Shown here piece after piece: positions 1 to 64,000 of a DNA stretch of 64,000 nt (position 1 is the first letter of the stretch; each line of letters starts with the position of its first letter). A program made the translations under genes and the position numbers. The DNA comes from Candidatus Peregrinibacteria bacterium GW2011_GWF2_43_17 (GTDB lineage: Bacteria > Patescibacteriota > Gracilibacteria > UBA1369 > UBA12470). The notes beneath the pieces are model-generated. The model was not told the DNA's origin and did not search any database. It was given only the letters and a program-made list of their open reading frames with translations. The DNA lies in contig LCFW01000006.1 in assembly GCA_000999315.1 (NCBI GenBank), positions 1 through 64,000 on the forward strand. Reading direction: 5' to 3'.

Positions 1-92
1 CTCGCTATCTCCGGCAGTAACATTTCGCACCGTCTCAACCAATATTTCGCGTTCTTCCCGTACTTCACAAATTCCGAGTGTATGTTTTTCAT
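1..92 (-). CDS. HNH endonuclease family protein, N-terminal fragment cut by the window edge
   Basis: Read on the minus strand, the first 92 bases encode about 30 residues beginning MKNIHSEFVKYGKNAKYW. They match the first 30 residues of the complete HNH protein at 14715-15491 almost residue for residue. The ATG is at 92-90 and the gene continues beyond base 1. The two genes are in opposite orientation about 14.6 kb apart. The catalytic part lies outside the window, so intactness cannot be judged. Confidence 0.75.
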   Translation of the reverse strand, partial: MKNIHSEFVKYGKNAKYWLRRCEMLLPEIA

Positions 93-230
93 ATTTTCGT
101 GATTATTTTCTATCAACTATATACCACTTCAACAGGAGGAAATCCACCATCTCGACTGGACTTTTCGCGCAGTGATGGCGCGCTCACCTTTTTCGCGTTG
201 CGGTATGCTAAATTTATATCGAAATTTCGT
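93..230 (-). repeat. Conserved leader of the HNH gene, copy 1
   Basis: The bases upstream of the minus-strand ATG at 92 match, with scattered substitutions, the leader of the second HNH gene (14576-14714, plus strand). The best-kept block surrounds aacaggaggaaatccaccat and the following tggactttt. Conservation outside the reading frame suggests the whole unit duplicated, or that the leader is under selection. From 231 to 356 I see no gene, only loosely repeated acctcgcat and aattcg words. Confidence 0.7.
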
Positions 231-356
231 AGCACCTCGCATCAAATTCGTGTCGGAATTTCACAGAACAACCTCGCATTGCGACATGCTGAATTCGCGC
301 CGTAACTCCGCGACATCAACCTCGCATGTTGTTGCGCCCTCCCCCTCACGAAGTCT

Positions 357-1169
357 TTAAAGCGCCACCTTTTCCACTTCGCCCATCTTATTCCCCAAAA
401 ACTTCTCTCCCAACTCCTTGAATTTCCCAGGCTCGTCTGTCGTCAAATAAACTCTCCTTCCTCCCTTGCTCAAGCCTTTTTTCAAGACTGAATGTTTCGC
501 TAAGTAGCCGCGAAGACTTTTTGCCACAACTTCTCCGTCCCCGATCAGCGCAACTTTCCCGCCCATGACCCTCTTAAAATCGCTCATCAGCAGCGGATAA
601 TGCGTGCACCCGAGAATTAAAACATCAATTCCCTGACTTTTCAGCGGTCTTAGATATTTTTTCAAAATCATTTTCGTTTCCGGCTTTTCATGCCAACCTT
701 CTTCGATAAGCGGTACCAAAAGCGGGCATGGAACGCCGAAAACTTTTACTAAAGGATCAAGTTTATGTATCTCGGTTTCATAAGATTTCGATTCGATCGT
801 GCCTTTAGTTCCGACGAGCCCGACCCTTTTATTGCGAGTCGCCTTCACGGCCGCTTCGCAAGCCGGGAAAATCACCCCTAAGATATTCTTTTTCCCTTTA
901 AGCCCGCCATCGACAATGTATTTATTTTGCACGTGTCGAAGGGCCAACGCGGAGATGGTATTGCATGCCACTATTATCAATTTCGCCCCTTTCCCGAAAA
1001 GATATTCGACCCCTTCCTCGGAATATCGGACTATCGTCTCTCGGCTATGCCCGCCGTAAGGCGCGCGAGCGTTGTCGCCGAGATAAATATAGTCGTATTC
1101 GGGTAGCTCTTTTAGAAGCCCCTTTAGGACCGAAAGTCCGCCAAAACCTGAATCTAAAACTCCAATCAT
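357..1169 (-). CDS. murI: Glutamate racemase
   Basis: Converts L-glutamate to D-glutamate for peptidoglycan in the cytoplasm by a cofactor-independent two-cysteine mechanism. The 270 residues fit the family. The substrate loop DSGFGG is at residues 6-11, the first catalytic cysteine is in ACNT (Cys69), and the second is in the C-terminal GCTHYPLL motif. The start ATG gives the usual MIGVLDSGFGG beginning. With murB (26 kb) and murA (35 kb) it shows the cell makes its own peptidoglycan precursors. It is transcribed away from the ion channel gene at 1246, with a 76-bp divergent gap. Confidence 0.96.
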   Translation of the reverse strand: MIGVLDSGFGGLSVLKGLLKELPEYDYIYLGDNARAPYGGHSRETIVRYSEEGVEYLFGKGAKLIIVACNTISALALRHVQNKYIVDGGLKGKKNILGVIFPACEAAVKATRNKRVGLVGTKGTIESKSYETEIHKLDPLVKVFGVPCPLLVPLIEEGWHEKPETKMILKKYLRPLKSQGIDVLILGCTHYPLLMSDFKRVMGGKVALIGDGEVVAKSLRGYLAKHSVLKKGLSKGGRRVYLTTDEPGKFKELGEKFLGNKMGEVEKVAL

Positions 1170-1190
1170 AGCGCAACCAATGTACCAGGG

Positions 1191-1220
1191 TTTGACTCCG
1201 CGGTCAAAATGATTTATAAT
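1191..1220 (+). promoter_or_regulatory. Sigma-70-type promoter with palindrome over the -35 box
   Basis: TTGACT (1192-1197), a 17-bp spacer and TATAAT (1215-1220) point to the channel gene at 1246. The -35 region lies in the inverted repeat TTTGACtccgcgGTCAAA (1191-1208), a possible operator. It sits in the divergent gap with murI. Confidence 0.7.
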
Positions 1221-1245
1221 ATACTGATAAAATTAAATTCAAAAG

Positions 1246-2004
1246 ATGAATTTCCGAGAAGCCATAGACCTGATTGAACAACGCGGAGATTTTAACGAAT
1301 TTGCCGAATTAAGATCGGTTTTCGAAAAACGCCTTGAAGAACTCGGAAAATCGGATTACACCGAACGCGGTCTCACCTACTATTACCTTCTGTTAAGCGT
1401 TTTGAAAGCCCATCTTGTCCACGAAACCGAAGAGTGCAGAGATTTTTATATAAAAATGGACGACGAATTCAAACGTCAAAGCAAAAAATACAAAAAAGAC
1501 GGAGATAAATTTTCCAAATTCGAAATCAACGACTTTTATCATCTGATGGAAAGATGCTATTCGACATTGGAGATAATTTATACTCGCAAAAATTTCAGCT
1601 CGAGCAAGAAAAAATCTTACGAGCGAAAAATGGCTTACAGGCAAGCCGGCTATTGGTTTGACGGCAAATATAGCGAATGGCTCGAATACAAATTTTTGGA
1701 ACTGACATCTCTTTACGGTGATAGCTTTACCAGATGGGGGTTGACTACGCTTGCGGTCAGCGCGATATTCGCCGTTTTATATTTCTTGTTGGATTTATTT
1801 GCATCCGAGGCGGACAAGATAGTTTCCGATCTCGGCGGTCACTGGTTCGATTACTTCTATTTCTCTATAGTCACGTTTACCACGCTTGGCGTTGGCGATT
1901 TCTTGCCTCAAACAATCATCGCAAAAGCGCTGGCGTGCGGGGAGGTGTTATCCGGCTTCGTGATGCTAAGTATTTTCGTGGCGTTGGTGCAGAGAAAGTT
2001 TTAA
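1246..2004 (+). CDS. Two-TM potassium channel-like membrane protein
   Basis: Predicted inner-membrane K+ channel subunit. Residues 1-160 are hydrophilic, helix-rich and of no family I recognise. TM1 is about 165-185, followed by a pore loop with selectivity-filter sequence TLGVGD (213-218), matching the TxGxGD signature, and TM2 about 225-248. The chain ends just after TM2, so there is no C-terminal RCK or cyclic-nucleotide domain; any gating domain must be the N-terminal region. It has its own promoter at 1192-1220. Ion selectivity is inferred from the filter only. Confidence 0.85.
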   Translation: MNFREAIDLIEQRGDFNEFAELRSVFEKRLEELGKSDYTERGLTYYYLLLSVLKAHLVHETEECRDFYIKMDDEFKRQSKKYKKDGDKFSKFEINDFYHLMERCYSTLEIIYTRKNFSSSKKKSYERKMAYRQAGYWFDGKYSEWLEYKFLELTSLYGDSFTRWGLTTLAVSAIFAVLYFLLDLFASEADKIVSDLGGHWFDYFYFSIVTFTTLGVGDFLPQTIIAKALACGEVLSGFVMLSIFVALVQRKF

Positions 2005-2069
2005 CTCGAATCGTATTGACAATTTCGTCGCCAAACTCGATTATCTTGTCCAGTTTTTTATAAAAAACC

Positions 2070-2903
2070 ATGCAACAACCGTGGATTCAAGATCCGTCGG
2101 CGATAACCACACCTTATGCGGTTACATTGATTGACACGTATTCGATATCCGCCGATTGCGGTACCGAATTGGGTTCCGTAACAATATCGGTCCTCCATGT
2201 ATTGCTTGACGCCATGTATCGCCTTGACGATTTTTTGGATAATTCGCAAGCCCCGGGTGAAACGGCGCAAGAAATATTGGACATTTTAAATCCGGACAGA
2301 GAGAGTGTTGTCGCCGCCAATAGTCCCGCACATCGGATATTGGCCCCCTTTTTACATATGTTGGACGAGCAAGCGAGAAGAAAAATTTTCACCATAGTAA
2401 AAGATATTTTCGAAGTGAACCTTAAACTTAAAACAACCCTCGACAAAACATCGTATATCGGGCTATCCCTGAAAGAAGGAGAATTGACGGCGGACTTGGT
2501 TGTTAATTCTGCCAGAGAGCGATTTTCCGATCGCGCGATCGAATTATTCAGGGCGATTGTTGCGACCAGCAATTTGGTTGACGACATACAGGACTTGAGA
2601 GATGACGTTGCGAGAGGAGAAAAAAAGATCCGACCAAGTTTCGGTTTCTATCTGGAGGCCTCCATAGTGGCACTCATAAAAGCCATTCGCATCGCAATAA
2701 AATATCCCAACAAATCCACAATCGGAGTGCTGTTTTTACGGTTGATAACGCGTCCCTTCAACATCCGAATTCCGCAATGGTTGCTCCCGAAACTTACACC
2801 CGAAAAAGCCGCCAAAATACAGCTTATAATAGACATGATCGCCACCCCGCCTCCTACTTTTGCAGAATCCACCACAATATCGGTTGCAGCCCAAGAACTA
2901 TAA
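2070..2903 (+). CDS. Possible all-alpha terpenoid/prenyl synthase-fold protein
   Basis: 277 residues, mostly alpha-helical. Two acidic motifs stand out: DDFLD at 53-57 and DDIQDLRDD at 171-179, about 118 residues apart. Paired Asp-rich motifs that bind Mg-diphosphate are the signature of class I terpenoid synthases (polyprenyl, squalene/phytoene type). A segment about 200-225 is moderately hydrophobic. I do not recognise the overall sequence, so assignment to the fold is inference and the substrate is unknown. The 3' end overlaps the convergent regulator gene by 50 bp. Confidence 0.5.
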   Translation: MQQPWIQDPSAITTPYAVTLIDTYSISADCGTELGSVTISVLHVLLDAMYRLDDFLDNSQAPGETAQEILDILNPDRESVVAANSPAHRILAPFLHMLDEQARRKIFTIVKDIFEVNLKLKTTLDKTSYIGLSLKEGELTADLVVNSARERFSDRAIELFRAIVATSNLVDDIQDLRDDVARGEKKIRPSFGFYLEASIVALIKAIRIAIKYPNKSTIGVLFLRLITRPFNIRIPQWLLPKLTPEKAAKIQLIIDMIATPPPTFAESTTISVAAQEL

Positions 2904-3480
2904 AAAGCAAAACGACATAAACTTTCGCGTTCAATTTTTCGATGCCAAGCTCGACTTTTACGGCTTTCGCCTCTTTTATGTATTTCCGAGCGATTTCTTT
3001 GAGTTTACCCTCCCGAATCTCGTATTTTTTGCTCTGAGCCTTGTGCTCCAGAAGCGGAATTGAGTTTGTCACCTGCGCCTCCAGTTGCCCCAACCTGTAA
3101 TTTGCCAATTCCAGTTTCTGCTGGTGCTCCTTTAAATCATCGCGAGTTTCTTTATAAAGTATTTCATACACGTTTCCTTTCGCGGACTCTTTTTGAGAAA
3201 AGTCTTCACCGAGCACTTTACCAAGTTCGGATTGGACATCGAGGATTGGCATATTTTCAAAATCATTCAATGAGCGATGCCTTCTGGATGTTCCGGTATC
3301 CGCTTCATTTGGCACATACCCCGTTCTAAACGCCTTCACCTCGTTTTCGTCGAGCTTAACAAAACCATCGATTTTGCGTGCTTGTAAGCGTCCGGAACGT
3401 ATATAACGGTCCAACGTCCTCAAGGAAATACCAACGAGCTCCGAAGCCTCTTTTCTGTCTATTGTGAACGAATTGGTCAT
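2854..3480 (-). CDS. Membrane-anchored HTH (excisionase/MerR-like) regulator
   Basis: 208 residues. Residues 6-50 (ASELVGISLRTLDRYIRSGR, then KIDGFVKLDENEV) look like a MerR/excisionase-type winged HTH. Residues about 105-175 are charged and probably coiled coil, and the C-terminus (about 188-205, VYVVLLFIVLGLQPILWWIL) is a membrane helix. The order HTH, coiled coil, tail anchor suggests a DNA-binding protein tethered to the membrane. Upstream lies an array of palindromic half-sites (3543-3622), so autoregulation is likely. It overlaps the convergent terpenoid-synthase-like gene. Confidence 0.75.
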   Translation of the reverse strand: MTNSFTIDRKEASELVGISLRTLDRYIRSGRLQARKIDGFVKLDENEVKAFRTGYVPNEADTGTSRRHRSLNDFENMPILDVQSELGKVLGEDFSQKESAKGNVYEILYKETRDDLKEHQQKLELANYRLGQLEAQVTNSIPLLEHKAQSKKYEIREGKLKEIARKYIKEAKAVKVELGIEKLNAKVYVVLLFIVLGLQPILWWILQK

Positions 3481-3542
3481 TTTTGTGTTAAAAATCTTTC
3501 CAAAAACATTTTATTAGCTAATATCGTCGTTGTCCAGTCAAA

Positions 3543-3622
3543 GTAGACAGCATGTCTACTCGTGTCTAGTCAAGGTAGACAGTGCTCTAGCCTGAAAGTA
3601 GACAAGTTGTCTAGACAACTTG
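3543..3622. promoter_or_regulatory. Operator array of TGTCTA(C/G) half-sites
   Basis: Seven occurrences of GTAGACA, CTAGACA or their complements: 3543-3549, 3553-3559, 3563-3569, 3575-3581, 3598-3604, 3608-3614 and 3611-3617. Two are perfect palindromes: GTAGACA-gca-TGTCTAC (3543-3559) and a 20-bp palindrome at 3603-3622. The array lies 60-140 bp upstream of the HTH gene start and within the 409-bp gap before the SpoU gene. Apart from this array I see only AT-rich sequence in 3481-3889. Confidence 0.75.
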
Positions 3623-3889
3623 GGCGGCGTTTCTACCCTTCCGTGTATAGGCGAAATGTTTTATAAATTATAACACATGAAAAAATCCCGTTATTGTGCG
3701 AACTTCATCTTTTTTGCACGCCGAAAAATGCAGAAAAAATCTTGATTAATCAAAGCCGAGCATATGGCTGAAAAAAGCGAAAAAACGCGACACGAATTTC
3801 CGAATTTCGAATTCACGAACGACTGGAAAAATAAATTTCGAGATGGTATTTTATGCTCGTTTTGAGGTTGGGTAATCAAACCACGAAAA

Positions 3890-4384
3890 ATGGCTAACGC
3901 TAAACGAAAATCCACGCAGAAAGGTTGTATAGTTGACAAACAAATATGCGTCATTCTGGGGGATGTGCGAAGTCTTTTTAATGTCGGGTCGATTTTTCGG
4001 ACTGCGGACGGTGCCGGAGTCGAGAAAATTTATCTTTGCGGGATCACCGGCGTTCCTCCGCGCCCGCAAATCGAAAAGACGGCTTTGGGAGCCGAGAAAA
4101 CCGTCCTTTGGGAGTATTCGAAAAGCGCCTTGAAAACAATAAAAAAATTAAAAAAACAAGGTTATCAAATCATCGCGCTGGAGCGTACCAAGAAAAGCGA
4201 ACCTTTTCATAAAGCGAAATACAAAAATAAGGTTTGCCTCGTGGTGGGGAACGAGGTGACCGGCATCAAAAAATCCGTCCTCAAAGAGGCTGACAAGATC
4301 GTTTTTATCCCGATGCGCGGTGAAAAAGAGTCGTTAAACGTCTCGGTTGCGTTCGGGATAGGAGTTTACCAAATTGCTAAATAG
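3890..4384 (+). CDS. SpoU/TrmH-family RNA 2'-O-methyltransferase
   Basis: Transfers a methyl group from SAM to the 2'-OH of a tRNA or rRNA nucleotide. The three SPOUT motifs are present: NVGSIFRTAD (about 31-40), VVGNEVTGI (about 118-126) and IPMRGEKESLNVSVA (about 139-153), which forms the trefoil-knot SAM site. At 164 residues it is a minimal SpoU domain without an N-terminal RNA-binding extension, closest in size to TrmL/TrmH-like single-domain enzymes. The RNA target cannot be read from sequence. The 3' end overlaps the convergent protease gene by 8 bp. Confidence 0.92.
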   Translation: MANAKRKSTQKGCIVDKQICVILGDVRSLFNVGSIFRTADGAGVEKIYLCGITGVPPRPQIEKTALGAEKTVLWEYSKSALKTIKKLKKQGYQIIALERTKKSEPFHKAKYKNKVCLVVGNEVTGIKKSVLKEADKIVFIPMRGEKESLNVSVAFGIGVYQIAK

Positions 4385-5477
4385 CGGCTTGATAATAATT
4401 GCGAATATTTTCTTCCATTTGCGTATCCCAAGAGGCGCAGCTTAAAAACGCATCAAAGTCCACGTTGTTTTGTTCGAGGATGTCCTTCAATAGAACGAAA
4501 CGATCGACCGCGTCGGCATTAAAATCGGGGAAGAAATCGGCGCGATCTCTGTAATAATAAGCCCCATAATCGGCGGCATATACATACAAATAAAGATCAT
4601 AAACCGTGTCCTCCGGCAACTCCCACTCCTCGCAAAACTCTTCCAATTGCGCCAGGACGGTGGCTGACGGCAAAGGGCTTTCCGGCGAAGCGGTGTTAAC
4701 CTGTTGGTAATACCACGGTACCTCGATGCAGTTTCTTATGAAGTCTTTCCCCAAAATCGCCGTGAGGAAATAATAAACATTATAAGGATGTGAGTGGCTG
4801 GGATCTTGAGAGGCGTCAATATGCTCCGAACCCACTCCGATTTGTTCCGCCAATGTTGCCAGCCCTTCGACAAAAACAACATTTCCTCGGGTATATTGCG
4901 TCAAAGGCATTCCGCTTGCAAAGAGAGAATGGTTGAATTCGTGAAAAACGGTATTGGTATCAACCGATTTTCCGTCACCGCTGATAACGATACCGTCTAC
5001 CGTATTTAGTCCACCGACGTTATCCTCTTTTTCGATAGAATATATCCAGTACCTGATACGACATTGTACCGTTGCAATCGCATCCTCCAGCGATTCGGGA
5101 TTCGAATTTAATTCCGTGGCAAGGTTAGCGAACGCGCACGTCATTTGGCGAGTTAATTCGGGAGTCCACCACTGTTCTTTAGTGTATAAAACCGCGGGAG
5201 TCTCCGCGCGCGAATCCGCAACCGACTCGGTATCGGGAAATGGACGAACAACGTCGCCGAGGTTTTCGTAACGACCGTAATCTTGCCCGAGGCGGCAAGC
5301 CTGACCGGAAGGATGCGGAGCGATATCGACGGGTGCATAATCAAATCGGGGATTTTGCTCGGGACGACATACGCGCAAGCATGTCAGCGTGCCGACGGCG
5401 GACAGAGCGGAGATGGCGCAACTTAAAGCGAACAGGATGGGTCGTCGCAAACCTCGTTTTCCTCCGGATTCATTCAC
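4377..5477 (-). CDS. Envelope zinc-metallopeptidase-like protein (HEFNH)
   Basis: 366 residues. A membrane span or uncleaved signal lies at about 13-35, followed by an acidic, Tyr-rich extracytoplasmic region. HEFNH (179-183) fits HExxH, and EGLATLAE (204-211) supplies a downstream Glu as in gluzincins, so a zinc peptidase fold is plausible. I do not recognise the family and the substrate is unknown. Cys residues at 60, 114, 139 and beyond could form disulfides. A second HExxH protein with a similar HEF[NF]H core, but without a signal sequence, is at 52389-53291. Confidence 0.6.
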   Translation of the reverse strand: MNESGGKRGLRRPILFALSCAISALSAVGTLTCLRVCRPEQNPRFDYAPVDIAPHPSGQACRLGQDYGRYENLGDVVRPFPDTESVADSRAETPAVLYTKEQWWTPELTRQMTCAFANLATELNSNPESLEDAIATVQCRIRYWIYSIEKEDNVGGLNTVDGIVISGDGKSVDTNTVFHEFNHSLFASGMPLTQYTRGNVVFVEGLATLAEQIGVGSEHIDASQDPSHSHPYNVYYFLTAILGKDFIRNCIEVPWYYQQVNTASPESPLPSATVLAQLEEFCEEWELPEDTVYDLYLYVYAADYGAYYYRDRADFFPDFNADAVDRFVLLKDILEQNNVDFDAFLSCASWDTQMEENIRNYYQAAI

Positions 5478-5575
5478 GGAAATCTTTTAAAGAGCGGCGA
5501 CTCTAACAATTTTTCGCAAACCTGTCAACCAGCCTGTCTTGGGAAAGACCGCCCGGGACTGTAAAATCTCACAGC

Positions 5576-6571
5576 ATGTTCAAACTCCTCAAAAAACTCA
5601 TCAGATACACCTTCCTGGTAGCGGTCACGGTTTTAATCTTGGGCTGGTATTTCGTCGTAGGTCCGCACGGCGATCTCGAAGGAAAAGATTTCAATACGGG
5701 CGAAAACGGGATTTGGATACAGCACGCATGGGTTGGAAACGAACAAGATCCGCAAGCGGTTTACGACCTTGCCCTCAAGCTCCAAAAATACGATATAAAA
5801 TACATCTACATTCACACCGGACCGTTTGACACGGACGGAACGATACCGGAAGAACGATACAAGTTCGCGAAAGAATTCGTACAATTTTTAAAAGAAAAAA
5901 ATCCCGACCTGATTCCTCTTGCATGGGTTGGGCAGGTGCGATCCGAGCTTGAAATAGAATCCGAAGAAATCAGAGCGAATATCGTCGAAACATGTGAAAA
6001 GCTCATAATCGAAACGGGGTTTGCGGGCCTACATTACGATATAGAGCCGATTCCGCACGACGATGAATACTTCCTGACCCTCCTTGAGGAAACACGCGAG
6101 GCGATAGGCGAGAATGTCGTTATTTCAATCGCGACGGACGAATGGCAACCAAGCATGATAAGCGATGTTGTGGGGATGATTTTGGATGAGGATATAAAAA
6201 GCTACTGGGAAACGACATATTTCAAAGATGTTGCCGGGATTGCGGATCAAATAGCAGTGATGACTTATGACACTTCTTTAACCGATCCGGAGCATTATGA
6301 ATGGTTCGTCGAGCAGCAGGTTATTTATTTGACGCAAATTTTAGCTGGATACGACACGGAGCTCCTCATAGGAATCCCTACTTACGAAGACGATAAGGAG
6401 AGTTTTGATCCACTGGTTGAAAATATGGAGACTGGGCTTAATGGTATAATTACGGGGCTGAATAACAAGCGCACGATCGCGGATGTGTTCACGGGGGTTG
6501 CGATATATGCGGAGTGGGAGACGTCGGAATCCGAGTGGAATATTTATGAAAAACTTTGGCAAGGGTTATAA
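5576..6571 (+). CDS. Membrane-anchored GH18-like (chitinase fold) protein
   Basis: 331 residues with an N-terminal membrane anchor (about 10-28) and an extracytoplasmic domain. GLHYDIEP (151-158) matches the end of the glycoside hydrolase 18 signature, with Asp155 and Glu157 at the catalytic D-x-E positions. QIAVMTYD further on fits the conserved barrel strand with MxYD. A TIM-barrel hydrolase acting on a beta-1,4-GlcNAc-containing polymer is therefore plausible, either cell wall or host glycan. Substrate and activity are inference. Gaps to both neighbours are short. Confidence 0.7.
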   Translation: MFKLLKKLIRYTFLVAVTVLILGWYFVVGPHGDLEGKDFNTGENGIWIQHAWVGNEQDPQAVYDLALKLQKYDIKYIYIHTGPFDTDGTIPEERYKFAKEFVQFLKEKNPDLIPLAWVGQVRSELEIESEEIRANIVETCEKLIIETGFAGLHYDIEPIPHDDEYFLTLLEETREAIGENVVISIATDEWQPSMISDVVGMILDEDIKSYWETTYFKDVAGIADQIAVMTYDTSLTDPEHYEWFVEQQVIYLTQILAGYDTELLIGIPTYEDDKESFDPLVENMETGLNGIITGLNNKRTIADVFTGVAIYAEWETSESEWNIYEKLWQGL

Positions 6572-6626
6572 TCCGTCCGAAAACGCAGTTTGAGGACGGA
6601 TTACAACCTAAATAACGGATAATTCC

Positions 6627-7031
6627 ATGCAATTAATTTTCTCTAACGAAACCAGTACAAAAATAGATAAAAAAATCTTCGAATCCGTTTTGGCAAAAGC
6701 GAAAATTGGCAAAAAAAACATCAGTTTGGTGATAGTCGGCGACAAAAGAATTCAAGAAATAAATAAAATCTATAGAGGTAAAAATAAACCGACCGACGTG
6801 ATTTCATTCGCATACGAGGACTCTCCGGAATTTCCAAAAGAAAATCTTTTGGGCGAAATTTACATCTCGTTAGATATCGCAAAAAAACAGTCAAAAGAAC
6901 AAAGTCATACCTTGAAATACGAACTGCGATTCCTCTTTGCTCACGGGGTACTTCACCTACTTGGATATACTCACAAAACAGAAGATAAACTGAAGAAGAT
7001 GTTGGAGATGGGGGCGGGGCTGGTGGAATAA
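6627..7031 (+). CDS. ybeY: Endoribonuclease YbeY (16S rRNA maturation)
   Basis: 134 residues, somewhat short for the family. The metal-binding signature HGVLHLLGYTH (106-116) carries the three histidines H106, H110 and H116, and PTDVISF (about 55-61) is the other conserved strand. YbeY takes part in 16S rRNA 3'-end processing and ribosome quality control. It lies directly upstream of a pseudouridine synthase gene with a 49-bp gap, consistent with a ribosome/RNA-maturation pair. Confidence 0.93.
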   Translation: MQLIFSNETSTKIDKKIFESVLAKAKIGKKNISLVIVGDKRIQEINKIYRGKNKPTDVISFAYEDSPEFPKENLLGEIYISLDIAKKQSKEQSHTLKYELRFLFAHGVLHLLGYTHKTEDKLKKMLEMGAGLVE

Positions 7032-7080
7032 CAAAATCTTGCATCTCGTACGCAATACTGCGTACTGTATACCATGTACT

Positions 7081-7764
7081 ATGAAAAAACCTATCAAAAT
7101 CCTTTACGAAGACGATTATATAATCGCGGCCGATAAGCCTCCGCGTATGGCATCGGTGCCGTCCGAAGGCATACAACTTTGGTCAACTTTTTTGGGCAGA
7201 GTGCAGAAGCAATATGCGGACAAAGGCATCACTCCTTATCTGTTACACAGACTCGATATGCAAACTTCGGGAGTTTTGCTTTTTGGTAAAAAAGGCGAAA
7301 ACAGAAAAGCGCTTGAAGATATTTTCAGAGATGCGAGAACCGAAAAAATATACACGGCACTTCTTCGAGGAGTACCAAGAGGCGATACGCTCAAATTCAG
7401 ATTGAGTGCTCGTCACGGCGACGAGAGGATTTACGCGGAAACGAAGTTCGACCTTTTGAAAACTTTCAAAATTCACAGAGGAATTTGCGCACTTGTAGCG
7501 TGCAGGATTTTGACAGGCAGAAAGCATCAAATCCGCCAACATTTCGCCGGTATCGGATGCCCGGTTGTGATGGATTCGCAGTACGGAGACGAAAGATTCA
7601 ATAGGGATTTCAGGCTTACATACAGGCTCGGGAGACAGTTTTTACATGCCGGAACGATTAAGTTTTTCCACCCGTTTTTGCAAAAAGAAATAAAGATTGA
7701 ATCGCCACTCGCCATAGATTTAAAAATCACTCTGAAAAGATTGGGCCAATATATCCCCCGATAG
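7081..7764 (+). CDS. RluA-family pseudouridine synthase
   Basis: Isomerises uridine to pseudouridine in rRNA or tRNA. The catalytic motif LLHRLDMQTSGVLLFGK contains the essential Asp after HRL, and GRKHQIRQHFAGIGCPV is the conserved RluA C-terminal motif. I take the ATG at 7081 rather than a TTG at 7039 because the sequence from MKKPIKILYEDDYIIAADKP aligns with the family start. At 227 residues it lacks an N-terminal S4 domain. The short gap from ybeY contains a 7-bp stem, GTACGCA-atac-TGCGTAC. Confidence 0.93.
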   Translation: MKKPIKILYEDDYIIAADKPPRMASVPSEGIQLWSTFLGRVQKQYADKGITPYLLHRLDMQTSGVLLFGKKGENRKALEDIFRDARTEKIYTALLRGVPRGDTLKFRLSARHGDERIYAETKFDLLKTFKIHRGICALVACRILTGRKHQIRQHFAGIGCPVVMDSQYGDERFNRDFRLTYRLGRQFLHAGTIKFFHPFLQKEIKIESPLAIDLKITLKRLGQYIPR

Positions 7765-7793
7765 GGGTCTGTACGCGCTATTGGTTCCGAATT

Positions 7794-7899
7794 GGTTAAA
7801 AAGAAAATCATCCAGGTTTGCGGCGCGAGGAGCGTACTGTACCCGCAGTGGTACAGAAACGACGAGCAACAAAAAAGATGGATGATTTTCTTTTTAACC
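7794..7899. repeat. Nested inverted repeat, candidate structured RNA or mini-element
   Basis: Perfect 21-bp arms at 7794-7814 and 7879-7899 (GGTTAAAAAGAAAATCATCCA and its complement) enclose a second perfect hairpin, CTGTACC-cgcagt-GGTACAG (7837-7856). It lies alone in the 285-bp gap between the pseudouridine synthase and PEP carboxylase genes. The left arm starts 30 bp after the rluA-type stop codon. It could be a non-coding RNA, a transcript-end structure or a small inverted-repeat element. Confidence 0.6.
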
Positions 7900-7945
7900 C
7901 TCCGGGAATAGGCAGATTTTAAGCATTTCTGCGTCACTCCTCCTC

Positions 7946-7962
7946 GCCCCGCTTAGCGGGGC
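7946..7962 (+). terminator. GC-rich hairpin, weak terminator candidate
   Basis: GCCCCGC-tta-GCGGGGC is a perfect 7-bp stem followed only by TTTCC, so it is a poor rho-independent terminator. The CTTAG-type loop resembles the first hairpin of the palindromic repeat family seen at 20568. Confidence 0.4.
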
Positions 7963-7995
7963 TTTCCAGTATCACTTCGTCGTCGTTCCTTGAAC

Positions 7996-8004
7996 TGCTA
8001 TAAT
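7996..8004 (+). promoter_or_regulatory. Extended -10 promoter of PEP carboxylase gene
   Basis: TGcTATAAT (TG at 7996-7997, TATAAT at 7999-8004), with no good -35. Its position decides the start of the next gene: an upstream TTG at 7990 would lie before the transcription start, so the ATG at 8050 is preferred. Confidence 0.65.
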
Positions 8005-8049
8005 ATCTGCGATATTCCAATCGAAACCAATAACGCGCACAGACCCCAA

Positions 8050-9561
8050 ATGTTCGACCGGAAAATCAAAAGAAAAATTCCCGTACTGATGGGGACGCAA
8101 CACCCGGACAATGCCGGTGTGCCGTTTTGGGGCGATAAGCCTTTTATAGAATCGCGAGACGAAACAAAAGAGGTTTTTGAAAATTTTTTTACGCTCGATT
8201 GCGACGAATATATGTGGGATTGGGAAGGGAAATTCGCCGATGAGGCGATGATCGAAAGGTTGCTTTCGACCTATATGGAGCATTTCAAAAAATCTCAAAT
8301 AGGGAGAGATAAGTTCATAACGATCAGAATTCCAAATGTTTGGGAGGAGAAAACCTTCAAGCTGGCAAGAGCTTACATGAGCGTTCTTTCGGCGGCCGAA
8401 TTTGCGAAATCGTTCAGACTTGCCACTCCGCCGGTTTTCGAATTTATTCTCCCGATGACGACGACGGCGAGTCAACTTGCGCATATACAAGAAACATTTC
8501 GAAAAACCGCCAAACTTCACGAAAGTATTTTTGGCAAAAGCGATTTTGGAGATGGATATATTCGCGTGATTCCGATATTCGAGAGCGTTGAAGAGATTTC
8601 GTCTTGCTCCAAAATTCTTAAAGAATTCCTGGCTTCGACAAAAGAAAAACCATCTCATATGCGAGTTTTCATCGCGAGATCGGATCCCGCCCTGAATGCC
8701 GGTTTTGTATCGGCAATGTTAGCGGTTAGGCTTGGGTTTTCAGAGATTTTCTCGGTTGAAAAAGAAACCGGCATAAAAATGTATCCGATTATCGGCACCG
8801 GCTCATTACCATTCAGAGGTGGTATAAACCCGGAAAACATCAAACACAGTTTGCCTCAATATAAAGGGGCTAAAACAATTACGATTCAGTCGGCTTTCAG
8901 GTACGATTACCCTCTTGCGGATGTCAAAAAAGCGCTCGCTTATATCAAAAAAGAACTCGAAAAAGACACGAAAGAAATTCTCGACAAAAAAGAGTTCGAA
9001 AAACTGCAAAAACTTATCAGGATTTTTAAAGAATTTTATCGCGAAACGGTAGAAAAATTCGCTCCTCAGATAAACGAAATGTCGAAATTTATCCCCGGCA
9101 GACGCGAAAGAGTTCAACATATCGGTCTTTTGGGATACAGCAGGGGCATCGGAGAAACGAAACTGCCACGCGCGATTCAATTTACAGCCGCTTGTTACTC
9201 GCTCGGTGTCCCCCCGGAATTTATAGGCACAGGGAGGGGGCTTGTAGAAGCCAAAAAGCAAGGATTGCTTGAAACATTGAAAACCCATTTCCCGACGATA
9301 GTTTGGGAGCTCAAGCACGCCGGAAAATTTGTAAACAAAGAAAATCTCGAAAAATTTTCAAAAAAATATAAATGGGCCAAGGAGATCATCGAAGACATCA
9401 AGCTCTGTGAAGAGATTTTAAAAATTCAAACCGGCCCACAAAAAGATCATCACTACCTACATCGCAACTTGACCTCGAACATTGCGGTTAAACGGGAGCT
9501 CGAAATGGACTTCGCGAAAGACATAGTCGAGGCCGCCGTGCTACGAAAAAGCTTGGGATAA
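8050..9561 (+). CDS. ppcA: Archaeal-type phosphoenolpyruvate carboxylase
   Basis: Carboxylates PEP with bicarbonate to oxaloacetate. At 503 residues it is far shorter than the classical bacterial enzyme of about 900 and fits the archaeal PpcA family. Typical segments are the N-terminal MGTQHPDNAG, then TGSLPFRGG, and GLLGYSRG, GTGRGLVEA and HRNLTSN near the end. The start at 8050 is supported by the promoter at 7996-8004. With the PPDK at 47.5 kb it could form a reversible pyruvate-PEP-oxaloacetate route. Archaeal-type PEPC is rare in bacteria, which suggests an ancient transfer. Confidence 0.95.
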   Translation: MFDRKIKRKIPVLMGTQHPDNAGVPFWGDKPFIESRDETKEVFENFFTLDCDEYMWDWEGKFADEAMIERLLSTYMEHFKKSQIGRDKFITIRIPNVWEEKTFKLARAYMSVLSAAEFAKSFRLATPPVFEFILPMTTTASQLAHIQETFRKTAKLHESIFGKSDFGDGYIRVIPIFESVEEISSCSKILKEFLASTKEKPSHMRVFIARSDPALNAGFVSAMLAVRLGFSEIFSVEKETGIKMYPIIGTGSLPFRGGINPENIKHSLPQYKGAKTITIQSAFRYDYPLADVKKALAYIKKELEKDTKEILDKKEFEKLQKLIRIFKEFYRETVEKFAPQINEMSKFIPGRRERVQHIGLLGYSRGIGETKLPRAIQFTAACYSLGVPPEFIGTGRGLVEAKKQGLLETLKTHFPTIVWELKHAGKFVNKENLEKFSKKYKWAKEIIEDIKLCEEILKIQTGPQKDHHYLHRNLTSNIAVKRELEMDFAKDIVEAAVLRKSLG

Positions 9562-9564
9562 ATT

Positions 9565-9834
9565 CTATCTTCTTGTCAGTATATGCCTGCCGGAAACAAA
9601 TTGCGCGAAACCGATAAGTGCAAGTACTCCGGTAAACAAAATCGCAAAAACGAAAATGCGATCACTCGTGTAGGATATCAGAAGGATTATCCCGCAACCC
9701 AGCCCGCTTACGATTGCAATAATCATCCCGGCCAACCTGGCATATTTTTTATGTTCGGCGGATATTGGGAGATGTTTTGCCTTAAGGTCTTTTTGGACCA
9801 AAGCTTCTTTTACAATTTTTTCTTTTAACGACAT
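9565..9834 (-). CDS. Small two-TM membrane protein
   Basis: 89 residues from MSLKEKIVKEALVQ; an ATG 15 bases upstream (9849) is also possible. A basic, helical N-terminus of about 35 residues is followed by two membrane spans (about 36-55 and 63-83) and a short basic tail. I do not recognise a family. It is convergent with the PEP carboxylase gene (3-bp gap) and divergent from the ZIP transporter gene. Confidence 0.65.
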   Translation of the reverse strand: MSLKEKIVKEALVQKDLKAKHLPISAEHKKYARLAGMIIAIVSGLGCGIILLISYTSDRIFVFAILFTGVLALIGFAQFVSGRHILTRR

Positions 9835-9873
9835 GCGCAAAATATACATATTTCATGTAAAATACGCCAGCGT

Positions 9874-10650
9874 ATGGATGGAAATATAATTTTAGCAATT
9901 TCACTCTCGTTATTTGCGGGACTCTCGACGGTTTTCGGAGGATTGCTGATTTTTTGGGTTAAGGAAAAACACGTAAAAACGATCTCTTTCGGACTTGGCT
10001 TTTCAGCAGGCGTCATGACGTATATGGCGCTTTTCGAATTGATGAAAGAAGCTTCGATGAAATTGGGAAGCGTCGAATTGGCGATAGTCGGATTTATGTG
10101 CGGAGTTGTTGCAACATTCGTAATAGATTTTTTCACGCATAAAATCGTGGAAGGGAGGAGTGTGGAAGAGGTAGGATTTTTGGATAAAATGAAATGCAAA
10201 ATGGAGAATCGGAAAGCCGGAATTTTTACGGCGATTGCGATAGCCGTTCACAATTTCCCGGAAGGGATAACTACGTTTTCAACGGCGATGGTGAATCCCG
10301 CTTTCGGGATTTCAATTGCGATAGCGGTTGCAATTCACAATATCCCGGAAGGATTTTGCGTGGCGCTACCGACATATTGCGCCACAGGCGAAAAGAAAAA
10401 GAGCATTCTTTATGCGCTTTATGCCGGGTTGGCCGAACCCGCCGGCGCAATCATTACGTACGCGATTTTATATAAATATATTAACGATTTCGCGATGAGC
10501 ATGATCTTGGCGGGCGTAGCCGGGGTTATGATTTATATATCTTTTGACGAACTTTTGCCTCTGGCGAAAAAAACCGGGAAGATGAAAATGGGTATTGTCG
10601 GATTTCTGATAGGTATTTTGGCGATGATGGGTATAATGAAACTCTTATGA
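9874..10650 (+). CDS. ZIP-family divalent metal transporter (ZupT-like)
   Basis: 258 residues with about eight membrane spans. The two metal-binding helices carry HNFPEG and HNIPEG, the ZIP signatures in ZupT-type importers. Family members take up Zn2+, Fe2+ or Mn2+ into the cytoplasm. The stop codon overlaps the next start by 4 bp (ATGA at 10647-10650), indicating translational coupling with the methyltransferase gene. Confidence 0.93.
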   Translation: MDGNIILAISLSLFAGLSTVFGGLLIFWVKEKHVKTISFGLGFSAGVMTYMALFELMKEASMKLGSVELAIVGFMCGVVATFVIDFFTHKIVEGRSVEEVGFLDKMKCKMENRKAGIFTAIAIAVHNFPEGITTFSTAMVNPAFGISIAIAVAIHNIPEGFCVALPTYCATGEKKKSILYALYAGLAEPAGAIITYAILYKYINDFAMSMILAGVAGVMIYISFDELLPLAKKTGKMKMGIVGFLIGILAMMGIMKLL

Positions 10651-11852
10651 GTAAATCAATCATATTAAAACAAGGCAAAGAAGCGACATGCGGATTGGGG
10701 CATCCATGGATTTTCTCGGGAGCGATCGAAAAAAAAGACGACAATATCGAGCATGGCGAAGTCGTACTCGTGAAAGCATGTGACGGAGTAGTGATTGGCA
10801 TGGGGGCGTACTCTGGCAAGTCTATGATCGCAGTCAGGATTTTTGATTTTAAAGAAACAGAAATAGACGAAGAATGGTTCGTTGCAAAATTGAAATCGGC
10901 GGAAGCACATAGGGAATTCCTCGGATATGGTCCCGAAAGTGATACGACCGGCTACAGGTTGATTTTTGGTGAATCGGATGGAGTCCCGGGGTTGGTGTTG
11001 GACAGATACGGAGACGTTTTCGTTCTCCAAATTTCAACAAAAGGGATGGAAAACTTAAAAGAAAATCTGGTCGCGGCGATAAAAAAAGTTTTCAACCCGA
11101 AGACAATAATCGAGAGAAGCGACATGAGCTCGAGGCAAGCGGAAGGGCTTCCCGAAGCCAAAAGCGTGCTTTTCGGCGACGAGGTGGCCGAAGTCGAATT
11201 CCTTGAAAACGGTTACAAATTCACGGCGGACTTAATGAACGGTCAGAAAACGGGATTTTTCTTGGATCAAAAAGACCTGAGGCTCGAAATCGCAAAATTC
11301 GCAGACAAAAAAACGATAATGAATCTGTTTTCATATACTGGCGCGACAAGCGTTTATGCGATCAAGAGCGGAGCTAAAAAAATTATAAATTTAGACGGCT
11401 CCGAAGAAGCTCTCGCAGGCGTCGATAAAAACGCGAAACTCAATAAAATCCCAAAAACAAGATATGAGAAACTTCACGCGGATATTTTCCAGTATTTATC
11501 CGAGAAAAACGTGCCCGAATTCGACATGGTAATTCTGGATCCTCCGGCGCTGATTAAGGCGCGAAACGGGATAGAATCGGGTATCAAAGCTTATCATTTC
11601 ATAAATCGCGCGGCGATGAGACTTGTCAAAGACGGCGGAATTTTCGTGACATCAAGCTGTTCCCATTTTTTGAGCGTAGACGATTTTGTAAAAACTCTCA
11701 AAAGGGCATCTCGCCAAATCGGAGTAAATTTGAAATTGATAAAAAGAGTCTCGCAGAGCGCCGATCATCCGATGTCGATTTATTTTCCTGAAGGCGGGTA
11801 TCTGAAATCATTTATTTTCAAGGTTGAAAATGAGTCAAAAGCAAAGCTTTAA
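10647..11852 (+). CDS. RlmI-like 23S rRNA m5C methyltransferase (PUA + Rossmann)
   Basis: 401 residues. An N-terminal PUA-like domain (about 1-75, with GHPWIFSGAI) is followed by a central domain and a class I SAM methyltransferase domain. NLFSYTGATSVYAIKSGA is motif I, VILDPPAL is the catalytic-loop motif IV, and TSSCSHFLS contains the cysteine used by m5C enzymes of the RlmI/YccW group. RlmI methylates C1962 of E. coli 23S rRNA; the target here is inferred by family. It is translationally coupled to the ZIP gene. Confidence 0.9.
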   Translation: MSKSIILKQGKEATCGLGHPWIFSGAIEKKDDNIEHGEVVLVKACDGVVIGMGAYSGKSMIAVRIFDFKETEIDEEWFVAKLKSAEAHREFLGYGPESDTTGYRLIFGESDGVPGLVLDRYGDVFVLQISTKGMENLKENLVAAIKKVFNPKTIIERSDMSSRQAEGLPEAKSVLFGDEVAEVEFLENGYKFTADLMNGQKTGFFLDQKDLRLEIAKFADKKTIMNLFSYTGATSVYAIKSGAKKIINLDGSEEALAGVDKNAKLNKIPKTRYEKLHADIFQYLSEKNVPEFDMVILDPPALIKARNGIESGIKAYHFINRAAMRLVKDGGIFVTSSCSHFLSVDDFVKTLKRASRQIGVNLKLIKRVSQSADHPMSIYFPEGGYLKSFIFKVENESKAKL

Positions 11853-12468
11853 AACCCATCTGCACGATAGCGAAAAAGGTTATGACAAATATGCTTCGTC
11901 GTATGATAAAAAGACTGCATTCTTGAATTCATTCGAGAGAGGGGCGATTGAAAGCTTGGTTGGTGACCTTAAGGGGCAAACGATACTGGATGTTGCGGCG
12001 GGGACGGGCAGAGTTTTCGATCTTCTGAAAAAACGCGGAACACTCGAGAACGCAAAAGAAATTTACGCGATAGACATCTCGAAAAACATGCTCGATATCC
12101 TTAAGAAAAAGCATCCGCAAGCCATAATTACTCATGGCGACATGCGAGAAATGCCTTACCAAGATGATACATTCGATATCGTAGTTGCTGCATTCGCAAT
12201 CGTGCATTTAAAATCTCTCGACGATTTTTTCAATGAAATATACAGAGTGATGAAATCCGGCGGCATTTTTATCCTGACAAATCCAAATCAAAGAAAAGGT
12301 CCGAAATTATGGACCAACGAAAGAGAGAAGCTTGTTGTTGAGTCTTATTACAATCTCCCCGAGCACGTCATTAAATCGCTTGAGGGAGCCTTCTTTCATG
12401 TTGAAGTGGAGGAGTTTATCGAAGAGGACGGCGTTTGGATCAATCAGATCGTCAAGGCGAGGAAGTAA
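11830..12468 (+). CDS. Class I SAM-dependent methyltransferase
   Basis: 212 residues beginning MSQKQSFKTHLHDSEKGYDKYASSYDKK. Motif I ILDVAAGTGRV is at about 48-58, with DMREMPYQDDTFDIVVAAFAIVHL as the post-motif core, typical of the UbiE/Methyltransf_11 group. The substrate is unknown. The ATG lies 23 bp inside the end of the RlmI-like gene, so the two are probably co-translated. A hairpin terminator follows. Confidence 0.88.
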   Translation: MSQKQSFKTHLHDSEKGYDKYASSYDKKTAFLNSFERGAIESLVGDLKGQTILDVAAGTGRVFDLLKKRGTLENAKEIYAIDISKNMLDILKKKHPQAIITHGDMREMPYQDDTFDIVVAAFAIVHLKSLDDFFNEIYRVMKSGGIFILTNPNQRKGPKLWTNEREKLVVESYYNLPEHVIKSLEGAFFHVEVEEFIEEDGVWINQIVKARK

Positions 12469-12480
12469 TAGCGCTTACAA

Positions 12481-12525
12481 AAAAACCGGACACTTAGGTT
12501 CGCTGTGTATCCGGTTTTCGTTTTT
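12481..12525. terminator. Bidirectional rho-independent terminator
   Basis: AAAACCGGA ... TCCGGTTTT forms a stem followed by TTTTT on the plus strand and preceded by a run of A, so it can end both the methyltransferase operon (plus) and the convergent RRM gene (minus). Confidence 0.8.
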
Positions 12526-12540
12526 AGTTCTAATCTAGGA

Positions 12541-12867
12541 CTAGAAGCTATCGTTATCGCCACCTCTGCTGAATCCGCCGCCTCTGTTGAAGCCGCCGGT
12601 CCTTCGTGGAGGTCGAGCCTCCAAAGGTCGAGCTTCGTTAACGATGATCTTCCTGCCTTCGAATTCTTTACCGTTAAACATTTCAATAGCCTTTGCAGCA
12701 TCGTCGTCGTTGTCTAACTCTACGAAGCCGAAGCCCTTTGATCTGCCTGACATTCTGTCAGTAATAACGGTAGCTGATGTAACATTACCAGCTGCTGAAA
12801 ATGCTTCTTTCAAAGCATCTTGCGTTGTCGAGTAGGGTAATCCCCCTACATACAATTTCTTTGCCAT
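12541..12867 (-). CDS. RRM RNA-binding protein with Gly-rich tail (cyanobacterial Rbp-like)
   Basis: 108 residues. It has a single RNA recognition motif with RNP2 LYVGGL (5-10) and RNP1 KGFGFVEL (about 44-51), then a short Arg/Gly-rich tail (GGFNRGGGFSRGG). Such proteins bind single-stranded RNA; in cyanobacteria they are often cold-induced. A purine-rich ribosome binding site, TAAGGAA, lies 5 bases before the ATG and is the 3' half of a long inverted repeat in the leader, suggesting translational control. Confidence 0.92.
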   Translation of the reverse strand: MAKKLYVGGLPYSTTQDALKEAFSAAGNVTSATVITDRMSGRSKGFGFVELDNDDDAAKAIEMFNGKEFEGRKIIVNEARPLEARPPRRTGGFNRGGGFSRGGDNDSF

Positions 12868-12976
12868 AGTGTTTCCTTACAAGGATAAATAATAACGTAA
12901 GACTGTCTGACTTATTCATCCCACGTACTTACATCGAACCTTGTAAGGAAGAAAAAATAAGAAACTTACGCAAGAG
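12868..12976 (-). promoter_or_regulatory. Structured 5' leader sequestering the RRM gene's RBS
   Basis: In the roughly 105-nt leader, CCTTGTAAGGAA (which holds the SD) lies at 12873-12884 and its perfect 12-bp complement TTCCTTACAAGG at 12939-12950. The intervening 54 nt and the upstream part contain additional GTAAG and CTTAC words that allow alternative pairings. This looks like an RNA thermometer, cold-shock leader or autoregulatory site. Confidence 0.7.
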
Positions 12977-13005
12977 ATATTAGAGAATATGCGCTGTAAA
13001 GTCAA
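12977..13005 (-). promoter_or_regulatory. Promoter of RRM gene
   Basis: On the minus strand, TTGACT (13005-13000), a 17-bp spacer and TAATAT (12982-12977). It places the transcription start near 12970, giving a leader of about 100 nt. Confidence 0.75.
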
Positions 13006-13074
13006 GCCCGTGTCTTGTCCAAATCTAAATGATGCCTGAAATAGGTATCATTTTTAGATTGGAAAATACTGAGA

Positions 13075-13128
13075 GCTTGAAAAGCGAAGCGGTTCTAAGC
13101 GCAATACCATTATGGCGGGATCTCCGCC
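13075..13128 (-). repeat. Bipartite palindromic repeat, copy E
   Basis: Hairpin 1, GGCGGAGATCCCGCC (13128-13114, minus), then AATGGTATT, then a second hairpin to 13075. It lies about 57 bp beyond the 3' end of tRNA-Pro(CGG). It shares the layout of the copies at 20568, 46688, 55714 and 60900. A separate near-perfect inverted repeat, AATCTAAATGAT/ATCATTTTTAGATT, is at 13022-13060. Confidence 0.6.
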
Positions 13129-13184
13129 CAAGCCTTTCACTGCGTCGTTCGCAAAATTCACTCGTTGTTTCAAAAAGTTTAAGT

Positions 13185-13261
13185 TGGTCGGGGTGACAGG
13201 ACTCGAACCTGCGACCTCGGCGTCCCGAACGCCGCGCGCTAGCCAACTGCGCTACACCCCG
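13185..13261 (-). tRNA. tRNA-Pro(CGG)
   Basis: Full cloverleaf on the minus strand: acceptor CGGGGTG/CACCCCG, anticodon stem CGGCG/CGCCG with loop TTCGGGA (anticodon CGG), T-arm with GGTTCGAGTCC, discriminator A and an encoded CCA (13187-13185). Confidence 0.96.
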
Positions 13262-13271
13262 AAGCTCGGAC

Positions 13272-13299
13272 ATTATGCCACGCAAGATTTTTTAAGCAA
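13272..13299 (-). promoter_or_regulatory. Promoter of tRNA-Pro(CGG)
   Basis: TTGCTT (13299-13294), a 16-bp spacer and CATAAT (13277-13272), 10 bp before the mature tRNA 5' end. Confidence 0.5.
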
Positions 13300-13307
13300 A
13301 CGGAAGT

Positions 13308-14420
13308 CTACAGCCCCAGCAACACTGCCGCAATCCACGGAAACGCAACAGTCACGTCGCTTTGTATGATTTGGTAGTAACTGGAAGTTGAAAGTTTATC
13401 CCAGGTGATTTTCTCTTTCCCGCCGGCTCCGGAATAAGATCCGTAAGACATCGGAGAAGAACCGATCTCGACGAATCCCGCCCAATCTCTAACTTTCGGC
13501 CACAACAAATCATGTTTCAAACTCGGCACGACGCAAATCGGGAAGTCTGCGGAAATCCCACCGCCCAACTGCAAAAATGCAATCGGATGATTTTTCGAAG
13601 CCTCCATATACCAATCATATAAATACGTGAAATAATCCAACCCCGTTTTCATAATCCGCTGATTCAGAACGACGGATTTATCGGTGCGATATTTTCCGGA
13701 ATAAGTATAACTTGCGAAAATATTTCCCATCGTCGAATCTTCAAATCCCGGTATAACAATAGGAACATTTTTCTTGTAAGCCGCATAAGTCCAGCAATCA
13801 TCGGCATTCGCCATCGGATCGGGTTTTATCAAGCCTTTTGCAAAAAGATTTCTAAAATATTCATGAGGGAGATAACTTTCACCTTTCTTCTCGGCATCCT
13901 TCCACATCTTAAGCAAATGCGGTTCCATAATTCTTACACTCTCATCCTCGGGCAAAAAAGTATCCGTAATTCTTCGAAGTCCCGCATCGCGCAACTCGGC
14001 CTCTTGCTCCGGTGTGAGCTCCGTATAGCGCGGAATATAAGCGTAATGCGAGTGTGCGACATATCTGTAATAAGACTCTTCGTGATTCGCGCCCGTTGCG
14101 GAAACCAAATGAACTTTGTCTTGGCGAATAAGTTCCGCGAGCATGACGCCAACCTGAAAAGAGCTTAACGCTCCGGCAAGAGTGACGACCAATTTGCCAC
14201 CGTTTGCCAAGTGCTCTTTGAGCCAAATTGCCGCTTGGTAAGTCGAGCCGCCATTGCAGTGATTGAGAGTTTTTTCCGCGAAAGAAGAGACCGGCGTCTT
14301 GCTTTTTTTAACATGAGCGCTGAGTGGTCCTTTCGAGGTTTTTCCGGCTCCGGCACCCTCGCTCATAATTATGAATTTTTGTAAATTCGGCGATAATTGA
14401 TTGAGCTGAGATTTTTTCAT
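13308..14420 (-). CDS. Deoxyhypusine synthase family protein
   Basis: 370 residues. In archaea and eukaryotes this family moves a butylamine group from spermidine to a lysine of a/eIF5A; bacterial members are often homospermidine-synthase-like or unassigned. Visible features are TLAGALSSFQVGVMLAELI, SATGANHEE, PIVIPGFEDSTMG, FLQLGGG and the C-terminal SGAGGKEKITWDK. In the last, Lys342 aligns with the catalytic Lys of human DHS (K329, SWGK). The bacterial target is unknown. An atypical EF-P is encoded 5 kb away, but not in the same operon. Confidence 0.9.
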   Translation of the reverse strand: MKKSQLNQLSPNLQKFIIMSEGAGAGKTSKGPLSAHVKKSKTPVSSFAEKTLNHCNGGSTYQAAIWLKEHLANGGKLVVTLAGALSSFQVGVMLAELIRQDKVHLVSATGANHEESYYRYVAHSHYAYIPRYTELTPEQEAELRDAGLRRITDTFLPEDESVRIMEPHLLKMWKDAEKKGESYLPHEYFRNLFAKGLIKPDPMANADDCWTYAAYKKNVPIVIPGFEDSTMGNIFASYTYSGKYRTDKSVVLNQRIMKTGLDYFTYLYDWYMEASKNHPIAFLQLGGGISADFPICVVPSLKHDLLWPKVRDWAGFVEIGSSPMSYGSYSGAGGKEKITWDKLSTSSYYQIIQSDVTVAFPWIAAVLLGL

Positions 14421-14575
14421 TTTTATGCATTAAAATTGATTCTGTGTGCATTATAGAGGGTCGTTGATTTTTTACAAAATGTCGTAGGTTCGTGGTGCGA
14501 ATTTGGGCGTGGAATTGTGGGATTTTGGCATCGAAATTTTATCCGCGCGAGGCGAGGTTGGTGTCGTGGTTTTTT

Positions 14576-14714
14576 TGCGAAATTCCGATACAAATTCCAC
14601 TCGCCGCAACGCGAAAAAGGTGAGTCCACCACCACTGCGTGAAAAGTCCAGCCGAGATGGTGGATTTCCTCCTGTTAAAGTGATATAAGAGGGGCAGAAA
14701 ATAATCATAAAAAT
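14576..14714 (+). repeat. Conserved leader of the HNH gene, copy 2
   Basis: Matches the reverse complement of about 93-230, including the block atggtggatttcctcctgtt. The rest of the 294-bp gap (14421-14575) shows no gene; it contains irregular GAAATT and GCGAGG words like those near copy 1. Confidence 0.7.
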
Positions 14715-15491
14715 ATGAGAAACATACATGCCGAATTCGTGAAGTATGGGAAGAACGCGAAATATTGGCTGAGACGGTGCGAAATGTTACTGCCGGAGAT
14801 AGCGAGGGAGGAGATTTGGAAGAAGAAAAGATTCTCAAGTATTTATGAGTACGCGGCTAAGCTGGCGGGGATGAATCACGAGAAAGTGAACGAATGTTTG
14901 CGTATCATGAAGCATATAGAAGATAAGCCGGAGTTGCTTGAGGTTGCTCGGGAGAAAGGGCTCGGAGCTGTGAGACCTGTTGTGACAATAGCGACAAAGG
15001 AGACGGCTAAGTTTTGGGCGGGGAATGCCATAACAATGAAGAAGAATACACTCGAAACTTATGTAAGAAATTACAAAGCCGAATTACGTCCCAGTACGGA
15101 CCTCAACAGATTGGAAAATGTCAAAATGGAGCTAGATCCGAAGGTTGCCGACCAGCTCAAGAAGATGAAAGGCGATCGCGATTGGAACACGTTCATGAAA
15201 GAGCTCATGGACGGACAGCGGAAACCCGAACCCAAAAAACACGTTGCCACCAAAACCAACGGCATCTGCGCCCATCCCGACTGCAACAAACCCGCAGTAG
15301 AATTTCACCACACTAAAAGGTTTTCTCTCAACCACGAGCATAATCCCGATCAGATTACACCTCTCTGCAAGGCTCACCACGACCTCTGTCATCTCGGCCT
15401 TATCGCCAACGAAGAAAAACAGCCTTACGAGTGGCAGACCAACCCGAAATACGAGGTGGATAAGCTTGTGCAGGCATACAAAACGGGATAA
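14715..15491 (+). CDS. HNH endonuclease family protein
   Basis: 258 residues. The N-terminal 150 residues are helical and basic, with no fold I recognise. The C-terminal HNH/treble-clef motif has CAHPDC (two Zn cysteines), FHHTKRF (catalytic HH) and LCKAHHDLCH (third Cys and closing His). It probably cleaves or nicks DNA. No methylase, integrase or restriction partner is adjacent. The N-terminus and leader are duplicated in inverted orientation at 1-230, suggesting a small mobile or amplified gene family, perhaps a free-standing homing-type nuclease. Confidence 0.85.
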   Translation: MRNIHAEFVKYGKNAKYWLRRCEMLLPEIAREEIWKKKRFSSIYEYAAKLAGMNHEKVNECLRIMKHIEDKPELLEVAREKGLGAVRPVVTIATKETAKFWAGNAITMKKNTLETYVRNYKAELRPSTDLNRLENVKMELDPKVADQLKKMKGDRDWNTFMKELMDGQRKPEPKKHVATKTNGICAHPDCNKPAVEFHHTKRFSLNHEHNPDQITPLCKAHHDLCHLGLIANEEKQPYEWQTNPKYEVDKLVQAYKTG

Positions 15492-15582
15492 CTCGCAACT
15501 CGCAGAATTTCGTTTCGTGCGGGATAAAACTGCAACTCGCGAAAATTCGCCGTTAGAATTCGCGCTTTACCGAATCTGTGCC

Positions 15583-16851
15583 TCACAGTTCCCCCTCCAA
15601 ATCATACTCTCCAGCTCCAATAATTTTCACCATTGCGAATTCGCCGACCTTCGCACGACCCGAAATATGTATTTCTCCGTCCACCTCCGGCGCGAATCTT
15701 TCACTTCTGCCAACGCCATCGCTCTCAATCAGCACCTTGACTTCGGCTCCAACCAGCGCTTCGTTTCTACGCCTCGAAATCCCCTGTTGCAAAAGCATCA
15801 CCTGCTCTTTTCTAAGCCGTTTCTCGGTTTTGCCAATTTGCCCTTTAAGCTCGTAGGCCGGCGTTCCTTTTTCACGAGAATATTCGAAAACACCAACGTG
15901 ATCAAAATCAATCTTTCGCACAAATTTCATCAGATTCTTAAATGCCTCAACATTCTCACCCGGGAACCCGACTATCAAACTCGTTCGCAAAGTGATACCC
16001 GGCACAGCCTTTCTTATTTTACAAATTTTTTCATAAACATTCTCGATATCGGAAGGTCTTTTCATCGCCTTCAAAATCGCACGATCTCCATGTTGCAACG
16101 GTACATCGAGATATTTGCAAATCTTCCCCCCCTTCGTCATAGCGCTTAAAAGTTCGTCATCGATTCTTTCGGGATAAACATACAAAACGCGGATCCAAAA
16201 ATCCCCTTTGATTTCACATAATCGTTCCAATAGCTGTGCCAATCTTTTTTCTCCATATAAATCCACTCCGTAAAAACCGCAATCTTGCGCGACCAAGACG
16301 ACCTCTTTAATGCCACATGAAACCAACTCGCGTACCTCTTCGACAATCTCATTTATAGGCCTGCTTCGATACCTCCCTCTCAGATATGGGATCAAGCAAT
16401 AACTGCAAAAATTATTACAACCTTCGGCGATTTTAACATATGCGTAAGTGCGCGACGGCATGAGTAAAATTTTCCCCGCCGTATGTTCAAACTTAGAAGG
16501 TTCCGGCGAAACCATATAAACTTTTTCGCCCCTGATAACGCGTCTTAAAACATCTTCGATTTTTCCGTAATTCGCCCCGCTCACAACGCCGAAAATTTGT
16601 TTATATTTGGCAAAATCCGACTCTTTGAATTTTCCGGTCAAGCATCCCAGGATGACAACTTTTTTTCCGCGAAGTCTTTTGATGTTTTGAAAAACTTCGT
16701 CTCGTGCCGCCTTCAGAAATCCGCACGTATTTAACAAAATGACATCGGCGTCTTCTTCGCTCGCAAGCTCAAAACGGCTTATATTGGCCAAAACACCTTC
16801 CATGTCCGCGAAGTTTTTAGCGCACCCCAATGATATAATCGCAATCTTCAT
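15583..16851 (-). CDS. rimO: Ribosomal protein uS12 methylthiotransferase RimO
   Basis: Radical-SAM enzyme that adds a methylthio group to an Asp of ribosomal protein S12. 422 residues in the order UPF0004 (starts MKIAIISLGCAKN, with NTCGF and GCLTG), radical SAM (CNNFCSYC, the CxxxCxxC cluster site) and a short TRAM domain (FAPEVDGEIHISG). The APEVDG string and SLGCAKN start favour RimO over MiaB. It is separated from the next upstream gene by 1 bp and is probably co-transcribed with it. Confidence 0.94.
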   Translation of the reverse strand: MKIAIISLGCAKNFADMEGVLANISRFELASEEDADVILLNTCGFLKAARDEVFQNIKRLRGKKVVILGCLTGKFKESDFAKYKQIFGVVSGANYGKIEDVLRRVIRGEKVYMVSPEPSKFEHTAGKILLMPSRTYAYVKIAEGCNNFCSYCLIPYLRGRYRSRPINEIVEEVRELVSCGIKEVVLVAQDCGFYGVDLYGEKRLAQLLERLCEIKGDFWIRVLYVYPERIDDELLSAMTKGGKICKYLDVPLQHGDRAILKAMKRPSDIENVYEKICKIRKAVPGITLRTSLIVGFPGENVEAFKNLMKFVRKIDFDHVGVFEYSREKGTPAYELKGQIGKTEKRLRKEQVMLLQQGISRRRNEALVGAEVKVLIESDGVGRSERFAPEVDGEIHISGRAKVGEFAMVKIIGAGEYDLEGEL

Positions 16852-16852
16852 A

Positions 16853-18406
16853 CTATTTTATTCTGGCACACGGCTTGATTTTGTCATCCAAATGCAACAA
16901 CCCGATTATATCCCTGGAAGTTATTTTTAACAGTTCGGCTTTTCTTTCGGGATTTCCCTCCGGATAAACTATCGGATAAAAATCCGGCAACAAAGGCATG
17001 ATAGCCTCCTCAATGGTCATATGTCGCGACATTTCAACAAATTGCGGCCAGGTTTTGGAATTCCCGTAAAGAATCATGTCCAATCCGGTAGCCGGCGTCA
17101 GCGACCCGTCCGGCAATCCCAAAAACGCCAAAGTTATATCTCCGCAAAGTTCTTTTGTCTGCGATCTGGCGGAAACCTCAATACTCTTATAATTTCCTCT
17201 GTCGGTCTGCATTTTTATATAAGCGTTTTTCATGAAAGTCAGATAATTCACCTGGCTGAACCCGCCTAATAATTTCAATCCGTAATAAAAAGCCAACAAG
17301 GTGTAAGACATCATCGTACTCGGTATCAACTCTTTGCTTTCAAGTTTTTTGCCGAGCTCTTTCGGGGTCAATTTTACCTTAAAAGCACCATCATTCGAGA
17401 CAAGTTCATCTCCCTGTTTCCACATTTGCATCCTGTACTTTGACTCCTTCGGCAAGCCCCAAAAAAGGTATGTGCCCTTCTTGGATTCCAGCGTGAACCC
17501 TCCGTCAATTCCATCAAAATAAGCTTTGACGAGAGGATCGTAAGCCGGGTCGAAAAGCATGTGATATATGGTCGAGTCGCCTTCCATGTGATAGTCGAGA
17601 AGAAGCTGATTTACGAAACTTTCGAGCTCCAAATAAATCAAATTTGGAGCGCCGTAGCCGTCGGAATCAAAGAATTTTTTCCACAATTCATAATTCGTTT
17701 TGGTGACCTGCTCGGAAAAATATTCCGAATCCAAAGCCTCCGGCTTCAAATAAATTTCATCCAAAATGTGCGTGACTTTGGCGGCCTGATTCTCGGCGAG
17801 ATGCTTATCTTTAACCTTGCCGGCGAGAGTGTTTTTCACCCTATCTATATCATCTTTTTTATAGGCGGGATATCTGTAAACCGGACACTGCCTCGTGCTT
17901 GCCGGGAAAAACGGTAATTTGTGGAGCTCCAATTTTCCATCATTGAAAGTATTGAATAAAAGTCCGCGCGGATAAGAAGAGTTGTCGAGAGAAACATTGC
18001 CGCAAGCCAAAACAATCACGTTGTTCAAAACGGGATCCTCCTTCTCGAAATAAGATGGCGCGGCGGCTATCAGGTTTGAACTTAAAAAGAAAGGGTGGCA
18101 AATGGGACCATGATGATCGGCGGTGGAAACATAATAATATTTTCGAAGTTGTTCGGTTGCCCCGGTGGCAATTCGCGCTCCGAGAAGCTTGGTAACCTCT
18201 TTTTTAAATGTAAATAAAAATTCATCCTGTCTCTGGTGAATGGTCGGGACAAGATTGATGTCGATATACTCTTTTGCGTAATCGTAAAGCTTTTTAGACC
18301 CTTTTTTCTGAAGGATCTCTTTTAAAACAGGTTTTTTGCTTAGGATCGAATCTTTTAACTGATTGAAGAGTTGGTCTAATGGAGGCTCGGTCGCATCGGA
18401 AGACAT
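16853..18406 (-). CDS. Large conserved-looking protein of unknown function
   Basis: 517 residues, no signal peptide or clear membrane span. I do not recognise it. A His-rich string STADHHGPICHPFFLSSNL at about 94-112 and a run of well-spaced Gly/Pro/aromatic positions suggest an enzyme rather than a structural protein. Others are CGDITLAFLGLPDGS and YPIVYPEGNPERKAEL near the end. It lies 1 bp upstream of rimO in the same orientation, so a role with RimO is possible but unsupported. Confidence 0.7.
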   Translation of the reverse strand: MSSDATEPPLDQLFNQLKDSILSKKPVLKEILQKKGSKKLYDYAKEYIDINLVPTIHQRQDEFLFTFKKEVTKLLGARIATGATEQLRKYYYVSTADHHGPICHPFFLSSNLIAAAPSYFEKEDPVLNNVIVLACGNVSLDNSSYPRGLLFNTFNDGKLELHKLPFFPASTRQCPVYRYPAYKKDDIDRVKNTLAGKVKDKHLAENQAAKVTHILDEIYLKPEALDSEYFSEQVTKTNYELWKKFFDSDGYGAPNLIYLELESFVNQLLLDYHMEGDSTIYHMLFDPAYDPLVKAYFDGIDGGFTLESKKGTYLFWGLPKESKYRMQMWKQGDELVSNDGAFKVKLTPKELGKKLESKELIPSTMMSYTLLAFYYGLKLLGGFSQVNYLTFMKNAYIKMQTDRGNYKSIEVSARSQTKELCGDITLAFLGLPDGSLTPATGLDMILYGNSKTWPQFVEMSRHMTIEEAIMPLLPDFYPIVYPEGNPERKAELLKITSRDIIGLLHLDDKIKPCARIK

Positions 18407-18472
18407 AAAATAAATTTATTGTAATGCGAAGGCTATCATCCGCCCCGATAATAATCCAGCCAAAAATCTCAC

Positions 18473-19564
18473 TTATACCATATTCCTAAACGCTAAATCA
18501 TGGCTGTTTTTTCTTAATTTCGCCAATTCCCCGGCGGAAAACCCCATACTCCCAATGAGTTTATAGTCGTCTTTTAATGTGGACCCGTCGTTGCACCCGT
18601 CCGAGCCAACCATCAAAGTGACACCGGCATCATGAAGTCTTCTGATCGGATGTTGTGCCAAGCTCGAGACTGTACCTGTAACAAGGTTGCTCCTCACGCA
18701 CATTTCGAGCGGGATCCGTCTACTAACCAATTCCTCGACCAATTTCGGATCTTCAATCGCCCTGATGCCATGTCCTATTCTGTCGGGGCTGACGCTTGCC
18801 AAGGCGTCCCATCCGCGTTCGGGCGGCATAACCTCCATACAATGGACTGTCAAAAATCTGATATCTCCTCTTATGCTCTCGATTTCTCTTGCGATAGTTG
18901 ACGGCGGGAGGTCTCGCTCATTAGTTATGTCCAGACCGATAATATGAGTACGATAATCGCGGCAAAATTTAATCAAATCGGGGACATGAGATCGATATTT
19001 ACTCTGAGAAGATATGCTTACAACCAAGTCGGTTTGTATAACATCGTTTGCTCTTTGAGCAGCTTCTATTATTTGATCGAAAACCAAAATCGTATATTTC
19101 CAGCGTTCTTGGGGGTCTTGTATGCCAAGATTATCGAGCAGCGCTTGAACGGTTGAAATCAAACTGATTCGCAATTCGATCAGACTCACGCCGTTCCGAC
19201 CGGCATCTCTCAACACGTCTTCTATAAGTACGCCTATCGCTTCCGGGGATACGTAAGCTTGCCTTGTGCGTTTCATATGATCATACCATGTATTCCAATC
19301 TGCTCCCGGAGGTGCCTGTATGTCGGCCCTTACTTCTTCGACGCTCCGACCTTTGTACGCGGGGACACCAAACATATTGGCAACTCGCAATATGCTTTCG
19401 GGAGAGTGAGAAGTATCCGAATGTACATGTGGATCAACGAGAGGGACTTCCGTTAAATTCGCAAACGGGTGATGCAAACAACCGGGGAGCAGAGAGGTGG
19501 CGGCAACCGCGGTTAGACCGCCTACCACTTGTCGTCGAGTGGGGAGGGACGGAGTATTTTTCAT
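18473..19564 (-). CDS. Adenosine-deaminase-like hydrolase with Tat/lipoprotein signal
   Basis: 363 residues. The N-terminus has TRRQVVGG, a hydrophobic stretch and LLPGC, which read as a twin-arginine signal with a lipobox (Cys29). The body carries the metal-dependent deaminase motifs: DPHVHSD (two His ligands), TVHCME (HxxE in place of HAGE), RIGHG, LEMCVRSN (cf. LExCPxSN) and VGSDG. It probably hydrolyses a nucleoside or related amine outside the cytoplasmic membrane, perhaps for purine salvage from a host. The substrate is inferred; the second Asp of the canonical TDD motif is Gly here. Confidence 0.8.
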   Translation of the reverse strand: MKNTPSLPTRRQVVGGLTAVAATSLLPGCLHHPFANLTEVPLVDPHVHSDTSHSPESILRVANMFGVPAYKGRSVEEVRADIQAPPGADWNTWYDHMKRTRQAYVSPEAIGVLIEDVLRDAGRNGVSLIELRISLISTVQALLDNLGIQDPQERWKYTILVFDQIIEAAQRANDVIQTDLVVSISSQSKYRSHVPDLIKFCRDYRTHIIGLDITNERDLPPSTIAREIESIRGDIRFLTVHCMEVMPPERGWDALASVSPDRIGHGIRAIEDPKLVEELVSRRIPLEMCVRSNLVTGTVSSLAQHPIRRLHDAGVTLMVGSDGCNDGSTLKDDYKLIGSMGFSAGELAKLRKNSHDLAFRNMV

Positions 19565-19618
19565 AAAATATTTTAAAGGAGATAATAATATTCGGGTGAC
19601 GCTTCGTAGTCAAATCCA

Positions 19619-19647
19619 TTGACCCGAAAAGCCTCCCCATATATCAT
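19619..19647 (+). promoter_or_regulatory. Promoter of efp
   Basis: TTGACC (19619-19624), a 17-bp spacer and TATCAT (19642-19647), 34 bp before the efp ATG. The -35 is part of a TTCGGGT ... ACCCGAA inverted repeat (19591-19628). Confidence 0.65.
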
Positions 19648-19681
19648 TTCCGCGCTCGCACAACCCCTAAACTAAAATTTT

Positions 19682-20245
19682 ATGGCTCAGTCAATCACGG
19701 ACTTGAAAGTCGGCAGGCTTGTGAAAATAGACAACGAACCTTTCATCATCGTCTCAAACTCTTTCATGAGAACGGCACAAAGAAAGCCCGTTATGAGAAC
19801 AAAGCTCAAAGGGGTAATAAGCGGAAAAGCTTTGGAGAAAACTTTTATCGCCGGCGAAGATTTTGAAATAGTCGAAATCGAAAGAATGCGCGCTCAATAT
19901 ATGTACAAAGATGCCGACAGCGCATACTTCATGAACATGGAAAGTTACGATCAATTCGGCATAAGCCTCGAACTTATCGGAGACGCGATCAAATACATGA
20001 AAGACGGCGACGAGATTATGGTCACTCAATACGAAGGCAAATGCATCGGCGTCGAATTACCGCCGAAAGTTGTATTAAAAGTTACGGAAACAACCCCGGG
20101 CGTAAAAGGCGACACCGCTCAAGGCGGCACAAAGCCTGCTACACTCGAAACCGGCTTGGTAATTCAAGTGCCATTGTTTATCACGGAAGGCGTATTGGTC
20201 AGGCTCAATACGGAAACGGGAGAGTATGCGGAGAGGGTGCAATAG
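19682..20245 (+). CDS. efp: Elongation factor P
   Basis: 187 residues, three beta-barrel domains. EF-P enters the ribosomal E site and relieves stalling at consecutive prolines. Conserved parts are TPGVKGDTAQGGTKPATLETG (domain II/III) and VPLFITEGVLVRLNTETGEY. The domain I tip loop is unusual: FMRTAQRKPVMRTKL (28-42) aligns without gaps to E. coli FVKPGKGQAFARVKM. The PGKG with modifiable Lys34 is thus replaced by TAQR, with Gln33 at the Lys position. It is flanked within 9 kb by all three proline tRNAs. Confidence 0.96.
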   Translation: MAQSITDLKVGRLVKIDNEPFIIVSNSFMRTAQRKPVMRTKLKGVISGKALEKTFIAGEDFEIVEIERMRAQYMYKDADSAYFMNMESYDQFGISLELIGDAIKYMKDGDEIMVTQYEGKCIGVELPPKVVLKVTETTPGVKGDTAQGGTKPATLETGLVIQVPLFITEGVLVRLNTETGEYAERVQ

Positions 20246-20248
20246 TAC

Positions 20249-20521
20249 ATGTTTTGCGAAATTATCCTAAACCAAATTCATATGACTAATGAAAGATTGG
20301 AAACTGCGGAAGAAGCCGCTCAAGCGCTAAATCAAAAGATATTTAGTGGCCGCGGAGGCGACGCTACGGTAAAAACTTTAGAAGAGGCGGTTACAACCCT
20401 GGGTTTCGCGACAATAGTAGCCGAAGCAAATGGCTGGACTCCTGAAGGGATGGACGGAATGATACAACGTCAAAGAGATAAAATTAGAGATGTCTTCATT
20501 GCAGAACAAGAGGGTGAATAA
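20249..20521 (+). CDS. Small helical protein of unknown function
   Basis: 90 residues if started at the ATG 3 bp after efp; a second ATG at 20282 gives 79 residues beginning MTNERLETAEEAAQAL. It is acidic, helix-forming and without a recognised domain. Position right behind efp suggests co-transcription. GAGGGTG lies about 9 bases before the first ATG, slightly favouring it. Confidence 0.6.
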   Translation: MFCEIILNQIHMTNERLETAEEAAQALNQKIFSGRGGDATVKTLEEAVTTLGFATIVAEANGWTPEGMDGMIQRQRDKIRDVFIAEQEGE

Positions 20522-20567
20522 TTTTGTCACCACGACAACTTAACAGCGCTTTGCTTCCTCTTCATTG

Positions 20568-20692
20568 TATTCCGCTTAGTGGGACGGCTTAATGTATCGA
20601 CCAAGAAGCACTTCGTTTTCTTGATATCGTGTTCCGCTTCGCGGGACGGCTTGAATGTATTGCGTATGGAGCGCTTACGCTTCCTTGCGCTC
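20568..20692 (+). repeat. Bipartite palindromic repeats, tandem copies A1 and A2
   Basis: A1: hairpin TTCCGC-tta-GTGGGA (20570-20584), AATGTAT (20591-20597), hairpin CAAGAAGC/GTTTTCTTG (20602-20623). A2: GTTCCGC-ttc-GCGGGAC (20631-20647), AATGTATT (20654-20661), then a two-step hairpin with outer GCGTA/TGCGC and inner GGAGCG/CGCTTCC to 20691. A2 ends directly at the 3' end of tRNA-Pro(GGG). Bases 20522-20567 hold a degenerate piece (agcgctttgcttcc). Confidence 0.75.
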
Positions 20693-20769
20693 TGGTCGGG
20701 GCGACAGGACTTGAACCTGCGACCTCAAGACCCCCAGCCTTGCGCGCTAGCCAACTGCGCTACGCCCCG
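20693..20769 (-). tRNA. tRNA-Pro(GGG)
   Basis: Acceptor CGGGGCG/CGCCCCG, anticodon stem CAAGG/TCTTG with loop CTGGGGG (anticodon GGG), T-arm GGTTCAAGTCC, discriminator A and encoded CCA (20695-20693). Confidence 0.95.
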
Positions 20770-20816
20770 ACAGCGAACGGGATTTTACATCAAAAATAAA
20801 CCAAAAGCGATTTCAA

Positions 20817-20844
20817 TTGATTTTAAAAAGATGTTATATAAAAT
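20817..20844 (+). promoter_or_regulatory. Promoter of the gene at 20853
   Basis: TTGATT (20817-20822) and TAAAAT (20839-20844) with a 16-bp spacer. The predicted transcript would start about at the ATG (20853), so that start would be leaderless. Confidence 0.5.
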
Positions 20845-20852
20845 ACTCTTCT

Positions 20853-21932
20853 ATGGGTAATTTGGAACAAATATCGCACCGTCAAGCACCACGCAATCAG
20901 CCACGCTTGCCCAACAGCCTGCCACGAAGTATCGCCGTTATAATCCATTTTATAAGGATGATGTTTTTATTTCGTATAGGTATGAAAAAAGACATTGTAG
21001 GAGGGATTATTCCGGTTAAACAATATACGGGACATCGTTCTCATCATGGGATGATAAGAAAAAGCGGTAGGGCGAGTAGAAACAATGTAGATGGTAAAAC
21101 CGATAGCGAACCGCAGATAATAAGGACAAGAGGGGGAAGATATAGAGCCGGAATGCCCGGATGGAGCGGAGTAAGGGATACGAGGGTTGAACGTTCGAGC
21201 AACGATGGAACGAATCCCGCAGTGGAACTTGACCCGAACATATTGCCGACGGAGTTAAGAAAAACGTACAAAGATTTGAGAAAAGCGGGATTCACATGTC
21301 TGATAACGGAAGATGGACGTATAGTTTTCGAGAGCTTGGAAATGGTAAATTGGCAAGAAGTGAATTTACCGAGAAAAAGGGTAAAAGAATGTATTCTCGG
21401 TCTTAAAGACGCGATTGCAATTGCGGAGCGAACTGAACAGGGATCGCATGCAAAACATAGGACGAAAAAGCGCAATACGAAAAGAGATGCAAAATCAGGC
21501 ATGCAGCTTGGAGATTTCGAAGAAGATGAAATTGATGAAATCGCCTTGGAAGAACAAGCTATTGTTCTGGAGTATAGGGAGTTCCAGGGGATGACATACG
21601 CAATGGAAAGGGATAGAGAGTCGAATATGCTCGCATGGGGGGCGGGAGTTGACAGTACTAAAAAAGCGGAAATTGAACAACGAAGAGCATCGTGCCGTGA
21701 TTGGATCGAAGATCAAAAAGCTGACAAAATACGAGCCGAGGTGGTAGCCCGCATCAATAGGCGGATTTCGGAAATCATCTTTAATGTGGCTCCAAACGAG
21801 AGCATGCTTCCGCGACACAGTGACGATGAGGGAGAAAAAACAACGGCACGAAGCGGACCACTAAAAGGCAGACGTGGTAGGTCGACTGTAAAGGCGCGAT
21901 TGGCCGAGGTCGTCGAGTTGTACAATAGCTGA
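20853..21932 (+). CDS. Basic protein of unknown function
   Basis: About 359 residues from the ATG at 20853; a start at 20994 (MKKDIVGGIIPVKQYTG) is possible since the first 45 residues look non-conserved. It is rich in Arg and Lys, with a charged region at about 205-235 and predicted long helices after it. No domain recognised. It lies between tRNA-Pro(GGG) and tRNA-Pro(UGG), both on the opposite strand. A nucleic-acid-binding role is only a guess from charge. Confidence 0.6.
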   Translation: MGNLEQISHRQAPRNQPRLPNSLPRSIAVIIHFIRMMFLFRIGMKKDIVGGIIPVKQYTGHRSHHGMIRKSGRASRNNVDGKTDSEPQIIRTRGGRYRAGMPGWSGVRDTRVERSSNDGTNPAVELDPNILPTELRKTYKDLRKAGFTCLITEDGRIVFESLEMVNWQEVNLPRKRVKECILGLKDAIAIAERTEQGSHAKHRTKKRNTKRDAKSGMQLGDFEEDEIDEIALEEQAIVLEYREFQGMTYAMERDRESNMLAWGAGVDSTKKAEIEQRRASCRDWIEDQKADKIRAEVVARINRRISEIIFNVAPNESMLPRHSDDEGEKTTARSGPLKGRRGRSTVKARLAEVVELYNS

Positions 21933-21953
21933 GACCAAGGCTTCCTTGCGCTG

Positions 21954-22030
21954 TGGTCGGGGTAGCAGGACTCGAACCTGCGGCCTCTCGGTCCCAAACC
22001 GAGCGCACTAGCCAACTGTGCTATACCCCG
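21954..22030 (-). tRNA. tRNA-Pro(UGG)
   Basis: Acceptor CGGGGTA/TACCCCG, anticodon stem CTCGG/CCGAG with loop TTTGGGA (anticodon TGG), T-arm GGTTCGAGTCC, discriminator A, encoded CCA. A truncated palindromic-repeat tail (ggcttccttgcgctgtgg) abuts the 3' end. Confidence 0.96.
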
Positions 22031-22046
22031 ATGAAAGAGCGCGCAA

Positions 22047-22075
22047 AGTATAGAAAATCAGGGTGGGGAAGTCAA
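22047..22075 (-). promoter_or_regulatory. Promoter of tRNA-Pro(UGG)
   Basis: TTGACT (22075-22070), exactly 17 bp, TATACT (22052-22047), 16 bp upstream of the tRNA. The rest of the gap to 22210 holds no gene I can support. Confidence 0.75.
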
Positions 22076-22210
22076 TTTAATACTTGGCGGGTTGTCCGAA
22101 AATGAACTTTTGAAGAAAGCTCATTGTTTTAAAAACGAACGATAATACCAATAAAACGTTTAACAAACATTGTGCGCCATTCTGCCCCGGGGCATCGCAC
22201 AGAGATGATC

Positions 22211-24484
22211 CTAAGAAGGCTTCGCCTCCGCCTTTTGAGCTTCAAGTCTTGCGACCATTTCCGCGCGAGCGGTCTCACGGGTATCGGCAGAGGACGCAGT
22301 TGACGGGGGCGCTGGCGTTATTGGCGCATCTTCAGCACTTGATTCCGCAGTGACTCGCTCCCCTCCGAACGCCTCCTCGGTTCCCCTCGCCATCACCCTT
22401 ATCGCAACCCACTTCCCTTCATATTCCTTAATGCTGTATTCATCGGGGTTCCCATAATCATCCGCGATCTCTTTTTTCAAATCGTTCTCGGTTTTCGCCT
22501 TGTAGTCCGGCACATCTGAAGGACTTTTGCCTTTTGCGACTTTTTCCACTCGTTTTTCAAGTCTGTCTTTTTCTTTAAAATCCACAAAGCGCCTTCTGTA
22601 ATCCACGTCCTCTTTTTTATCGCGTTGCTCATCAATCGCTTTCCCCGCACTCTTATCGTCTATGAGCTTATTCATCGCGTTTGTAACAGCGCTTTCCCAA
22701 GACAACCCGGCATCGGTCGGTCCGATTTTACTGAAATCGAATTTCACAGTGTCGGATCCTTCATATCCGGGGACTTTCATCTCAAAAGAACCCGAAATCT
22801 GCTTGCCCACACCGCTTCCACTGAAGTTCAAATTCGCGCCAACCAGTTCGACATACACCCCGTTATTCACAAGCAGTTCGCTATCTTGAAAATGCGCTTC
22901 CAAGGCATCATGCGCACCCTTGAAATGATTGCCGAAAAACGGAACCCCATAAGTCCCGCCTTCGCCATATTTCAATCCCTCTTTTTTCATTTTTTCAAAA
23001 TCTTTAAATTGCGGTAAAACGGTATCTTTATTCAAAAACGGTTCGTACCTCTCAAGTCCTTTCATTACTCCTGCTATCTCTTGCATTTTGATTTCGAATT
23101 CACTTGTACCGGGCTGATCTTGCAAAACACGTGCCTCTTTCACAAGTAATTCGGCTCCTCTAATTACGCTACCCAATGTCGAAGGTATCTGCGTTATCTC
23201 TTTCCTTAAAAACTGTGGCAAATCCGCCAAGCGCGGATCGTCCGCTCCGATTTTTTCCATCGTTGGCAGTTTATCACTATAATTCTTAAGAATTTTCGCA
23301 TACTGTTCCAAAGTCATGGGCTCCTCGCCGCTTTCCAGAGTAGCCGTCACAGCCGCATCTTGCGTCTCCGCAGATTCACCACCTCCGCCTTTTCTTCCTT
23401 TCCCGTATCCCGGCGGATATAAAACATCATCAACGGTTTTCACTTGGTCAAACGGCTTGCCGAGATCTATCTCGATTGTGGGCTCGAACTGTATGCTCAA
23501 AACTTCGACTTTTACTTTTCCATCCGCATCAACCGAAACCGAAAGCTCTCTCGTCCTTTTCGCCCCTCCAAAGGGAGGCGGTTTACCGGATGGCAAAGTC
23601 GAAACATCGGTGATGGGTTTCGCCGCTTCGCCGGCTTTGGGCAGATCGGCGGCCGAGATATTTTTATAAAATTTTGAAAATGCCGATTGATCCGCGAACT
23701 CTTGCGTAAATCGTGCGCTAGAATAATCCATAACGAGCTTGGCATTCGCGGTATCGCGAGGGTCACCCGGCTTAACATGCATACGAATCGTATACCCATC
23801 TGGAGAAGTTATTGAAAAATCTTTTCCTCTCTCATCGAGAACTTTCTTGGCATCAAAATCTACGCCGGTTTCTTTATTAGCCAGCAAAGCAGTGGCTCTT
23901 TCGTTTTGATATGGTGGGATATCGGAAGTTTTTTCTGCGGCGACCTTAGCTTCCTCGGCTTTTTTTTCTTCGAATTGCGTTAAAGCTTGTCCTACTGAAT
24001 CCTTGGTTGCACCGTCGCCAAGAGTTTCAGCGGTTTTCTTTTTGATATCCTCTTCCAGAGTAGCGGTCGTTTCGTCTTCCAATACAGTTAAAACTTGCGT
24101 ATATAACTCGGCCTCAAGAGTAGTTAAAGCCTCTTGCGTTTTTTCGCTTATCATCGCTTCTTTCGTCGCGAATTCGGTCATCAATGCTGCCAACTGCGTA
24201 TCCAAATCGCCAAACAACTTCGTAAAATCATCGTCTTTCGTCGTATTCGTATCTATCCCGTATTTTTCATCCACATAAATTGCCTTCAAATCCGCAACCA
24301 CACTCTTGGCACTATCAATTCCGGCATTGAATCTCTCTTTCCCTTCCTCAAACTGTTGCCCGGGAGTCGGTTCCGGCGTTGCGGGCACAGCCTTAACGGC
24401 AACCTCGGCAGGCGCAACCTCGGCCACCGCCGCCGGTTTCCCCGTCATAAACACCATCCTATTTTCAGAAAACGCTCGAAACAT
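22211..24484 (-). CDS. Very large protein of unknown function
   Basis: 757 residues, no signal peptide. An Ala/Pro/Val-rich start (about 14-45) leads to Glu/Lys-rich helical regions, a Gly/Ser linker around 360-375, and a more globular region (about 430-610, with GVPFFGNHFKGAHDALEAHF). The C-terminus is a low-complexity Ala/Ser/Pro/Glu tail. I recognise no family. The 104-residue helical protein encoded 1 bp upstream is almost certainly co-translated and may be a partner. An ATG at residue 10 or 13 is an alternative start. Confidence 0.7.
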   Translation of the reverse strand: MFRAFSENRMVFMTGKPAAVAEVAPAEVAVKAVPATPEPTPGQQFEEGKERFNAGIDSAKSVVADLKAIYVDEKYGIDTNTTKDDDFTKLFGDLDTQLAALMTEFATKEAMISEKTQEALTTLEAELYTQVLTVLEDETTATLEEDIKKKTAETLGDGATKDSVGQALTQFEEKKAEEAKVAAEKTSDIPPYQNERATALLANKETGVDFDAKKVLDERGKDFSITSPDGYTIRMHVKPGDPRDTANAKLVMDYSSARFTQEFADQSAFSKFYKNISAADLPKAGEAAKPITDVSTLPSGKPPPFGGAKRTRELSVSVDADGKVKVEVLSIQFEPTIEIDLGKPFDQVKTVDDVLYPPGYGKGRKGGGGESAETQDAAVTATLESGEEPMTLEQYAKILKNYSDKLPTMEKIGADDPRLADLPQFLRKEITQIPSTLGSVIRGAELLVKEARVLQDQPGTSEFEIKMQEIAGVMKGLERYEPFLNKDTVLPQFKDFEKMKKEGLKYGEGGTYGVPFFGNHFKGAHDALEAHFQDSELLVNNGVYVELVGANLNFSGSGVGKQISGSFEMKVPGYEGSDTVKFDFSKIGPTDAGLSWESAVTNAMNKLIDDKSAGKAIDEQRDKKEDVDYRRRFVDFKEKDRLEKRVEKVAKGKSPSDVPDYKAKTENDLKKEIADDYGNPDEYSIKEYEGKWVAIRVMARGTEEAFGGERVTAESSAEDAPITPAPPSTASSADTRETARAEMVARLEAQKAEAKPS

Positions 24485-24485
24485 C

Positions 24486-24800
24486 TTAAATTTGTTTTAA
24501 TAAATCCTCCGCAGACTTTTCTTCGGAAGAGCGATCGATGGATTCCGCTTTCTTCACACCTTCGCGGAGCGGTCCGCGTTTGAAATCATTTACGGCTTTC
24601 AGGCTTGCCTGCGCATGTTCAAGCATTTTCGTGTCTCGTTCATCGACGATAGCCTTCTTTTCGGCCTCCCCTTCGGTCAAAATCGTGATCACCTTTGCGC
24701 GTTTTTCATCGCTTAACTTCTCGCCCGCGGCGATAATTTTTTTCTTCGTTTCATCGCCAATGCACGTAAATGCTTGTATTTGAGCCGCGAAATTCGCCAT
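24486..24800 (-). CDS. Small helical protein, partner of the 757-residue protein
   Basis: 104 residues, highly charged and predicted all-helical (IIAAGEKLSDEKRAKVITIL, then EKKAIVDERDTKMLEHAQAS). No family recognised. It is first gene of a two-gene operon with the large protein (1-bp gap) and is driven by the divergent promoter at 24815-24836. Confidence 0.7.
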   Translation of the reverse strand: MANFAAQIQAFTCIGDETKKKIIAAGEKLSDEKRAKVITILTEGEAEKKAIVDERDTKMLEHAQASLKAVNDFKRGPLREGVKKAESIDRSSEEKSAEDLLKQI

Positions 24801-24814
24801 TTGGGTATTCTTAT

Positions 24815-24836
24815 ATCTTAAAATTATATCATAAAA
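24815..24836 (-). promoter_or_regulatory. Divergent promoter core, identical to 39071-39092
   Basis: On the minus strand this contains the extended -10 TGaTATAAT, for the 24800 gene. The same 22 bases occur at 39071-39092, also between divergent genes. Confidence 0.65.
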
Positions 24837-24845
24837 CTTGCCAAA

Positions 24846-25397
24846 TTGGAAGCCTCCGACTACCCTCTAACCGTGAAGACGACTTTGCAAAAAGTTATGG
24901 GTGCCAGAATTATCGGCGAACGGGAAGAGAGTCCGCTCGGGATTTTCAAAGAAATCCTCATTAACCCCGACAACGGTTCGATTTTGGCAATCGCGCTTTT
25001 GATTTCAAAAAAAGTAATTTCAACAAAAGACATCAGAAAATGGGATCTTGAAGGTATAAAAGTCACGGACGAAAGCGTTATCATCTCCCCCGAGGAAATC
25101 GTAAAACTTGCCGAAGTCGGCATAAGACGAGCCAAACTTTTCGGCAAAACCGTCGAAACTTGTTCCGGCAAACCGCTCGGAATAATAACGGACGTGCTTT
25201 TCGACACCGATATTGACCAAATATTGAAAATTTACGTCTCCAAAAAATTCTTATTTTTCACTCTCGAAAAAAGAGTATTGGATTTCAAAAAAATCTTCAA
25301 AATAACGGAAGAAAAAGTCGTAGTGGAAGACGACCTCTGCGCGGAAAAAGAACCTGCAACGGAAATTTTATCGGTGAAAGAGAGAGCGGCGGCATAA
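24846..25397 (+). CDS. PRC-barrel domain protein (two repeats)
   Basis: 183 residues from a TTG start; no ATG occurs before residue 18, and a GTG lies at residue 10. Two PRC-barrel-like units are visible, GARIIGEREESPLGIFKEIL (about 19-38) and GKTVETCSGKPLGIITDVL (about 100-118), each followed by a second strand pair. PRC barrels are RNA- or protein-binding modules (RimM, photosynthetic reaction centre H, archaeal sporulation-like proteins). No specific role can be given. A strong terminator follows. Confidence 0.75.
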   Translation: MEASDYPLTVKTTLQKVMGARIIGEREESPLGIFKEILINPDNGSILAIALLISKKVISTKDIRKWDLEGIKVTDESVIISPEEIVKLAEVGIRRAKLFGKTVETCSGKPLGIITDVLFDTDIDQILKIYVSKKFLFFTLEKRVLDFKKIFKITEEKVVVEDDLCAEKEPATEILSVKERAAA

Positions 25398-25407
25398 CGA
25401 ATTAAAA

Positions 25408-25447
25408 AACACCCCTGTTTTTTTGACAGGGGTGTTTGTTTTTTTGT
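25408..25447. terminator. Strong rho-independent terminator
   Basis: AACACCCCTGT (25408-25418), a T-rich loop, ACAGGGGTGTT (25426-25436), then a T run. A-rich bases on the other side let it serve the convergent pilin-like gene too. Confidence 0.9.
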
Positions 25448-25477
25448 TTCTACGCTAAAGGTTTTAGCGAGTGGTCT

Positions 25478-25897
25478 TTAAGTTACGGTTTCGTCTCCCG
25501 TTCCGGCACCACCGATTACAGTGTTTACTATGGCGAATGACAATAGGATTATGATTATACCTACGATTGCGTAGATAAGGATTTTCTTGGCTTTGCCCGT
25601 TGAATCCTCGTTACCGGCAGAAGTTACATACAAGAAACCTCCGTAAATGATCATCGCTACCGCAACGAAACCCAAGAATCCCAAGAACCAGTTGATGATA
25701 GTTCTTGCAAGAGTGCGGAAACTTCCTTCTCCACCCGTGGCACCGGCAATATTTTCCGGGTTATCCGTTGTGTCGATTAGTGCGGCGCTGACATCCGGAA
25801 CACCGACGAAGTTCCAGAGCACAACCAAAGCCGTGAGAACACCCCCAAAAATGAGGACGTCCTTCGCGAGCTCTCGGCTGAAAGAAGTCATTTTCAT
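25478..25897 (-). CDS. VirB2/TrbC-like pilin subunit
   Basis: 139 residues. An N-terminal membrane span or signal (about 14-38) is followed by a short polar linker and two further spans (about 68-88 and 104-126) separated by SAGNEDSTGKAKK. This is the layout of TrbC/VirB2 pilins of type IV secretion systems, which are common as isolated genes in CPR genomes. No other T4SS gene is in the window. It may form a surface pilus or a membrane pore for DNA uptake or attachment. Confidence 0.75.
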   Translation of the reverse strand: MKMTSFSRELAKDVLIFGGVLTALVVLWNFVGVPDVSAALIDTTDNPENIAGATGGEGSFRTLARTIINWFLGFLGFVAVAMIIYGGFLYVTSAGNEDSTGKAKKILIYAIVGIIIILLSFAIVNTVIGGAGTGDETVT

Positions 25898-26048
25898 AGA
25901 GAATATAATGTTAAAGTTGAATAGACCAGCTGGATGCGATTATAAGCATTTTTCTCCTTAAAATTAAAACAAATACCATTGACGCAAACGCAAAATAATT
26001 CACAGCAAAAACACCCGACAAAAATAAAGAGCAAAGACGTGGCTTGCC

Positions 26049-26933
26049 TTAGCCAATAATCCGTACTTCGGGCTCAAGCTCGATATCGAATTGCTTTTTC
26101 ACGGCTTTTTTTGCGCAGTCGGCCAAATCCAAAATATCTTCGCTCGTCGCCGATCCCATGTTGATTATGAAATTGGCATGTTTCGAGCTGATTTGAGCTC
26201 CGCCAACCTTCTCTCCCTTGAGTCCGCATTTTTCTATTAAGTATCCCGCCGAGGTTTCCGGCGTCGATCCGGGATTTTTAAAAAAAGATCCCGCGGAAAG
26301 ACCCCACGGTTGTTTCTCTTTTCTCAGTTTCAAAATCTCATCCATGCGAGATTTATCGCAAGATCCCGCAGAAGTTTTTAATAAAACTTTCAAAACGACT
26401 TCATGCGTATTTTTCAGTTTGGACCATCTGTATTTGAAATCAAAATAATCATTTTTAACCGAGACGATTTTGTCATCTCTCAAAATCCACGCGCGTAATA
26501 AAGCCGACCCGATATCCTTGGAAAAACATCCCGCATTCCCATATACGGCTCCGCCAATCGTGCCCGGTATGGAGGAGAACTCCTCAAGCCCGGAAAAATC
26601 ATTCGCGCAAGCGAACCTCGCAACCTCGGCCATCTTGGCTCCCGCCTCGGCAAGAACCCCTTTCGGATCCAAAGAAATTTTATCCGCAGAAATTTTCACG
26701 ACCAATCCGTCGAATCCGGAATCCTTAAAGAGCACATTCGATCCGCCACCCAAAATGAAATATGGCACGGGCTTCGATTTCGCCCACGCGATCAACTCGG
26801 GTACGTCGTCGATATTTTCCGTATCATAAAAATATTTCGCCACTCCGCCAACCCGAAAAGTTGAATGTTTAGAGAGGGGTTCGTTTTGGATGAAGTTAAA
26901 TTTCTTCAAGTGATTGATTAAAGACGGGAACAT
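26049..26933 (-). CDS. murB: UDP-N-acetylenolpyruvoylglucosamine reductase
   Basis: FAD- and NADPH-dependent second step of UDP-MurNAc synthesis. 294 residues. FAD-binding YFILGGGSNVLFKDSGFDGLVV, the GTIGGAVYGNAGCF loop, GLSAGSFFKNPG with the catalytic Ser, and GAQISSKHANFIIN with HANFI near the end are all intact. The short form lacking the extra loop corresponds to type II MurB. With MurA (35 kb) it provides the first committed steps of peptidoglycan synthesis. Confidence 0.96.
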   Translation of the reverse strand: MFPSLINHLKKFNFIQNEPLSKHSTFRVGGVAKYFYDTENIDDVPELIAWAKSKPVPYFILGGGSNVLFKDSGFDGLVVKISADKISLDPKGVLAEAGAKMAEVARFACANDFSGLEEFSSIPGTIGGAVYGNAGCFSKDIGSALLRAWILRDDKIVSVKNDYFDFKYRWSKLKNTHEVVLKVLLKTSAGSCDKSRMDEILKLRKEKQPWGLSAGSFFKNPGSTPETSAGYLIEKCGLKGEKVGGAQISSKHANFIINMGSATSEDILDLADCAKKAVKKQFDIELEPEVRIIG

Positions 26934-26951
26934 TATAAACTAAAACAAATT

Positions 26952-26980
26952 TTGACAACATCCGTCAGTCGTCATAAAAT
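26952..26980 (+). promoter_or_regulatory. Consensus promoter of gene 27001
   Basis: TTGACA (26952-26957), 17-bp spacer, TAAAAT (26975-26980); transcription would start about 14 bp before the ATG. Confidence 0.75.
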
Positions 26981-27000
26981 CAAACCCTTTTAAAATAAAC

Positions 27001-27642
27001 ATGGAGAAAAAGCACGGAATAATATTGGTAGGGGAGAAAAGCGGTCCGAGTATTTCGGAGGGTGGGTTGATATTGCCAAGCTCGGGGCTAACCCCGAGAG
27101 ACCTGCTGAAAATCATGCGCATTGCCGGAGAGCCTGAAAGCGGCGAAGCGATATTGATATCGGACGCGATAGCCTCGTTGGTTGCGGGAGAACTTTTGGA
27201 ATTGGGCATAACAAGACCGGATTTAGTACCGTTATTAACAGGGATGATTATTCGAAGAATGCAGAATCCGAAAGAAAATATAACATTGGTTGAAATGCGA
27301 GAAAGAATGTTGAGCACGGAAGAGTGGCTCGGGAAAATGGAAACGGCATTTGAACTTGGAGAAAGAGGAATTGATTGCGCATCGGGCTGGAATGGAAACT
27401 TACAAAAAATAATGGGGGAGGAAGGTGTTATAAAATACGGAGCAAGTATGGCAAAAAGCGGTTATTCGACAGCGCTTAGCATAGCGGTCCAAAAACCGAA
27501 ACACGACTCGGCCACAAGAATTAGAATCCTCGCGGAAAGAATTCTGAACAACATAGGGGAGGTGATTTCTGTACTGTTGGCCATCAGAAAAAGACAAAAC
27601 GAAAACTTCGGGATTGCGCAGGGCGGGTTGGTGTTGGCGTAA
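27001..27642 (+). CDS. Protein of unknown function
   Basis: 213 residues, soluble and mostly helical. Internal Gly/Ser-rich string GGLILPSSGLTPRDLLKIMR at about 22-41. No family recognised. It has its own consensus promoter and lies between murB and tRNA-Tyr (8 bp from the tRNA 3' end). Confidence 0.7.
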   Translation: MEKKHGIILVGEKSGPSISEGGLILPSSGLTPRDLLKIMRIAGEPESGEAILISDAIASLVAGELLELGITRPDLVPLLTGMIIRRMQNPKENITLVEMRERMLSTEEWLGKMETAFELGERGIDCASGWNGNLQKIMGEEGVIKYGASMAKSGYSTALSIAVQKPKHDSATRIRILAERILNNIGEVISVLLAIRKRQNENFGIAQGGLVLA

Positions 27643-27650
27643 GGCTTCTT

Positions 27651-27736
<86 letters not shown>

Positions 27737-27789
27737 ATTTTTGTTCGCGCGAGTAGTTTAGCAAGAAGTTTTCATTTGGCAAAAGGAAT

Positions 27790-27818
27790 TTGACAATGGA
27801 AACGGGTTTCCATATCAT
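27790..27818 (+). promoter_or_regulatory. Promoter of tRNA-Thr
   Basis: TTGACA (27790-27795), 17 bp, TATCAT (27813-27818). The spacer is itself an inverted repeat, TGGAAAC-gg-GTTTCCA, and a GCAAG/CTTGC hairpin follows. Confidence 0.7.
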
Positions 27819-27862
27819 TTCCGGGCCATCGCAAGGCTTAAATGCTTGCGTAACAGTAAGGT

Positions 27863-27937
27863 GCCACCTTAGCTCAGTGGTAGAGCAACCGCCTTGTAAG
27901 CGGTGGGTCGTCGGTTCGACTCCGACAGGTGGCTCCA
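27863..27937 (+). tRNA. tRNA-Thr(UGU), integration site (attL)
   Basis: Acceptor GCCACCT/AGGTGGC, anticodon stem CCGCC/GGCGG with loop TTGTAAG shifted to give anticodon TGT, T-arm GGTTCGACTCC, encoded CCA (27935-27937). Its last 47 bases (27891-27937) are repeated identically at 35241-35287, marking insertion of a mobile element into the 3' half. Confidence 0.95.
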
Positions 27938-28024
27938 GATTGGCTACAGAAAGCCAAAAGGTCAGTATTCAGTGTTCAGCCCACGACACATAGCTGTTAG
28001 CTGTTGGTCTTCGGCTATAACAAA

Positions 28025-28924
28025 ATGAACATGAATATTCAATCGCTTCATAGTCGGTTCTGTGAGGAGTGCCGACTTATAAAAAACAACACTCCCGCTA
28101 CTATTAAGTGGTATAAATCGACCTTAAGAGGCTATCTTAATTTCGAGAAATCCGCTCAAGAAATTACAGATTGCACGACGGAAAACATAAGGGCGTATTT
28201 GTATTACGGAAGGCTTGAGAGGAACTGGACTCCGGAAACTTTTATTTACACCAGAAAGGGGCTTAAGTATTTCTTCAAATGGTGTGCATTGCGAGGATAC
28301 ATAGGGGTTAATCCAGTGGACCAAATTGAAAAACCGAAGCTTGAAAAGAAGTTGCCGAAAAGGATTACAAGACAGGAAGCATTAAAACTTCTTGATTACA
28401 GCCTCCATAGCAGAAAATGGATTTATAGGTTTGAGAAATACAGAAACACAGCCGTCTTTGCGATTATGATATTCGGGGGATTGAGAGCAAACGAGGTGTT
28501 GAATTTGAAGATGGGAGAGGTGGATTTGGAAAACGGAGTTATAAGCGTTAGAAACGGCAAGGGAGGCAAAGACCGATTGGTCCCGATATGCAGTAGGTTA
28601 AAGGAGATTCTGAAAGAGTATCTAAAGGATCGCGAAAGACTAAAGAAAGAGTCGGTTTACTTTCTCACTACTCTAAAAGGAGACGGTCCATATACATATA
28701 GCGGGCTTAAGCATGTAGTTGAAAAGCTCAAGAAAATGTCAGGAGTCGCCTTCTCGTGCCATAGGTTAAGGCATACATTCGCGACAATGATGCTGGAGGG
28801 GGGATGTGATATTTTTACACTCTCAAAAATGCTCGGACATTCGGACATAAAAACAACAACAATTTACTTGTCGGCATCTATGACGCATATGCAAGAACAG
28901 ATTATGAAGCATCCGTTGAATTAA
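28025..28924 (+). CDS. Tyrosine recombinase (integrase), copy 1
   Basis: 299 residues from the ATG at 28025. An N-terminal SAM-like core-binding domain (about 5-90) is followed by the catalytic domain with Arg in GGLRANEVL, Lys in NGKGGKDR, HRLRHTF, LGHSD and the nucleophile in TTTIYLSAS. All five active residues are present. It lies 87 bp from the attL core, the usual place for an integrase acting on its tRNA. It shares the overall layout of the second recombinase at 33849. Confidence 0.94.
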   Translation: MNMNIQSLHSRFCEECRLIKNNTPATIKWYKSTLRGYLNFEKSAQEITDCTTENIRAYLYYGRLERNWTPETFIYTRKGLKYFFKWCALRGYIGVNPVDQIEKPKLEKKLPKRITRQEALKLLDYSLHSRKWIYRFEKYRNTAVFAIMIFGGLRANEVLNLKMGEVDLENGVISVRNGKGGKDRLVPICSRLKEILKEYLKDRERLKKESVYFLTTLKGDGPYTYSGLKHVVEKLKKMSGVAFSCHRLRHTFATMMLEGGCDIFTLSKMLGHSDIKTTTIYLSASMTHMQEQIMKHPLN

Positions 28925-28996
28925 AAAGTTTTTTTACAAGAAGAATGTATATATAATGCTAAACAGGTATAATAAAATGGAAACGCACAACGATAT

Positions 28997-30640
28997 ATGG
29001 ATCTTTTAGAATTGAAAAATCTAATAGGGAAGAGAGAAAACGAACACCTCGAATTTAAAAGAGCAAAGGATGATTATTCGATAATGGGGAATGGTGGGAA
29101 AACAAGAAGATCCGTTTTAGGATATTGTGTAGCCTTAGGAAATGAGCACGGAGGACGACTCATTCTCGGTGTCAAAAACGAAATGCCACGAGAAATTACA
29201 GGGACATCCGCCATACAAAACCCAGAAGATGTAAAATCGAAAATTTATCAAAATCTCGGTATAAAAATAGAAATAGAAGAAATCTTCGATGAAAGAAATA
29301 ACAGGGTGATTATAATAAATATCCCATCAAGGCCTATCGGACAAGTTTTAAAATTTTATGGTATACCACTCATGAGAATAGGAGAGGAATTAACAGAAAT
29401 GAATGACGAGACATTGAAACAGGTATTAAATGAAAGTAAGCCAGACTGGTCCGCAGGAATTTGTGAAAACGCAACAATTGAAGACCTTTCTTCTGATGCG
29501 ATTTTAGTCGCACGAGAAAATTACAAAAAAAAGAACCCAAGGATAATTGATGAAATCGACAAGTGGGATGATGAAATGTTTCTTAACAAAGCGAAAATAT
29601 TAATAAAAGGTAAAATCACAAATACGGCAATTATTTTACTAGGCAAGCCCGAATCATCCTCTATTATATCGCCAGCAGTAGCTCAAATTACATGGGTTTT
29701 AAAAAGCGAAGATAATCAGGAAAAAGATTACGAGCATTTCACATGTCCAATCCTTTTAGCAGTAGATGGAATCTACAAGAGAATACGAAATTTAAAGTAC
29801 AGATATATGCAAGATGGGTCATTGTTTCCAGAAGAAATTGATATGTATGATCCGTATGTAATAAGAGAGGCATTGCATAATTGCATAGCGCATCAAGATT
29901 ATTCATTATATGGCCGTATTCAGGTAATTGAGAATGAGTCTGGGTTTTTGGTATTTACAAATAAAGGGAGCTTCCTTCCTGGTTCTATAGAGGCAGTTAT
30001 TCAAACAGACTCTCCTCAAGAATATTATAAAAATAAATTCCTTGTAGATGCCATGGTCAATTTGAATATGATAGACACCATAGGAAGCGGCATAAAGAAA
30101 ATGTTCAACTTGCAAAAAGAAAGATATTTCCCTATGCCAAGCTATAATTTCGATGATGCAAAAGTAACAGTAAAGATATTTGGAAAAGTGCTTGATCTCA
30201 ATTATGCTAAGGCGTTAGCGCAAAACAGGTACCTTTCATTAAACGAAATAATGCTTTTGGACCAAGTTCAAAAGAGAAAACGTATTTCCAAAGACAACAT
30301 GAATCTCTTGAAGCAAAAGAACTTAGTAGAAGGACGATACCCAAATATTCATATCTCAAGCAAAATAGCAGATAAGACGGGTGAAACAGTTCAGTATCTC
30401 AAAAATAAAGGACTTGATGACGAATGTTGCAAAGAACTAATAATAAGATGTTTGCAGATGAAACCAGGTTTATCGCGTCAAGACATTAATAATCTTTTAT
30501 TGAGTAAACTCCCAGAGATTTTAAGTGCACGACAAAAGAGAAATAAAATCACTAATTTACTATATGCACTTTCTAAGAAAGAGCAGAGGATAAAAAATGT
30601 CGGGAATAACAGATGTCCTCGATGGGAAGCAAATAACTAA
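28997..30640 (+). CDS. AlbA_2 (Schlafen-type) and RecG-like C-terminal domain protein
   Basis: 547 residues. The N-terminal AlbA_2 domain (about 8-135) starts with ENEHLEFKRA and has GGRLILGV. A central region has VIREALHNCIAHQDYS and GSGIKKMF, typical of the 'ATP-dependent DNA helicase RecG-related' HATPase_c_4 group. The remainder is helical. Such proteins act as transcription regulators or anti-phage factors; which one applies here is unknown. As the largest cargo of the element it is a candidate defence or control gene. Confidence 0.82.
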   Translation: MDLLELKNLIGKRENEHLEFKRAKDDYSIMGNGGKTRRSVLGYCVALGNEHGGRLILGVKNEMPREITGTSAIQNPEDVKSKIYQNLGIKIEIEEIFDERNNRVIIINIPSRPIGQVLKFYGIPLMRIGEELTEMNDETLKQVLNESKPDWSAGICENATIEDLSSDAILVARENYKKKNPRIIDEIDKWDDEMFLNKAKILIKGKITNTAIILLGKPESSSIISPAVAQITWVLKSEDNQEKDYEHFTCPILLAVDGIYKRIRNLKYRYMQDGSLFPEEIDMYDPYVIREALHNCIAHQDYSLYGRIQVIENESGFLVFTNKGSFLPGSIEAVIQTDSPQEYYKNKFLVDAMVNLNMIDTIGSGIKKMFNLQKERYFPMPSYNFDDAKVTVKIFGKVLDLNYAKALAQNRYLSLNEIMLLDQVQKRKRISKDNMNLLKQKNLVEGRYPNIHISSKIADKTGETVQYLKNKGLDDECCKELIIRCLQMKPGLSRQDINNLLLSKLPEILSARQKRNKITNLLYALSKKEQRIKNVGNNRCPRWEANN

Positions 30641-30661
30641 ATATTACACAGAAGAATTAAA

Positions 30662-30734
30662 TTAGTTATTTTTAGTTAAACTTTTAACTAACGTAATCTG
30701 TAAATAATTAACTAATGCAAGATAAATTAGTTAA
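30662..30734. repeat. TTAACTAA/TTAGTTAA repeat cluster
   Basis: Five copies of TTAGTTA(A) or its complement at 30662, 30672, 30684, 30708 and 30727 in the 232-bp gap after the AlbA gene. Iteron-like spacing is irregular. They may bind an element-encoded regulator or replication protein. Confidence 0.55.
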
Positions 30735-30831
30735 TTATTTATAAACAAAGATGGTTAGTAAGCCGAGAGCCATCAGCTATGTAGGCAGTTGGTTGTGAGT
30801 AAAAGCTTAATTGCCTTATTAAGACATTTTC

Positions 30832-30868
30832 ATTACAGTTAATGTGTTCTAAATCAATTAACTGTAAT
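30832..30868. promoter_or_regulatory. Inverted repeat before the membrane-protein cassette
   Basis: ATTACAGTTAA (30832-30842) and TTAACTGTAAT (30858-30868) are perfect 11-bp arms ending 4 bp before the ATG at 30873. It contains GTTAA words like the upstream cluster: a possible operator or translation-blocking hairpin. Confidence 0.6.
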
Positions 30869-30872
30869 ATTA

Positions 30873-31220
30873 ATGGAAACCCCAAAACGACATTATTTAG
30901 AAAAATTTCCAACAGTAATTAGCGTTTTCATAGGAATACTTACAATGATTGTTTTATACTTAATCATAGTCGCACCAGAGGCTTTTTCGTCGACGGATCT
31001 GTTAATGACATCAGTCTTTTGTCTTTTTGCTGTTTTCCTAGTACTTCATTGCTGGATGGCACGAGCTACTAGGCATTCATTTCTTTTCTGGTTTTTCGGT
31101 CCGTTTTATGGGATTTATTTGTCAGTTAAAAACTATAAAGAAATAAAATATCTTTCAATTTCATACCTATCAGTGGTAACAACGCTGATAATACTTCTAA
31201 TGTTATTGCCAACTAACTAA
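30873..31220 (+). CDS. Small multi-span membrane protein
   Basis: 115 residues with about four hydrophobic segments (about 12-33, 42-62, 65-82, 93-112). No family recognised. First of a tight cluster of membrane or secreted proteins in the element, preceded by an inverted repeat. Confidence 0.65.
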   Translation: METPKRHYLEKFPTVISVFIGILTMIVLYLIIVAPEAFSSTDLLMTSVFCLFAVFLVLHCWMARATRHSFLFWFFGPFYGIYLSVKNYKEIKYLSISYLSVVTTLIILLMLLPTN

Positions 31221-31248
31221 AAATTACATCGCACAGCGCTAGCATATT

Positions 31249-31413
31249 ATGCAAACACTCTTAAAAATCTGTTTAGTAGCCTCTATTTTAATCGCAATCT
31301 ATGAAATGACATGGATAAACGAAACTAGTTTGTCTTATGTACTGATAGGGATGTGCGTTATGATTGCAATACTTTCAAAGGCATTGATAAATATTTATCC
31401 TAACAAAAAATAA
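31249..31413 (+). CDS. Two-TM small protein (54 residues)
   Basis: ATG at 31249, TAA at 31411. It begins MQTLLKICLVASILIAIYEM and has a second hydrophobic stretch, SYVLIGMCVMIAILSKALI. It fits exactly between its neighbours (28 bp and 8 bp gaps) in the same orientation, which supports expression as part of the cassette. No family recognised. Confidence 0.55.
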   Translation: MQTLLKICLVASILIAIYEMTWINETSLSYVLIGMCVMIAILSKALINIYPNKK

Positions 31414-31421
31414 AACAATAT

Positions 31422-31997
31422 ATGGATAAAACGAGTTTAAGTAAAAAAGCATGGTATCGAGGCTTAAAAGTATTGTTCTTCTTGATGTTTATAAGTTCCC
31501 AAATGACAGGGATTTATTTTGCTAACGGAATGGCACGAGAAAAAATAACGAATATGGATATTGAATTAACCGATTCTGCATATGAGGAAATAGGGGATGC
31601 GGCAAAAGAATATTATTTTTACAACACCGATCTTACTAATTACGAAAGCGTTCAATTGGGCAAAATAGCATATGACGACGATTATGATTATCAGGGCCTG
31701 ACGGAAATAATGTATGGTATAGATTTCTCAGATTTCTGGACTAATGAATGGACAGAGGGAGGATTGGCAAAATACACTTACGGTGAAATATACAAATCGG
31801 ATACTTTTAGAGCGAAAATTGTGGCTATAGAAATCACATATTTAGCGGTATCATTAGTGATTATAACGCTATTATTTTTCATAATTGCGGTATTGTCATT
31901 TTACATAATGGGAGGAATGGAACTCGTTTCGGAACAACTTAATTCGATGAAAAGAATTATTAAAAAGAAACAAGGAACAAATGGAAAACCAATCTAA
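31422..31997 (+). CDS. Membrane protein with acidic extracytoplasmic domain
   Basis: 191 residues. TM1 is at about 14-34, followed by a Tyr/Asp-rich external region (about 45-130, with AYDDDYDYQG), TM2 at about 138-163, and a basic C-terminal tail. No family recognised. The 3' end overlaps the next gene by 17 bp. Confidence 0.65.
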   Translation: MDKTSLSKKAWYRGLKVLFFLMFISSQMTGIYFANGMAREKITNMDIELTDSAYEEIGDAAKEYYFYNTDLTNYESVQLGKIAYDDDYDYQGLTEIMYGIDFSDFWTNEWTEGGLAKYTYGEIYKSDTFRAKIVAIEITYLAVSLVIITLLFFIIAVLSFYIMGGMELVSEQLNSMKRIIKKKQGTNGKPI

Positions 31998-32379
31998 AGG
32001 GGTATTCTGGAAAGTTGTAGGTGCATTGATAGTGATTTTCGTTGGCATCAGTGCTGTTTCTTCAAATACAAACAGTACTTCAACATCAACAAACATCTCT
32101 GATGACGAGGGGGCTTATACTGAAGAAATAACTACGCAACCAGAAGCAATAACAGAAGAGGATGCTTCAACGAATGATGATAGTAACGAGAGTTATAGTG
32201 CGCCACTTAGTAATGATGACTATTACATAAATACAGACGGTGATTCGATACACTCTCCGGCATACGCTGATTCAGTACCAAGCGGAGCTACTGCTATTTG
32301 CGAAGATGGTACTTATAGCTTTAGTCAGCATAGGCAGGGGACCTGTTCAGGACATGGAGGGGTGGATAAGTGGCTATAA
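31981..32379 (+). CDS. Secreted or anchored DUF3761-like protein
   Basis: 132 residues. An N-terminal membrane span (about 10-28) is followed by a Ser/Thr/Asp/Glu-rich linker and a small C-terminal domain, GATAICEDGTYSFSQHRQGT, ending CSGHGGVDKWL. This matches the DUF3761 pattern seen in secreted proteins of bacteria and phages. The two Cys could form one disulfide. Function unknown; it ends the membrane cassette of the element. Confidence 0.75.
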   Translation: MENQSKGVFWKVVGALIVIFVGISAVSSNTNSTSTSTNISDDEGAYTEEITTQPEAITEEDASTNDDSNESYSAPLSNDDYYINTDGDSIHSPAYADSVPSGATAICEDGTYSFSQHRQGTCSGHGGVDKWL

Positions 32380-32443
32380 TTAATACAAAATAAACTTTAC
32401 TTTTTGATTGGCTTGTGTTAAGTAGGTGGCGATTTAATCTGGG

Positions 32444-32508
32444 TTGCAATTAAATTGCAATAAAATTGGCACGGTTTAGTGCCCTGAAAAACTGATTGGT
32501 AACCAGTT
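32444..32508. repeat. Three consecutive palindromes
   Basis: TTGCAATT-a-AATTGCAA (32444-32460), GGCAC-ggttta-GTGCC (32468-32483) and AACTG...CAGTT with inner TGG-taa-CCA (32490-32508) stand head to tail in the gap between the DUF3761 and DUF5659 genes. This could be a replication or nicking origin for the element. Confidence 0.55.
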
Positions 32509-32604
32509 CTTCTGAAAAAATAAAACAATAAAAACAACCTTTTGTTTTATTTTTCTTAAGAATTAATGCCAATCAAAATACAAATAAATAAAAGTAAAAA
32601 TTAT

Positions 32605-32635
32605 ACCTGCTCGGCAAATCACCTAGCGGGTTTTT
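32605..32635 (+). terminator. Terminator-like hairpin in the element
   Basis: ACCTGCT (32605-32611) pairs with AGCGGGT (32625-32631, one wobble) followed by TTTTT. It would separate the membrane cassette from the DUF5659 gene. Confidence 0.6.
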
Positions 32636-32656
32636 ATCATATAAAAATCAATACAA

Positions 32657-32911
32657 ATGAAGGACACCTATTACACGGAAGACATTGTTGAAGCAACGAC
32701 ATTGCTCACAATGAATTTTCCTTTTGCGGGATACGAAAAAGCAAAAGACGGCTCACGGCGGGGAAAATTTAATTTTTCAACTAACGGTATCGAACAAGAG
32801 TTTTCCGACACTATAAAAAAATACACAAGGCGTGAATTAGTATGCGACCCAATAGACGTAATTAACAACTACAGCTTCCTTCGCGATTTAACCAGAAAAC
32901 ACAATGGATAA
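32657..32911 (+). CDS. DUF5659-like protein
   Basis: 84 residues. The start YYTEDIVEATTLLTMNFPFAG, with an aromatic-rich EATTLL helix, and the later GKFNFS and LVCDPIDVINNYSFLRDL resemble DUF5659, a small domain frequent in CPR genomes and elements. Function unknown. It overlaps the next gene by 8 bp. Confidence 0.6.
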   Translation: MKDTYYTEDIVEATTLLTMNFPFAGYEKAKDGSRRGKFNFSTNGIEQEFSDTIKKYTRRELVCDPIDVINNYSFLRDLTRKHNG

Positions 32912-33218
32912 AAGTACGGAAAATATGCGCCACTGCCCTGCATTTGAAAGATGCAACTGTAATCTCTGTCCTTTGGATTTCGAGCTAGATAAAAGAAGGC
33001 CACGGGGGGAGGGTAAGTGCAAATACATGCGCGAAAGGGATGTTGGACAGAAAACAATAAAATTCACTTCCGCGTATGGCAGTCTACGCAAAGAGGCATC
33101 ATTTATCGAAAAGCCCGCGTTAATGCCTGCCGAGTTGTTAAAGAATGTCCCTGCGTGCAATGTGGAGAGTCTAAACAGCGTCTCAAAACAAGCTTGGTAC
33201 TATTTGAAAAAGACTTGA
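32904..33218 (+). CDS. Small Cys-rich protein
   Basis: 104 residues. HCPAFERCNCNLCPLDFELD (10-29) has four cysteines, plus one in EGKCKY and one later. A Cys4 metal site is plausible. Proteins with CPxFxxCxxxxCPLD occur next to DUF5659 genes in CPR elements as far as I recall; no function is known. Confidence 0.6.
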   Translation: MDKSTENMRHCPAFERCNCNLCPLDFELDKRRPRGEGKCKYMRERDVGQKTIKFTSAYGSLRKEASFIEKPALMPAELLKNVPACNVESLNSVSKQAWYYLKKT

Positions 33219-33245
33219 GGCGATTGTTTTTTACAATGAATAACA

Positions 33246-33791
33246 ATGAAAATGAGTAAAAATGGAACCACTAACATACCGAATGACTTAATAGATTTTT
33301 TCTTCCCTATCCTTAATGGTGCTGAGGCGAAAATCGCACTTTATATTTGCAGAAGAACATATGGATTCCACAGGCGGTCAGACAGAATTTCATATAAGCA
33401 ATTCAGAAGAGGAATTACCAAAAAAGATGGGGAGGTGCTGGATATGGGGACCGAGCTTTCGTGTGGGACATTAAATAAAGTATTGAGGCTGTTTGAAAGT
33501 ATAGAATTTATAAAAATTGCCAGATACCCAAAACAGACAACAGAATACGTCATAAACGAAGATTTTAAGCCGTGGCTACTAAGCATAAAATTTATCAAAG
33601 CAAGCAGAGATGCATGTAAAAGTGTAATGCAAATAGAAAAGGAACAACGGCAAAATGCATCCCCGGATCAATACATAAGAAGAAGACAATCTCTTCTAAA
33701 AAATAGAGAAGGGTGTTCTAACAATAAGACGACCGCTGTTCTAGAAAATAGAGAGACAATAGTTAGAGAGAATTTAGTTAACAATACTTAG
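33246..33791 (+). CDS. Winged-helix replication-protein-like protein
   Basis: 181 residues. IPNDLIDFFFPILNGAEAKI, then CRRTYGFHRRSDRISYKQF, then a GTELSCGTLNKVLRLFESIE recognition helix, match phage replication protein O / Rep N-terminal winged helices. The C-terminal half is charged without a clear domain. In this element it may bind an origin such as the palindromes at 32444-32508. Confidence 0.7.
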   Translation: MKMSKNGTTNIPNDLIDFFFPILNGAEAKIALYICRRTYGFHRRSDRISYKQFRRGITKKDGEVLDMGTELSCGTLNKVLRLFESIEFIKIARYPKQTTEYVINEDFKPWLLSIKFIKASRDACKSVMQIEKEQRQNASPDQYIRRRQSLLKNREGCSNNKTTAVLENRETIVRENLVNNT

Positions 33792-33848
33792 ATATTACTT
33801 ATAAGGGGGATGTATTTATTGACACGATAAAAAAGAAAAATCACACGC

Positions 33849-34736
33849 ATGGAAATTCTCGACCTACATAGACAGTTCAGACGATACTTATCAATCGAAG
33901 AGGGATTAGCTCCGAAAACAGTTAATGCCATGGAGTCGTATTTCAAAACATTTTTAAGGCGTACAACTATTCAGCGATTAGGCGATGTTTATGCATGCGT
34001 TTTGCAAGAATTTTTCTATGAAGGTAAGGAGAAGTATCAGTGGTCCCATAGCTCATACATCAACCACCATAAATACTTAAAAAGATTCTTTGACTGGTGT
34101 ATTGCTCGCGGGCTATTGAAGGAAAATCCTATAAATGCAATAAAGAGGCCAAAGAAGCCGAGGTCGTTACCAAGAAGACTTGAAGACACTGAAGCTAAGA
34201 AGATTCTCTACACGGCATTTACATGCGATTGGCGTTACGATTTTGAGAGGACTCGCAACCACGCAATGATGGCGACATTCCTTTATGCGGGTTTGCGGTT
34301 AAACGAACTTATAAATCTTGAAATAACAGACATTAATAGTAATGCCGACAACATGCTTATCCGTTGCGGTAAGGGTAACAAGGACCGCAATGTGCCGGTT
34401 TATTACAAGCTTTCACGGATATTAAAAAATTATTTAAAGGAGAGAGATAAAAAGAACAACAACGGGCCTTATGTATTTCAAGGAATTAAAGGTGATAAGA
34501 AATTAAGAGAAAAAGATGTATGGAGGGTATGTAAAAGAATAGGGAAAGAAATTGGGATACAATTCACGCCTCACCAGTTAAGACACACATTTGGGAGCAT
34601 AAGCGTAGAGCAAGGGCTGGATATAGTGAAACTCAAGGAGATTATGGGGCATAGCGAGATAACATCGACGATGATATATCTCAAAATGAGTTCAAAAAAC
34701 TTAAAAGATAGTTTAAATAACATCGACTTTTTATAA
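33849..34736 (+). CDS. Tyrosine recombinase (integrase), copy 2
   Basis: 295 residues with N-terminal core-binding domain and catalytic residues in AGLRLNELINL (Arg), CGKGNKDRNVP (Lys), HQLRHTFGS, MGHSEITST and the following MIYLKMS (Tyr). It is a divergent paralogue of the recombinase at 28025, sharing layout and local strings such as RYDFERTRN versus IYRFEKYRN. It lies about 500 bp from attR. Confidence 0.94.
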   Translation: MEILDLHRQFRRYLSIEEGLAPKTVNAMESYFKTFLRRTTIQRLGDVYACVLQEFFYEGKEKYQWSHSSYINHHKYLKRFFDWCIARGLLKENPINAIKRPKKPRSLPRRLEDTEAKKILYTAFTCDWRYDFERTRNHAMMATFLYAGLRLNELINLEITDINSNADNMLIRCGKGNKDRNVPVYYKLSRILKNYLKERDKKNNNGPYVFQGIKGDKKLREKDVWRVCKRIGKEIGIQFTPHQLRHTFGSISVEQGLDIVKLKEIMGHSEITSTMIYLKMSSKNLKDSLNNIDFL

Positions 34737-34745
34737 AAAATAATT

Positions 34746-35114
34746 ATGGCTACATTCAAACAAACATTGGCGACACAAAAAATCATGGAAAACCATGGAA
34801 ATGTGTCTAAATCAATGAAAGATGCCGGATACACCGACTCAACGGCAAAAAATCCTAAGAACTTAACGGGGTCTAAAGGATTCCAGAAGTTATTAGACGA
34901 ATTAGGGCTGACGAAAGAGTTTATAATCAGTGCATTAGTCGAAGATATAATGGCAAAGAAAGGGAAAAGAAAACCGGAACTTGAACTTGCCGCAAAACTG
35001 AAAGGCATGTTCGATATTAGCGAGGAAAACCCAGATATAATCCCAATTATAAATGTGAGATGGGTGGAAGCCCCATTAGACAAGGCGGAAGAGTCACGAA
35101 AGATAAATCTTTAA
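34746..35114 (+). CDS. Terminase-small-subunit-like DNA-binding protein
   Basis: 122 residues. QKIMENHGNVSKSMKDAGYT (about 13-32) followed by TAKNPKNLTGSKGFQKLLDE is the HTH-like repeat seen in phage terminase small subunits and related proteins. No large terminase subunit is present. It could help a helper phage package the element, or only regulate. Confidence 0.65.
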   Translation: MATFKQTLATQKIMENHGNVSKSMKDAGYTDSTAKNPKNLTGSKGFQKLLDELGLTKEFIISALVEDIMAKKGKRKPELELAAKLKGMFDISEENPDIIPIINVRWVEAPLDKAEESRKINL

Positions 35115-35240
35115 ATGATAAATTTTTCATGCTAAACTCCAGGTAGCTGTTAGTCGTTGAACTAGCACTCGGTATTGACTACCGGACACTCGGAAATGGC
35201 TTATAAAAGCCAAAAAAGACGACTTCGCATATAGGGACGG

Positions 35241-35287
35241 GCCTTGTAAGCGGTGGGTCGTCGGTTCGACTCCGACAGGTGGCTCCA
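35241..35287 (+). repeat. attR, 3' fragment of tRNA-Thr
   Basis: 47 bp identical to 27891-27937 (anticodon arm to CCA). It lacks the 5' half, so it is not a functional tRNA. It is the right junction of the element. Between here and the murA start (35429) I see no gene. Confidence 0.92.
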
Positions 35288-35428
35288 CGGCACTTGGGAA
35301 GCCCCGCTGAGCGGCACGATCACAAGCGCAATATTATCAAGTTATTTCGCATAAGCAAAACAACTTTCTGTTTTGGACAGAAGACGCCTTGCAGGGAAAG
35401 AGACAAGGGCATAAACTTTCATGGCAAT

Positions 35429-36682
35429 ATGCCAAATTTCATCGTCGAAGGTCAAAATTCGCTCAGGGGGGAGGTCCGAATCAACGGCTCGAAAAACGCC
35501 ACTTTGCCGATTCTGACGGCATGTTTGCTTACCGACGAAGAGTGTACACTGACAAATGTGCCGGATATCTCCGACGTTCATAAAATGCTCGCAATTTTGG
35601 GAGAACTTGGCGCTCAATATGAATTTAAAAATCACAGAATTACAATACGTGCGGAAAAGCTTAAATCGTCAAAACTCGCATATGAAGGAGTGAGGAAAAT
35701 GAGAGCCTCGATTCTCGTGCTCGGTCCGCTCTTGGCGCGGCTTAGCGAGGCGCAAATGGAGTTCCCGGGTGGATGCGTTCTTGGTAAGAGATCGGTACAT
35801 GCGCATACACATGCTCTGAAAGAACTTGGAGCTGAAATTCTGGAAGATAAAAATCATCTTCATTTAAAATCGAAAAAAATTATCGGCAAATCTTTTACGA
35901 TGGCGGAAGCAAGTGTTACGGCGACGGAAAACGCAATTATGTTTGCGGTTCTCGCCGACGGAGTGACGGAAATAAAATGGTCGGCGATGGAGCCGCATGT
36001 TCAAGACCTCTGCAATTTTTTAAATAAAATGGGAGCGAAAATCGAAGGTATCGGGACCCCGACATTGAAGATCAAAGGGGTTAAAAAACTCAAAGGCGTA
36101 AGTCACAAAATTACATCAGACTATCTCGAAGCGGGGACCTTCGCGCTTGCGACGATCCTTACACATGGAGATGTTACGCTGACTCAATTGGACACTTCTC
36201 ATCTTGATAGTTTTTGGGAAAAATTAAACGAGGTGGGAGCCAAATTCGAACGCTCGAAAAACGAAGTAAAAATTATCCCGTCGAAAAATTGGAAAGCGAT
36301 CGAGAAACTGCGCACGGCGGTTTATCCGGGATTCGCGACGGATTTACAGGCACCTTTCGCGGTACTTCTGACTCAAGCCAAAGGTGTAAGCAAAATTTAC
36401 GAAACGCTTTTCGAAGGCAGGCTAAACTACCTTTTCGAACTCCAAAAAATGGGTGCGGAAGTGGAAATCTTGAACCCTAACGAAGCACTTATAAAAGGTC
36501 CCAAAAAGCTCAAAGGGGTGCAAATCGCAAGTTGCGATATCAGGGCCGGCGCGGCGATGGTTTTAGCGGCACTTATCGCGGATGGCTCGACCGAAATAAG
36601 CAATATAGATTACATAGACAGGGGTTATGAGCAACTTGATGAAAAGTTGAGATCTCTCGGAGCGAAAATCGTTAGAAAATAA
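35429..36682 (+). CDS. murA: UDP-N-acetylglucosamine 1-carboxyvinyltransferase
   Basis: First committed step of peptidoglycan synthesis: adds enolpyruvate from PEP to UDP-GlcNAc. 417 residues from the ATG at 35429 (MPNFIVEGQNSLRGEV); the reading frame extends upstream but without family similarity. The PEP-binding Cys is in PGGCVLGKRSVHAH (fosfomycin-sensitive form), and YPGFATDLQAP holds the catalytic Asp. FEGRLNYLFEL differs slightly from the usual FENRF. It is the first host gene after the element. Its 3' end overlaps the convergent hydrolase gene by 11 bp. Confidence 0.96.
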   Translation: MPNFIVEGQNSLRGEVRINGSKNATLPILTACLLTDEECTLTNVPDISDVHKMLAILGELGAQYEFKNHRITIRAEKLKSSKLAYEGVRKMRASILVLGPLLARLSEAQMEFPGGCVLGKRSVHAHTHALKELGAEILEDKNHLHLKSKKIIGKSFTMAEASVTATENAIMFAVLADGVTEIKWSAMEPHVQDLCNFLNKMGAKIEGIGTPTLKIKGVKKLKGVSHKITSDYLEAGTFALATILTHGDVTLTQLDTSHLDSFWEKLNEVGAKFERSKNEVKIIPSKNWKAIEKLRTAVYPGFATDLQAPFAVLLTQAKGVSKIYETLFEGRLNYLFELQKMGAEVEILNPNEALIKGPKKLKGVQIASCDIRAGAAMVLAALIADGSTEISNIDYIDRGYEQLDEKLRSLGAKIVRK

Positions 36683-37496
36683 ACTCGACCCTTCCATCCA
36701 GGTCGGTTCTAAGCACCTCGACTCCGAACAAAGAAAAAGTTTCGAGCGTTTCTTCATGCGGATGTTTGAAATCGTTGCCGAGCCCGCAAGAAATCACGGC
36801 GTAATTTGGCGAAATAGCTTTCATGAAATCATAACTGTTCGCAGTTTTACTCCCGTGGTGAGACGCTTTGAACAAATCCGCATCCAAATCGGCATCGCTC
36901 AAAACCAACTCATCCTCGATCTCAACTTCTGCATCCCCGGCAAGCAAAACCTCATGATTTTTATAAGAAATTTTCATAACGATCGAAGAATTGTTGAGAT
37001 TTTCAAATGTTTCATCGCGAATTTCAAAAAACGGGTATAAAACATCAATAAAAACACCGTCGGATAAATAAAAATCAGTATTGTCATCGGCAAAATAAAT
37101 AGTAGAACCTTCGTCGGAAATTTTATCCAAAAAAACATCATAATAAGCATTCTTGTAAGCAACCCCGGTTATCAAAACCGCTCCGACCTCGAACTTCTCA
37201 AGTACCGGTATAAGCCCCTTAATATGGTCGCTGTGCGGATGCGTCAGAACCATCAAATCAATCTTTCTTTCAAAGAAAGAGAGCACGCCATTGAGTTCCG
37301 TTAAAACCTCATTATCCGGCCCGCCGTCAATCAAAATTAATTTGTCGGAAGGGGTTTTTATCAAAACGGAATCGCCCTGCCCGACGTCGAAAAAATAAAC
37401 ATGCAATTGCCCATGCGCCAACTTGTCGAAATGGAGATACGCGAGCAGGACCGATATCAGTATAAAACCGAAAACATACGCAAAAAATTTCCTCAT
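36672..37496 (-). CDS. ComEC-type metallo-beta-lactamase hydrolase
   Basis: 274 residues. An N-terminal membrane span (about 4-22) anchors an MBL-fold domain with FFDVGQGDSVLIKTP, LTHPHSDHIKG (metal-binding HxHxDH), LLAGDAE and SHHGSKTANSYDF. The sequence corresponds to the C-terminal domain of ComEC/Rec2, which degrades one strand during DNA uptake, but the ComEC channel domain is absent. It may be an extracytoplasmic nuclease for scavenging nucleic acid. Confidence 0.9.
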   Translation of the reverse strand: MRKFFAYVFGFILISVLLAYLHFDKLAHGQLHVYFFDVGQGDSVLIKTPSDKLILIDGGPDNEVLTELNGVLSFFERKIDLMVLTHPHSDHIKGLIPVLEKFEVGAVLITGVAYKNAYYDVFLDKISDEGSTIYFADDNTDFYLSDGVFIDVLYPFFEIRDETFENLNNSSIVMKISYKNHEVLLAGDAEVEIEDELVLSDADLDADLFKASHHGSKTANSYDFMKAISPNYAVISCGLGNDFKHPHEETLETFSLFGVEVLRTDLDGRVEFIF

Positions 37497-37559
37497 AACG
37501 GGGAAGGTAGCATGGGGATGTTAAAAAAAAGTTAAAAAACCAACTTCTCGCACTAGTTA

Positions 37560-39047
37560 CTATTTACGAGTTACAAGTTTTGTCCCCAGCGCTGTCGCAA
37601 TCAACACAATTCCCAATCCCGCACCCGTTTGTGGCAAAGTAACACTCTTAACGACACCGATACTTTCATTACCGGCTTCGTCAACGGTTGTGAGCATAAA
37701 CGTGTAAGTTTCGCCCTCCGTCAGACCGTCAACAGTATAAGATGTTGTATCCGGGCCTAGAGATTCAGCATCCCCGTAATTGTCGCCACCATCTTCGCTC
37801 ATGTAGAGCAATTGATCGACAAGATCTCCGGCAGTATTGATGCTGGCTGTCCAACTCAAACCAACACTTGTTGGCAACCCGTCGATAAGTTCTGCAAGGA
37901 AGTTTGTTATATCTTCAGGTGGGATCAAATCGGCGATCTCGATAACTGCGGCGGTGAAGCTGGCGGTTCTGTCGAAATCGTTTACGAGTTCGTTGCCGGA
38001 TAAATCCGTTATGCCGGTGAGTTTCAAAACATAATCTTCGCCAGGAGATTGTTCGCTTGTCGCCAAAACAACCTTTGAAAGATCGACTTCGTCTTGAATT
38101 GCGCTCAAAACCGTTAATGTCACAGTTTCATCATCAGCCAAATAAACCTCAAACGCAGTTTCGAGATTTTCGGCGGGGAGCATAACATTTTCATTAAAAC
38201 CGATTATAATCTCGGTTAAAGTTTCGGCTTCCACGTCGGTAATTTCCGGAGATTCGATGTCGGTTTCCTCTTTGGCAGAAACATCCTCTTCCTCCGGGAG
38301 TTCTTCATCTTCGATTACAGGTTCGGCATCAGTGCCGTCAAAAACGGCGCTATCGATGGTTCCGCTAACCACGGAGTTCCCCGTCTTATCGGTTACGGAA
38401 GTGTTTACGGTGATCATGTAACTTACGCCGGCCTCTTGAGTGCCGGTTGTTACCACCACGACGCTTTCATTTTCATCCGAGGTATAAGCATCCAAAACAT
38501 CCAACTCTTCGTCGTTTTCAAGCCCGACAATCGAGAATGCGCTTGCCGCATCGGTCGGCAAATCAACCTCTTCCGAAAAATTAACTTCCACGGTCATTTT
38601 ATCGGTTGCGACAGCTTCGACTATATAAGGCGCCTCGGTATCGGCAACTTCTTCTTCTTCGATATCAACGGGGGTGGCGGCAGCCTCGTTGCTATAATAA
38701 TCACTTTCGTTTCCGGCGGCATCCAAAGCCGTAACCGCGAAATAATAAGTAACGCCGGCGGTTAATCCGGTCACCTCGTAAGAAATATCGTCATCTGTTT
38801 CAATCGGATCAAAAGTATATTCGCCCGCATCTTCTGAAACACTTTCGATGCCGTAATAAATCTTATATCCCGTCACCAAAACATTGTCCGCAGCCATATC
38901 CCAAGACAAATTCACGCTTTCTTCGCCTGCAAAAGCTTCGAGGTTCTCGACATCGCCCGGAACCTGTACATCCGCATCCGCCGCTCGCACAATAGGTGCA
39001 ATCATAAGGAGAACGAGAGTCGTCAAGAGCGCAATTTTGTTTTTCAT
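37560..39047 (-). CDS. LPQTG-anchored surface protein with FN3 and Ig-like domains
   Basis: 495 residues. A signal peptide (1-22, ending VRA) precedes an FN3 domain (about 30-130), two bacterial Ig-like (SbsA-type) domains (about 143-240 and 268-365) and a second FN3 (about 375-468). The C-terminus has LPQTG (471-475), a hydrophobic stretch and TRK, the sortase sorting signal. Acidic Glu/Asp linkers separate the domains. It is a likely adhesin or wall-linked surface protein. No sortase gene is in the window. Confidence 0.9.
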   Translation of the reverse strand: MKNKIALLTTLVLLMIAPIVRAADADVQVPGDVENLEAFAGEESVNLSWDMAADNVLVTGYKIYYGIESVSEDAGEYTFDPIETDDDISYEVTGLTAGVTYYFAVTALDAAGNESDYYSNEAAATPVDIEEEEVADTEAPYIVEAVATDKMTVEVNFSEEVDLPTDAASAFSIVGLENDEELDVLDAYTSDENESVVVVTTGTQEAGVSYMITVNTSVTDKTGNSVVSGTIDSAVFDGTDAEPVIEDEELPEEEDVSAKEETDIESPEITDVEAETLTEIIIGFNENVMLPAENLETAFEVYLADDETVTLTVLSAIQDEVDLSKVVLATSEQSPGEDYVLKLTGITDLSGNELVNDFDRTASFTAAVIEIADLIPPEDITNFLAELIDGLPTSVGLSWTASINTAGDLVDQLLYMSEDGGDNYGDAESLGPDTTSYTVDGLTEGETYTFMLTTVDEAGNESIGVVKSVTLPQTGAGLGIVLIATALGTKLVTRK

Positions 39048-39070
39048 TTTTGTAAAAATTATTTATTTAA

Positions 39071-39092
39071 ATCTTAAAATTATATCATAAAA
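39071..39092 (-). promoter_or_regulatory. Divergent promoter core, identical to 24815-24836
   Basis: On the minus strand it holds the extended -10 TGaTATAAT driving the LPQTG protein gene. The plus-strand argS promoter appears separate, with TGgTAAAAT at 39138-39146. Confidence 0.65.
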
Positions 39093-39154
39093 AGGTGTCA
39101 AAAACAAGGCATGGTACTTATGTGGAAACGGGATTTCTGGTAAAATCTCCGCCG

Positions 39155-40840
39155 ATGATTCAAGAAAAACTGCAAGAAATCCTGGCCCGGGCGCTCAAAA
39201 TCAAGAAAGAGGAAGTCGCCCTCGAGCACCCGGCTGACAAATCTCACGGTGATTTTACCACTGTGATAGCTTTAAAACACGCGAAAGAAAAAAACGAAAA
39301 TCCTCGCAAGCTGGCGATGGAAATCGTGAATAAAATAGGTGAGTCGGATTCACTTGAAAGCATAGAAGTGGCGGGCCCGGGTTTCATAAATTTCAAACTC
39401 AGCAAAAAAGCGCTCATTGACATTATCAAATCCGCGCTCGACGAAGGCGAAAAATTTGGAGGTAGCACGGCGCTAAAAGGACAAAAAATAATGGTCGAAT
39501 TCGCCCATCCGAATACGCACAAAGCTTTCCATATCGGGCATCTTCGCAACATAAGTCTCGGGGAGTCGCTCGTCAGACTGCTTGAATCGCAAGGTGCCAA
39601 AATTTTCAGAGCGAATTATCAAGGAGATATAGGTTTGCATGTAGCGAAATGTTTGTGGGGGTACATGCAAGAAAACCCGAAATCGGAGCCCGAAACTCCT
39701 CAAGACAAAGCGGAATTCCTGGGGAAAGTTTACGCGATCGGCGGAAAAGCTTTTGAAAAAGATGCAAAAGCGAAAGAAGAAATTTACGTGCTCAATAAAA
39801 AAATATATGAACACTCATCTGACATCGCGCCACTTTGGGAGAAAACGAGAAAGTGGAGCCTGGAATATTTCGATTATATTTATAAAAGACTCGGTTCGAA
39901 ATTCGACAGGCTGTTTTTTGAAAGTGAAGTTTGCGAACTTGGCAAAAAACTGGTTTTGGAAAACATAAAAAAGAAAATATTCGAGGAGTCGCAAGGAGCG
40001 GTGATTTTCCCGGGAGAGAAGTACGGACTCCACAACAGGGTTTTCATAACGGGCGAAGGTAACCCGACTTACGAAGCCAAGGAGATGGGTCTTGCGAAAC
40101 TCGAACAAGAGGCTTTCGAATTCAGCAAAAACATTCACGTCGTCGCCAACGAGCAGGAGAGCTATTTCAAAGTGGTTTTCAAAGCGATGGACATGCTTTA
40201 CCCGGGACTACTCGCAAGGCAAAAACACCTTTCTTACGGGATGGTGACACTTACAACCGGCAAAATGTCATCGAGAACGGGCGACGTCATCACGGCGGAA
40301 TTTTTGATAAAAGAGGCGAGAGATAAAGTAGCGGAAATAGTTGCAAGTTCAGGGCTGAGCGATGCGGAAAAAGAAGAAATAACAGAGAAAGTCGCGATCG
40401 GTGGGATAAAATTCACAATGTTATTCAGCGGAGCGAAAAACGATATAGCTTTCGATCTCGAAAAAGCCGTGAGGCTCGAAGGAGATTCCGGCCCATACAT
40501 CCAATACGCATACGCTCGAATTTGTTCGATTTTGGAAAAAGTTAAGACGGATTCGGAAGTTAATTTTGAGTCTTTCAACGAAGACGACTGGAATCTCGCG
40601 CGATGTGTCGCGAAGTTCCATCATTCAATCGGCAAGTCCGCCGAAGAATACTCTCCGCACCATCTGGCGCATTACTTACTTGAGCTGGCCGGCGAATTCT
40701 CGAAATGGTACGGCAAAAACACTGTCAAAGACGCGCAAAACGGCTTGCGATCGGCAAGGATAGAACTGTTGAAAGCGGTTAAACAGACGATCGGGAACGG
40801 ATTGTATTTGTTGGGGATGGGGGTAGTGGAGAGGATGTAG
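39155..40840 (+). CDS. argS: Arginyl-tRNA synthetase
   Basis: Class I synthetase charging tRNA-Arg. 561 residues from the ATG at 39155 (MIQEKLQEILARALKIKK); an extended -10 at 39138-39146 rules out the in-frame codons upstream. It has HPADKSHGDFTT, the HIGH motif in AFHIGHLRN, KMSSRTGD as KMSK, and the C-terminal DALR anticodon-binding region. Full length for the family. It is convergent with the giant macroglobulin gene. Confidence 0.96.
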   Translation: MIQEKLQEILARALKIKKEEVALEHPADKSHGDFTTVIALKHAKEKNENPRKLAMEIVNKIGESDSLESIEVAGPGFINFKLSKKALIDIIKSALDEGEKFGGSTALKGQKIMVEFAHPNTHKAFHIGHLRNISLGESLVRLLESQGAKIFRANYQGDIGLHVAKCLWGYMQENPKSEPETPQDKAEFLGKVYAIGGKAFEKDAKAKEEIYVLNKKIYEHSSDIAPLWEKTRKWSLEYFDYIYKRLGSKFDRLFFESEVCELGKKLVLENIKKKIFEESQGAVIFPGEKYGLHNRVFITGEGNPTYEAKEMGLAKLEQEAFEFSKNIHVVANEQESYFKVVFKAMDMLYPGLLARQKHLSYGMVTLTTGKMSSRTGDVITAEFLIKEARDKVAEIVASSGLSDAEKEEITEKVAIGGIKFTMLFSGAKNDIAFDLEKAVRLEGDSGPYIQYAYARICSILEKVKTDSEVNFESFNEDDWNLARCVAKFHHSIGKSAEEYSPHHLAHYLLELAGEFSKWYGKNTVKDAQNGLRSARIELLKAVKQTIGNGLYLLGMGVVERM

Positions 40841-40871
40841 GAAGTGGCGAGTTTTGCGTTTCGGACCCCAA

Positions 40872-43800
40872 CTACTCCTCACAAAAGCACTCATCGTTTT
40901 CACAATAACACCCTCCGTCATCATATACGGTCGTATCCATAATGGTTACACCTCCATCATCTTCGCAATAACACGTTCCATCCTCGTAACACACTTGGCT
41001 TTCGCATTCCGAAAAATCTTCCACCCCGAACTCGGTGGACGCCACAATATCTCCTTCTATGGTAATAGATCCTCTGTCACCTGACACATTTATAATCTCA
41101 GGATTTTCGTAGTTCTGCACAATTGCCGGCTCGGTTACGAATTCGCCTTTGTTTATGATTCTCGCATAATAATAGAAATTGTCGGTGCAGAAACTGTCGG
41201 TTTCAACAGCATCTTCGCCGTAAACTCCGCATGAAGAGAAGAAGCTCAATTCTTGTCCTAGAGTTTGATAAGGAGGCCTGTAATTATCCGAATAATACCC
41301 CGAAGTTGCCTCGGTGAAGTAAGCCGCGTATCGCAATACCGGCTTAAGTCCGCTTGGCAGATAATCTTTTACGACGTACCCTCCGAAAGTTGATGCGGGC
41401 ATTTTTACGGTGAACTCAACTTTAACCAAATCTCCGGGATTGAAGTCCGTGGTTTCGACTCCGTTTACAAAGTAGGTTCGTCTGATCATCACTCTGTCGT
41501 CGGTTTCGATTTCATCCAAAGAAATATCTTCGGTAAACCTGGTTATTACCATGATTTCGCCGCCTATCGCTCCAAAATCGGCATTCGCAAGCTCGTCCGG
41601 AGTCATGCTGATTTGAAAAACCTCGTTATTCACCAACGTGATTTTTCCTCCATTTAATTTAAAAGTTATTTCGCTTTCGGCGCCAAAATCCAAAACAGCA
41701 GAGGCGTACATGGTTTTCTCGATAGATTGAAGCTCGGTATTCACAGCCTCTCGTCCTTCAAAGGTAGTGACGTAATTCCAGAAATCTTTGTGGCTGTCGT
41801 CGCCAAGTTTTGCCGCCAATAGAGCGGTCAAAGCCGTCCAAGAAAGCTCATCGTCGTCGAGAGCATCCTCGTCCGTGATTTTTACATAACCATCAATCGA
41901 ATCGGAATAATTCCCGACTATATCGAGATACAAATCCGCGGAAGAAGATTTATCGCTCATATTTAAATAAGCTAACGCGGCGTAAATTTTATCTTCAACA
42001 CTCAAATCAAAATTCGTGACGAAATAATCAAGCTCGTTAAGATAAGACTCGTCCAGCGCGGACGCTCCGTAAATCGCAAGAATTTTCTCGGACACGGTGC
42101 CAAAAACAATTTCAGTCATATTGCCGTACTCATCAACGGCAGAACCAGTGTTTAAGACGCTTTCGAAATAATTCAACAGAGCTTCCTCATTCCACAAATC
42201 CGAATTCAACGCGGCAAGTCTCGCCGTGAGTTCAAGTTCACCATCTCCGTAGGGGAGAAGTCTGATTGCGCCGTAATTGTATCCATAATAATCCGAGACT
42301 TGATAAGTCGTTAACGGGAATTCATAAATCGTAATTTCCTCCTCGAAATATTTGTTTAAAAGTTCTCTTGCTGTGGAGTTCGAGGCTTTTTGGTCGGCTC
42401 TGTCTCCGAAATCGGTCGCGGAACTTATCAGAGCGCTGTATATCGGGCCAACTTCGTTATTCATAAAAGTAACATCGGTCCTTTCGGTTTCGGAGCCTTC
42501 AAGGCTCAAATTTTCGCTTAAAATCGAATCCCAAATATGGTCCGCGGACAGATGAGAAGCCACCACGTTTATTTCTTGCAAAACCGCATCGTCGTCCGCA
42601 TCGGTTTCGGCATAGGAAACAACTTCATACAGACCTTCCGCAAGCGTTCCCAAGTCGAAATATATCGGAGAAAATGCGGTCCCTTCTTGTTCTTGCGCAT
42701 AATCCATATCTTCAATTTCAACTCCGGCCGTTATGTCGTCGCCGGGAACAAGTTCATTGCCGTAAACACGGAGAGGAATTATCGGATTGTCTCCGGTCAG
42801 ATATTCGGTGTTCAAAACGGGAAGTACGAACGCCGGCTTGGTTACGATAACATTCGAAGAGTTAAATCCTCCCTTCAAATTTTCGTTTACAACTGTCGCG
42901 ACAACTCTCCACGAGGTTATATTGTCGGGCAAAACGAACTCAACCGCGGCTTCCCCGCCATCGACCTCAACCGTTGCGAACAACGCGGTGTCTTGGAAGT
43001 TTTCTCTCATGCCGCCTTTGTTGTTGTGGACGTAAATATTGTCCGCGAAATAAGTGTGATATTTTTCAACTTCGAAATTGTAAACCTTGGTTGGAGCGTT
43101 AATCGTTTCCGCAGACTCGACCCAAACTTTTTCCCCATCCATATTTATTAAATAATCCCCGACTTTCAGATTTTCAGCCAAACTCCATTTGTCATTCAAG
43201 AAGATCACATGCTCGGGAGTGACTTCAAGCACTCCGCCATTCACCGAAATATATGTGGAAACGACGTGCTCATAAGTTTTCAAAACTTCACCCGTAACAA
43301 GAATCTCGTCGAATTCGTTCGGTCTGGTCTTAATCAAATCTCCCGCGACGATATCTTCGATATTTTTATAAGAACCGTCGCTCATCAAAATTTTGGTGCC
43401 CTCTTTGAAGCATCCGCCCTTACCTTCGTCAGCCGTCATCAAAGCTTGCTCATGTGAAGCGTAAGAATAAATATAACGACTGTCGCTATACCCGTAAAGT
43501 TGCGCCAAGGGATCCATTAACGATTCGTCATAAAGGCTGTAGTAAGCCTCATCCACGAGGTAAACATTAAGGTAACCGTCGGCGTTATTCCCGCTTTTCG
43601 AGTCTGTAATTTCAAACGAAATCTCGGCGGTTTCGCCCGGCTCGTAAGAATCTTTATCCGGTATTATGTCTATATTCAACCTCTCGTTTTCATAATTATA
43701 TTGAACGCTCGTTCCGCCTCCCTCGACAAAATATTTGCCGTCAAAAACTATCGGAGTCACGGTGATACTCGGGATCATCTCTTCTTCAAAAGTGAAAGAA

Positions 43801-46661
43801 TAAGTTGGCGAATCCGAAATTTCATAGCTGTTTATGCCGTCAATCGAAGTAAAGTAGAGATATTTATATGCTACATCGTCTGAAAAAAGGTCAGTGCCGC
43901 TTCCTTCCGCAAGCGTAAGTTCGACATTTTCGGAAACATCATACTTTTTTTCGTAGTCGGTGATGTCGAAATACATATACCTCGAACTTTCATAATAACC
44001 GTATTGGTAAGAAGAGCCGCTTAAATAAACGCTCTCGGTGTAAAAGTTTCCATCGGCATCGTAAATCGTGACGTAAACAGTATAAGAAGAGTTTTCATCC
44101 AGCTCCAAATTGTGCTCGACTTTGCCGCTTGCGTCGGCATAAATCGTTGTCTTGCCGAGCGGCACATCCACATCTTGGTAATAATAATTCGTCTTCACAA
44201 CTTTATCTATATAGTCGTAATAAGTGCCCTCCTCGATTTTCTCTTGGTCGTGCCTGACAATGCTTACCAAAATCTCGGTTTCGGCCGCATTCGCACCGTA
44301 AATCTCATCACCCTGCCAAACCCATCCGTGATCTTCCATCTCTTCAACAACCTTATTGTAATCCACGTATTTGGTCTCGAAAGAAAGTGTATCGTGGTCG
44401 GCTTCGATGTCGGTGGCTCCGATTCTCGATCTTATCATCGTCATTCTTTCTTCTTCCCATATATCCCCCGCCTCTTCGTTTTCAATGTAAAAGTATTGAT
44501 AGTCGGTCGGGAACAATTCGCAATAAGATTTAAAACTCAATTCATCCGTGGAACAATCATAAGGCTCGGCGGTATAAGTTATACTGAATTCTCCGTTTTC
44601 GTCGGTATAGTAAGTGCCTTTCGTCGCATTCACGCCAACATTCGGCGCCGGCGTCCCATCAAAAAATTCCGCTCGAACATTAATATTGGTGCTTTCGCCG
44701 TTCCATAAAACATTTTCTTCAGACTCGATGATAAGTTGATAAGCGGGTTTTATATAATCTTCGACTGAAAAAACAGTATTCATAATAATGTTGTCATCTT
44801 GGACCACCCAAAGTCCGTAACTTCCCGGCAATAATTTCTCAAGTTCGATACTGCCCGAAACAACTCCGCCATTTTCCAAATCAACATCCTCTTTGTAATA
44901 AACCGTCCCGTAATCGGACAACCAATTCATGCTCAAATACCAAGGCGCATCGGTAATGAAAATCTCGGCGGAGCCGTTTACAGCCTTATCGCGACCTTTC
45001 ACAAATCCCCAATAATTCAAAGTGTCGGTTGGGTGATAAGTCCCCCTCTCGGTCTTTAAAAACTGCCAATAATCGGCGGACACATTGTCCACGGATTCGT
45101 CATTCATATAGGCATCTATGCCGTAATAAGCGGCGTGTCCTTCGTAAGAAATTTTCAAATATCCGTACGCGGTAAAATCGCTATTCCCTTGTTGGACAAA
45201 ATCTCCGTATGGCAAATCATCAAAGAAAGCGACACCGTCGGCTCCGGTCTTCATCGAATCCCCGTCCAAAAACTCAACTTCGGCTCCTTCGACAGGTTGC
45301 CCCATTGTCATATCGTTAACCCAAACCAAAGAAGATGTTTCGCTGATCGAGAAATAAGCGCCGATCGGAACAATTTGTATCAAAGCCTGCTTTTTTTGAC
45401 CCGCCACTTCGGCCTCCGCCAAATAATACCCTTCGGAAAGAGTCTGCGGGAATATGATGGCGCGGTCGTAATACCCTTGCATCAATAATACGTCCGAAGG
45501 AGCGATCACCTCGGAAAGCCCGTCTGTCGGGATTTCATAATTGTAAGAAGAGTACCAACTCCAATCCGGCAAAGACATATCCTGTTCTTGCAAAGTTTTC
45601 AAATAATCTTCGCCCGACGCGAATTGATAAACGGTCAACTTTGCCGGAACATCAGCGAGCATATCGCCACCCGATGTTTCCCAATCCCAATAATATCCGG
45701 TCAGATACGGCGTATCGTCCGGCGTGAACTCGTAAACATTATTCGAAAGTCCGAAATTATTGTCGGAATAAACATCCGTCCCAGTTTCAAATTGGAAAGT
45801 GTAGTCGTCCCCCAAAACCTTATCGGTCCCGGACAAAGGCAATCCTTGTTTTACGGTAACCGTATAAATCGTAGCGGCGGTAAGCCCTTCCGGCATAAAC
45901 ACTCCGTATTTTCCGTTCGATTCGAAATCTCCGCTAACGGCGGGCTCTATCGAGAAATAATTTTCAAGATCATCGGCCGAAACACCGTTATAATTGAAAG
46001 TGATTTCAACGCCGTTATTCGTAGGCACTCCGGCGGTTTTATCACCGGGGATCGTGCTTGCGACACGAAACTCATCGGTAACTTGATAAGCCCAAGAATA
46101 TTCGGTTTTGTAAGGGCTGTCTTCGATATTCTGAGCTTCGAGCGTGATTGAATAAATCTCGCCGGCCTCCAAGGGCTCGACGGGTTGTATCGTCACGGTA
46201 TTTGGATCTTGTTGGTCAACAACGACCGGTATTTCCGGCGTAACCACCAGGTTTTCTTCAACATCGCTAGCCGACACTTCACCTTGGCTTTCAAGTACGA
46301 ATCCGCTCGCGCTGTCCACTCCGGAAGAGTCTTCCGAATTCGCGGTCAGAACGTAATAATCGTTGGCTTGCGCGATATCCACAACGGAAATCGGGTTCAA
46401 CAACTTGCTTCCCGGCAAAATCGCAAAAACCAAAACCGTCAACACGAGCACCCCTGCCGTCGCAGGCACAAGCGCTTTACCAAACCATGAAGGTATTTTA
46501 AACGCAAACCGTTCCCGCTTCACGCTATCCGCGACCGGTTTTTCGTTAAGCTCATTCGCCTTGCGAATCAGTTGATTCCGCAAGTCGTGCTTGAAGTCCG
46601 AATTGCCGCGTTTTTTTAACATTTCGGCGAGGGTATTAAGATTTTTTTCTAAGTTATCCAT
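40872..46661 (-). CDS. Giant alpha-2-macroglobulin membrane protein with internal Hint domain
   Basis: 1929 residues. Order: cytoplasmic helical N-terminus (1-63), one TM (64-83), two Ig-like domains (about 105-290), macroglobulin domains (MG2 mark TERGTYHPTDTL), Hint domain (1084-1213), A2M domain (starts MRENFQDTALF, with LPDNITSWR), thioester-like helical domain and a C-terminal domain. The thioester CxEQ is replaced by RADQ (1421-1424), so covalent trapping is not expected. The tail (about 1882-1929) has eight Cys among Asp/Glu. The sigma factor gene lies 19 bp upstream in the same direction, so the cytoplasmic part may be an anti-sigma domain. Confidence 0.9.
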   Translation of the reverse strand: MDNLEKNLNTLAEMLKKRGNSDFKHDLRNQLIRKANELNEKPVADSVKRERFAFKIPSWFGKALVPATAGVLVLTVLVFAILPGSKLLNPISVVDIAQANDYYVLTANSEDSSGVDSASGFVLESQGEVSASDVEENLVVTPEIPVVVDQQDPNTVTIQPVEPLEAGEIYSITLEAQNIEDSPYKTEYSWAYQVTDEFRVASTIPGDKTAGVPTNNGVEITFNYNGVSADDLENYFSIEPAVSGDFESNGKYGVFMPEGLTAATIYTVTVKQGLPLSGTDKVLGDDYTFQFETGTDVYSDNNFGLSNNVYEFTPDDTPYLTGYYWDWETSGGDMLADVPAKLTVYQFASGEDYLKTLQEQDMSLPDWSWYSSYNYEIPTDGLSEVIAPSDVLLMQGYYDRAIIFPQTLSEGYYLAEAEVAGQKKQALIQIVPIGAYFSISETSSLVWVNDMTMGQPVEGAEVEFLDGDSMKTGADGVAFFDDLPYGDFVQQGNSDFTAYGYLKISYEGHAAYYGIDAYMNDESVDNVSADYWQFLKTERGTYHPTDTLNYWGFVKGRDKAVNGSAEIFITDAPWYLSMNWLSDYGTVYYKEDVDLENGGVVSGSIELEKLLPGSYGLWVVQDDNIIMNTVFSVEDYIKPAYQLIIESEENVLWNGESTNINVRAEFFDGTPAPNVGVNATKGTYYTDENGEFSITYTAEPYDCSTDELSFKSYCELFPTDYQYFYIENEEAGDIWEEERMTMIRSRIGATDIEADHDTLSFETKYVDYNKVVEEMEDHGWVWQGDEIYGANAAETEILVSIVRHDQEKIEEGTYYDYIDKVVKTNYYYQDVDVPLGKTTIYADASGKVEHNLELDENSSYTVYVTIYDADGNFYTESVYLSGSSYQYGYYESSRYMYFDITDYEKKYDVSENVELTLAEGSGTDLFSDDVAYKYLYFTSIDGINSYEISDSPTYSFTFEEEMIPSITVTPIVFDGKYFVEGGGTSVQYNYENERLNIDIIPDKDSYEPGETAEISFEITDSKSGNNADGYLNVYLVDEAYYSLYDESLMDPLAQLYGYSDSRYIYSYASHEQALMTADEGKGGCFKEGTKILMSDGSYKNIEDIVAGDLIKTRPNEFDEILVTGEVLKTYEHVVSTYISVNGGVLEVTPEHVIFLNDKWSLAENLKVGDYLINMDGEKVWVESAETINAPTKVYNFEVEKYHTYFADNIYVHNNKGGMRENFQDTALFATVEVDGGEAAVEFVLPDNITSWRVVATVVNENLKGGFNSSNVIVTKPAFVLPVLNTEYLTGDNPIIPLRVYGNELVPGDDITAGVEIEDMDYAQEQEGTAFSPIYFDLGTLAEGLYEVVSYAETDADDDAVLQEINVVASHLSADHIWDSILSENLSLEGSETERTDVTFMNNEVGPIYSALISSATDFGDRADQKASNSTARELLNKYFEEEITIYEFPLTTYQVSDYYGYNYGAIRLLPYGDGELELTARLAALNSDLWNEEALLNYFESVLNTGSAVDEYGNMTEIVFGTVSEKILAIYGASALDESYLNELDYFVTNFDLSVEDKIYAALAYLNMSDKSSSADLYLDIVGNYSDSIDGYVKITDEDALDDDELSWTALTALLAAKLGDDSHKDFWNYVTTFEGREAVNTELQSIEKTMYASAVLDFGAESEITFKLNGGKITLVNNEVFQISMTPDELANADFGAIGGEIMVITRFTEDISLDEIETDDRVMIRRTYFVNGVETTDFNPGDLVKVEFTVKMPASTFGGYVVKDYLPSGLKPVLRYAAYFTEATSGYYSDNYRPPYQTLGQELSFFSSCGVYGEDAVETDSFCTDNFYYYARIINKGEFVTEPAIVQNYENPEIINVSGDRGSITIEGDIVASTEFGVEDFSECESQVCYEDGTCYCEDDGGVTIMDTTVYDDGGCYCENDECFCEE
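43023..43412 (-). other. Hint (intein-like, BIL-type) domain inside the macroglobulin
   Basis: Residues 1084-1213: N-terminal Cys in CFKEGTKILMSDGSYKNIED (block A), LEVTPEHVIFLN (block B, TxxH), VYNFEVEKYHTYFADN (block F) and YVHN (block G). About 130 residues with no endonuclease. The residue after the terminal Asn is Asn, not Cys/Ser/Thr, as in bacterial intein-like domains that cleave or ligate atypically. GKGG and NKGG flank it, between the macroglobulin array and the A2M domain. Confidence 0.88.
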
Positions 46662-46680
46662 ATTTATAATTGGTTATTTA

Positions 46681-47340
46681 TTAAAAAAGCGCAGGGAAGC
46701 GAAGCGTTCCCAGCGCAATACATTCAAGGCTCAGTTTTGCGAATGCAAAACACATTACAACAACAGAAGTGACATCGTAAGCCGTCCCACTTGGCGACAC
46801 ACATTTCTTCAAACGTTCCGTTGCGCGATTCAATTTCACTCCCACATTCGTAACCGTTAACTCCAGCGCATCCGCGATCTCTTGATAAGAAAGATTTTCA
46901 AAATACTTTAAGGACAAAATATCTTTATCGTCCTCGCTCAATTTATGAAAAGATTCGTTTAACAACTTCAAATTCGCCAAAGACTCTTTTGCATCTTCGC
47001 CTTCTTTTATATCGTGATCCGGAGCCTCAAACTTCTCTCCGATATCGTGCCATTTTGCCACGCTTGCCTCAAACTCATGCTTGGACTTCTTATAATGTTG
47101 GTTGATCTCGTTTATCGCAACTCGATAAAGCCACGCCGAAAAAGGTTTCCCCATCCAGGTATAAGAACCGATTTTCTCTATTGCGATTAAAAAAGTATCG
47201 GAGGTTAAATCCTCCGCGAGTTGGACGTCTGCGACACGCGTCAGTACGAACCTGTAAATCTGATCGAAATACTTGTCGTAAAGCCGGACAAATTCGGTTT
47301 TGTCGGCTTTTGCAGCCGCGACTAGCTGTTCGTCGCTCAT
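46681..47340 (-). CDS. ECF-type RNA polymerase sigma factor
   Basis: 219 residues. Sigma-2 region (about 18-80: LYDKYFDQIYRFVLTRV, AEDLTSDTFL) and sigma-4 region (about 128-185: LSEDDKDILSLKYFENLSYQ, EIADALELTVTNVGVKLNR) with no sigma-3. The last 30 residues or so (from VVVMCFAFAK) are encoded by a palindromic repeat (46688-46751), so the C-terminus has been extended or replaced by repeat insertion. It heads an operon with the macroglobulin gene (19-bp gap) and diverges from ppdK. Confidence 0.93.
   Translation of the reverse strand: MSDEQLVAAAKADKTEFVRLYDKYFDQIYRFVLTRVADVQLAEDLTSDTFLIAIEKIGSYTWMGKPFSAWLYRVAINEINQHYKKSKHEFEASVAKWHDIGEKFEAPDHDIKEGEDAKESLANLKLLNESFHKLSEDDKDILSLKYFENLSYQEIADALELTVTNVGVKLNRATERLKKCVSPSGTAYDVTSVVVMCFAFAKLSLECIALGTLRFPALF
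46688..46751 (-). repeat. Bipartite palindromic repeat, copy C, in the sigma factor ORF
   Basis: Minus strand: hairpin 1 GTTTTGC-attc-GCAAAAC (46751-46734), AATGTATT (46724-46717), hairpin 2 with GCGC, GGGAACG, CTT, CGCTTCCC, GCGC to 46688. It supplies the last codons of the sigma gene, ending at the TAA. Confidence 0.75.
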
Positions 47341-47477
47341 TATTTATATGATTAAAAATTATTAAATCATGTTGCGCAGTTACCAATATAATGCAGTTTA
47401 TGTATTTTATTACATGGACACGTGCGGGATTTGGATGATAACTTTAACAGCGCAAATAAGTCTACCCTCTACCTCCT

Positions 47478-50144
47478 ATGAAATCCATCTACTCCTTCCA
47501 CGAAGGCTCTGCATCCATGAAAGAACTTCTTGGCGGCAAAGGTGCCAATCTTGCCGAAATGACAAATCTCGGATTGCCGGTCCCTCCGGGATTCACAATC
47601 ACGACGGAAACTTGTAATTTTTATCTTGAAGCGGGGGAGTATCCGGAAAATTTTCCGGACGAATTGGGTGCGAAATTGTCGGAACTTGAGAATAAAATGG
47701 GTAAAAAGCTCGGCTTGTCCGAAAATCCACTTCTCGTTTCAGTTAGATCCGGTGCGAAATTCTCAATGCCGGGCATGATGGATACGGTTTTGAACCTCGG
47801 ACTCAACGACGAAACCATAAAGGGACTTATAAAAAATACAGGGAATGAAAGATTTTGTTACGATTCCTACAGGAGATTTGTCCAAATGTTCGGCGACGTT
47901 GTCATGGGAGTCGACCACGATCTTTTCGAGGAGGCGATGTCGGAGCTGAAGGAGAAAAAAGGAGTGAAGCTCGATACGGAACTTACGGCTGAAGATTTAA
48001 AAGAACTTGTAAAAAGTTACAAAAAAATCGTTCCGAACTTCCCTGAAAATCCATTGGTACAAATGAAACTCGCTATCGAAGCGGTATTTAATTCTTGGAA
48101 CAATAAACGCGCGACGACATACAGAAATTTGAACAAAATTCCTCACGACATAGGCACGGCCGTTAACATACAAGCGATGGTTTTCGGTAACATGGGCGAT
48201 GATTCCGGTACGGGAGTGGCTTTCACGAGAAATCCGGCAACCGGAGAAAAAGTTTTTTACGGCGAATTCCTTATGAATGCACAAGGCGAAGATGTCGTAG
48301 CGGGGATAAGAACTCCCTTGTATATCGCTGAGCTTGAAAAAAACATACCCGAGATTTACAAAGAACTTTTCTCAATAAAAGACCTGCTCGAAAATCATTA
48401 CAGGGACATGCAAGATCTTGAGTTCACAATTGAAAAAGGAAAACTTTTCATACTGCAAACCAGAAACGGCAAAAGAACCGCAAAAGCGTCGCTCAAAATC
48501 GCAGTCGACATGGTCGCGGAAAAATTAATCACAAAAGAAGAAGCATTATTAAGGGTGAACCCGAGCCAACTCGACAACCTTCTTCACCCATCGGTCGATC
48601 CAAGTTGCAAATACAAGGTTCTTGCAAAAGGCCTTCCGGCATCTCCCGGTGCCGCAACCGGCAAAGTGGTTTTCACCGCCGATGATGCATGCGAATGGAC
48701 GGGAAAAGGTGAGAAAGTCGTCCTTGTCAGAAAAGAAACAAGCCCCGAAGATATCCACGGTATGAACGCCGCTCTTGGCATTCTCACCTCAACCGGCGGT
48801 AACACAAGTCACGCCGCGGTGGTTTGCAGAGGCATGGGGAAATGTTGTGTTGCGGGTGCGGGCGACATAATCGTTTCTGCAAAAGATAAAAAATTCAAAA
48901 TCGGCGGGACGGAAGTAAGCGAAGGCGATACGATAACAATAAATGGAACGACCGGCGAAGTGATTTTGGGCGAAGTGAAAATGACGGCACCTTCTTTGGA
49001 CGAAGATTTCACGGAATTAATGAGCTGGGCCGACGAAGTAAGGGTGTTGAAAATCAGGACAAACGCAGATACGCCAAAAGATGCACGACTCGCACGCGAG
49101 TTTGGTGCCGAAGGCATAGGTTTATGCAGAACCGAGCACATGTTTTTCGAAGAGGACAGAATCGATCTCGTTCGCGAAATGATAGTTACAAAAGACAACC
49201 CGAAAGCCATAGAAAAAGCTCTTTCAAAACTTTTACCGATCCAAAAAGAAGATTTCATCGGTATCTTTGAAGCCATGGATGGCCTGCCGGTCACGATCAG
49301 GCTTTTGGATCCACCACTTCACGAATTTTTACCAAAAATAAACGACACTGAGAAAATCGCCGAACTTGCAAGCCAAACAGATCTGACAGAAAAAGAAATA
49401 ATCAGTATTATAGACAATTTGCACGAAGTTAACCCGATGCTTGGTCATCGTGGCTGCCGCCTCGGTATAGTTTATCCGGAGATAACCGCCATGCAGGCGA
49501 GAGCGATTTTGGAAGCTGGTATCGAATGTACGAAAAAAGGGATAAAAGTTATTGCTGAAATCGAAATCCCGCTTGTCTGTGATATAAAAGAGTTTATTGC
49601 CGCCAAGGCGATAATTGAAAAAGTGGCGAATGAACTGAAGCCGAATTTCAAATACAAAATCGGTACGATGATCGAGCTTCCGCGAGCTTGTTTAACGGCC
49701 GACAAGTTGGCCGAAGAGGTTGATTTCATGTCCATGGGCACGAACGATCTGACTCAAGCAACTTACGGGTTCAGCAGGGACGATTCAGGTAGATTTTTGC
49801 CAAGATATCTTGAACTTGGAATTATCAAAGATGACCCAACCGCAACGATAGACCAAGAAGGCGTTGGGAGTTTGATGAAGATGTGTGTAAAACTTGCACG
49901 CCAAACAAAAGACGATATGGAAATCGGTATCTGCGGTGAACATGGTGGCGACCCAAGATCGGTCGAATTCTGTCACCAAATCGGACTTGATTACGTTAGC
50001 TGCTCGCCATACAGAGTTCCAATTGCAAGGCTTGCCGCAGCCCAAATTGTGCTCAAGGAAAAAACCGAAGAGGTTGCGCGAAGAGATCACGGAGTGATAA
50101 AAAAAGCAGCAAGCCCTAAATACTTTCCTGCATATAATCGGTGA
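47478..50144 (+). CDS. ppdK: Pyruvate, phosphate dikinase
   Basis: Interconverts pyruvate + ATP + Pi and PEP + AMP + PPi. 888 residues with the three expected parts: N-terminal ATP-grasp (GGKGANLAEM, SVRSGAKFSMPGMMDT), swivelling phosphohistidine domain (GGNTSHAAVVCRG, His455 region) and C-terminal PEP/pyruvate barrel (CRTEHMFF, GTNDLTQATYG, GICGEHGGDP). In CPR bacteria it often replaces pyruvate kinase or works in reverse. The 3' end overlaps the convergent STAS-like gene by 29 bp. Confidence 0.97.
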   Translation: MKSIYSFHEGSASMKELLGGKGANLAEMTNLGLPVPPGFTITTETCNFYLEAGEYPENFPDELGAKLSELENKMGKKLGLSENPLLVSVRSGAKFSMPGMMDTVLNLGLNDETIKGLIKNTGNERFCYDSYRRFVQMFGDVVMGVDHDLFEEAMSELKEKKGVKLDTELTAEDLKELVKSYKKIVPNFPENPLVQMKLAIEAVFNSWNNKRATTYRNLNKIPHDIGTAVNIQAMVFGNMGDDSGTGVAFTRNPATGEKVFYGEFLMNAQGEDVVAGIRTPLYIAELEKNIPEIYKELFSIKDLLENHYRDMQDLEFTIEKGKLFILQTRNGKRTAKASLKIAVDMVAEKLITKEEALLRVNPSQLDNLLHPSVDPSCKYKVLAKGLPASPGAATGKVVFTADDACEWTGKGEKVVLVRKETSPEDIHGMNAALGILTSTGGNTSHAAVVCRGMGKCCVAGAGDIIVSAKDKKFKIGGTEVSEGDTITINGTTGEVILGEVKMTAPSLDEDFTELMSWADEVRVLKIRTNADTPKDARLAREFGAEGIGLCRTEHMFFEEDRIDLVREMIVTKDNPKAIEKALSKLLPIQKEDFIGIFEAMDGLPVTIRLLDPPLHEFLPKINDTEKIAELASQTDLTEKEIISIIDNLHEVNPMLGHRGCRLGIVYPEITAMQARAILEAGIECTKKGIKVIAEIEIPLVCDIKEFIAAKAIIEKVANELKPNFKYKIGTMIELPRACLTADKLAEEVDFMSMGTNDLTQATYGFSRDDSGRFLPRYLELGIIKDDPTATIDQEGVGSLMKMCVKLARQTKDDMEIGICGEHGGDPRSVEFCHQIGLDYVSCSPYRVPIARLAAAQIVLKEKTEEVARRDHGVIKKAASPKYFPAYNR

Positions 50145-50403
50145 CGATTGAAATAATACCTTTCACCGTGTCGTTACACGACTTGAATTGTATTTTATCC
50201 AACACTTCGATTCCATATTTTCTCATCAGGTCGCTAATAAGAGCGTGTATAAACGACTGAGTGGCTCCTTCAATTTTTTCAAAATCCAGGATGATATTTT
50301 TGTTTTTATCCAAAGTTGGGATAAGTTTCTCAACTCTAATCTTTCTGGCAACATCTTTGTTTTCAGCAAATGGACCGGTGTATTTAAGTAATTTAACAAT
50401 CAT
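50116..50403 (-). CDS. STAS-like (DUF4325) protein
   Basis: 95 residues. IILDFEKIEGATQSFIHALI (about 37-56) is the core of DUF4325, a STAS-like fold related to anti-sigma-factor antagonists. The 4-bp overlap with the ATPase gene upstream (50400-50403) indicates translational coupling and a physical pair, as in partner-switching modules. Confidence 0.8.
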   Translation of the reverse strand: MIVKLLKYTGPFAENKDVARKIRVEKLIPTLDKNKNIILDFEKIEGATQSFIHALISDLMRKYGIEVLDKIQFKSCNDTVKGIISIVTDYMQESI

Positions 50404-51359
50404 ATAAATTGAGGTTTTTTATAGTGAGATTTTTTTCTTTCTCGTATGGCTTCGCTTAATGTTTGATTTAATAATTTTAAAAGCAAAGAAAACTCCTGCG
50501 TTGAGTTCAAAGAAAGATCAATGCCGACAACTGTTCCGTTCCAGCATGGCAAATTGTCTCTTTTCGAATGTCTGTCTTTAAAAGGATCAGCATGCAGCCC
50601 GATTCTAGTACCCTTTCTTTTTAGCAATTTATACATCGCTTTTCCGCTGTAAATAACAAAGAAATCACTATTTACTACGGCAATCGATTTTATAAAGAAC
50701 AATCCGGCTCCAGCATTCCGATCGGTGCCACCTTCTTTATTGGTAGTCCCGGTAATGCCCGGAGTTAGCGCCAAACGAATCGCCTCCAAATCGTTTTTAG
50801 GATTATGAGATTGGTTTATTGATTGCCATATGCCGATACCCGTATCGGCAATACCGATACGCACAGTATTGCTTTTTTTATAATACTGAGCAGACACGAT
50901 GGCGCCATGTTTAGACATCGAGTGTTCAAGTACGTTCCTTACAAGCTCGCTCATTATGTAGCGAATCGGCTCGGCATGCTTGGGCTCAAGATGAAGAAGA
51001 GGCGTTATGTCGGCGATAAATTTCGTAAGAGTAGCCGAATTCTTTATTTGAGTAAGCGGTATAAATCGTCCCGATGATTCATGCTCGGTGATTTTAATGC
51101 CGGACTTCATCTTCAAAAAATCAAACAGTCTCATCCTTTCGAGATAATGTTTAGATTTAGCTTCGAGCTTCTCGCATTCGATTTTCGACGAATCCATGTT
51201 TATACTTAAGGCGGCAATCATGGATAAAACCATCGGATGTATAGAAACCCATTTCTTATTCACGGTTATATTTAGGGTATTCGGATTTCGCACATCGAAT
51301 CCGTCCAAAAAAGGGTCTATGTTCCCAAGCCATACGCTATTTGGAATATGTATTTTCAT
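50400..51359 (-). CDS. GHKL ATPase (anti-sigma/histidine-kinase-like)
   Basis: 319 residues. The C-terminal half is a HATPase_c domain: N-box ELVRNVLEHS (about 142-151), G1 DTGIGI (about 173-178), G2 GAGLFF (about 219-224). No His-phosphotransfer or transmembrane region. The N-terminal about 120 residues are unassigned. With the STAS-like partner it forms a putative ATPase/antagonist pair resembling SpoIIAB/SpoIIAA, but no cognate sigma factor is adjacent. Confidence 0.85.
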   Translation of the reverse strand: MKIHIPNSVWLGNIDPFLDGFDVRNPNTLNITVNKKWVSIHPMVLSMIAALSINMDSSKIECEKLEAKSKHYLERMRLFDFLKMKSGIKITEHESSGRFIPLTQIKNSATLTKFIADITPLLHLEPKHAEPIRYIMSELVRNVLEHSMSKHGAIVSAQYYKKSNTVRIGIADTGIGIWQSINQSHNPKNDLEAIRLALTPGITGTTNKEGGTDRNAGAGLFFIKSIAVVNSDFFVIYSGKAMYKLLKRKGTRIGLHADPFKDRHSKRDNLPCWNGTVVGIDLSLNSTQEFSLLLKLLNQTLSEAIRERKKSHYKKPQFI

Positions 51360-51369
51360 GGCAAATATA

Positions 51370-51416
51370 AGTATACCGGGAATTCACACAAAATGTCAAA
51401 TCACCGGGATTCCCGG
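51370..51416 (-). promoter_or_regulatory. Leaderless promoter flanked by CCGGGA palindromes
   Basis: Minus strand: TTGACA (51399-51394), 18-bp spacer, TATACT (51375-51370), about 10 bp from the ATG at 51359, so the transcript is nearly leaderless. CCGGGA-t-TCCCGG (51404-51416) lies directly upstream of the -35, and another TTCCCGG (51376-51382) abuts the -10. Further CCCGGG and ACCCG words occur at 51439-51452. Confidence 0.7.
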
Positions 51417-51452
51417 CAAATACCGAATTTTCGTAGATCCCGGGCATACCCG

Positions 51453-52385
51453 TTATGAGCCTATGCGACTACTTTTGATATGCCTTGCCGATTTCCAATA
51501 AAAATATCCAACAACCCCGAATGTCATAACGGGGGATATCCAACTTGGTATTTCAACTCCGAAACTGTCGATTAACATTATCGTTCCCAATCCCAAAATC
51601 GAGTACATCGCGCCATTTTTCAAGTAAAGATATTTCTTGATATTATCGATATTTCTTACGGTGAACTCTCTCAAGACGAAAGCTCCCAAGCCGTTTCCGA
51701 GCACGATGAGCGGTACCGACAACGTGAAGGCAAACGCTCCTAATACTCCGTCTATCGAGAATGTCGCGTCTATTACTTCCAGATACAAAATTTTACTTAT
51801 ATCGGTGAGCTCTTTTTTGAGTAAAAGTTTTTCACTTTGCTCGGCGTTTTGTTTGAAGCCGTGAGTGATAAAAAACGCGGTTGACCCGACAACAGCACCA
51901 AATGCCATCATCGGATTTTCTTTCAAGGAGAACCAAACAATCGCGGATAAAAGAATAGATACGACCGCATAAAACCAAATCCCTTTGGAATGGAAAAATC
52001 TCTCTCCGTACAAGCCGTAATTTTTAGGCTCGATAAAAAGCCAATGAAAAAATAAAAACACCAAGAACGTGCCACCTCCGGAAAGCAAAATCGGAGCCGA
52101 CGACTCAACCGCCTCCATTACCGCCGGATCGCTTGAAAATGTCGCGGTCAAAGCGCCGATGGGGCCAAGCTCGGGCGTGGTCGCCCAAACTATAACCCAG
52201 GGCAACAAACCTCTGATTATAAATACCGCGAACAAAAGGCCCCAGATAAGAAACCATCTTCTGGCCTTTGGCGACATTGTCGAAAGCACCTCCGCATTCA
52301 CTATCGCATTATCAATACTGCTTATTACCTCGAATAAACAGAGACCGGCAATCGTCAGCGATATTGAAAAAATACTCATGCGCAC
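51453..52385 (-). CDS. TerC/DUF475-family integral membrane protein
   Basis: 310 residues with about nine membrane spans. SSIDNAIVNA near the start and EVIDATFSIDGVLGAFAFT in the second half, with the paired Asp residues, are the DUF475/TerC signatures. TerC-like proteins have been linked to metal (Mn) export and tellurite resistance. The ATG two residues in (MSIFSISL) is an alternative start. It lies 3 bp from the protease-like gene upstream. Confidence 0.88.
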   Translation of the reverse strand: MRMSIFSISLTIAGLCLFEVISSIDNAIVNAEVLSTMSPKARRWFLIWGLLFAVFIIRGLLPWVIVWATTPELGPIGALTATFSSDPAVMEAVESSAPILLSGGGTFLVFLFFHWLFIEPKNYGLYGERFFHSKGIWFYAVVSILLSAIVWFSLKENPMMAFGAVVGSTAFFITHGFKQNAEQSEKLLLKKELTDISKILYLEVIDATFSIDGVLGAFAFTLSVPLIVLGNGLGAFVLREFTVRNIDNIKKYLYLKNGAMYSILGLGTIMLIDSFGVEIPSWISPVMTFGVVGYFYWKSARHIKSSRIGS

Positions 52386-52388
52386 ATT

Positions 52389-53291
52389 TTACTCCGCCAA
52401 ACTCGAGTTGCAAAGAGTGCTCATCCAAGAAATTCTCATGTGCCTGTTCGGATTATCACTCCCGGCATAAGGTACAAGCCCGAGTTGCGACGCCACGAAA
52501 GTTTCGCAAATCTCCTCCATTAAAGCACGTCGAAAAGCGACAGGATCCCTTCCTTTTATTTCGGGCGTCAGCATGTCTTTGCAAGTCGCGGAATACCTTG
52601 AAATCGGTTCAAACCCTTCCGCCAAAACAAGTCTTCCGAAATCATCGAGCCAATCTTTAAATGTGAACGTGAACCCGCCAGATTCAAGCCTGGTCGCGAA
52701 CATTTCGGCGGGGTTGTTCCTGAAATTCATTTCCACGCTATGAAAAAATTCATGCAAAAGCACGTGAACTTGATACATAAAAACGGCGGTGTCATCTTCG
52801 GAAACGGTTTTCGGAATGGAGGTTGGGAGAATAATTTCCGCGCCATCGGAAACCCCGACAATAACCCTGGAAGGATGTAATTGACCGGCTTCAACTTCTT
52901 GCAAAAACGTATCTTCGGATATCCAACGAGGAACGCCTTGCATATCTCCGTTTTCATCAAACCGTGGGACCAATACTTGATTTCGATATACGACAACCTG
53001 CAATTTTGATAACGCCACGAGTACCGCCGGCATCCTTTCCAGAATACTCCTAACCATTTCGGGGAAAACTTGTCTCGCTTTTTGCGAATCGCTTAAATTT
53101 TCATAATCAAAACATTCAACCTTACCGATTTTTTCCGCAGAAGCCGGATCGACAGGCCTGGCTAAAATCCCGGTCAGCCCCGCTTTATATTGCGGGAGAT
53201 TACCGGCAACGAATTCGAGAGCTGGTCTCAAATCGTAACGATCTTTTCTGGTTTCCGCTTGGTCTATGCTCGGAGGAGTACTTAATGACAT
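52389..53291 (-). CDS. Cytoplasmic HExxH metallopeptidase-like protein
   Basis: 300 residues, no signal. LLHEFFHSVEMNF (about 180-192) gives HExxH, and EGFEPISRYS and EEICETFVAS downstream provide candidate third-ligand Glu residues. The family is not recognised. The 3' end is 3 bp from the TerC-like gene, suggesting co-transcription. Comparable only in the motif to the envelope protein at 4377. Confidence 0.6.
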   Translation of the reverse strand: MSLSTPPSIDQAETRKDRYDLRPALEFVAGNLPQYKAGLTGILARPVDPASAEKIGKVECFDYENLSDSQKARQVFPEMVRSILERMPAVLVALSKLQVVVYRNQVLVPRFDENGDMQGVPRWISEDTFLQEVEAGQLHPSRVIVGVSDGAEIILPTSIPKTVSEDDTAVFMYQVHVLLHEFFHSVEMNFRNNPAEMFATRLESGGFTFTFKDWLDDFGRLVLAEGFEPISRYSATCKDMLTPEIKGRDPVAFRRALMEEICETFVASQLGLVPYAGSDNPNRHMRISWMSTLCNSSLAE

Positions 53292-53399
53292 GGTTTTATT
53301 AATTTAGAAGATGTCAGATTAACACAACTGGCCAACAAGTCAACCCTGAATCTCAAAGTTCTATGGACTATATATCTATTGGTTTATCAGGCTATCCAT

Positions 53400-53408
53400 G
53401 ATATAATA
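53400..53408 (+). promoter_or_regulatory. Extended -10 promoter of mscS-like gene
   Basis: TGaTATAAT, the same extended -10 as in the divergent promoters at 24.8 and 39.1 kb, 20 bp before the ATG. Confidence 0.65.
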
Positions 53409-53428
53409 ATACAATTTAAATCAAAAAA

Positions 53429-54409
53429 ATGAGCTTGGTTGACGAAGAATCGGCAGACGTAGACATGACTGATGCTGGGTCGGACATAAATTTCGGCGAC
53501 ATAACCGGCACAATTTTAACGAAATTTGTTGACCTTTTACAAGCCGCGGTAATCCTCGCAATTGCGTATTTGGCGATCAAATGGATAAGCAGATATTTTA
53601 AAAAAATCGAAACAACCCACGAACAGCAAAGAACAGCTCTCAACCTCGTTGAAAAAATCGTAAACGGTTTCGTTGCGGTAATAGGAGTGACTCTTGCCCT
53701 CAAGGTAATCGGGCTCGATATCAGCCTCCTGGTCAGCGTAGGTGTTTTGGGATTGAGTTATGGATTAAAAGACATTATCAAAAATTACATCGCCGGTATT
53801 TTGATTTTCTTCAAAGGTCCTTTCAAAATCGGCGACATAGTCAAAATAAAAAAATACACCGGCAAAATCGATCGCATGGACTTTCAATCAACCGGAATCA
53901 AAACTTTTGATAATCGAAACATTACGATTTACAACTCCGACATAATGACCGAGTCCATCGAAAACTACTCGAGATATCCGGTCAGAAGGATGGAGATAAG
54001 CGTCAAACTCGGTTACGGCACAAACGTGCAAAAAGCGGCAAAAATTTTCGAGCACATACTCGCAACCGATCCCGACGTACAAAAAACACCGAAATATTCC
54101 GTCATCTTCAGCGAATTCGAAACCAACTGCTTCGTTCTCAAGCTGAAATTCTGGGTTAAAGCCCCCTCAAACATGTTGGCTATGAGGAGCCGAATAGGGC
54201 TGAAAATCCAGCAGGCTATCAACGAAGAGTCTATTTTCGGGCCTTATCAAAAAACTTTCGAGCTTAACCAAGACATGACATTAACTCCGGATCGTAAAAA
54301 ATGGTCACAAGCGATGGATGTTGCCGAACCGGAACAACCAATAGTCGAGCCTGTGGCGACACAGCAAGTTGCGCTGGAATTCTCGGATGCGGATGAGCCG
54401 GAGGCCTGA
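53429..54409 (+). CDS. MscS-family mechanosensitive channel
   Basis: 326 residues. Three hydrophobic segments (about 28-55, 68-95, 97-125) end in the pore-lining TM3 with GVLGLSYGLKDIIKNYIAGI. A beta domain follows (FKIGDIVKIKKYTGKIDRM and TFDNRNITIYNSDI) and an alpha/beta C-terminal domain. It opens under membrane tension to release solutes in osmotic downshock. The acidic start (residues 1-20) and Glu-rich tail are unremarkable. The TGA stop shows UGA is not reassigned. Confidence 0.95.
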   Translation: MSLVDEESADVDMTDAGSDINFGDITGTILTKFVDLLQAAVILAIAYLAIKWISRYFKKIETTHEQQRTALNLVEKIVNGFVAVIGVTLALKVIGLDISLLVSVGVLGLSYGLKDIIKNYIAGILIFFKGPFKIGDIVKIKKYTGKIDRMDFQSTGIKTFDNRNITIYNSDIMTESIENYSRYPVRRMEISVKLGYGTNVQKAAKIFEHILATDPDVQKTPKYSVIFSEFETNCFVLKLKFWVKAPSNMLAMRSRIGLKIQQAINEESIFGPYQKTFELNQDMTLTPDRKKWSQAMDVAEPEQPIVEPVATQQVALEFSDADEPEA

Positions 54410-54410
54410 T

Positions 54411-55676
54411 TTAGCCCCTGTGCCCACGTCCTCTTCCTCGACTAAAGAAAGGTCGTCTTCTTCTTTGATCAAACCTTGGTTCACGATCGTCTTCATGTTG
54501 GTCCGGTGGAGGAGTTCGTCTCGGCGGCAATTCGGGCAACGGAGAAATCGGCAAGTTTTTCTTGATTAATCGTTCGATATCGCGAAGTTCACTGCGTTGT
54601 TCCGGCGCCGCCAAAGAAATCGCATGACCCGAAACTCCCGCTCTCGCCGTGCGACCGATTCGATGCACGTAATCTTCGGTGTTTGTAGGTAAATCAAAGT
54701 TTATAACCACCTCGATATCCGTGACATCAATTCCGCGAGAAGCTATGTCGGTGGCAACCAAAATTCGATATTTGCCCGATTTAAAGCCCTCCATTGCATC
54801 TCTGCGTTGGGAAGGTGAACGATTGGAGTGAATTTCCGCAACGCGATGTCCCATATGCCGTATGGCGCTGGTAAGTTTTTTTGCGCCATATTTCGTCCTT
54901 GTGAAAACAAGAGTCGTTCCGGAATATTGTTGTAAAAGTTTATCAATCAACCTGCTTTTATCTCCCTTATGGATAATAAAAATTTCTTGAGTCAAATGAT
55001 CGGCAATCGAACCGGTTGGAGCAACTTCAACACGAATCGGCAGTTTCATAAAACTTGTTGCCATTTTCATAATTTCCGGAGCCAATGTCGCGGAAAAAAG
55101 CATCGTTTGTCGTTCCACAGGCAAATGTTGAAAAATTCTTTTAATTTGCGGAGCGAAACCCATATCCAGCATGCGATCGGCCTCATCCAAAACGACGATT
55201 TTTACATTTTTAAGGTTGGCGGTTCTCTGTTCGAGATGGTCGTTAAGGCGACCCGGAGTGGCGATAATAATATGCGGATTATTTCTCAAAGCTTGAATTT
55301 GGCGATGTATCGGAGCGCCGCCAATCAGCACGGCGGTTTTTAAACCCAACCTCGCCCCCAATTTGTTCAAAGCTTCATCAACCTGTATCGCGAGTTCGCG
55401 TGTTGGCAAAACGACCAATCCGTTACCTCTAAACTGTTGCAGGCGTTGAATTAAAGGGATGCCAAAAGCCAATGTCTTGCCCGTTCCGGTTTGTGCAACG
55501 CCGACAAGATCCTTGCCCTCCAAGGCAACCGGGATAGCTTGGCGTTGAATCGAAGTTGGAATTTTGTAATGTAATCTGTTGATGGCATCCATAAGGTTTG
55601 GCGCAATGCCCAAGCCGGAGAAACCGGGATTGACCGGAGGCTGCGAATTCGGATTTATTTGGTTCGTAGGATTCAT
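54411..55676 (-). CDS. DEAD-box ATP-dependent RNA helicase
   Basis: 421 residues. Q motif (IPTSIQRQAIP), Walker A AQTGTGKT, DEAD in VLDEADRMLD, SAT motif III, and HRIGRTARAG motif VI. A basic Arg/Gly-rich C-terminal tail (RRRRPFFSRGRGRGHRG) resembles RhlE-type helicases. Works in RNA remodelling such as ribosome assembly or mRNA decay. Convergent with the mscS-like gene (1-bp gap). Confidence 0.95.
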   Translation of the reverse strand: MNPTNQINPNSQPPVNPGFSGLGIAPNLMDAINRLHYKIPTSIQRQAIPVALEGKDLVGVAQTGTGKTLAFGIPLIQRLQQFRGNGLVVLPTRELAIQVDEALNKLGARLGLKTAVLIGGAPIHRQIQALRNNPHIIIATPGRLNDHLEQRTANLKNVKIVVLDEADRMLDMGFAPQIKRIFQHLPVERQTMLFSATLAPEIMKMATSFMKLPIRVEVAPTGSIADHLTQEIFIIHKGDKSRLIDKLLQQYSGTTLVFTRTKYGAKKLTSAIRHMGHRVAEIHSNRSPSQRRDAMEGFKSGKYRILVATDIASRGIDVTDIEVVINFDLPTNTEDYVHRIGRTARAGVSGHAISLAAPEQRSELRDIERLIKKNLPISPLPELPPRRTPPPDQHEDDREPRFDQRRRRPFFSRGRGRGHRG

Positions 55677-55713
55677 AAAATGTGTTTAAGCAATTGAAAT
55701 TTTCTGACAATGA

Positions 55714-55773
55714 GATTGCGTTCGCAATCAAGCTTTAATGTATTGCGCATGAAGCGCTTCGCTTTCTTGCGCT
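55714..55773 (+). repeat. Bipartite palindromic repeat, copy B
   Basis: Hairpin 1 GATTGCG-tt-CGCAATC (55714-55729), AATGTATT (55737-55744), hairpin 2 with outer GCGCA/TGCGC (55745-55749, 55768-55772) and inner GAAGCG/CGCTTTC. It ends 2 bases from the 3' end of tRNA-Ser(CGA). Confidence 0.75.
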
Positions 55774-55774
55774 G

Positions 55775-55865
55775 TGGCGGAGAGAGTGAGATTCGAACTC
55801 ACGATCCCGCAATGCGGGATACCGCATTTCGAGTGCGGCCCGATCGGCCACTCCGGCATCTCTCC
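55775..55865 (-). tRNA. tRNA-Ser(CGA)
   Basis: Class II tRNA. Acceptor GGAGAGA/TCTCTCC, anticodon stem CCGCA/TGCGG with loop CTCGAAA (anticodon CGA), long variable arm TCCCGCAATGCGGGA, T-arm GTTCGAATC, discriminator G, encoded CCA. Confidence 0.95.
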
Positions 55866-55917
55866 ATGACGAGTAGCAATCCGAATTATACTATAAATGA
55901 TTTTTAGGGGTTGCGCA

Positions 55918-58257
55918 ATGACTATTGACAAAAACACAAGCAAGTGTTATCAATTCGGACTAGTTTTGAAAAATATAAAAATGACTTGTTTGCGCGAAGA
56001 TATCGGTACGTTGGACATAGATCCGTCAATGCCGGAAGTGCATCCGTATGTACGAGAAGCTTTGGATAGGGATTTCAAAAGCAAAAAAAGAGATCCTACC
56101 AAGGCGATACTTGAGTTAATGGGGCGAAATCCGAACACGCCGTTTCGTAATGCGGATATAATCCGAAATGTTGCCATGGGTGATACGGAAAACGCCGCAA
56201 ATATGAAGCTGGCGAATTTGGAAAGAGAGTTTGAGAAAGGGAAAAGTGCCGATAACGGTTTTTATATAACAAGAACAACGCAAAAAAGAGAGGGGCATGC
56301 CTCTCCGATGGTTTTTTACACATTGGTGATAACGAATAAAGCCATAGCACTATCCGACGACCCCCCGAAACCTTCGACCGCGAACGAAATTCATCCGTGG
56401 GTTTTGGAGGTTTGCGAGCGCGATATCAGAGAAGAGAATGGTACGAGAAAAATACTTGAATTTATGGGGCGAAATCCATCCGTGCCGACAAGTTGCCAGG
56501 ATATCAAGGAGAACATCGACATCCCGCGAAACGATATATACGAGCGGTTAAACACGCTTATAAAGTTGGCGGGAAAACACAGGGAGCAATATGGGTTTTA
56601 TATTGAAAAAACAAACATAGGTTCAAGGCAGGTCCGCTTCATATTGCGCTTATTGCCGGACCGAAAAATGGCGCCGGAAGGACGTCAAACAAGGCTGGGA
56701 ACGGTTTATAATGGCGACCCGGTTACGAGAGTGACGGATGAAATGAGGCAATCGGTTTCGGAAACGCTGAGAAAGTTAGGGATAAATATACCGATAATGA
56801 CGGCTTCGGAGTTGGGAGCGGAGACGGAATACATAAGGGGTCTTCTTGCGAAAGCGACCTGGATGATAAGAGTGGAAAAACCGGAACATCCGATTATCGA
56901 GCGGCTTCTCTCAAACCCCGACGAGGCATTTAGAACCTACGAAATCCTAAGAGAATTCGATATAGGGTCCAAGCAGTTTTTCCATTGTCTCGCGGAAAGG
57001 ATGGAAGGGAGAAGGGCCGTCGATCTCGGATTTGTTGTGGCGCAAGCACGACGCGGTTTTTTTGCGGCATTCGTACTGGATAAAAGAAAAAGAATGGAAA
57101 CGTTATTGACGCAAGGCGAGGCGATATATGCGGAGAATACGATACCTTTTGATTACGAAGAGGCCGGTTCTCGTTTATCTGCAAATGTCGGCAAATTTTC
57201 AAAAAGACAAGAAGCGATAATAAAATACGTGGCGCAAAGGCAGAAAGATGGGAATCCGACTACGGCAAGAGAAATACGCGACCAATTTGGATTCACGCCA
57301 AAACAAATTTGTTTGGACGTTGAAAAAACGGTGGCGAATCGAGGGGGAACGGGCATGTATATGCGTTATCGCGAAGATACAAAAATGGAAGTGGTTTTGT
57401 TGAACTTGAGCGAAACGTCAATCGATGCCAAACCTTCACAACCGGTGTTAACCGCAACAACATTGATACCCCCGCCCGCGGGGAACGAAAAGAAAGTAAA
57501 ATCGGCACCAATCGTGACGGCGCCAATGTCGCGTCGTACAAGCGCCGGGATAATAAACAGATTAACCAGAGAAGTCGGAGCGTCTGCCGTCAGGCTGGCA
57601 GCGGCAAAAAACGAAAACGAAAGTTTAAAAGAAGACTTCGAAAGGGCAACAGCGCTTGTTGTTGAAGAGCTGAACGCCGTCAAGGCTCAACTTACGGGCG
57701 CGAAAGCCGACATTGATCGGTTAAGAGCGGCTCTTTCCGCAGCAACAGCCGAAAATACAGAGATGGACAAGGAAGTCAGGGCGTTATCGGGCGCAAAAGC
57801 ACGATTAAAACAAGAGCTGGCGGAGAAAGAAGAATCTATAGAGAAATTGGCAATATTGCTGGCCGATACCATGACGGAAGCGGAAACTCCTCCGGTTGGA
57901 GAAGTGGATATAAGAAGAAATATGCCGGTCCAACTGAAACGAGAAGTAATAAATAGGATTTTGGCAAAGAAGAAAAGTTCCGAAAAACAAGTCAGCGAGG
58001 AAGGAAAGGTAAGCACGGGTAACAAATATGCCGAATGCGAAGCATTGGCGGGATTCAGGCCGCCATTTATAGTGGCGGAGGCGCTTTACCATGTAGAATC
58101 CGGTAAAAGACGAATGGCGTTGCTTCTTGTTAATGATGGCGGGAGGTGGAGGGAAATGCCGGCTCCGATTGAATTTTTGGAACCTTTCGATGCGAAGCTG
58201 GCGGCGCTTGCGACAATACCCGGGAACGGCGGCAAGAGAAGGGTATGGAGGGTATAG
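55918..58257 (+). CDS. Protein with four winged-helix-like repeats and coiled coil
   Basis: 779 residues from the ATG at 55918, with TAGGGG 8-9 bases upstream. Four similar modules lie at about 60-140, 176-246, 325-387 and 432-497. Modules 1 and 2 share HP(Y/W)V, KILE.MGRNP..P and GFYI; modules 3 and 4 keep a shorter I..hh..NP...T..EI pattern. Each looks like a winged-helix DNA-binding fold. A coiled coil (about 540-640) and a C-terminal globular region follow. No known family. It is likely an architectural or regulatory DNA-binding protein. Confidence 0.72.
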   Translation: MTIDKNTSKCYQFGLVLKNIKMTCLREDIGTLDIDPSMPEVHPYVREALDRDFKSKKRDPTKAILELMGRNPNTPFRNADIIRNVAMGDTENAANMKLANLEREFEKGKSADNGFYITRTTQKREGHASPMVFYTLVITNKAIALSDDPPKPSTANEIHPWVLEVCERDIREENGTRKILEFMGRNPSVPTSCQDIKENIDIPRNDIYERLNTLIKLAGKHREQYGFYIEKTNIGSRQVRFILRLLPDRKMAPEGRQTRLGTVYNGDPVTRVTDEMRQSVSETLRKLGINIPIMTASELGAETEYIRGLLAKATWMIRVEKPEHPIIERLLSNPDEAFRTYEILREFDIGSKQFFHCLAERMEGRRAVDLGFVVAQARRGFFAAFVLDKRKRMETLLTQGEAIYAENTIPFDYEEAGSRLSANVGKFSKRQEAIIKYVAQRQKDGNPTTAREIRDQFGFTPKQICLDVEKTVANRGGTGMYMRYREDTKMEVVLLNLSETSIDAKPSQPVLTATTLIPPPAGNEKKVKSAPIVTAPMSRRTSAGIINRLTREVGASAVRLAAAKNENESLKEDFERATALVVEELNAVKAQLTGAKADIDRLRAALSAATAENTEMDKEVRALSGAKARLKQELAEKEESIEKLAILLADTMTEAETPPVGEVDIRRNMPVQLKREVINRILAKKKSSEKQVSEEGKVSTGNKYAECEALAGFRPPFIVAEALYHVESGKRRMALLLVNDGGRWREMPAPIEFLEPFDAKLAALATIPGNGGKRRVWRV

Positions 58258-58301
58258 CGTCAATTCACGCTCAAAGAGCGACACTTGCTGAATGTACAAA
58301 T

Positions 58302-58395
58302 TGGCGGAGAGGGAGGGATTCGAACCCTCGCGGCGGAAAATATCCACCCTACAGGTTTAGCAAACCCGCCCCTTCAGCCACTTGGGTACCTCTCC
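58302..58395 (-). tRNA. tRNA-Ser(GCU)
   Basis: Class II tRNA. Acceptor GGAGAGG/CCTCTCC, anticodon loop TTGCTAA (anticodon GCT), long variable arm, T-arm GTTCGAATCCC, discriminator G, encoded CCA. A degenerate palindromic-repeat remnant (gctcaaagagc ... aatgta) lies at 58270-58297. Confidence 0.94.
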
Positions 58396-58469
58396 GCGAT
58401 GTGGCTTCTAAAAATGCTATTCGGTAAATCAAAAAACAGCATAAGCTTTTTACCCTTTCTATAGCGATT

Positions 58470-58844
58470 TTACAAGTGAAACAACGCACGAGCAACCGCA
58501 GTTTTCAAAACGTCGGCTTCGGTCTGGGTATCGAGTCTGTCTCCCATATATCTTCCGACATGTCCGAAGAATTCGGTTTGTCCGGTCTTTCCGGTATGCG
58601 TTTTCACAACCGCGGCGGCGACCTTGAGAGCTTGGGCGAAACACGACAACGAACTTTGCACCGCTCGAGCTGAAGATATTTCAGCATATGTACTATCTTG
58701 CCTGTGAGTGAATCCGCACATACCTTTCAACCCTTCCACAAAAGGAACAATCTTCTCAGCCCTGAATCTGTCAGCGAATCGCCACACATCGAAGATTTCA
58801 TTCGCATCGGTTTGACAATGAGCCACGTTCGAGCCTTCAGCCAT
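58470..58844 (-). CDS. Small Cys/His-containing protein of unknown function
   Basis: 124 residues from MAEGSNVAHCQTDANEIFD; a further ATG 30 bases upstream is less likely. Predicted helical, with HCQ, MCGFTHRQD and CFAQAL as the only Cys/His positions. No family recognised. It is divergent from the CarS-like gene. Confidence 0.55.
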   Translation of the reverse strand: MAEGSNVAHCQTDANEIFDVWRFADRFRAEKIVPFVEGLKGMCGFTHRQDSTYAEISSARAVQSSLSCFAQALKVAAAVVKTHTGKTGQTEFFGHVGRYMGDRLDTQTEADVLKTAVARALFHL

Positions 58845-58915
58845 ATTGATTTTTGTGTAAAATTTATAACACAAGAAATTTACCCTTTTCTAAAACTTGA
58901 AATCAAGTTAATTTA

Positions 58916-59443
58916 ATGGCGTATCAACCTTTTATGCCAAATATTCTTGGAATCATCTTTCTGTTTCTTCCTGCGGGGATCGCGAACGCGAGTCCGGTTT
59001 TGTTTAAACGGGTTCAATTTTTGAATTATCCCGTTTGTGAAAAATTCTTAGGGAATCACAAGACATGGAGAGGACTTTTTTTTGGTATTTTGATGGCGAC
59101 TTTGGTCGTTTTTATTCAGACAAAAATTCAAATTCCCGAAAAATACACTCTTGTAAATTACGCCGAAATAAACCCGTTAATCCTCGGGCCATTGTTGGGA
59201 GCAGGAGCTTTGATCGGGGATATGCTTAAAAGTTTTTTCAAACGAAGAATCGGTATCGCGCCGGGAAAGCCGTGGGTGCCTTTCGATCAAACCGACTGGA
59301 TAATAATGTCGGTATTAGTCACGTTGCCTTACACGCACTTGGATTTGGTAAATGTGCTTTCCGCAATCGTGATTTTTGGCTTGCTACACCCGGCATTTAA
59401 TCTTCTGAGCTACTTTCTCAAACTGCAGAAAGTAAAAATTTAA
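58916..59443 (+). CDS. CDP-archaeol synthase (CarS/DUF46)-like membrane protein
   Basis: 175 residues, about five membrane spans. NASPVLFKRV, LGNHKTWRGLFFG, GALIGDMLKSFFKRRIGIAP and GKPWVPFDQTDWI match CarS, which activates unsaturated archaeol with CTP in archaea. Related proteins exist in bacteria, including CPR, where they may use diacylglycerol-type or polyprenyl lipids instead. Lipid specificity cannot be read from the sequence. Confidence 0.85.
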   Translation: MAYQPFMPNILGIIFLFLPAGIANASPVLFKRVQFLNYPVCEKFLGNHKTWRGLFFGILMATLVVFIQTKIQIPEKYTLVNYAEINPLILGPLLGAGALIGDMLKSFFKRRIGIAPGKPWVPFDQTDWIIMSVLVTLPYTHLDLVNVLSAIVIFGLLHPAFNLLSYFLKLQKVKI

Positions 59444-59453
59444 CCAAATAATT

Positions 59454-59621
59454 ATGACATCAGAAAAACTCCCAGAGGTCCCCCCGCCTCCTGATAGGGA
59501 GACGCAACCGAAAAGAAGTTTTTTCCTTTCGGCACGTGAAGAACCGTTAAAAAGTATTCGGGAAAAAATCCAAAAAGCGACCGGGAAAAGTCTGAGAGCG
59601 CCACGTCGGGAAAATTCATAA
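59454..59621 (+). CDS. Small Pro-rich basic protein (55 residues)
   Basis: ATG at 59454, TAA at 59619-59621, starting 10 bp after the CarS-like gene and ending 3 bp before the convergent pabBC stop. It begins MTSEKLPEVPPPPDRET and has a basic amphipathic middle. A run of four prolines would need EF-P. The exact fit between neighbours supports it, but there is no clear SD. No family recognised. Confidence 0.45.
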   Translation: MTSEKLPEVPPPPDRETQPKRSFFLSAREEPLKSIREKIQKATGKSLRAPRRENS

Positions 59622-59624
59622 GTT

Positions 59625-61655
59625 CTAAGACATGCCTCGTTCACGAGTCAATTCCATCAGTCTTTTTGTCACCTCTCCGGCCTCAATTTCCCTCCCGTCA
59701 ATTTCAACAATAGGTACCATTCCGGTCGTAGTTTTTGTTATAAAAACCTCATCCGCGTTTTGCAAATCCGCAACGGTAGCGCGCGCAAATTTAACATTTA
59801 CAGAGTCCAAAACAACCTGCCTCGTAACCCCTTCAAGCACTCCATCTCTTCTCGTATAAACTTGCCCGTCTTTCACCCAAAACACATTCGAATAAGCGCC
59901 CTCGGTCACAAAACCTTTGCGATCTACCAAAATTGCCTCATAAGCTCCTCGTGAAACGGCGAATTTATTTGCTTCAACGGATTTAAAATAGGGCAGAGCC
60001 TTTGCCTGCGGTTTTTTTCTTTCCAGTTTCAAACTTACCACTTTCACCCCTTTATAAATTTCGGGATCAATTTCAAGATGCATTACGTCAATCGCAATAT
60101 CTTTTGAAGTAACAACGCACTTGATTCTAAAAGGTGGCTTTAATTTCGACCCTTCCACGGATTTCAAAACCATCTCCCGAATTTCACTTACGCTTGCAGG
60201 TAATTTCATCTCTATAATTCTTGCAGATTTTGCAAGCCTTTTTAAGTGCAGATCAAGCATGAAAATTTCTCGCCCATAAGTTCTCATAGTCTCAAAAACA
60301 CCTTTCAACTTCTTATTTGCCGGATCGAAAATCGCCGACGGTTCACGCAATTTCAAAAAAGATTTCGCTTTATCGAGAGTCTCTTCATATTCCGATTCGC
60401 GCGTTGAATCGGCGACAATTCCGCCACCGACGTTAAGATACAATTTCCCGTTTTTCGCGACGAGAGTTCGTATCGCGATATTCGTGTCCATATCGCCGGA
60501 GCCATCTATATACCCGATTGCGCCGGTGTAAACGCCTCGGCAAACAGGTTCAAGCTCATCGATAATTTCCATCGCTCGTTTTTTCGGGCAACCGGTGATT
60601 GATCCGCCCGGCAAGCACGCTCGCAACAAATCGACTGCCGATAAATCTTTACGCAAAGTGCCGACAACTTCGGAGTATGTATGCCAAACTGTCGGACATT
60701 TTTGTATCGCTCTGTGTTTCGCGACCCGCACGCTCCCAATTTCGCAAACCTGTCCGATATCGTTTCTCAATAAATCGGTTATCATGTTGAGCTCCGCCTC
60801 TTCCTTTTTACTTTTTAAAAGTTCGTCACGCATTTTCGCATCTTCCGCCGGAGTTTTTCCGCGAGGACGCGTTCCTTTAACGGGGCACGTATAGACAGTC
60901 CCGGAAAGCGTAGCGGTTCCGGGGCGATACATTGAGTCGTTTTGTCCTCGCTTTGCGGTGGACAAAGCTCCTTGTTCAAGGCGCAAAAATCTTTCCGGCG
61001 ACGCGCTTAAAATCTTCACCTCTCCCAAATCCAAATAAGCGGCCATTTCGGCCGGGTTCGTTTCTAAAATTTTACAAAAAAGATCCGCATGATTGCCATC
61101 GAAATCCGCAACCAGCCTATGCGTCAAATTAACCTGATAAATGTCGCCATCAAGGATATATTCGCGAATTTTTTCGAACGCACGATCATAAGTTTTTTTC
61201 GACATTTCCGGCTCGAAATTCGTAACGATATTTTCACGATAAGCGCACGGCTTCGCCCAAATTTCACGAACTTTTCCGGGCGCAGTCGTGAAAATTTTCT
61301 TCTTCAAATTATCAAATCGCAAAAAATCTTTATAGAAATTCAAATAAATCAAAGGCATGCCGAGATCGTCTTTCGCACTTCTTTTTATTTTGAAAAGTTT
61401 ATAACCCAAGTCGTAAGAGAAATATCCTACAGCGCAAAAATGCGAAGCATTCTTCGCGCCATAATTTAAGTTGTTTCGCGTTAGCGAAACTCCTTCGAAA
61501 TCCGCTTCCTTCGAAACGAATTTCTTCACCGGATTAAACCCGATAAAAGACCACCTTCCGCCGTGCAAAAAACTAACACCTTTTTCATGAGCCGCGACCT
61601 TTCTGAAAAATAAAATCGGATCAAAATCTCTAATTTTTATCTCAACGTATTTCAT
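59625..61655 (-). CDS. pabBC: Aminodeoxychorismate synthase component I fused to aminodeoxychorismate lyase
   Basis: 676 residues. Residues 1-450: chorismate-utilising PabB (SASPERFLRL, PVKGTRPRG, PGGSITGCPKKRAMEIIDEL, DTNIAIRT). From about 455: PLP-dependent class IV lyase PabC (VFETMRTYGREIFMLDLHLKRL; Lys near NKFAVSRGAYEA; VTEGAYSNVFWVK). Together with PabA they turn chorismate into p-aminobenzoate for folate. An in-frame insertion of about 24 residues (231-255) between FLRLEQGA and TCPVKGTRPRG coincides with a palindromic repeat (60900-60963). It is followed by pabA overlap upstream (14 bp). Confidence 0.93.
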   Translation of the reverse strand: MKYVEIKIRDFDPILFFRKVAAHEKGVSFLHGGRWSFIGFNPVKKFVSKEADFEGVSLTRNNLNYGAKNASHFCAVGYFSYDLGYKLFKIKRSAKDDLGMPLIYLNFYKDFLRFDNLKKKIFTTAPGKVREIWAKPCAYRENIVTNFEPEMSKKTYDRAFEKIREYILDGDIYQVNLTHRLVADFDGNHADLFCKILETNPAEMAAYLDLGEVKILSASPERFLRLEQGALSTAKRGQNDSMYRPGTATLSGTVYTCPVKGTRPRGKTPAEDAKMRDELLKSKKEEAELNMITDLLRNDIGQVCEIGSVRVAKHRAIQKCPTVWHTYSEVVGTLRKDLSAVDLLRACLPGGSITGCPKKRAMEIIDELEPVCRGVYTGAIGYIDGSGDMDTNIAIRTLVAKNGKLYLNVGGGIVADSTRESEYEETLDKAKSFLKLREPSAIFDPANKKLKGVFETMRTYGREIFMLDLHLKRLAKSARIIEMKLPASVSEIREMVLKSVEGSKLKPPFRIKCVVTSKDIAIDVMHLEIDPEIYKGVKVVSLKLERKKPQAKALPYFKSVEANKFAVSRGAYEAILVDRKGFVTEGAYSNVFWVKDGQVYTRRDGVLEGVTRQVVLDSVNVKFARATVADLQNADEVFITKTTTGMVPIVEIDGREIEAGEVTKRLMELTRERGMS
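60900..60963 (-). repeat. Bipartite palindromic repeat, copy D, inserted in pabB
   Basis: Minus strand: hairpin 1 GTCCaCCGC-aaa-GCGaGGAC (60963-60944), AATGTAT (60933-60927), hairpin 2 CCCGGAA/TTCCGGG (60923-60900). The open reading frame runs through it, adding about 24 codons to pabB just before the conserved KGTRPRG motif. Confidence 0.72.
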
Positions 61656-62232
61656 TCAAAAAGTTACGAATTATTTTATCTGCGCGCTCGGTCAAAAATG
61701 ATTCCGGATGAAACTGCACGCCATAAACAGGATATTTTTCGTGCGCAACGCCCATGATGATTTTATCGCCCCTTAGTATTAACTTGTTTTGCGGAGCAAA
61801 ACTCCAAGCCGTTAAATCGAATTCGTCCGGCACGCGGTCCGTGACTAAAGAATGATACCTCGCAGCGCGAAAAGGATTTTTAATGCCTCTGAAAATTCTT
61901 TCGCCGGAATGATGAACGGTACTCGTTTTGCCATGCATGACTTTATCGGCCCTCACGGTTTTCGCACCAAAAACTTCACAAATACTCTGGTGCCCCAGGC
62001 ACACTCCCAAAACAGGTTTTTTTTCGTAAAATTTCGCAATCACTTCGAGACAAATCGGATAATCGGAGGGTTTTTTCGGTCCCGGCGAAATAACAATCGC
62101 ATCATACGTATCAATGTCACGTACGGAAATCTCGTCATATTTTTTTACATCAACATCGCCCCCCAACCTCATAATTTGCTGATAAAGGTTGAAAGTGAAT
62201 GAATCGTAATTGTCGATAAGTATAATTTTCAT
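61642..62232 (-). CDS. pabA: Aminodeoxychorismate synthase glutaminase component
   Basis: Class I glutamine amidotransferase that supplies ammonia to PabB (could also serve anthranilate synthase). 196 residues. DNYDSFTFNLYQ at the start, the oxyanion segment SPGPKKPSDY, the nucleophile in GVCLGHQSI (Cys79 region) and catalytic HPES near the end. It overlaps pabBC by 14 bp, and no trp genes are nearby, so PabA is the better name. Confidence 0.93.
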   Translation of the reverse strand: MKIILIDNYDSFTFNLYQQIMRLGGDVDVKKYDEISVRDIDTYDAIVISPGPKKPSDYPICLEVIAKFYEKKPVLGVCLGHQSICEVFGAKTVRADKVMHGKTSTVHHSGERIFRGIKNPFRAARYHSLVTDRVPDEFDLTAWSFAPQNKLILRGDKIIMGVAHEKYPVYGVQFHPESFLTERADKIIRNFLNEIR

Positions 62233-62254
62233 AGCCGGATAGGGATTATACTTA

Positions 62255-62260
62255 TATAAT
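62255..62260 (+). promoter_or_regulatory. TATAAT promoter element of gene 62267
   Basis: TATAAT 6 bp before the ATG at 62267; the transcript would be leaderless. No good -35. Confidence 0.5.
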
Positions 62261-62266
62261 CAATTT

Positions 62267-62527
62267 ATGAAAACCTTAGAAGAATTATCGGCGGAAATAG
62301 ATCGGATTCAACTTCGCAACAAATCCGTCGAAACCGACAAAGCATGGGAAACGAGTATCACTAGAAGAATCGTGCTTGCCATTCTCACATACGTTTCGAT
62401 AGGCGCATATATGCAGGCGATAAATATAGAAAAACCTTGGCTCAACGCCATAATTCCATCTGTCGCATTCATGCTCTCGACGCTTACTTTGCCGTTTTTC
62501 AAAAAGATGTGGATACGAATCCGGTAA
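62267..62527 (+). CDS. Small two-TM membrane protein
   Basis: 86 residues. A polar helix (1-32) precedes two spans (about 35-52 and 60-78) and a basic end, WIRIR. No family recognised. Promoter sits immediately upstream, suggesting a leaderless mRNA. Divergent from pabA. Confidence 0.6.
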   Translation: MKTLEELSAEIDRIQLRNKSVETDKAWETSITRRIVLAILTYVSIGAYMQAINIEKPWLNAIIPSVAFMLSTLTLPFFKKMWIRIR

Positions 62528-62529
62528 GT

Positions 62530-62679
62530 TTAAGCCACTTTATTTTCTTCACTCGATTTTTTCTTTAAAAATAAAACTTTCGCCATGACCAAAGACTGTT
62601 TTGCGTGCATTGCCATATGCAATAGCGCGACCACGATGAGCGCCATGCCGAAATTTCTATGCGCTTCATAAATCCACAC
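62530..62679 (-). CDS. Possible small membrane protein after the VIT-type gene (49 residues)
   Basis: GTG at 62679, 5 bp after the VIT-type stop, TAA at 62532-62530. It begins VWIYEAHRNFGMALIVVALL and has one membrane span then a Lys/Glu-rich tail. The two conserved-looking His (HRNFG, LLHMAMH) resemble cytochrome b-type helices, but nothing else supports that. No SD. It could be a remnant of a larger gene. Confidence 0.3.
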   Translation of the reverse strand: MWIYEAHRNFGMALIVVALLHMAMHAKQSLVMAKVLFLKKKSSEENKVA

Positions 62680-62684
62680 CCATC

Positions 62685-63167
62685 TTATATGTTTTCAAAA
62701 TTAGTGGCTATAAAATCGCCGATATAGTGAGTGATTATTACAACGAGTATGGTTATTCCCAAATGCTCACCAACAACTTCGAGATAAGACTCTTTATTTT
62801 CTTTCGCCATTTTCAAGCTTATCAAAGTAATGACGCCGAGTCCCCAAGCCAGGCTTACCCAAATGGCGGTTTCGAGATCCAAAAGAACAATCGGGATAAT
62901 AAAAACGGAAGCGGAAATCACTTTAAATAAAAAAGTGAAAAACGTCGAAGCCCAAATCTCTTTATGTGTTTTGCCACCCTTGAACTCCTCCGAAATATGC
63001 ACCCCGAGCGCATCCGAAAAAGCATCGGCTATCGCAATTGTTAAGATACCTCCGAGCACTACGGTTTTCGAATGAGTTCCCGAATGCAACCCGATAATCA
63101 ATCCGAGAGTCGTGATAACTCCGGACGTTAAACCGAATCCGAGCCCTTTTTTTATTGCGTTTTTCAT
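62685..63167 (-). CDS. VIT/CCC1-like metal transporter family membrane protein
   Basis: 160 residues, about five spans. GLTSGVITTLGLIIGLHSGT and AIADAFSDALGVHISEEF match the first part of VIT1/CCC1 Fe/Mn transporters, which move the metal out of the cytosol. It lacks the large charged cytoplasmic loop of full-length VIT1, so it is a short form. The metal is inferred. Confidence 0.8.
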   Translation of the reverse strand: MKNAIKKGLGFGLTSGVITTLGLIIGLHSGTHSKTVVLGGILTIAIADAFSDALGVHISEEFKGGKTHKEIWASTFFTFLFKVISASVFIIPIVLLDLETAIWVSLAWGLGVITLISLKMAKENKESYLEVVGEHLGITILVVIITHYIGDFIATNFENI

Positions 63168-63212
63168 GCAGGGACATTATAAAATACAACCATCACTTTA
63201 ACACAACACAAT

Positions 63213-63932
63213 ATGTCACACCACGAAATTCCGACCGGAGAAAAAGAAGCTCGTTTTGCCGCGCAGTCAGTAATCGTGGCTCGAATTTTGGAAAACGGCA
63301 TGCGGGCGTATTCCGAAGAGATAACAGATTTGGATGCGGCATTTTCGACAGACGACAAGGTGATTCGTTGCATAGACGAAGGCACTCCCGGCGGCGTGCA
63401 TCTCGCCGGTTCCGGAATTCTTATGGACGCGGCGCAACTTACGGCATCTTTGCGCGCAATGGGCGCAACCGGCATCACAAGTCACTCGCATTGTGGAGCG
63501 GCGGGGTTATACGCGAAAGCGCAAGGCTTGGATCCTTCAAAATCGGATGAGTACGGACGAGAATTTGCTGAAAAACTGTCTGCGGAAACAGGTGTCCCTT
63601 ACGCCGGGCATATAGACGAATTGGCTCGTCCGGAAGAATTCCACGACGCGATAGCTTGCTATTACGATATGTCGGGCTCGTTTGATCCTTCGCACGTCGC
63701 CGACCTGCCAAAAGGGTTCGTTGTCAGCAGAAAATTTTTACCAGCAGAATATGCTCAAAAAGAACTGGAAATTGCAATTTCAATCGCAGTAGGCGACCAC
63801 GGCTACGGGGAATTGATTACAGCAGAAAACCCATTTTTGGTGGTCGTGGTGGGGGGAGATGGGAACGCTTTAAAAGAAGCGCGGGAAATCGTAAAAAAAT
63901 TCGGAGATAAGGTTAGAGTAGAGACATTGTAA
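63213..63932 (+). CDS. Beta-carbonic-anhydrase-like zinc protein
   Basis: 239 residues. RCIDEGTPGGVHLAGSGILM supplies a CxD pair and ITSHSHCGAAGL supplies HxxC, the zinc-ligand pattern Cys-Asp...His-x-x-Cys of beta-carbonic anhydrases, spaced about 40 residues as in that family. The usual Arg after the Asp (CxDxR) is replaced by Gly. The second half is unlike known carbonic anhydrases. It could supply bicarbonate to PEP carboxylase, but activity is unproven. Confidence 0.6.
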   Translation: MSHHEIPTGEKEARFAAQSVIVARILENGMRAYSEEITDLDAAFSTDDKVIRCIDEGTPGGVHLAGSGILMDAAQLTASLRAMGATGITSHSHCGAAGLYAKAQGLDPSKSDEYGREFAEKLSAETGVPYAGHIDELARPEEFHDAIACYYDMSGSFDPSHVADLPKGFVVSRKFLPAEYAQKELEIAISIAVGDHGYGELITAENPFLVVVVGGDGNALKEAREIVKKFGDKVRVETL

Positions 63933-64000
63933 GCGCTAAATTGTAATAAAATTCCTAAAACGCATTATACGGTTAGATTTGCAAAATAATTTAACCAACC

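Follow-up and report, generated by a model that had tools for sequence, protein, structure and literature searches.

The locus described here raises the question of what a Hint (intein-like) domain is doing in the middle of an alpha-2-macroglobulin (A2M). The A2M and complement proteins are the textbook family whose switch is a cut by an outside protease at a single spot, and an initial annotation of the window (the whole stretch of 64,000 nucleotides analysed here, from Candidatus Peregrinibacteria bacterium GW2011_GWF2_43_17) had placed the Hint domain at the linker that joins the bait to the A2M domain. The features of the locus are collected in Table 1.

Table 1. Coordinates of the A2M locus in the window, with the basis of each assignment
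Feature	Position	Strand	Basis or remark
Alpha-2-macroglobulin, 1929 aa, membrane-anchored at N-terminus	40872..46661	(-)	Pfam A2M, A2M_BRD, bMG10, MG2; no CxEQ
N-terminal cytosolic segment (~59 aa) and transmembrane helix of A2M	46419..46661	(-)	Hydropathy
A2M bait-region domain (MG part), upstream of Hint	43533..43964	(-)	PF07703, E=1.2e-5, residues 900-1043
Disordered bait segment and N-flank, residues 1055-1083	43413..43499	(-)	...EGKGG abuts Cys1; pLDDT, ECAM alignment
A-type BIL (Hint) domain	43023..43412	(-)	Residues 1084-1213; PT-HINT, 2LWY, AF2 model, catalytic residues
C-flank NKGG (+1 to +4)	43011..43022	(-)	Alignment of relatives
A2M (MG7-type) domain, directly downstream of Hint	42762..42989	(-)	PF00207
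ECF-type sigma factor gene, directly upstream of A2M gene	46681..47340	(-)	Sigma70_r2, E=1.5e-13; sigma70-ECF superfamily; conserved neighbour

The Hint domain and its host protein

Translation of the A2M reading frame confirms a 130-aa domain (CFKEGTKIL...NIYVHN) at the expected place. Intein blocks A, B, F and G had been read in it, with Asn as the next residue, and this is borne out: block A (C1), block B (T65-x-x-H68), block F (H119) and block G (H129-N130) are all present and are followed by Asn1214, the catalytic set in protein numbering being Cys1084, Thr1148-x-x-His1151, His1202 and His1212-Asn1213. With the whole 1929-aa protein as query, Pfam returns PT-HINT (E=8e-14), and the NCBIfam intein models match the domain weakly. 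Its best solved relative is the bacterial intein-like (BIL) domain of C. thermocellum (2LWY; E=1.6e-13 over residues 2-130 of 130), which together with the BIL2 domain of the Tetrahymena BUBL locus makes up the nearest solved sequences. An AlphaFold2 model of the domain (pLDDT 87, pTM 0.82, built with 54 homologues) likewise finds 2LWY as its top Foldseek match (E=9e-12, TM 0.86 by target length); the BUBL BILs (6TMM, 6Y75) are second best, with the same fold in another host protein, and any ubiquitin-like ligation would be only putative here. A domain search of the bacterium's own 1.2-Mb genome gives a single match, the copy in the A2M.

By definition A-type BILs have no nucleophile at the +1 position (PMC4031507), and according to reviews they end in His-Asn. 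The window domain combines a Hint fold of ~130-140 aa, an N-terminal Cys, a TxxH motif and a C-terminal His-Asn with the absence of Cys, Ser or Thr at +1, thus agreeing with 2LWY in fold, length, Cys1, TxxH, terminal His-Asn and missing +1 nucleophile. The +1 nucleophile of a class 1 intein is found neither here, where the residue is Asn, nor in any of 55 A2M Hints. Judged by its sequence and fold, the domain is a complete A-type BIL, with autocleavage as the predicted activity. Hint homology is also shared with the PT-HINT domains of polymorphic toxins and with an umbrella toxin protein (8W20), but the window protein has no toxin domain and carries its Hint in the middle of an A2M.

The host protein has MG domains, a bait-region domain and an A2M domain in order (A2M domain at residues 1225-1300, E=3e-9; bMG10, E=4e-6), whereas the internal thioester motif CxEQ is absent both from it and from its clade. 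Thioester-less bacterial A2Ms are known, so that the A2M homology stands, while covalent trapping by CxEQ does not. From the bait-region domain to the thioester-domain region, the domain order is that of the solved bacterial A2Ms (E. coli YfhM/ECAM, 4RTD and 5A42; Salmonella, 4U48). The window A2M differs from these in the Hint after the bait, in belonging to a clade without CxEQ, in an N-terminal transmembrane anchor with a cytosolic tail, and in a linked sigma factor gene. At its C-terminus the protein carries an acidic tail rich in Cys (CYEDGTCYCEDDGG...CYCENDECFCEE, positions 40872-41000) that was not seen in the relatives compared, and downstream of the A2M gene, on the same strand, a surface protein with fibronectin type III and Big_5 domains is encoded (37560-39047).

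The position within the A2M fold was located by alignment. A profile of Hint-less relatives matches E. coli A2M with E=5e-40 and maps their KGGGGG linker to FGGDGDELKRGG, right after a stretch of 20 residues for which the cleaved structure shows disorder (residue numbers of E. coli A2M were matched as index plus 22, by our own reading). The location claimed at the outset was therefore right, the site lying just C-terminal to the disordered bait. In the alignment to complement C3, the post-linker segment (profile position 205) falls on residue 15 of the C3b alpha' chain, so that the Hint would occupy the slot of the anaphylatoxin domain; in the window protein, the NKGG flank is followed by MRENFQDTA, the counterpart of the channel-threading alpha'NT region in the A2M/C3 profile alignment. 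As far as these alignments and one to human A2M go, the Hint is inserted between the bait and the channel-plugging segment, which is the C3a slot of C3. Complement C3, C4 and C5 also carry a folded domain in this slot, upstream of alpha'NT, but C3a, which is not related to Hint, is set free by a convertase from outside, not by self-cleavage.

The AlphaFold2 model of the window A2M (1150 residues, pLDDT 81, pTM 0.56) has the Hint folded as a unit of its own, preceded by a disordered bait (pLDDT <50 at model residues 539-560), and in Foldseek it matches A2M and complement proteins. The model is closer to activated or cleaved forms than to native ones (ECAM, CD109, A2ML1, human A2M, C5/C5b), with scores of 0.42 and 0.39 versus 0.32 for ECAM and 0.39 versus 0.19 for human A2M; as this is a partial model of low pTM and the Hint-bearing protein alone was modelled, the likeness to activated conformations is suggestive only. 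Taken together, sequence, fold and alignment support a BIL-type Hint at the junction of bait and A2M domain.

Distribution, junctions and descent

An HMM search for other fusions had been proposed as a check, and it reveals a widespread arrangement, not a singular one: 56 distinct A2M-Hint proteins were collected from many lineages of the symbiont-like Patescibacteria. A whole-protein search of 99 relatives gave matches in 48 genomes; the Hint family occurs in 25 of the 99 relative genomes, and in 23 of these 25 it lies inside an A2M. A profile of 23 A2M Hints (38-67% identical to that of the window) was then run on the class, on a 380-genome sample of the phylum and on GTDB contigs. Within the phylum sample, an A2M was found in 47 genomes and a Hint in 23, in 17 of the latter directly before an A2M domain. 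The public records of the nearest relatives are labelled Candidatus Peregrinibacteria (Patescibacteria), and those of A2M-Hint proteins in general bear the names Peregrini-, Peri-, Parcu-, Magasanik-, Woese-, Collier-, Ames-, Moran-, Doudna-, Kerfeld-, Portnoy- and Dojkabacteria as well as WWE3 (one further record, named Micavibrio, may be mis-binned). Hints of Omnitrophota, Elusimicrobia, Thermoplasmata and Proteobacteria found in the same scan lie outside A2Ms, and a scan of viral contigs returned no match. No A2M with a Hint domain is described in the literature searched, which is no proof that none exists.

Two side observations were made among the Hints collected. A Thermoplasmata archaeon record (L134, JAGGZU010000116.1) holds a 2535-aa frame with nine tandem Hints at residues 1096-2431, separated by few residues and mostly followed by T or S. 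Within the same class as the window, Hint frames at three loci (L100, L101 and L103, in genomes G138, G133 and G141) contain several TGA codons, which fits TGA recoding, and one of these genomes has up to four Hint copies.

Junctions were compared in 94 distinct A2Ms, of which 55 were assigned a Hint by HMM and a further one (L197) by visual inspection. The residue that follows the Hint in the 55 is Asp (22), Glu (16), Gln (9), Ala (3), Asn (2), Gly (2) or Lys (1), and never Cys, Ser or Thr; the non-A2M Hints of the same search have Lys (18), Thr (8), Ser (4) and others. The C-flank of the A2M Hints is mostly an acidic or amide residue and then KGG, Gly stands at both -1 and -2 of Cys1 in at least 90% of members, and most members have KGG on both sides of the domain. 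In Hint-less relatives, this place is taken only by a linker of the xKGGGGG type, for example EAGEKGGGGG. A general target-site duplication was considered and rejected, since the longest stretch shared by the DNA flanks of 55 loci averages 6.1, against 5.3 in codon-shuffled controls. One locus (L223) does have an exact 15-bp direct repeat, GCGGAAAAAGGCGGC, flanking its Hint (peptide AEKGG on each side), but this is not general among the relatives.

Mutated catalytic residues in relatives had been named in the initial annotation as grounds for doubt. None were found: Cys1, Thr65, His68, His129 and Asn130 are kept in all 56 A2M Hints, and His119 in 49. This conservation is not merely a search bias, as the phylum and class sets were collected by profile and not by pattern. 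Where dS is measurable, the dN/dS of the Hint is 0.03-0.16, with similar values in the neighbouring domains.

A tree of the A2Ms was built from the bait-region and A2M domains, with mixed support (24 of 90 branches open). One clade of 53 proteins, in which no CxEQ was found, has 41 with and 12 without a Hint; another of 40, containing CxEQ-bearing proteins, has a Hint in 15. Several Hint-less subclades lie among Hint-bearing ones, and the Hint label changes eight times on this tree, at least four of these changes falling on strongly supported branches. In the tree of the Hints themselves, 54 A2M Hints share one branch (SH-aLRT 99) with one non-A2M Hint. The Hints of L197 and L201 fall elsewhere, although they sit in the same Gly-rich linker and have a VHN end followed by D or E; on the evidence of these trees, a second, unrelated Hint lineage entered the same linker, and the site has been filled at least twice. 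That the Hint has been kept in use, lost in places and captured more than once at this site speaks for a role in the A2M, while the Hint-less subclades among Hint-bearing ones mean that the A2M can work without it.

A linked ECF sigma factor

The sigma factor gene next to the A2M gene is a recurrent neighbour, and its linkage follows the N-terminus of the A2M: a cytosolic N-terminal segment of at least 36 aa is present in all 26 sigma-linked A2Ms and in 5 of the 27 without the sigma gene (Fisher p=2e-10, a value that ignores relatedness among the A2Ms). A tie between the sigma gene and the Hint was rejected, as the linked A2Ms include both Hint-bearing (20) and Hint-less (6) proteins. The window A2M has a cytosolic N-terminal domain encoded beside an ECF sigma gene, as an anti-sigma factor would, and matches no known anti-sigma family in Pfam. 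This suggests that the A2M may act as a membrane anti-sigma factor with a protease trap as its ectodomain, independently of the Hint. As a membrane anti-sigma factor that cleaves itself, RsgI of C. thermocellum is reportedly a loose precedent; a literature search for A2Ms with ECF sigma or anti-sigma factors gave no relevant result.

Proposed self-processing, its rivals and what it would mean

How, then, might the Hint act on the trap? We put somewhat better than even chances on autoprocessing, in which the Hint parts the bait from the plug and thereby matures or self-triggers the A2M. On this view an intact A-type BIL has come to sit within the Gly-rich linker that joins the bait to the channel-threading alpha'NT segment; after folding, Cys1084 and Gly1083 would form a thioester by an N-S acyl shift, and Asn1213 would cyclise. 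The Hint would mainly be cut at one of its ends or at both, because the +1 residue is not a nucleophile, and cleavage products dominate in A-type BILs (PMC4031507). Such cleavage, which may come with folding or upon a signal, would part bait and alpha'NT plug at the spot that a protease cuts to set off the conformational switch in known A2Ms. Mutagenesis of human A2M supports this switch, the cleaved bait retracting from the central channel that is threaded by the segment just after it (PMC9352918). The result would be an A2M matured into two chains or made self-triggering, and the Hint would play the part of C3a in C3 as a folded insert that switches the molecule on being released. We infer the cleavage itself, its timing and the switching of the A2M; a point against the scheme is that Hints which do nothing but splice, or which cleave at one end only, keep the catalytic residues as well.

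The main rival to autoprocessing is splicing, in which the Hint would excise itself, a nearly neutral passenger, with the flanks joined by the A-type BIL route into a linker of the type ...GKGG-NKGG.... The initial annotation had called splicing unlikely on account of the Asn at +1, and the ordinary class 1 route is indeed excluded; however, A-type BILs without a +1 nucleophile can still ligate their flanks, the freed amino group attacking the N-terminal thioester (PMC4031507). Given the KGG on both sides of most Hints, the spliced linker would moreover resemble the xKGGGGG of the Hint-less relatives. Against this, the A-type BILs studied give mainly cleavage products, a splicing passenger should favour Cys, Ser or Thr at +1 (seen in none of the 55), and this 130-aa domain has no homing endonuclease with which a passenger could be kept alive. 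Overall we regard splicing as unlikely.

More doubtful still is a second covalent warhead, in which the thioester between Gly-Gly and Cys1 would persist until an amine, on an attacking protease or on the surface of a neighbouring cell, reacts with it; the N-terminal half of the A2M would then be attached to its target through a Gly-Gly end, much as by the A2M thioester or the tail of ubiquitin. The Gly-Gly before Cys1 in nearly all members, the BUBL BIL2 among the close structural relatives and the absence of the classical CxEQ from the window A2M and its clade would all fit, but the glycines may be just the ancestral linker. A simple replacement of CxEQ by the Hint thioester is weakened by the two clades of the A2M tree, as Hint and CxEQ coexist in one of them and the Hint-less members of the window clade lack CxEQ as well. 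A composite of trigger and warhead is a long shot: the Gly-Gly thioester that terminates the bait would open the trap from within and could pass the N-terminal half onto a target amine, the state of the membrane-anchored half being read by the linked ECF sigma factor.

An inert spacer, that is, a Hint no longer active, whose remaining use in the bait would be that of a folded plug or a binding module, is very improbable. Hint-less relatives do exist, but the terminal Asn and Cys1, for which there is no structural need, are invariant in all 56, and in the window's nearest pair the Hint is conserved above the adjacent A2M domains (67% versus 42-48%). Chance similarity or an assembly artefact has next to no chance of being right, being refuted by the Pfam score, the BIL-fold model and the recurrence of this junction across dozens of independent assemblies.

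The initial annotation is borne out in its observation and right in direction, though it fell short in scope: the locus presents a known kind of domain at a site that is new for it, conserved and mechanistically charged. Reviews place BILs in hypervariable regions of non-conserved proteins, unlike the A2M Hint, whose site in a family of protease traps is fixed and conserved. If it is true that a conserved self-cleaving domain sits at the trigger spot of an A2M, it would arm or mature the trap in a new way, with C3a as an independent counterpart, and A-type BILs, whose biological role is so far unclear, would gain a fixed and testable job. The comparison suggests that the Patescibacteria trap may process itself where other traps await an outside protease, which offers a lead on how these ultra-small bacteria deal with the proteases of their hosts or prey.
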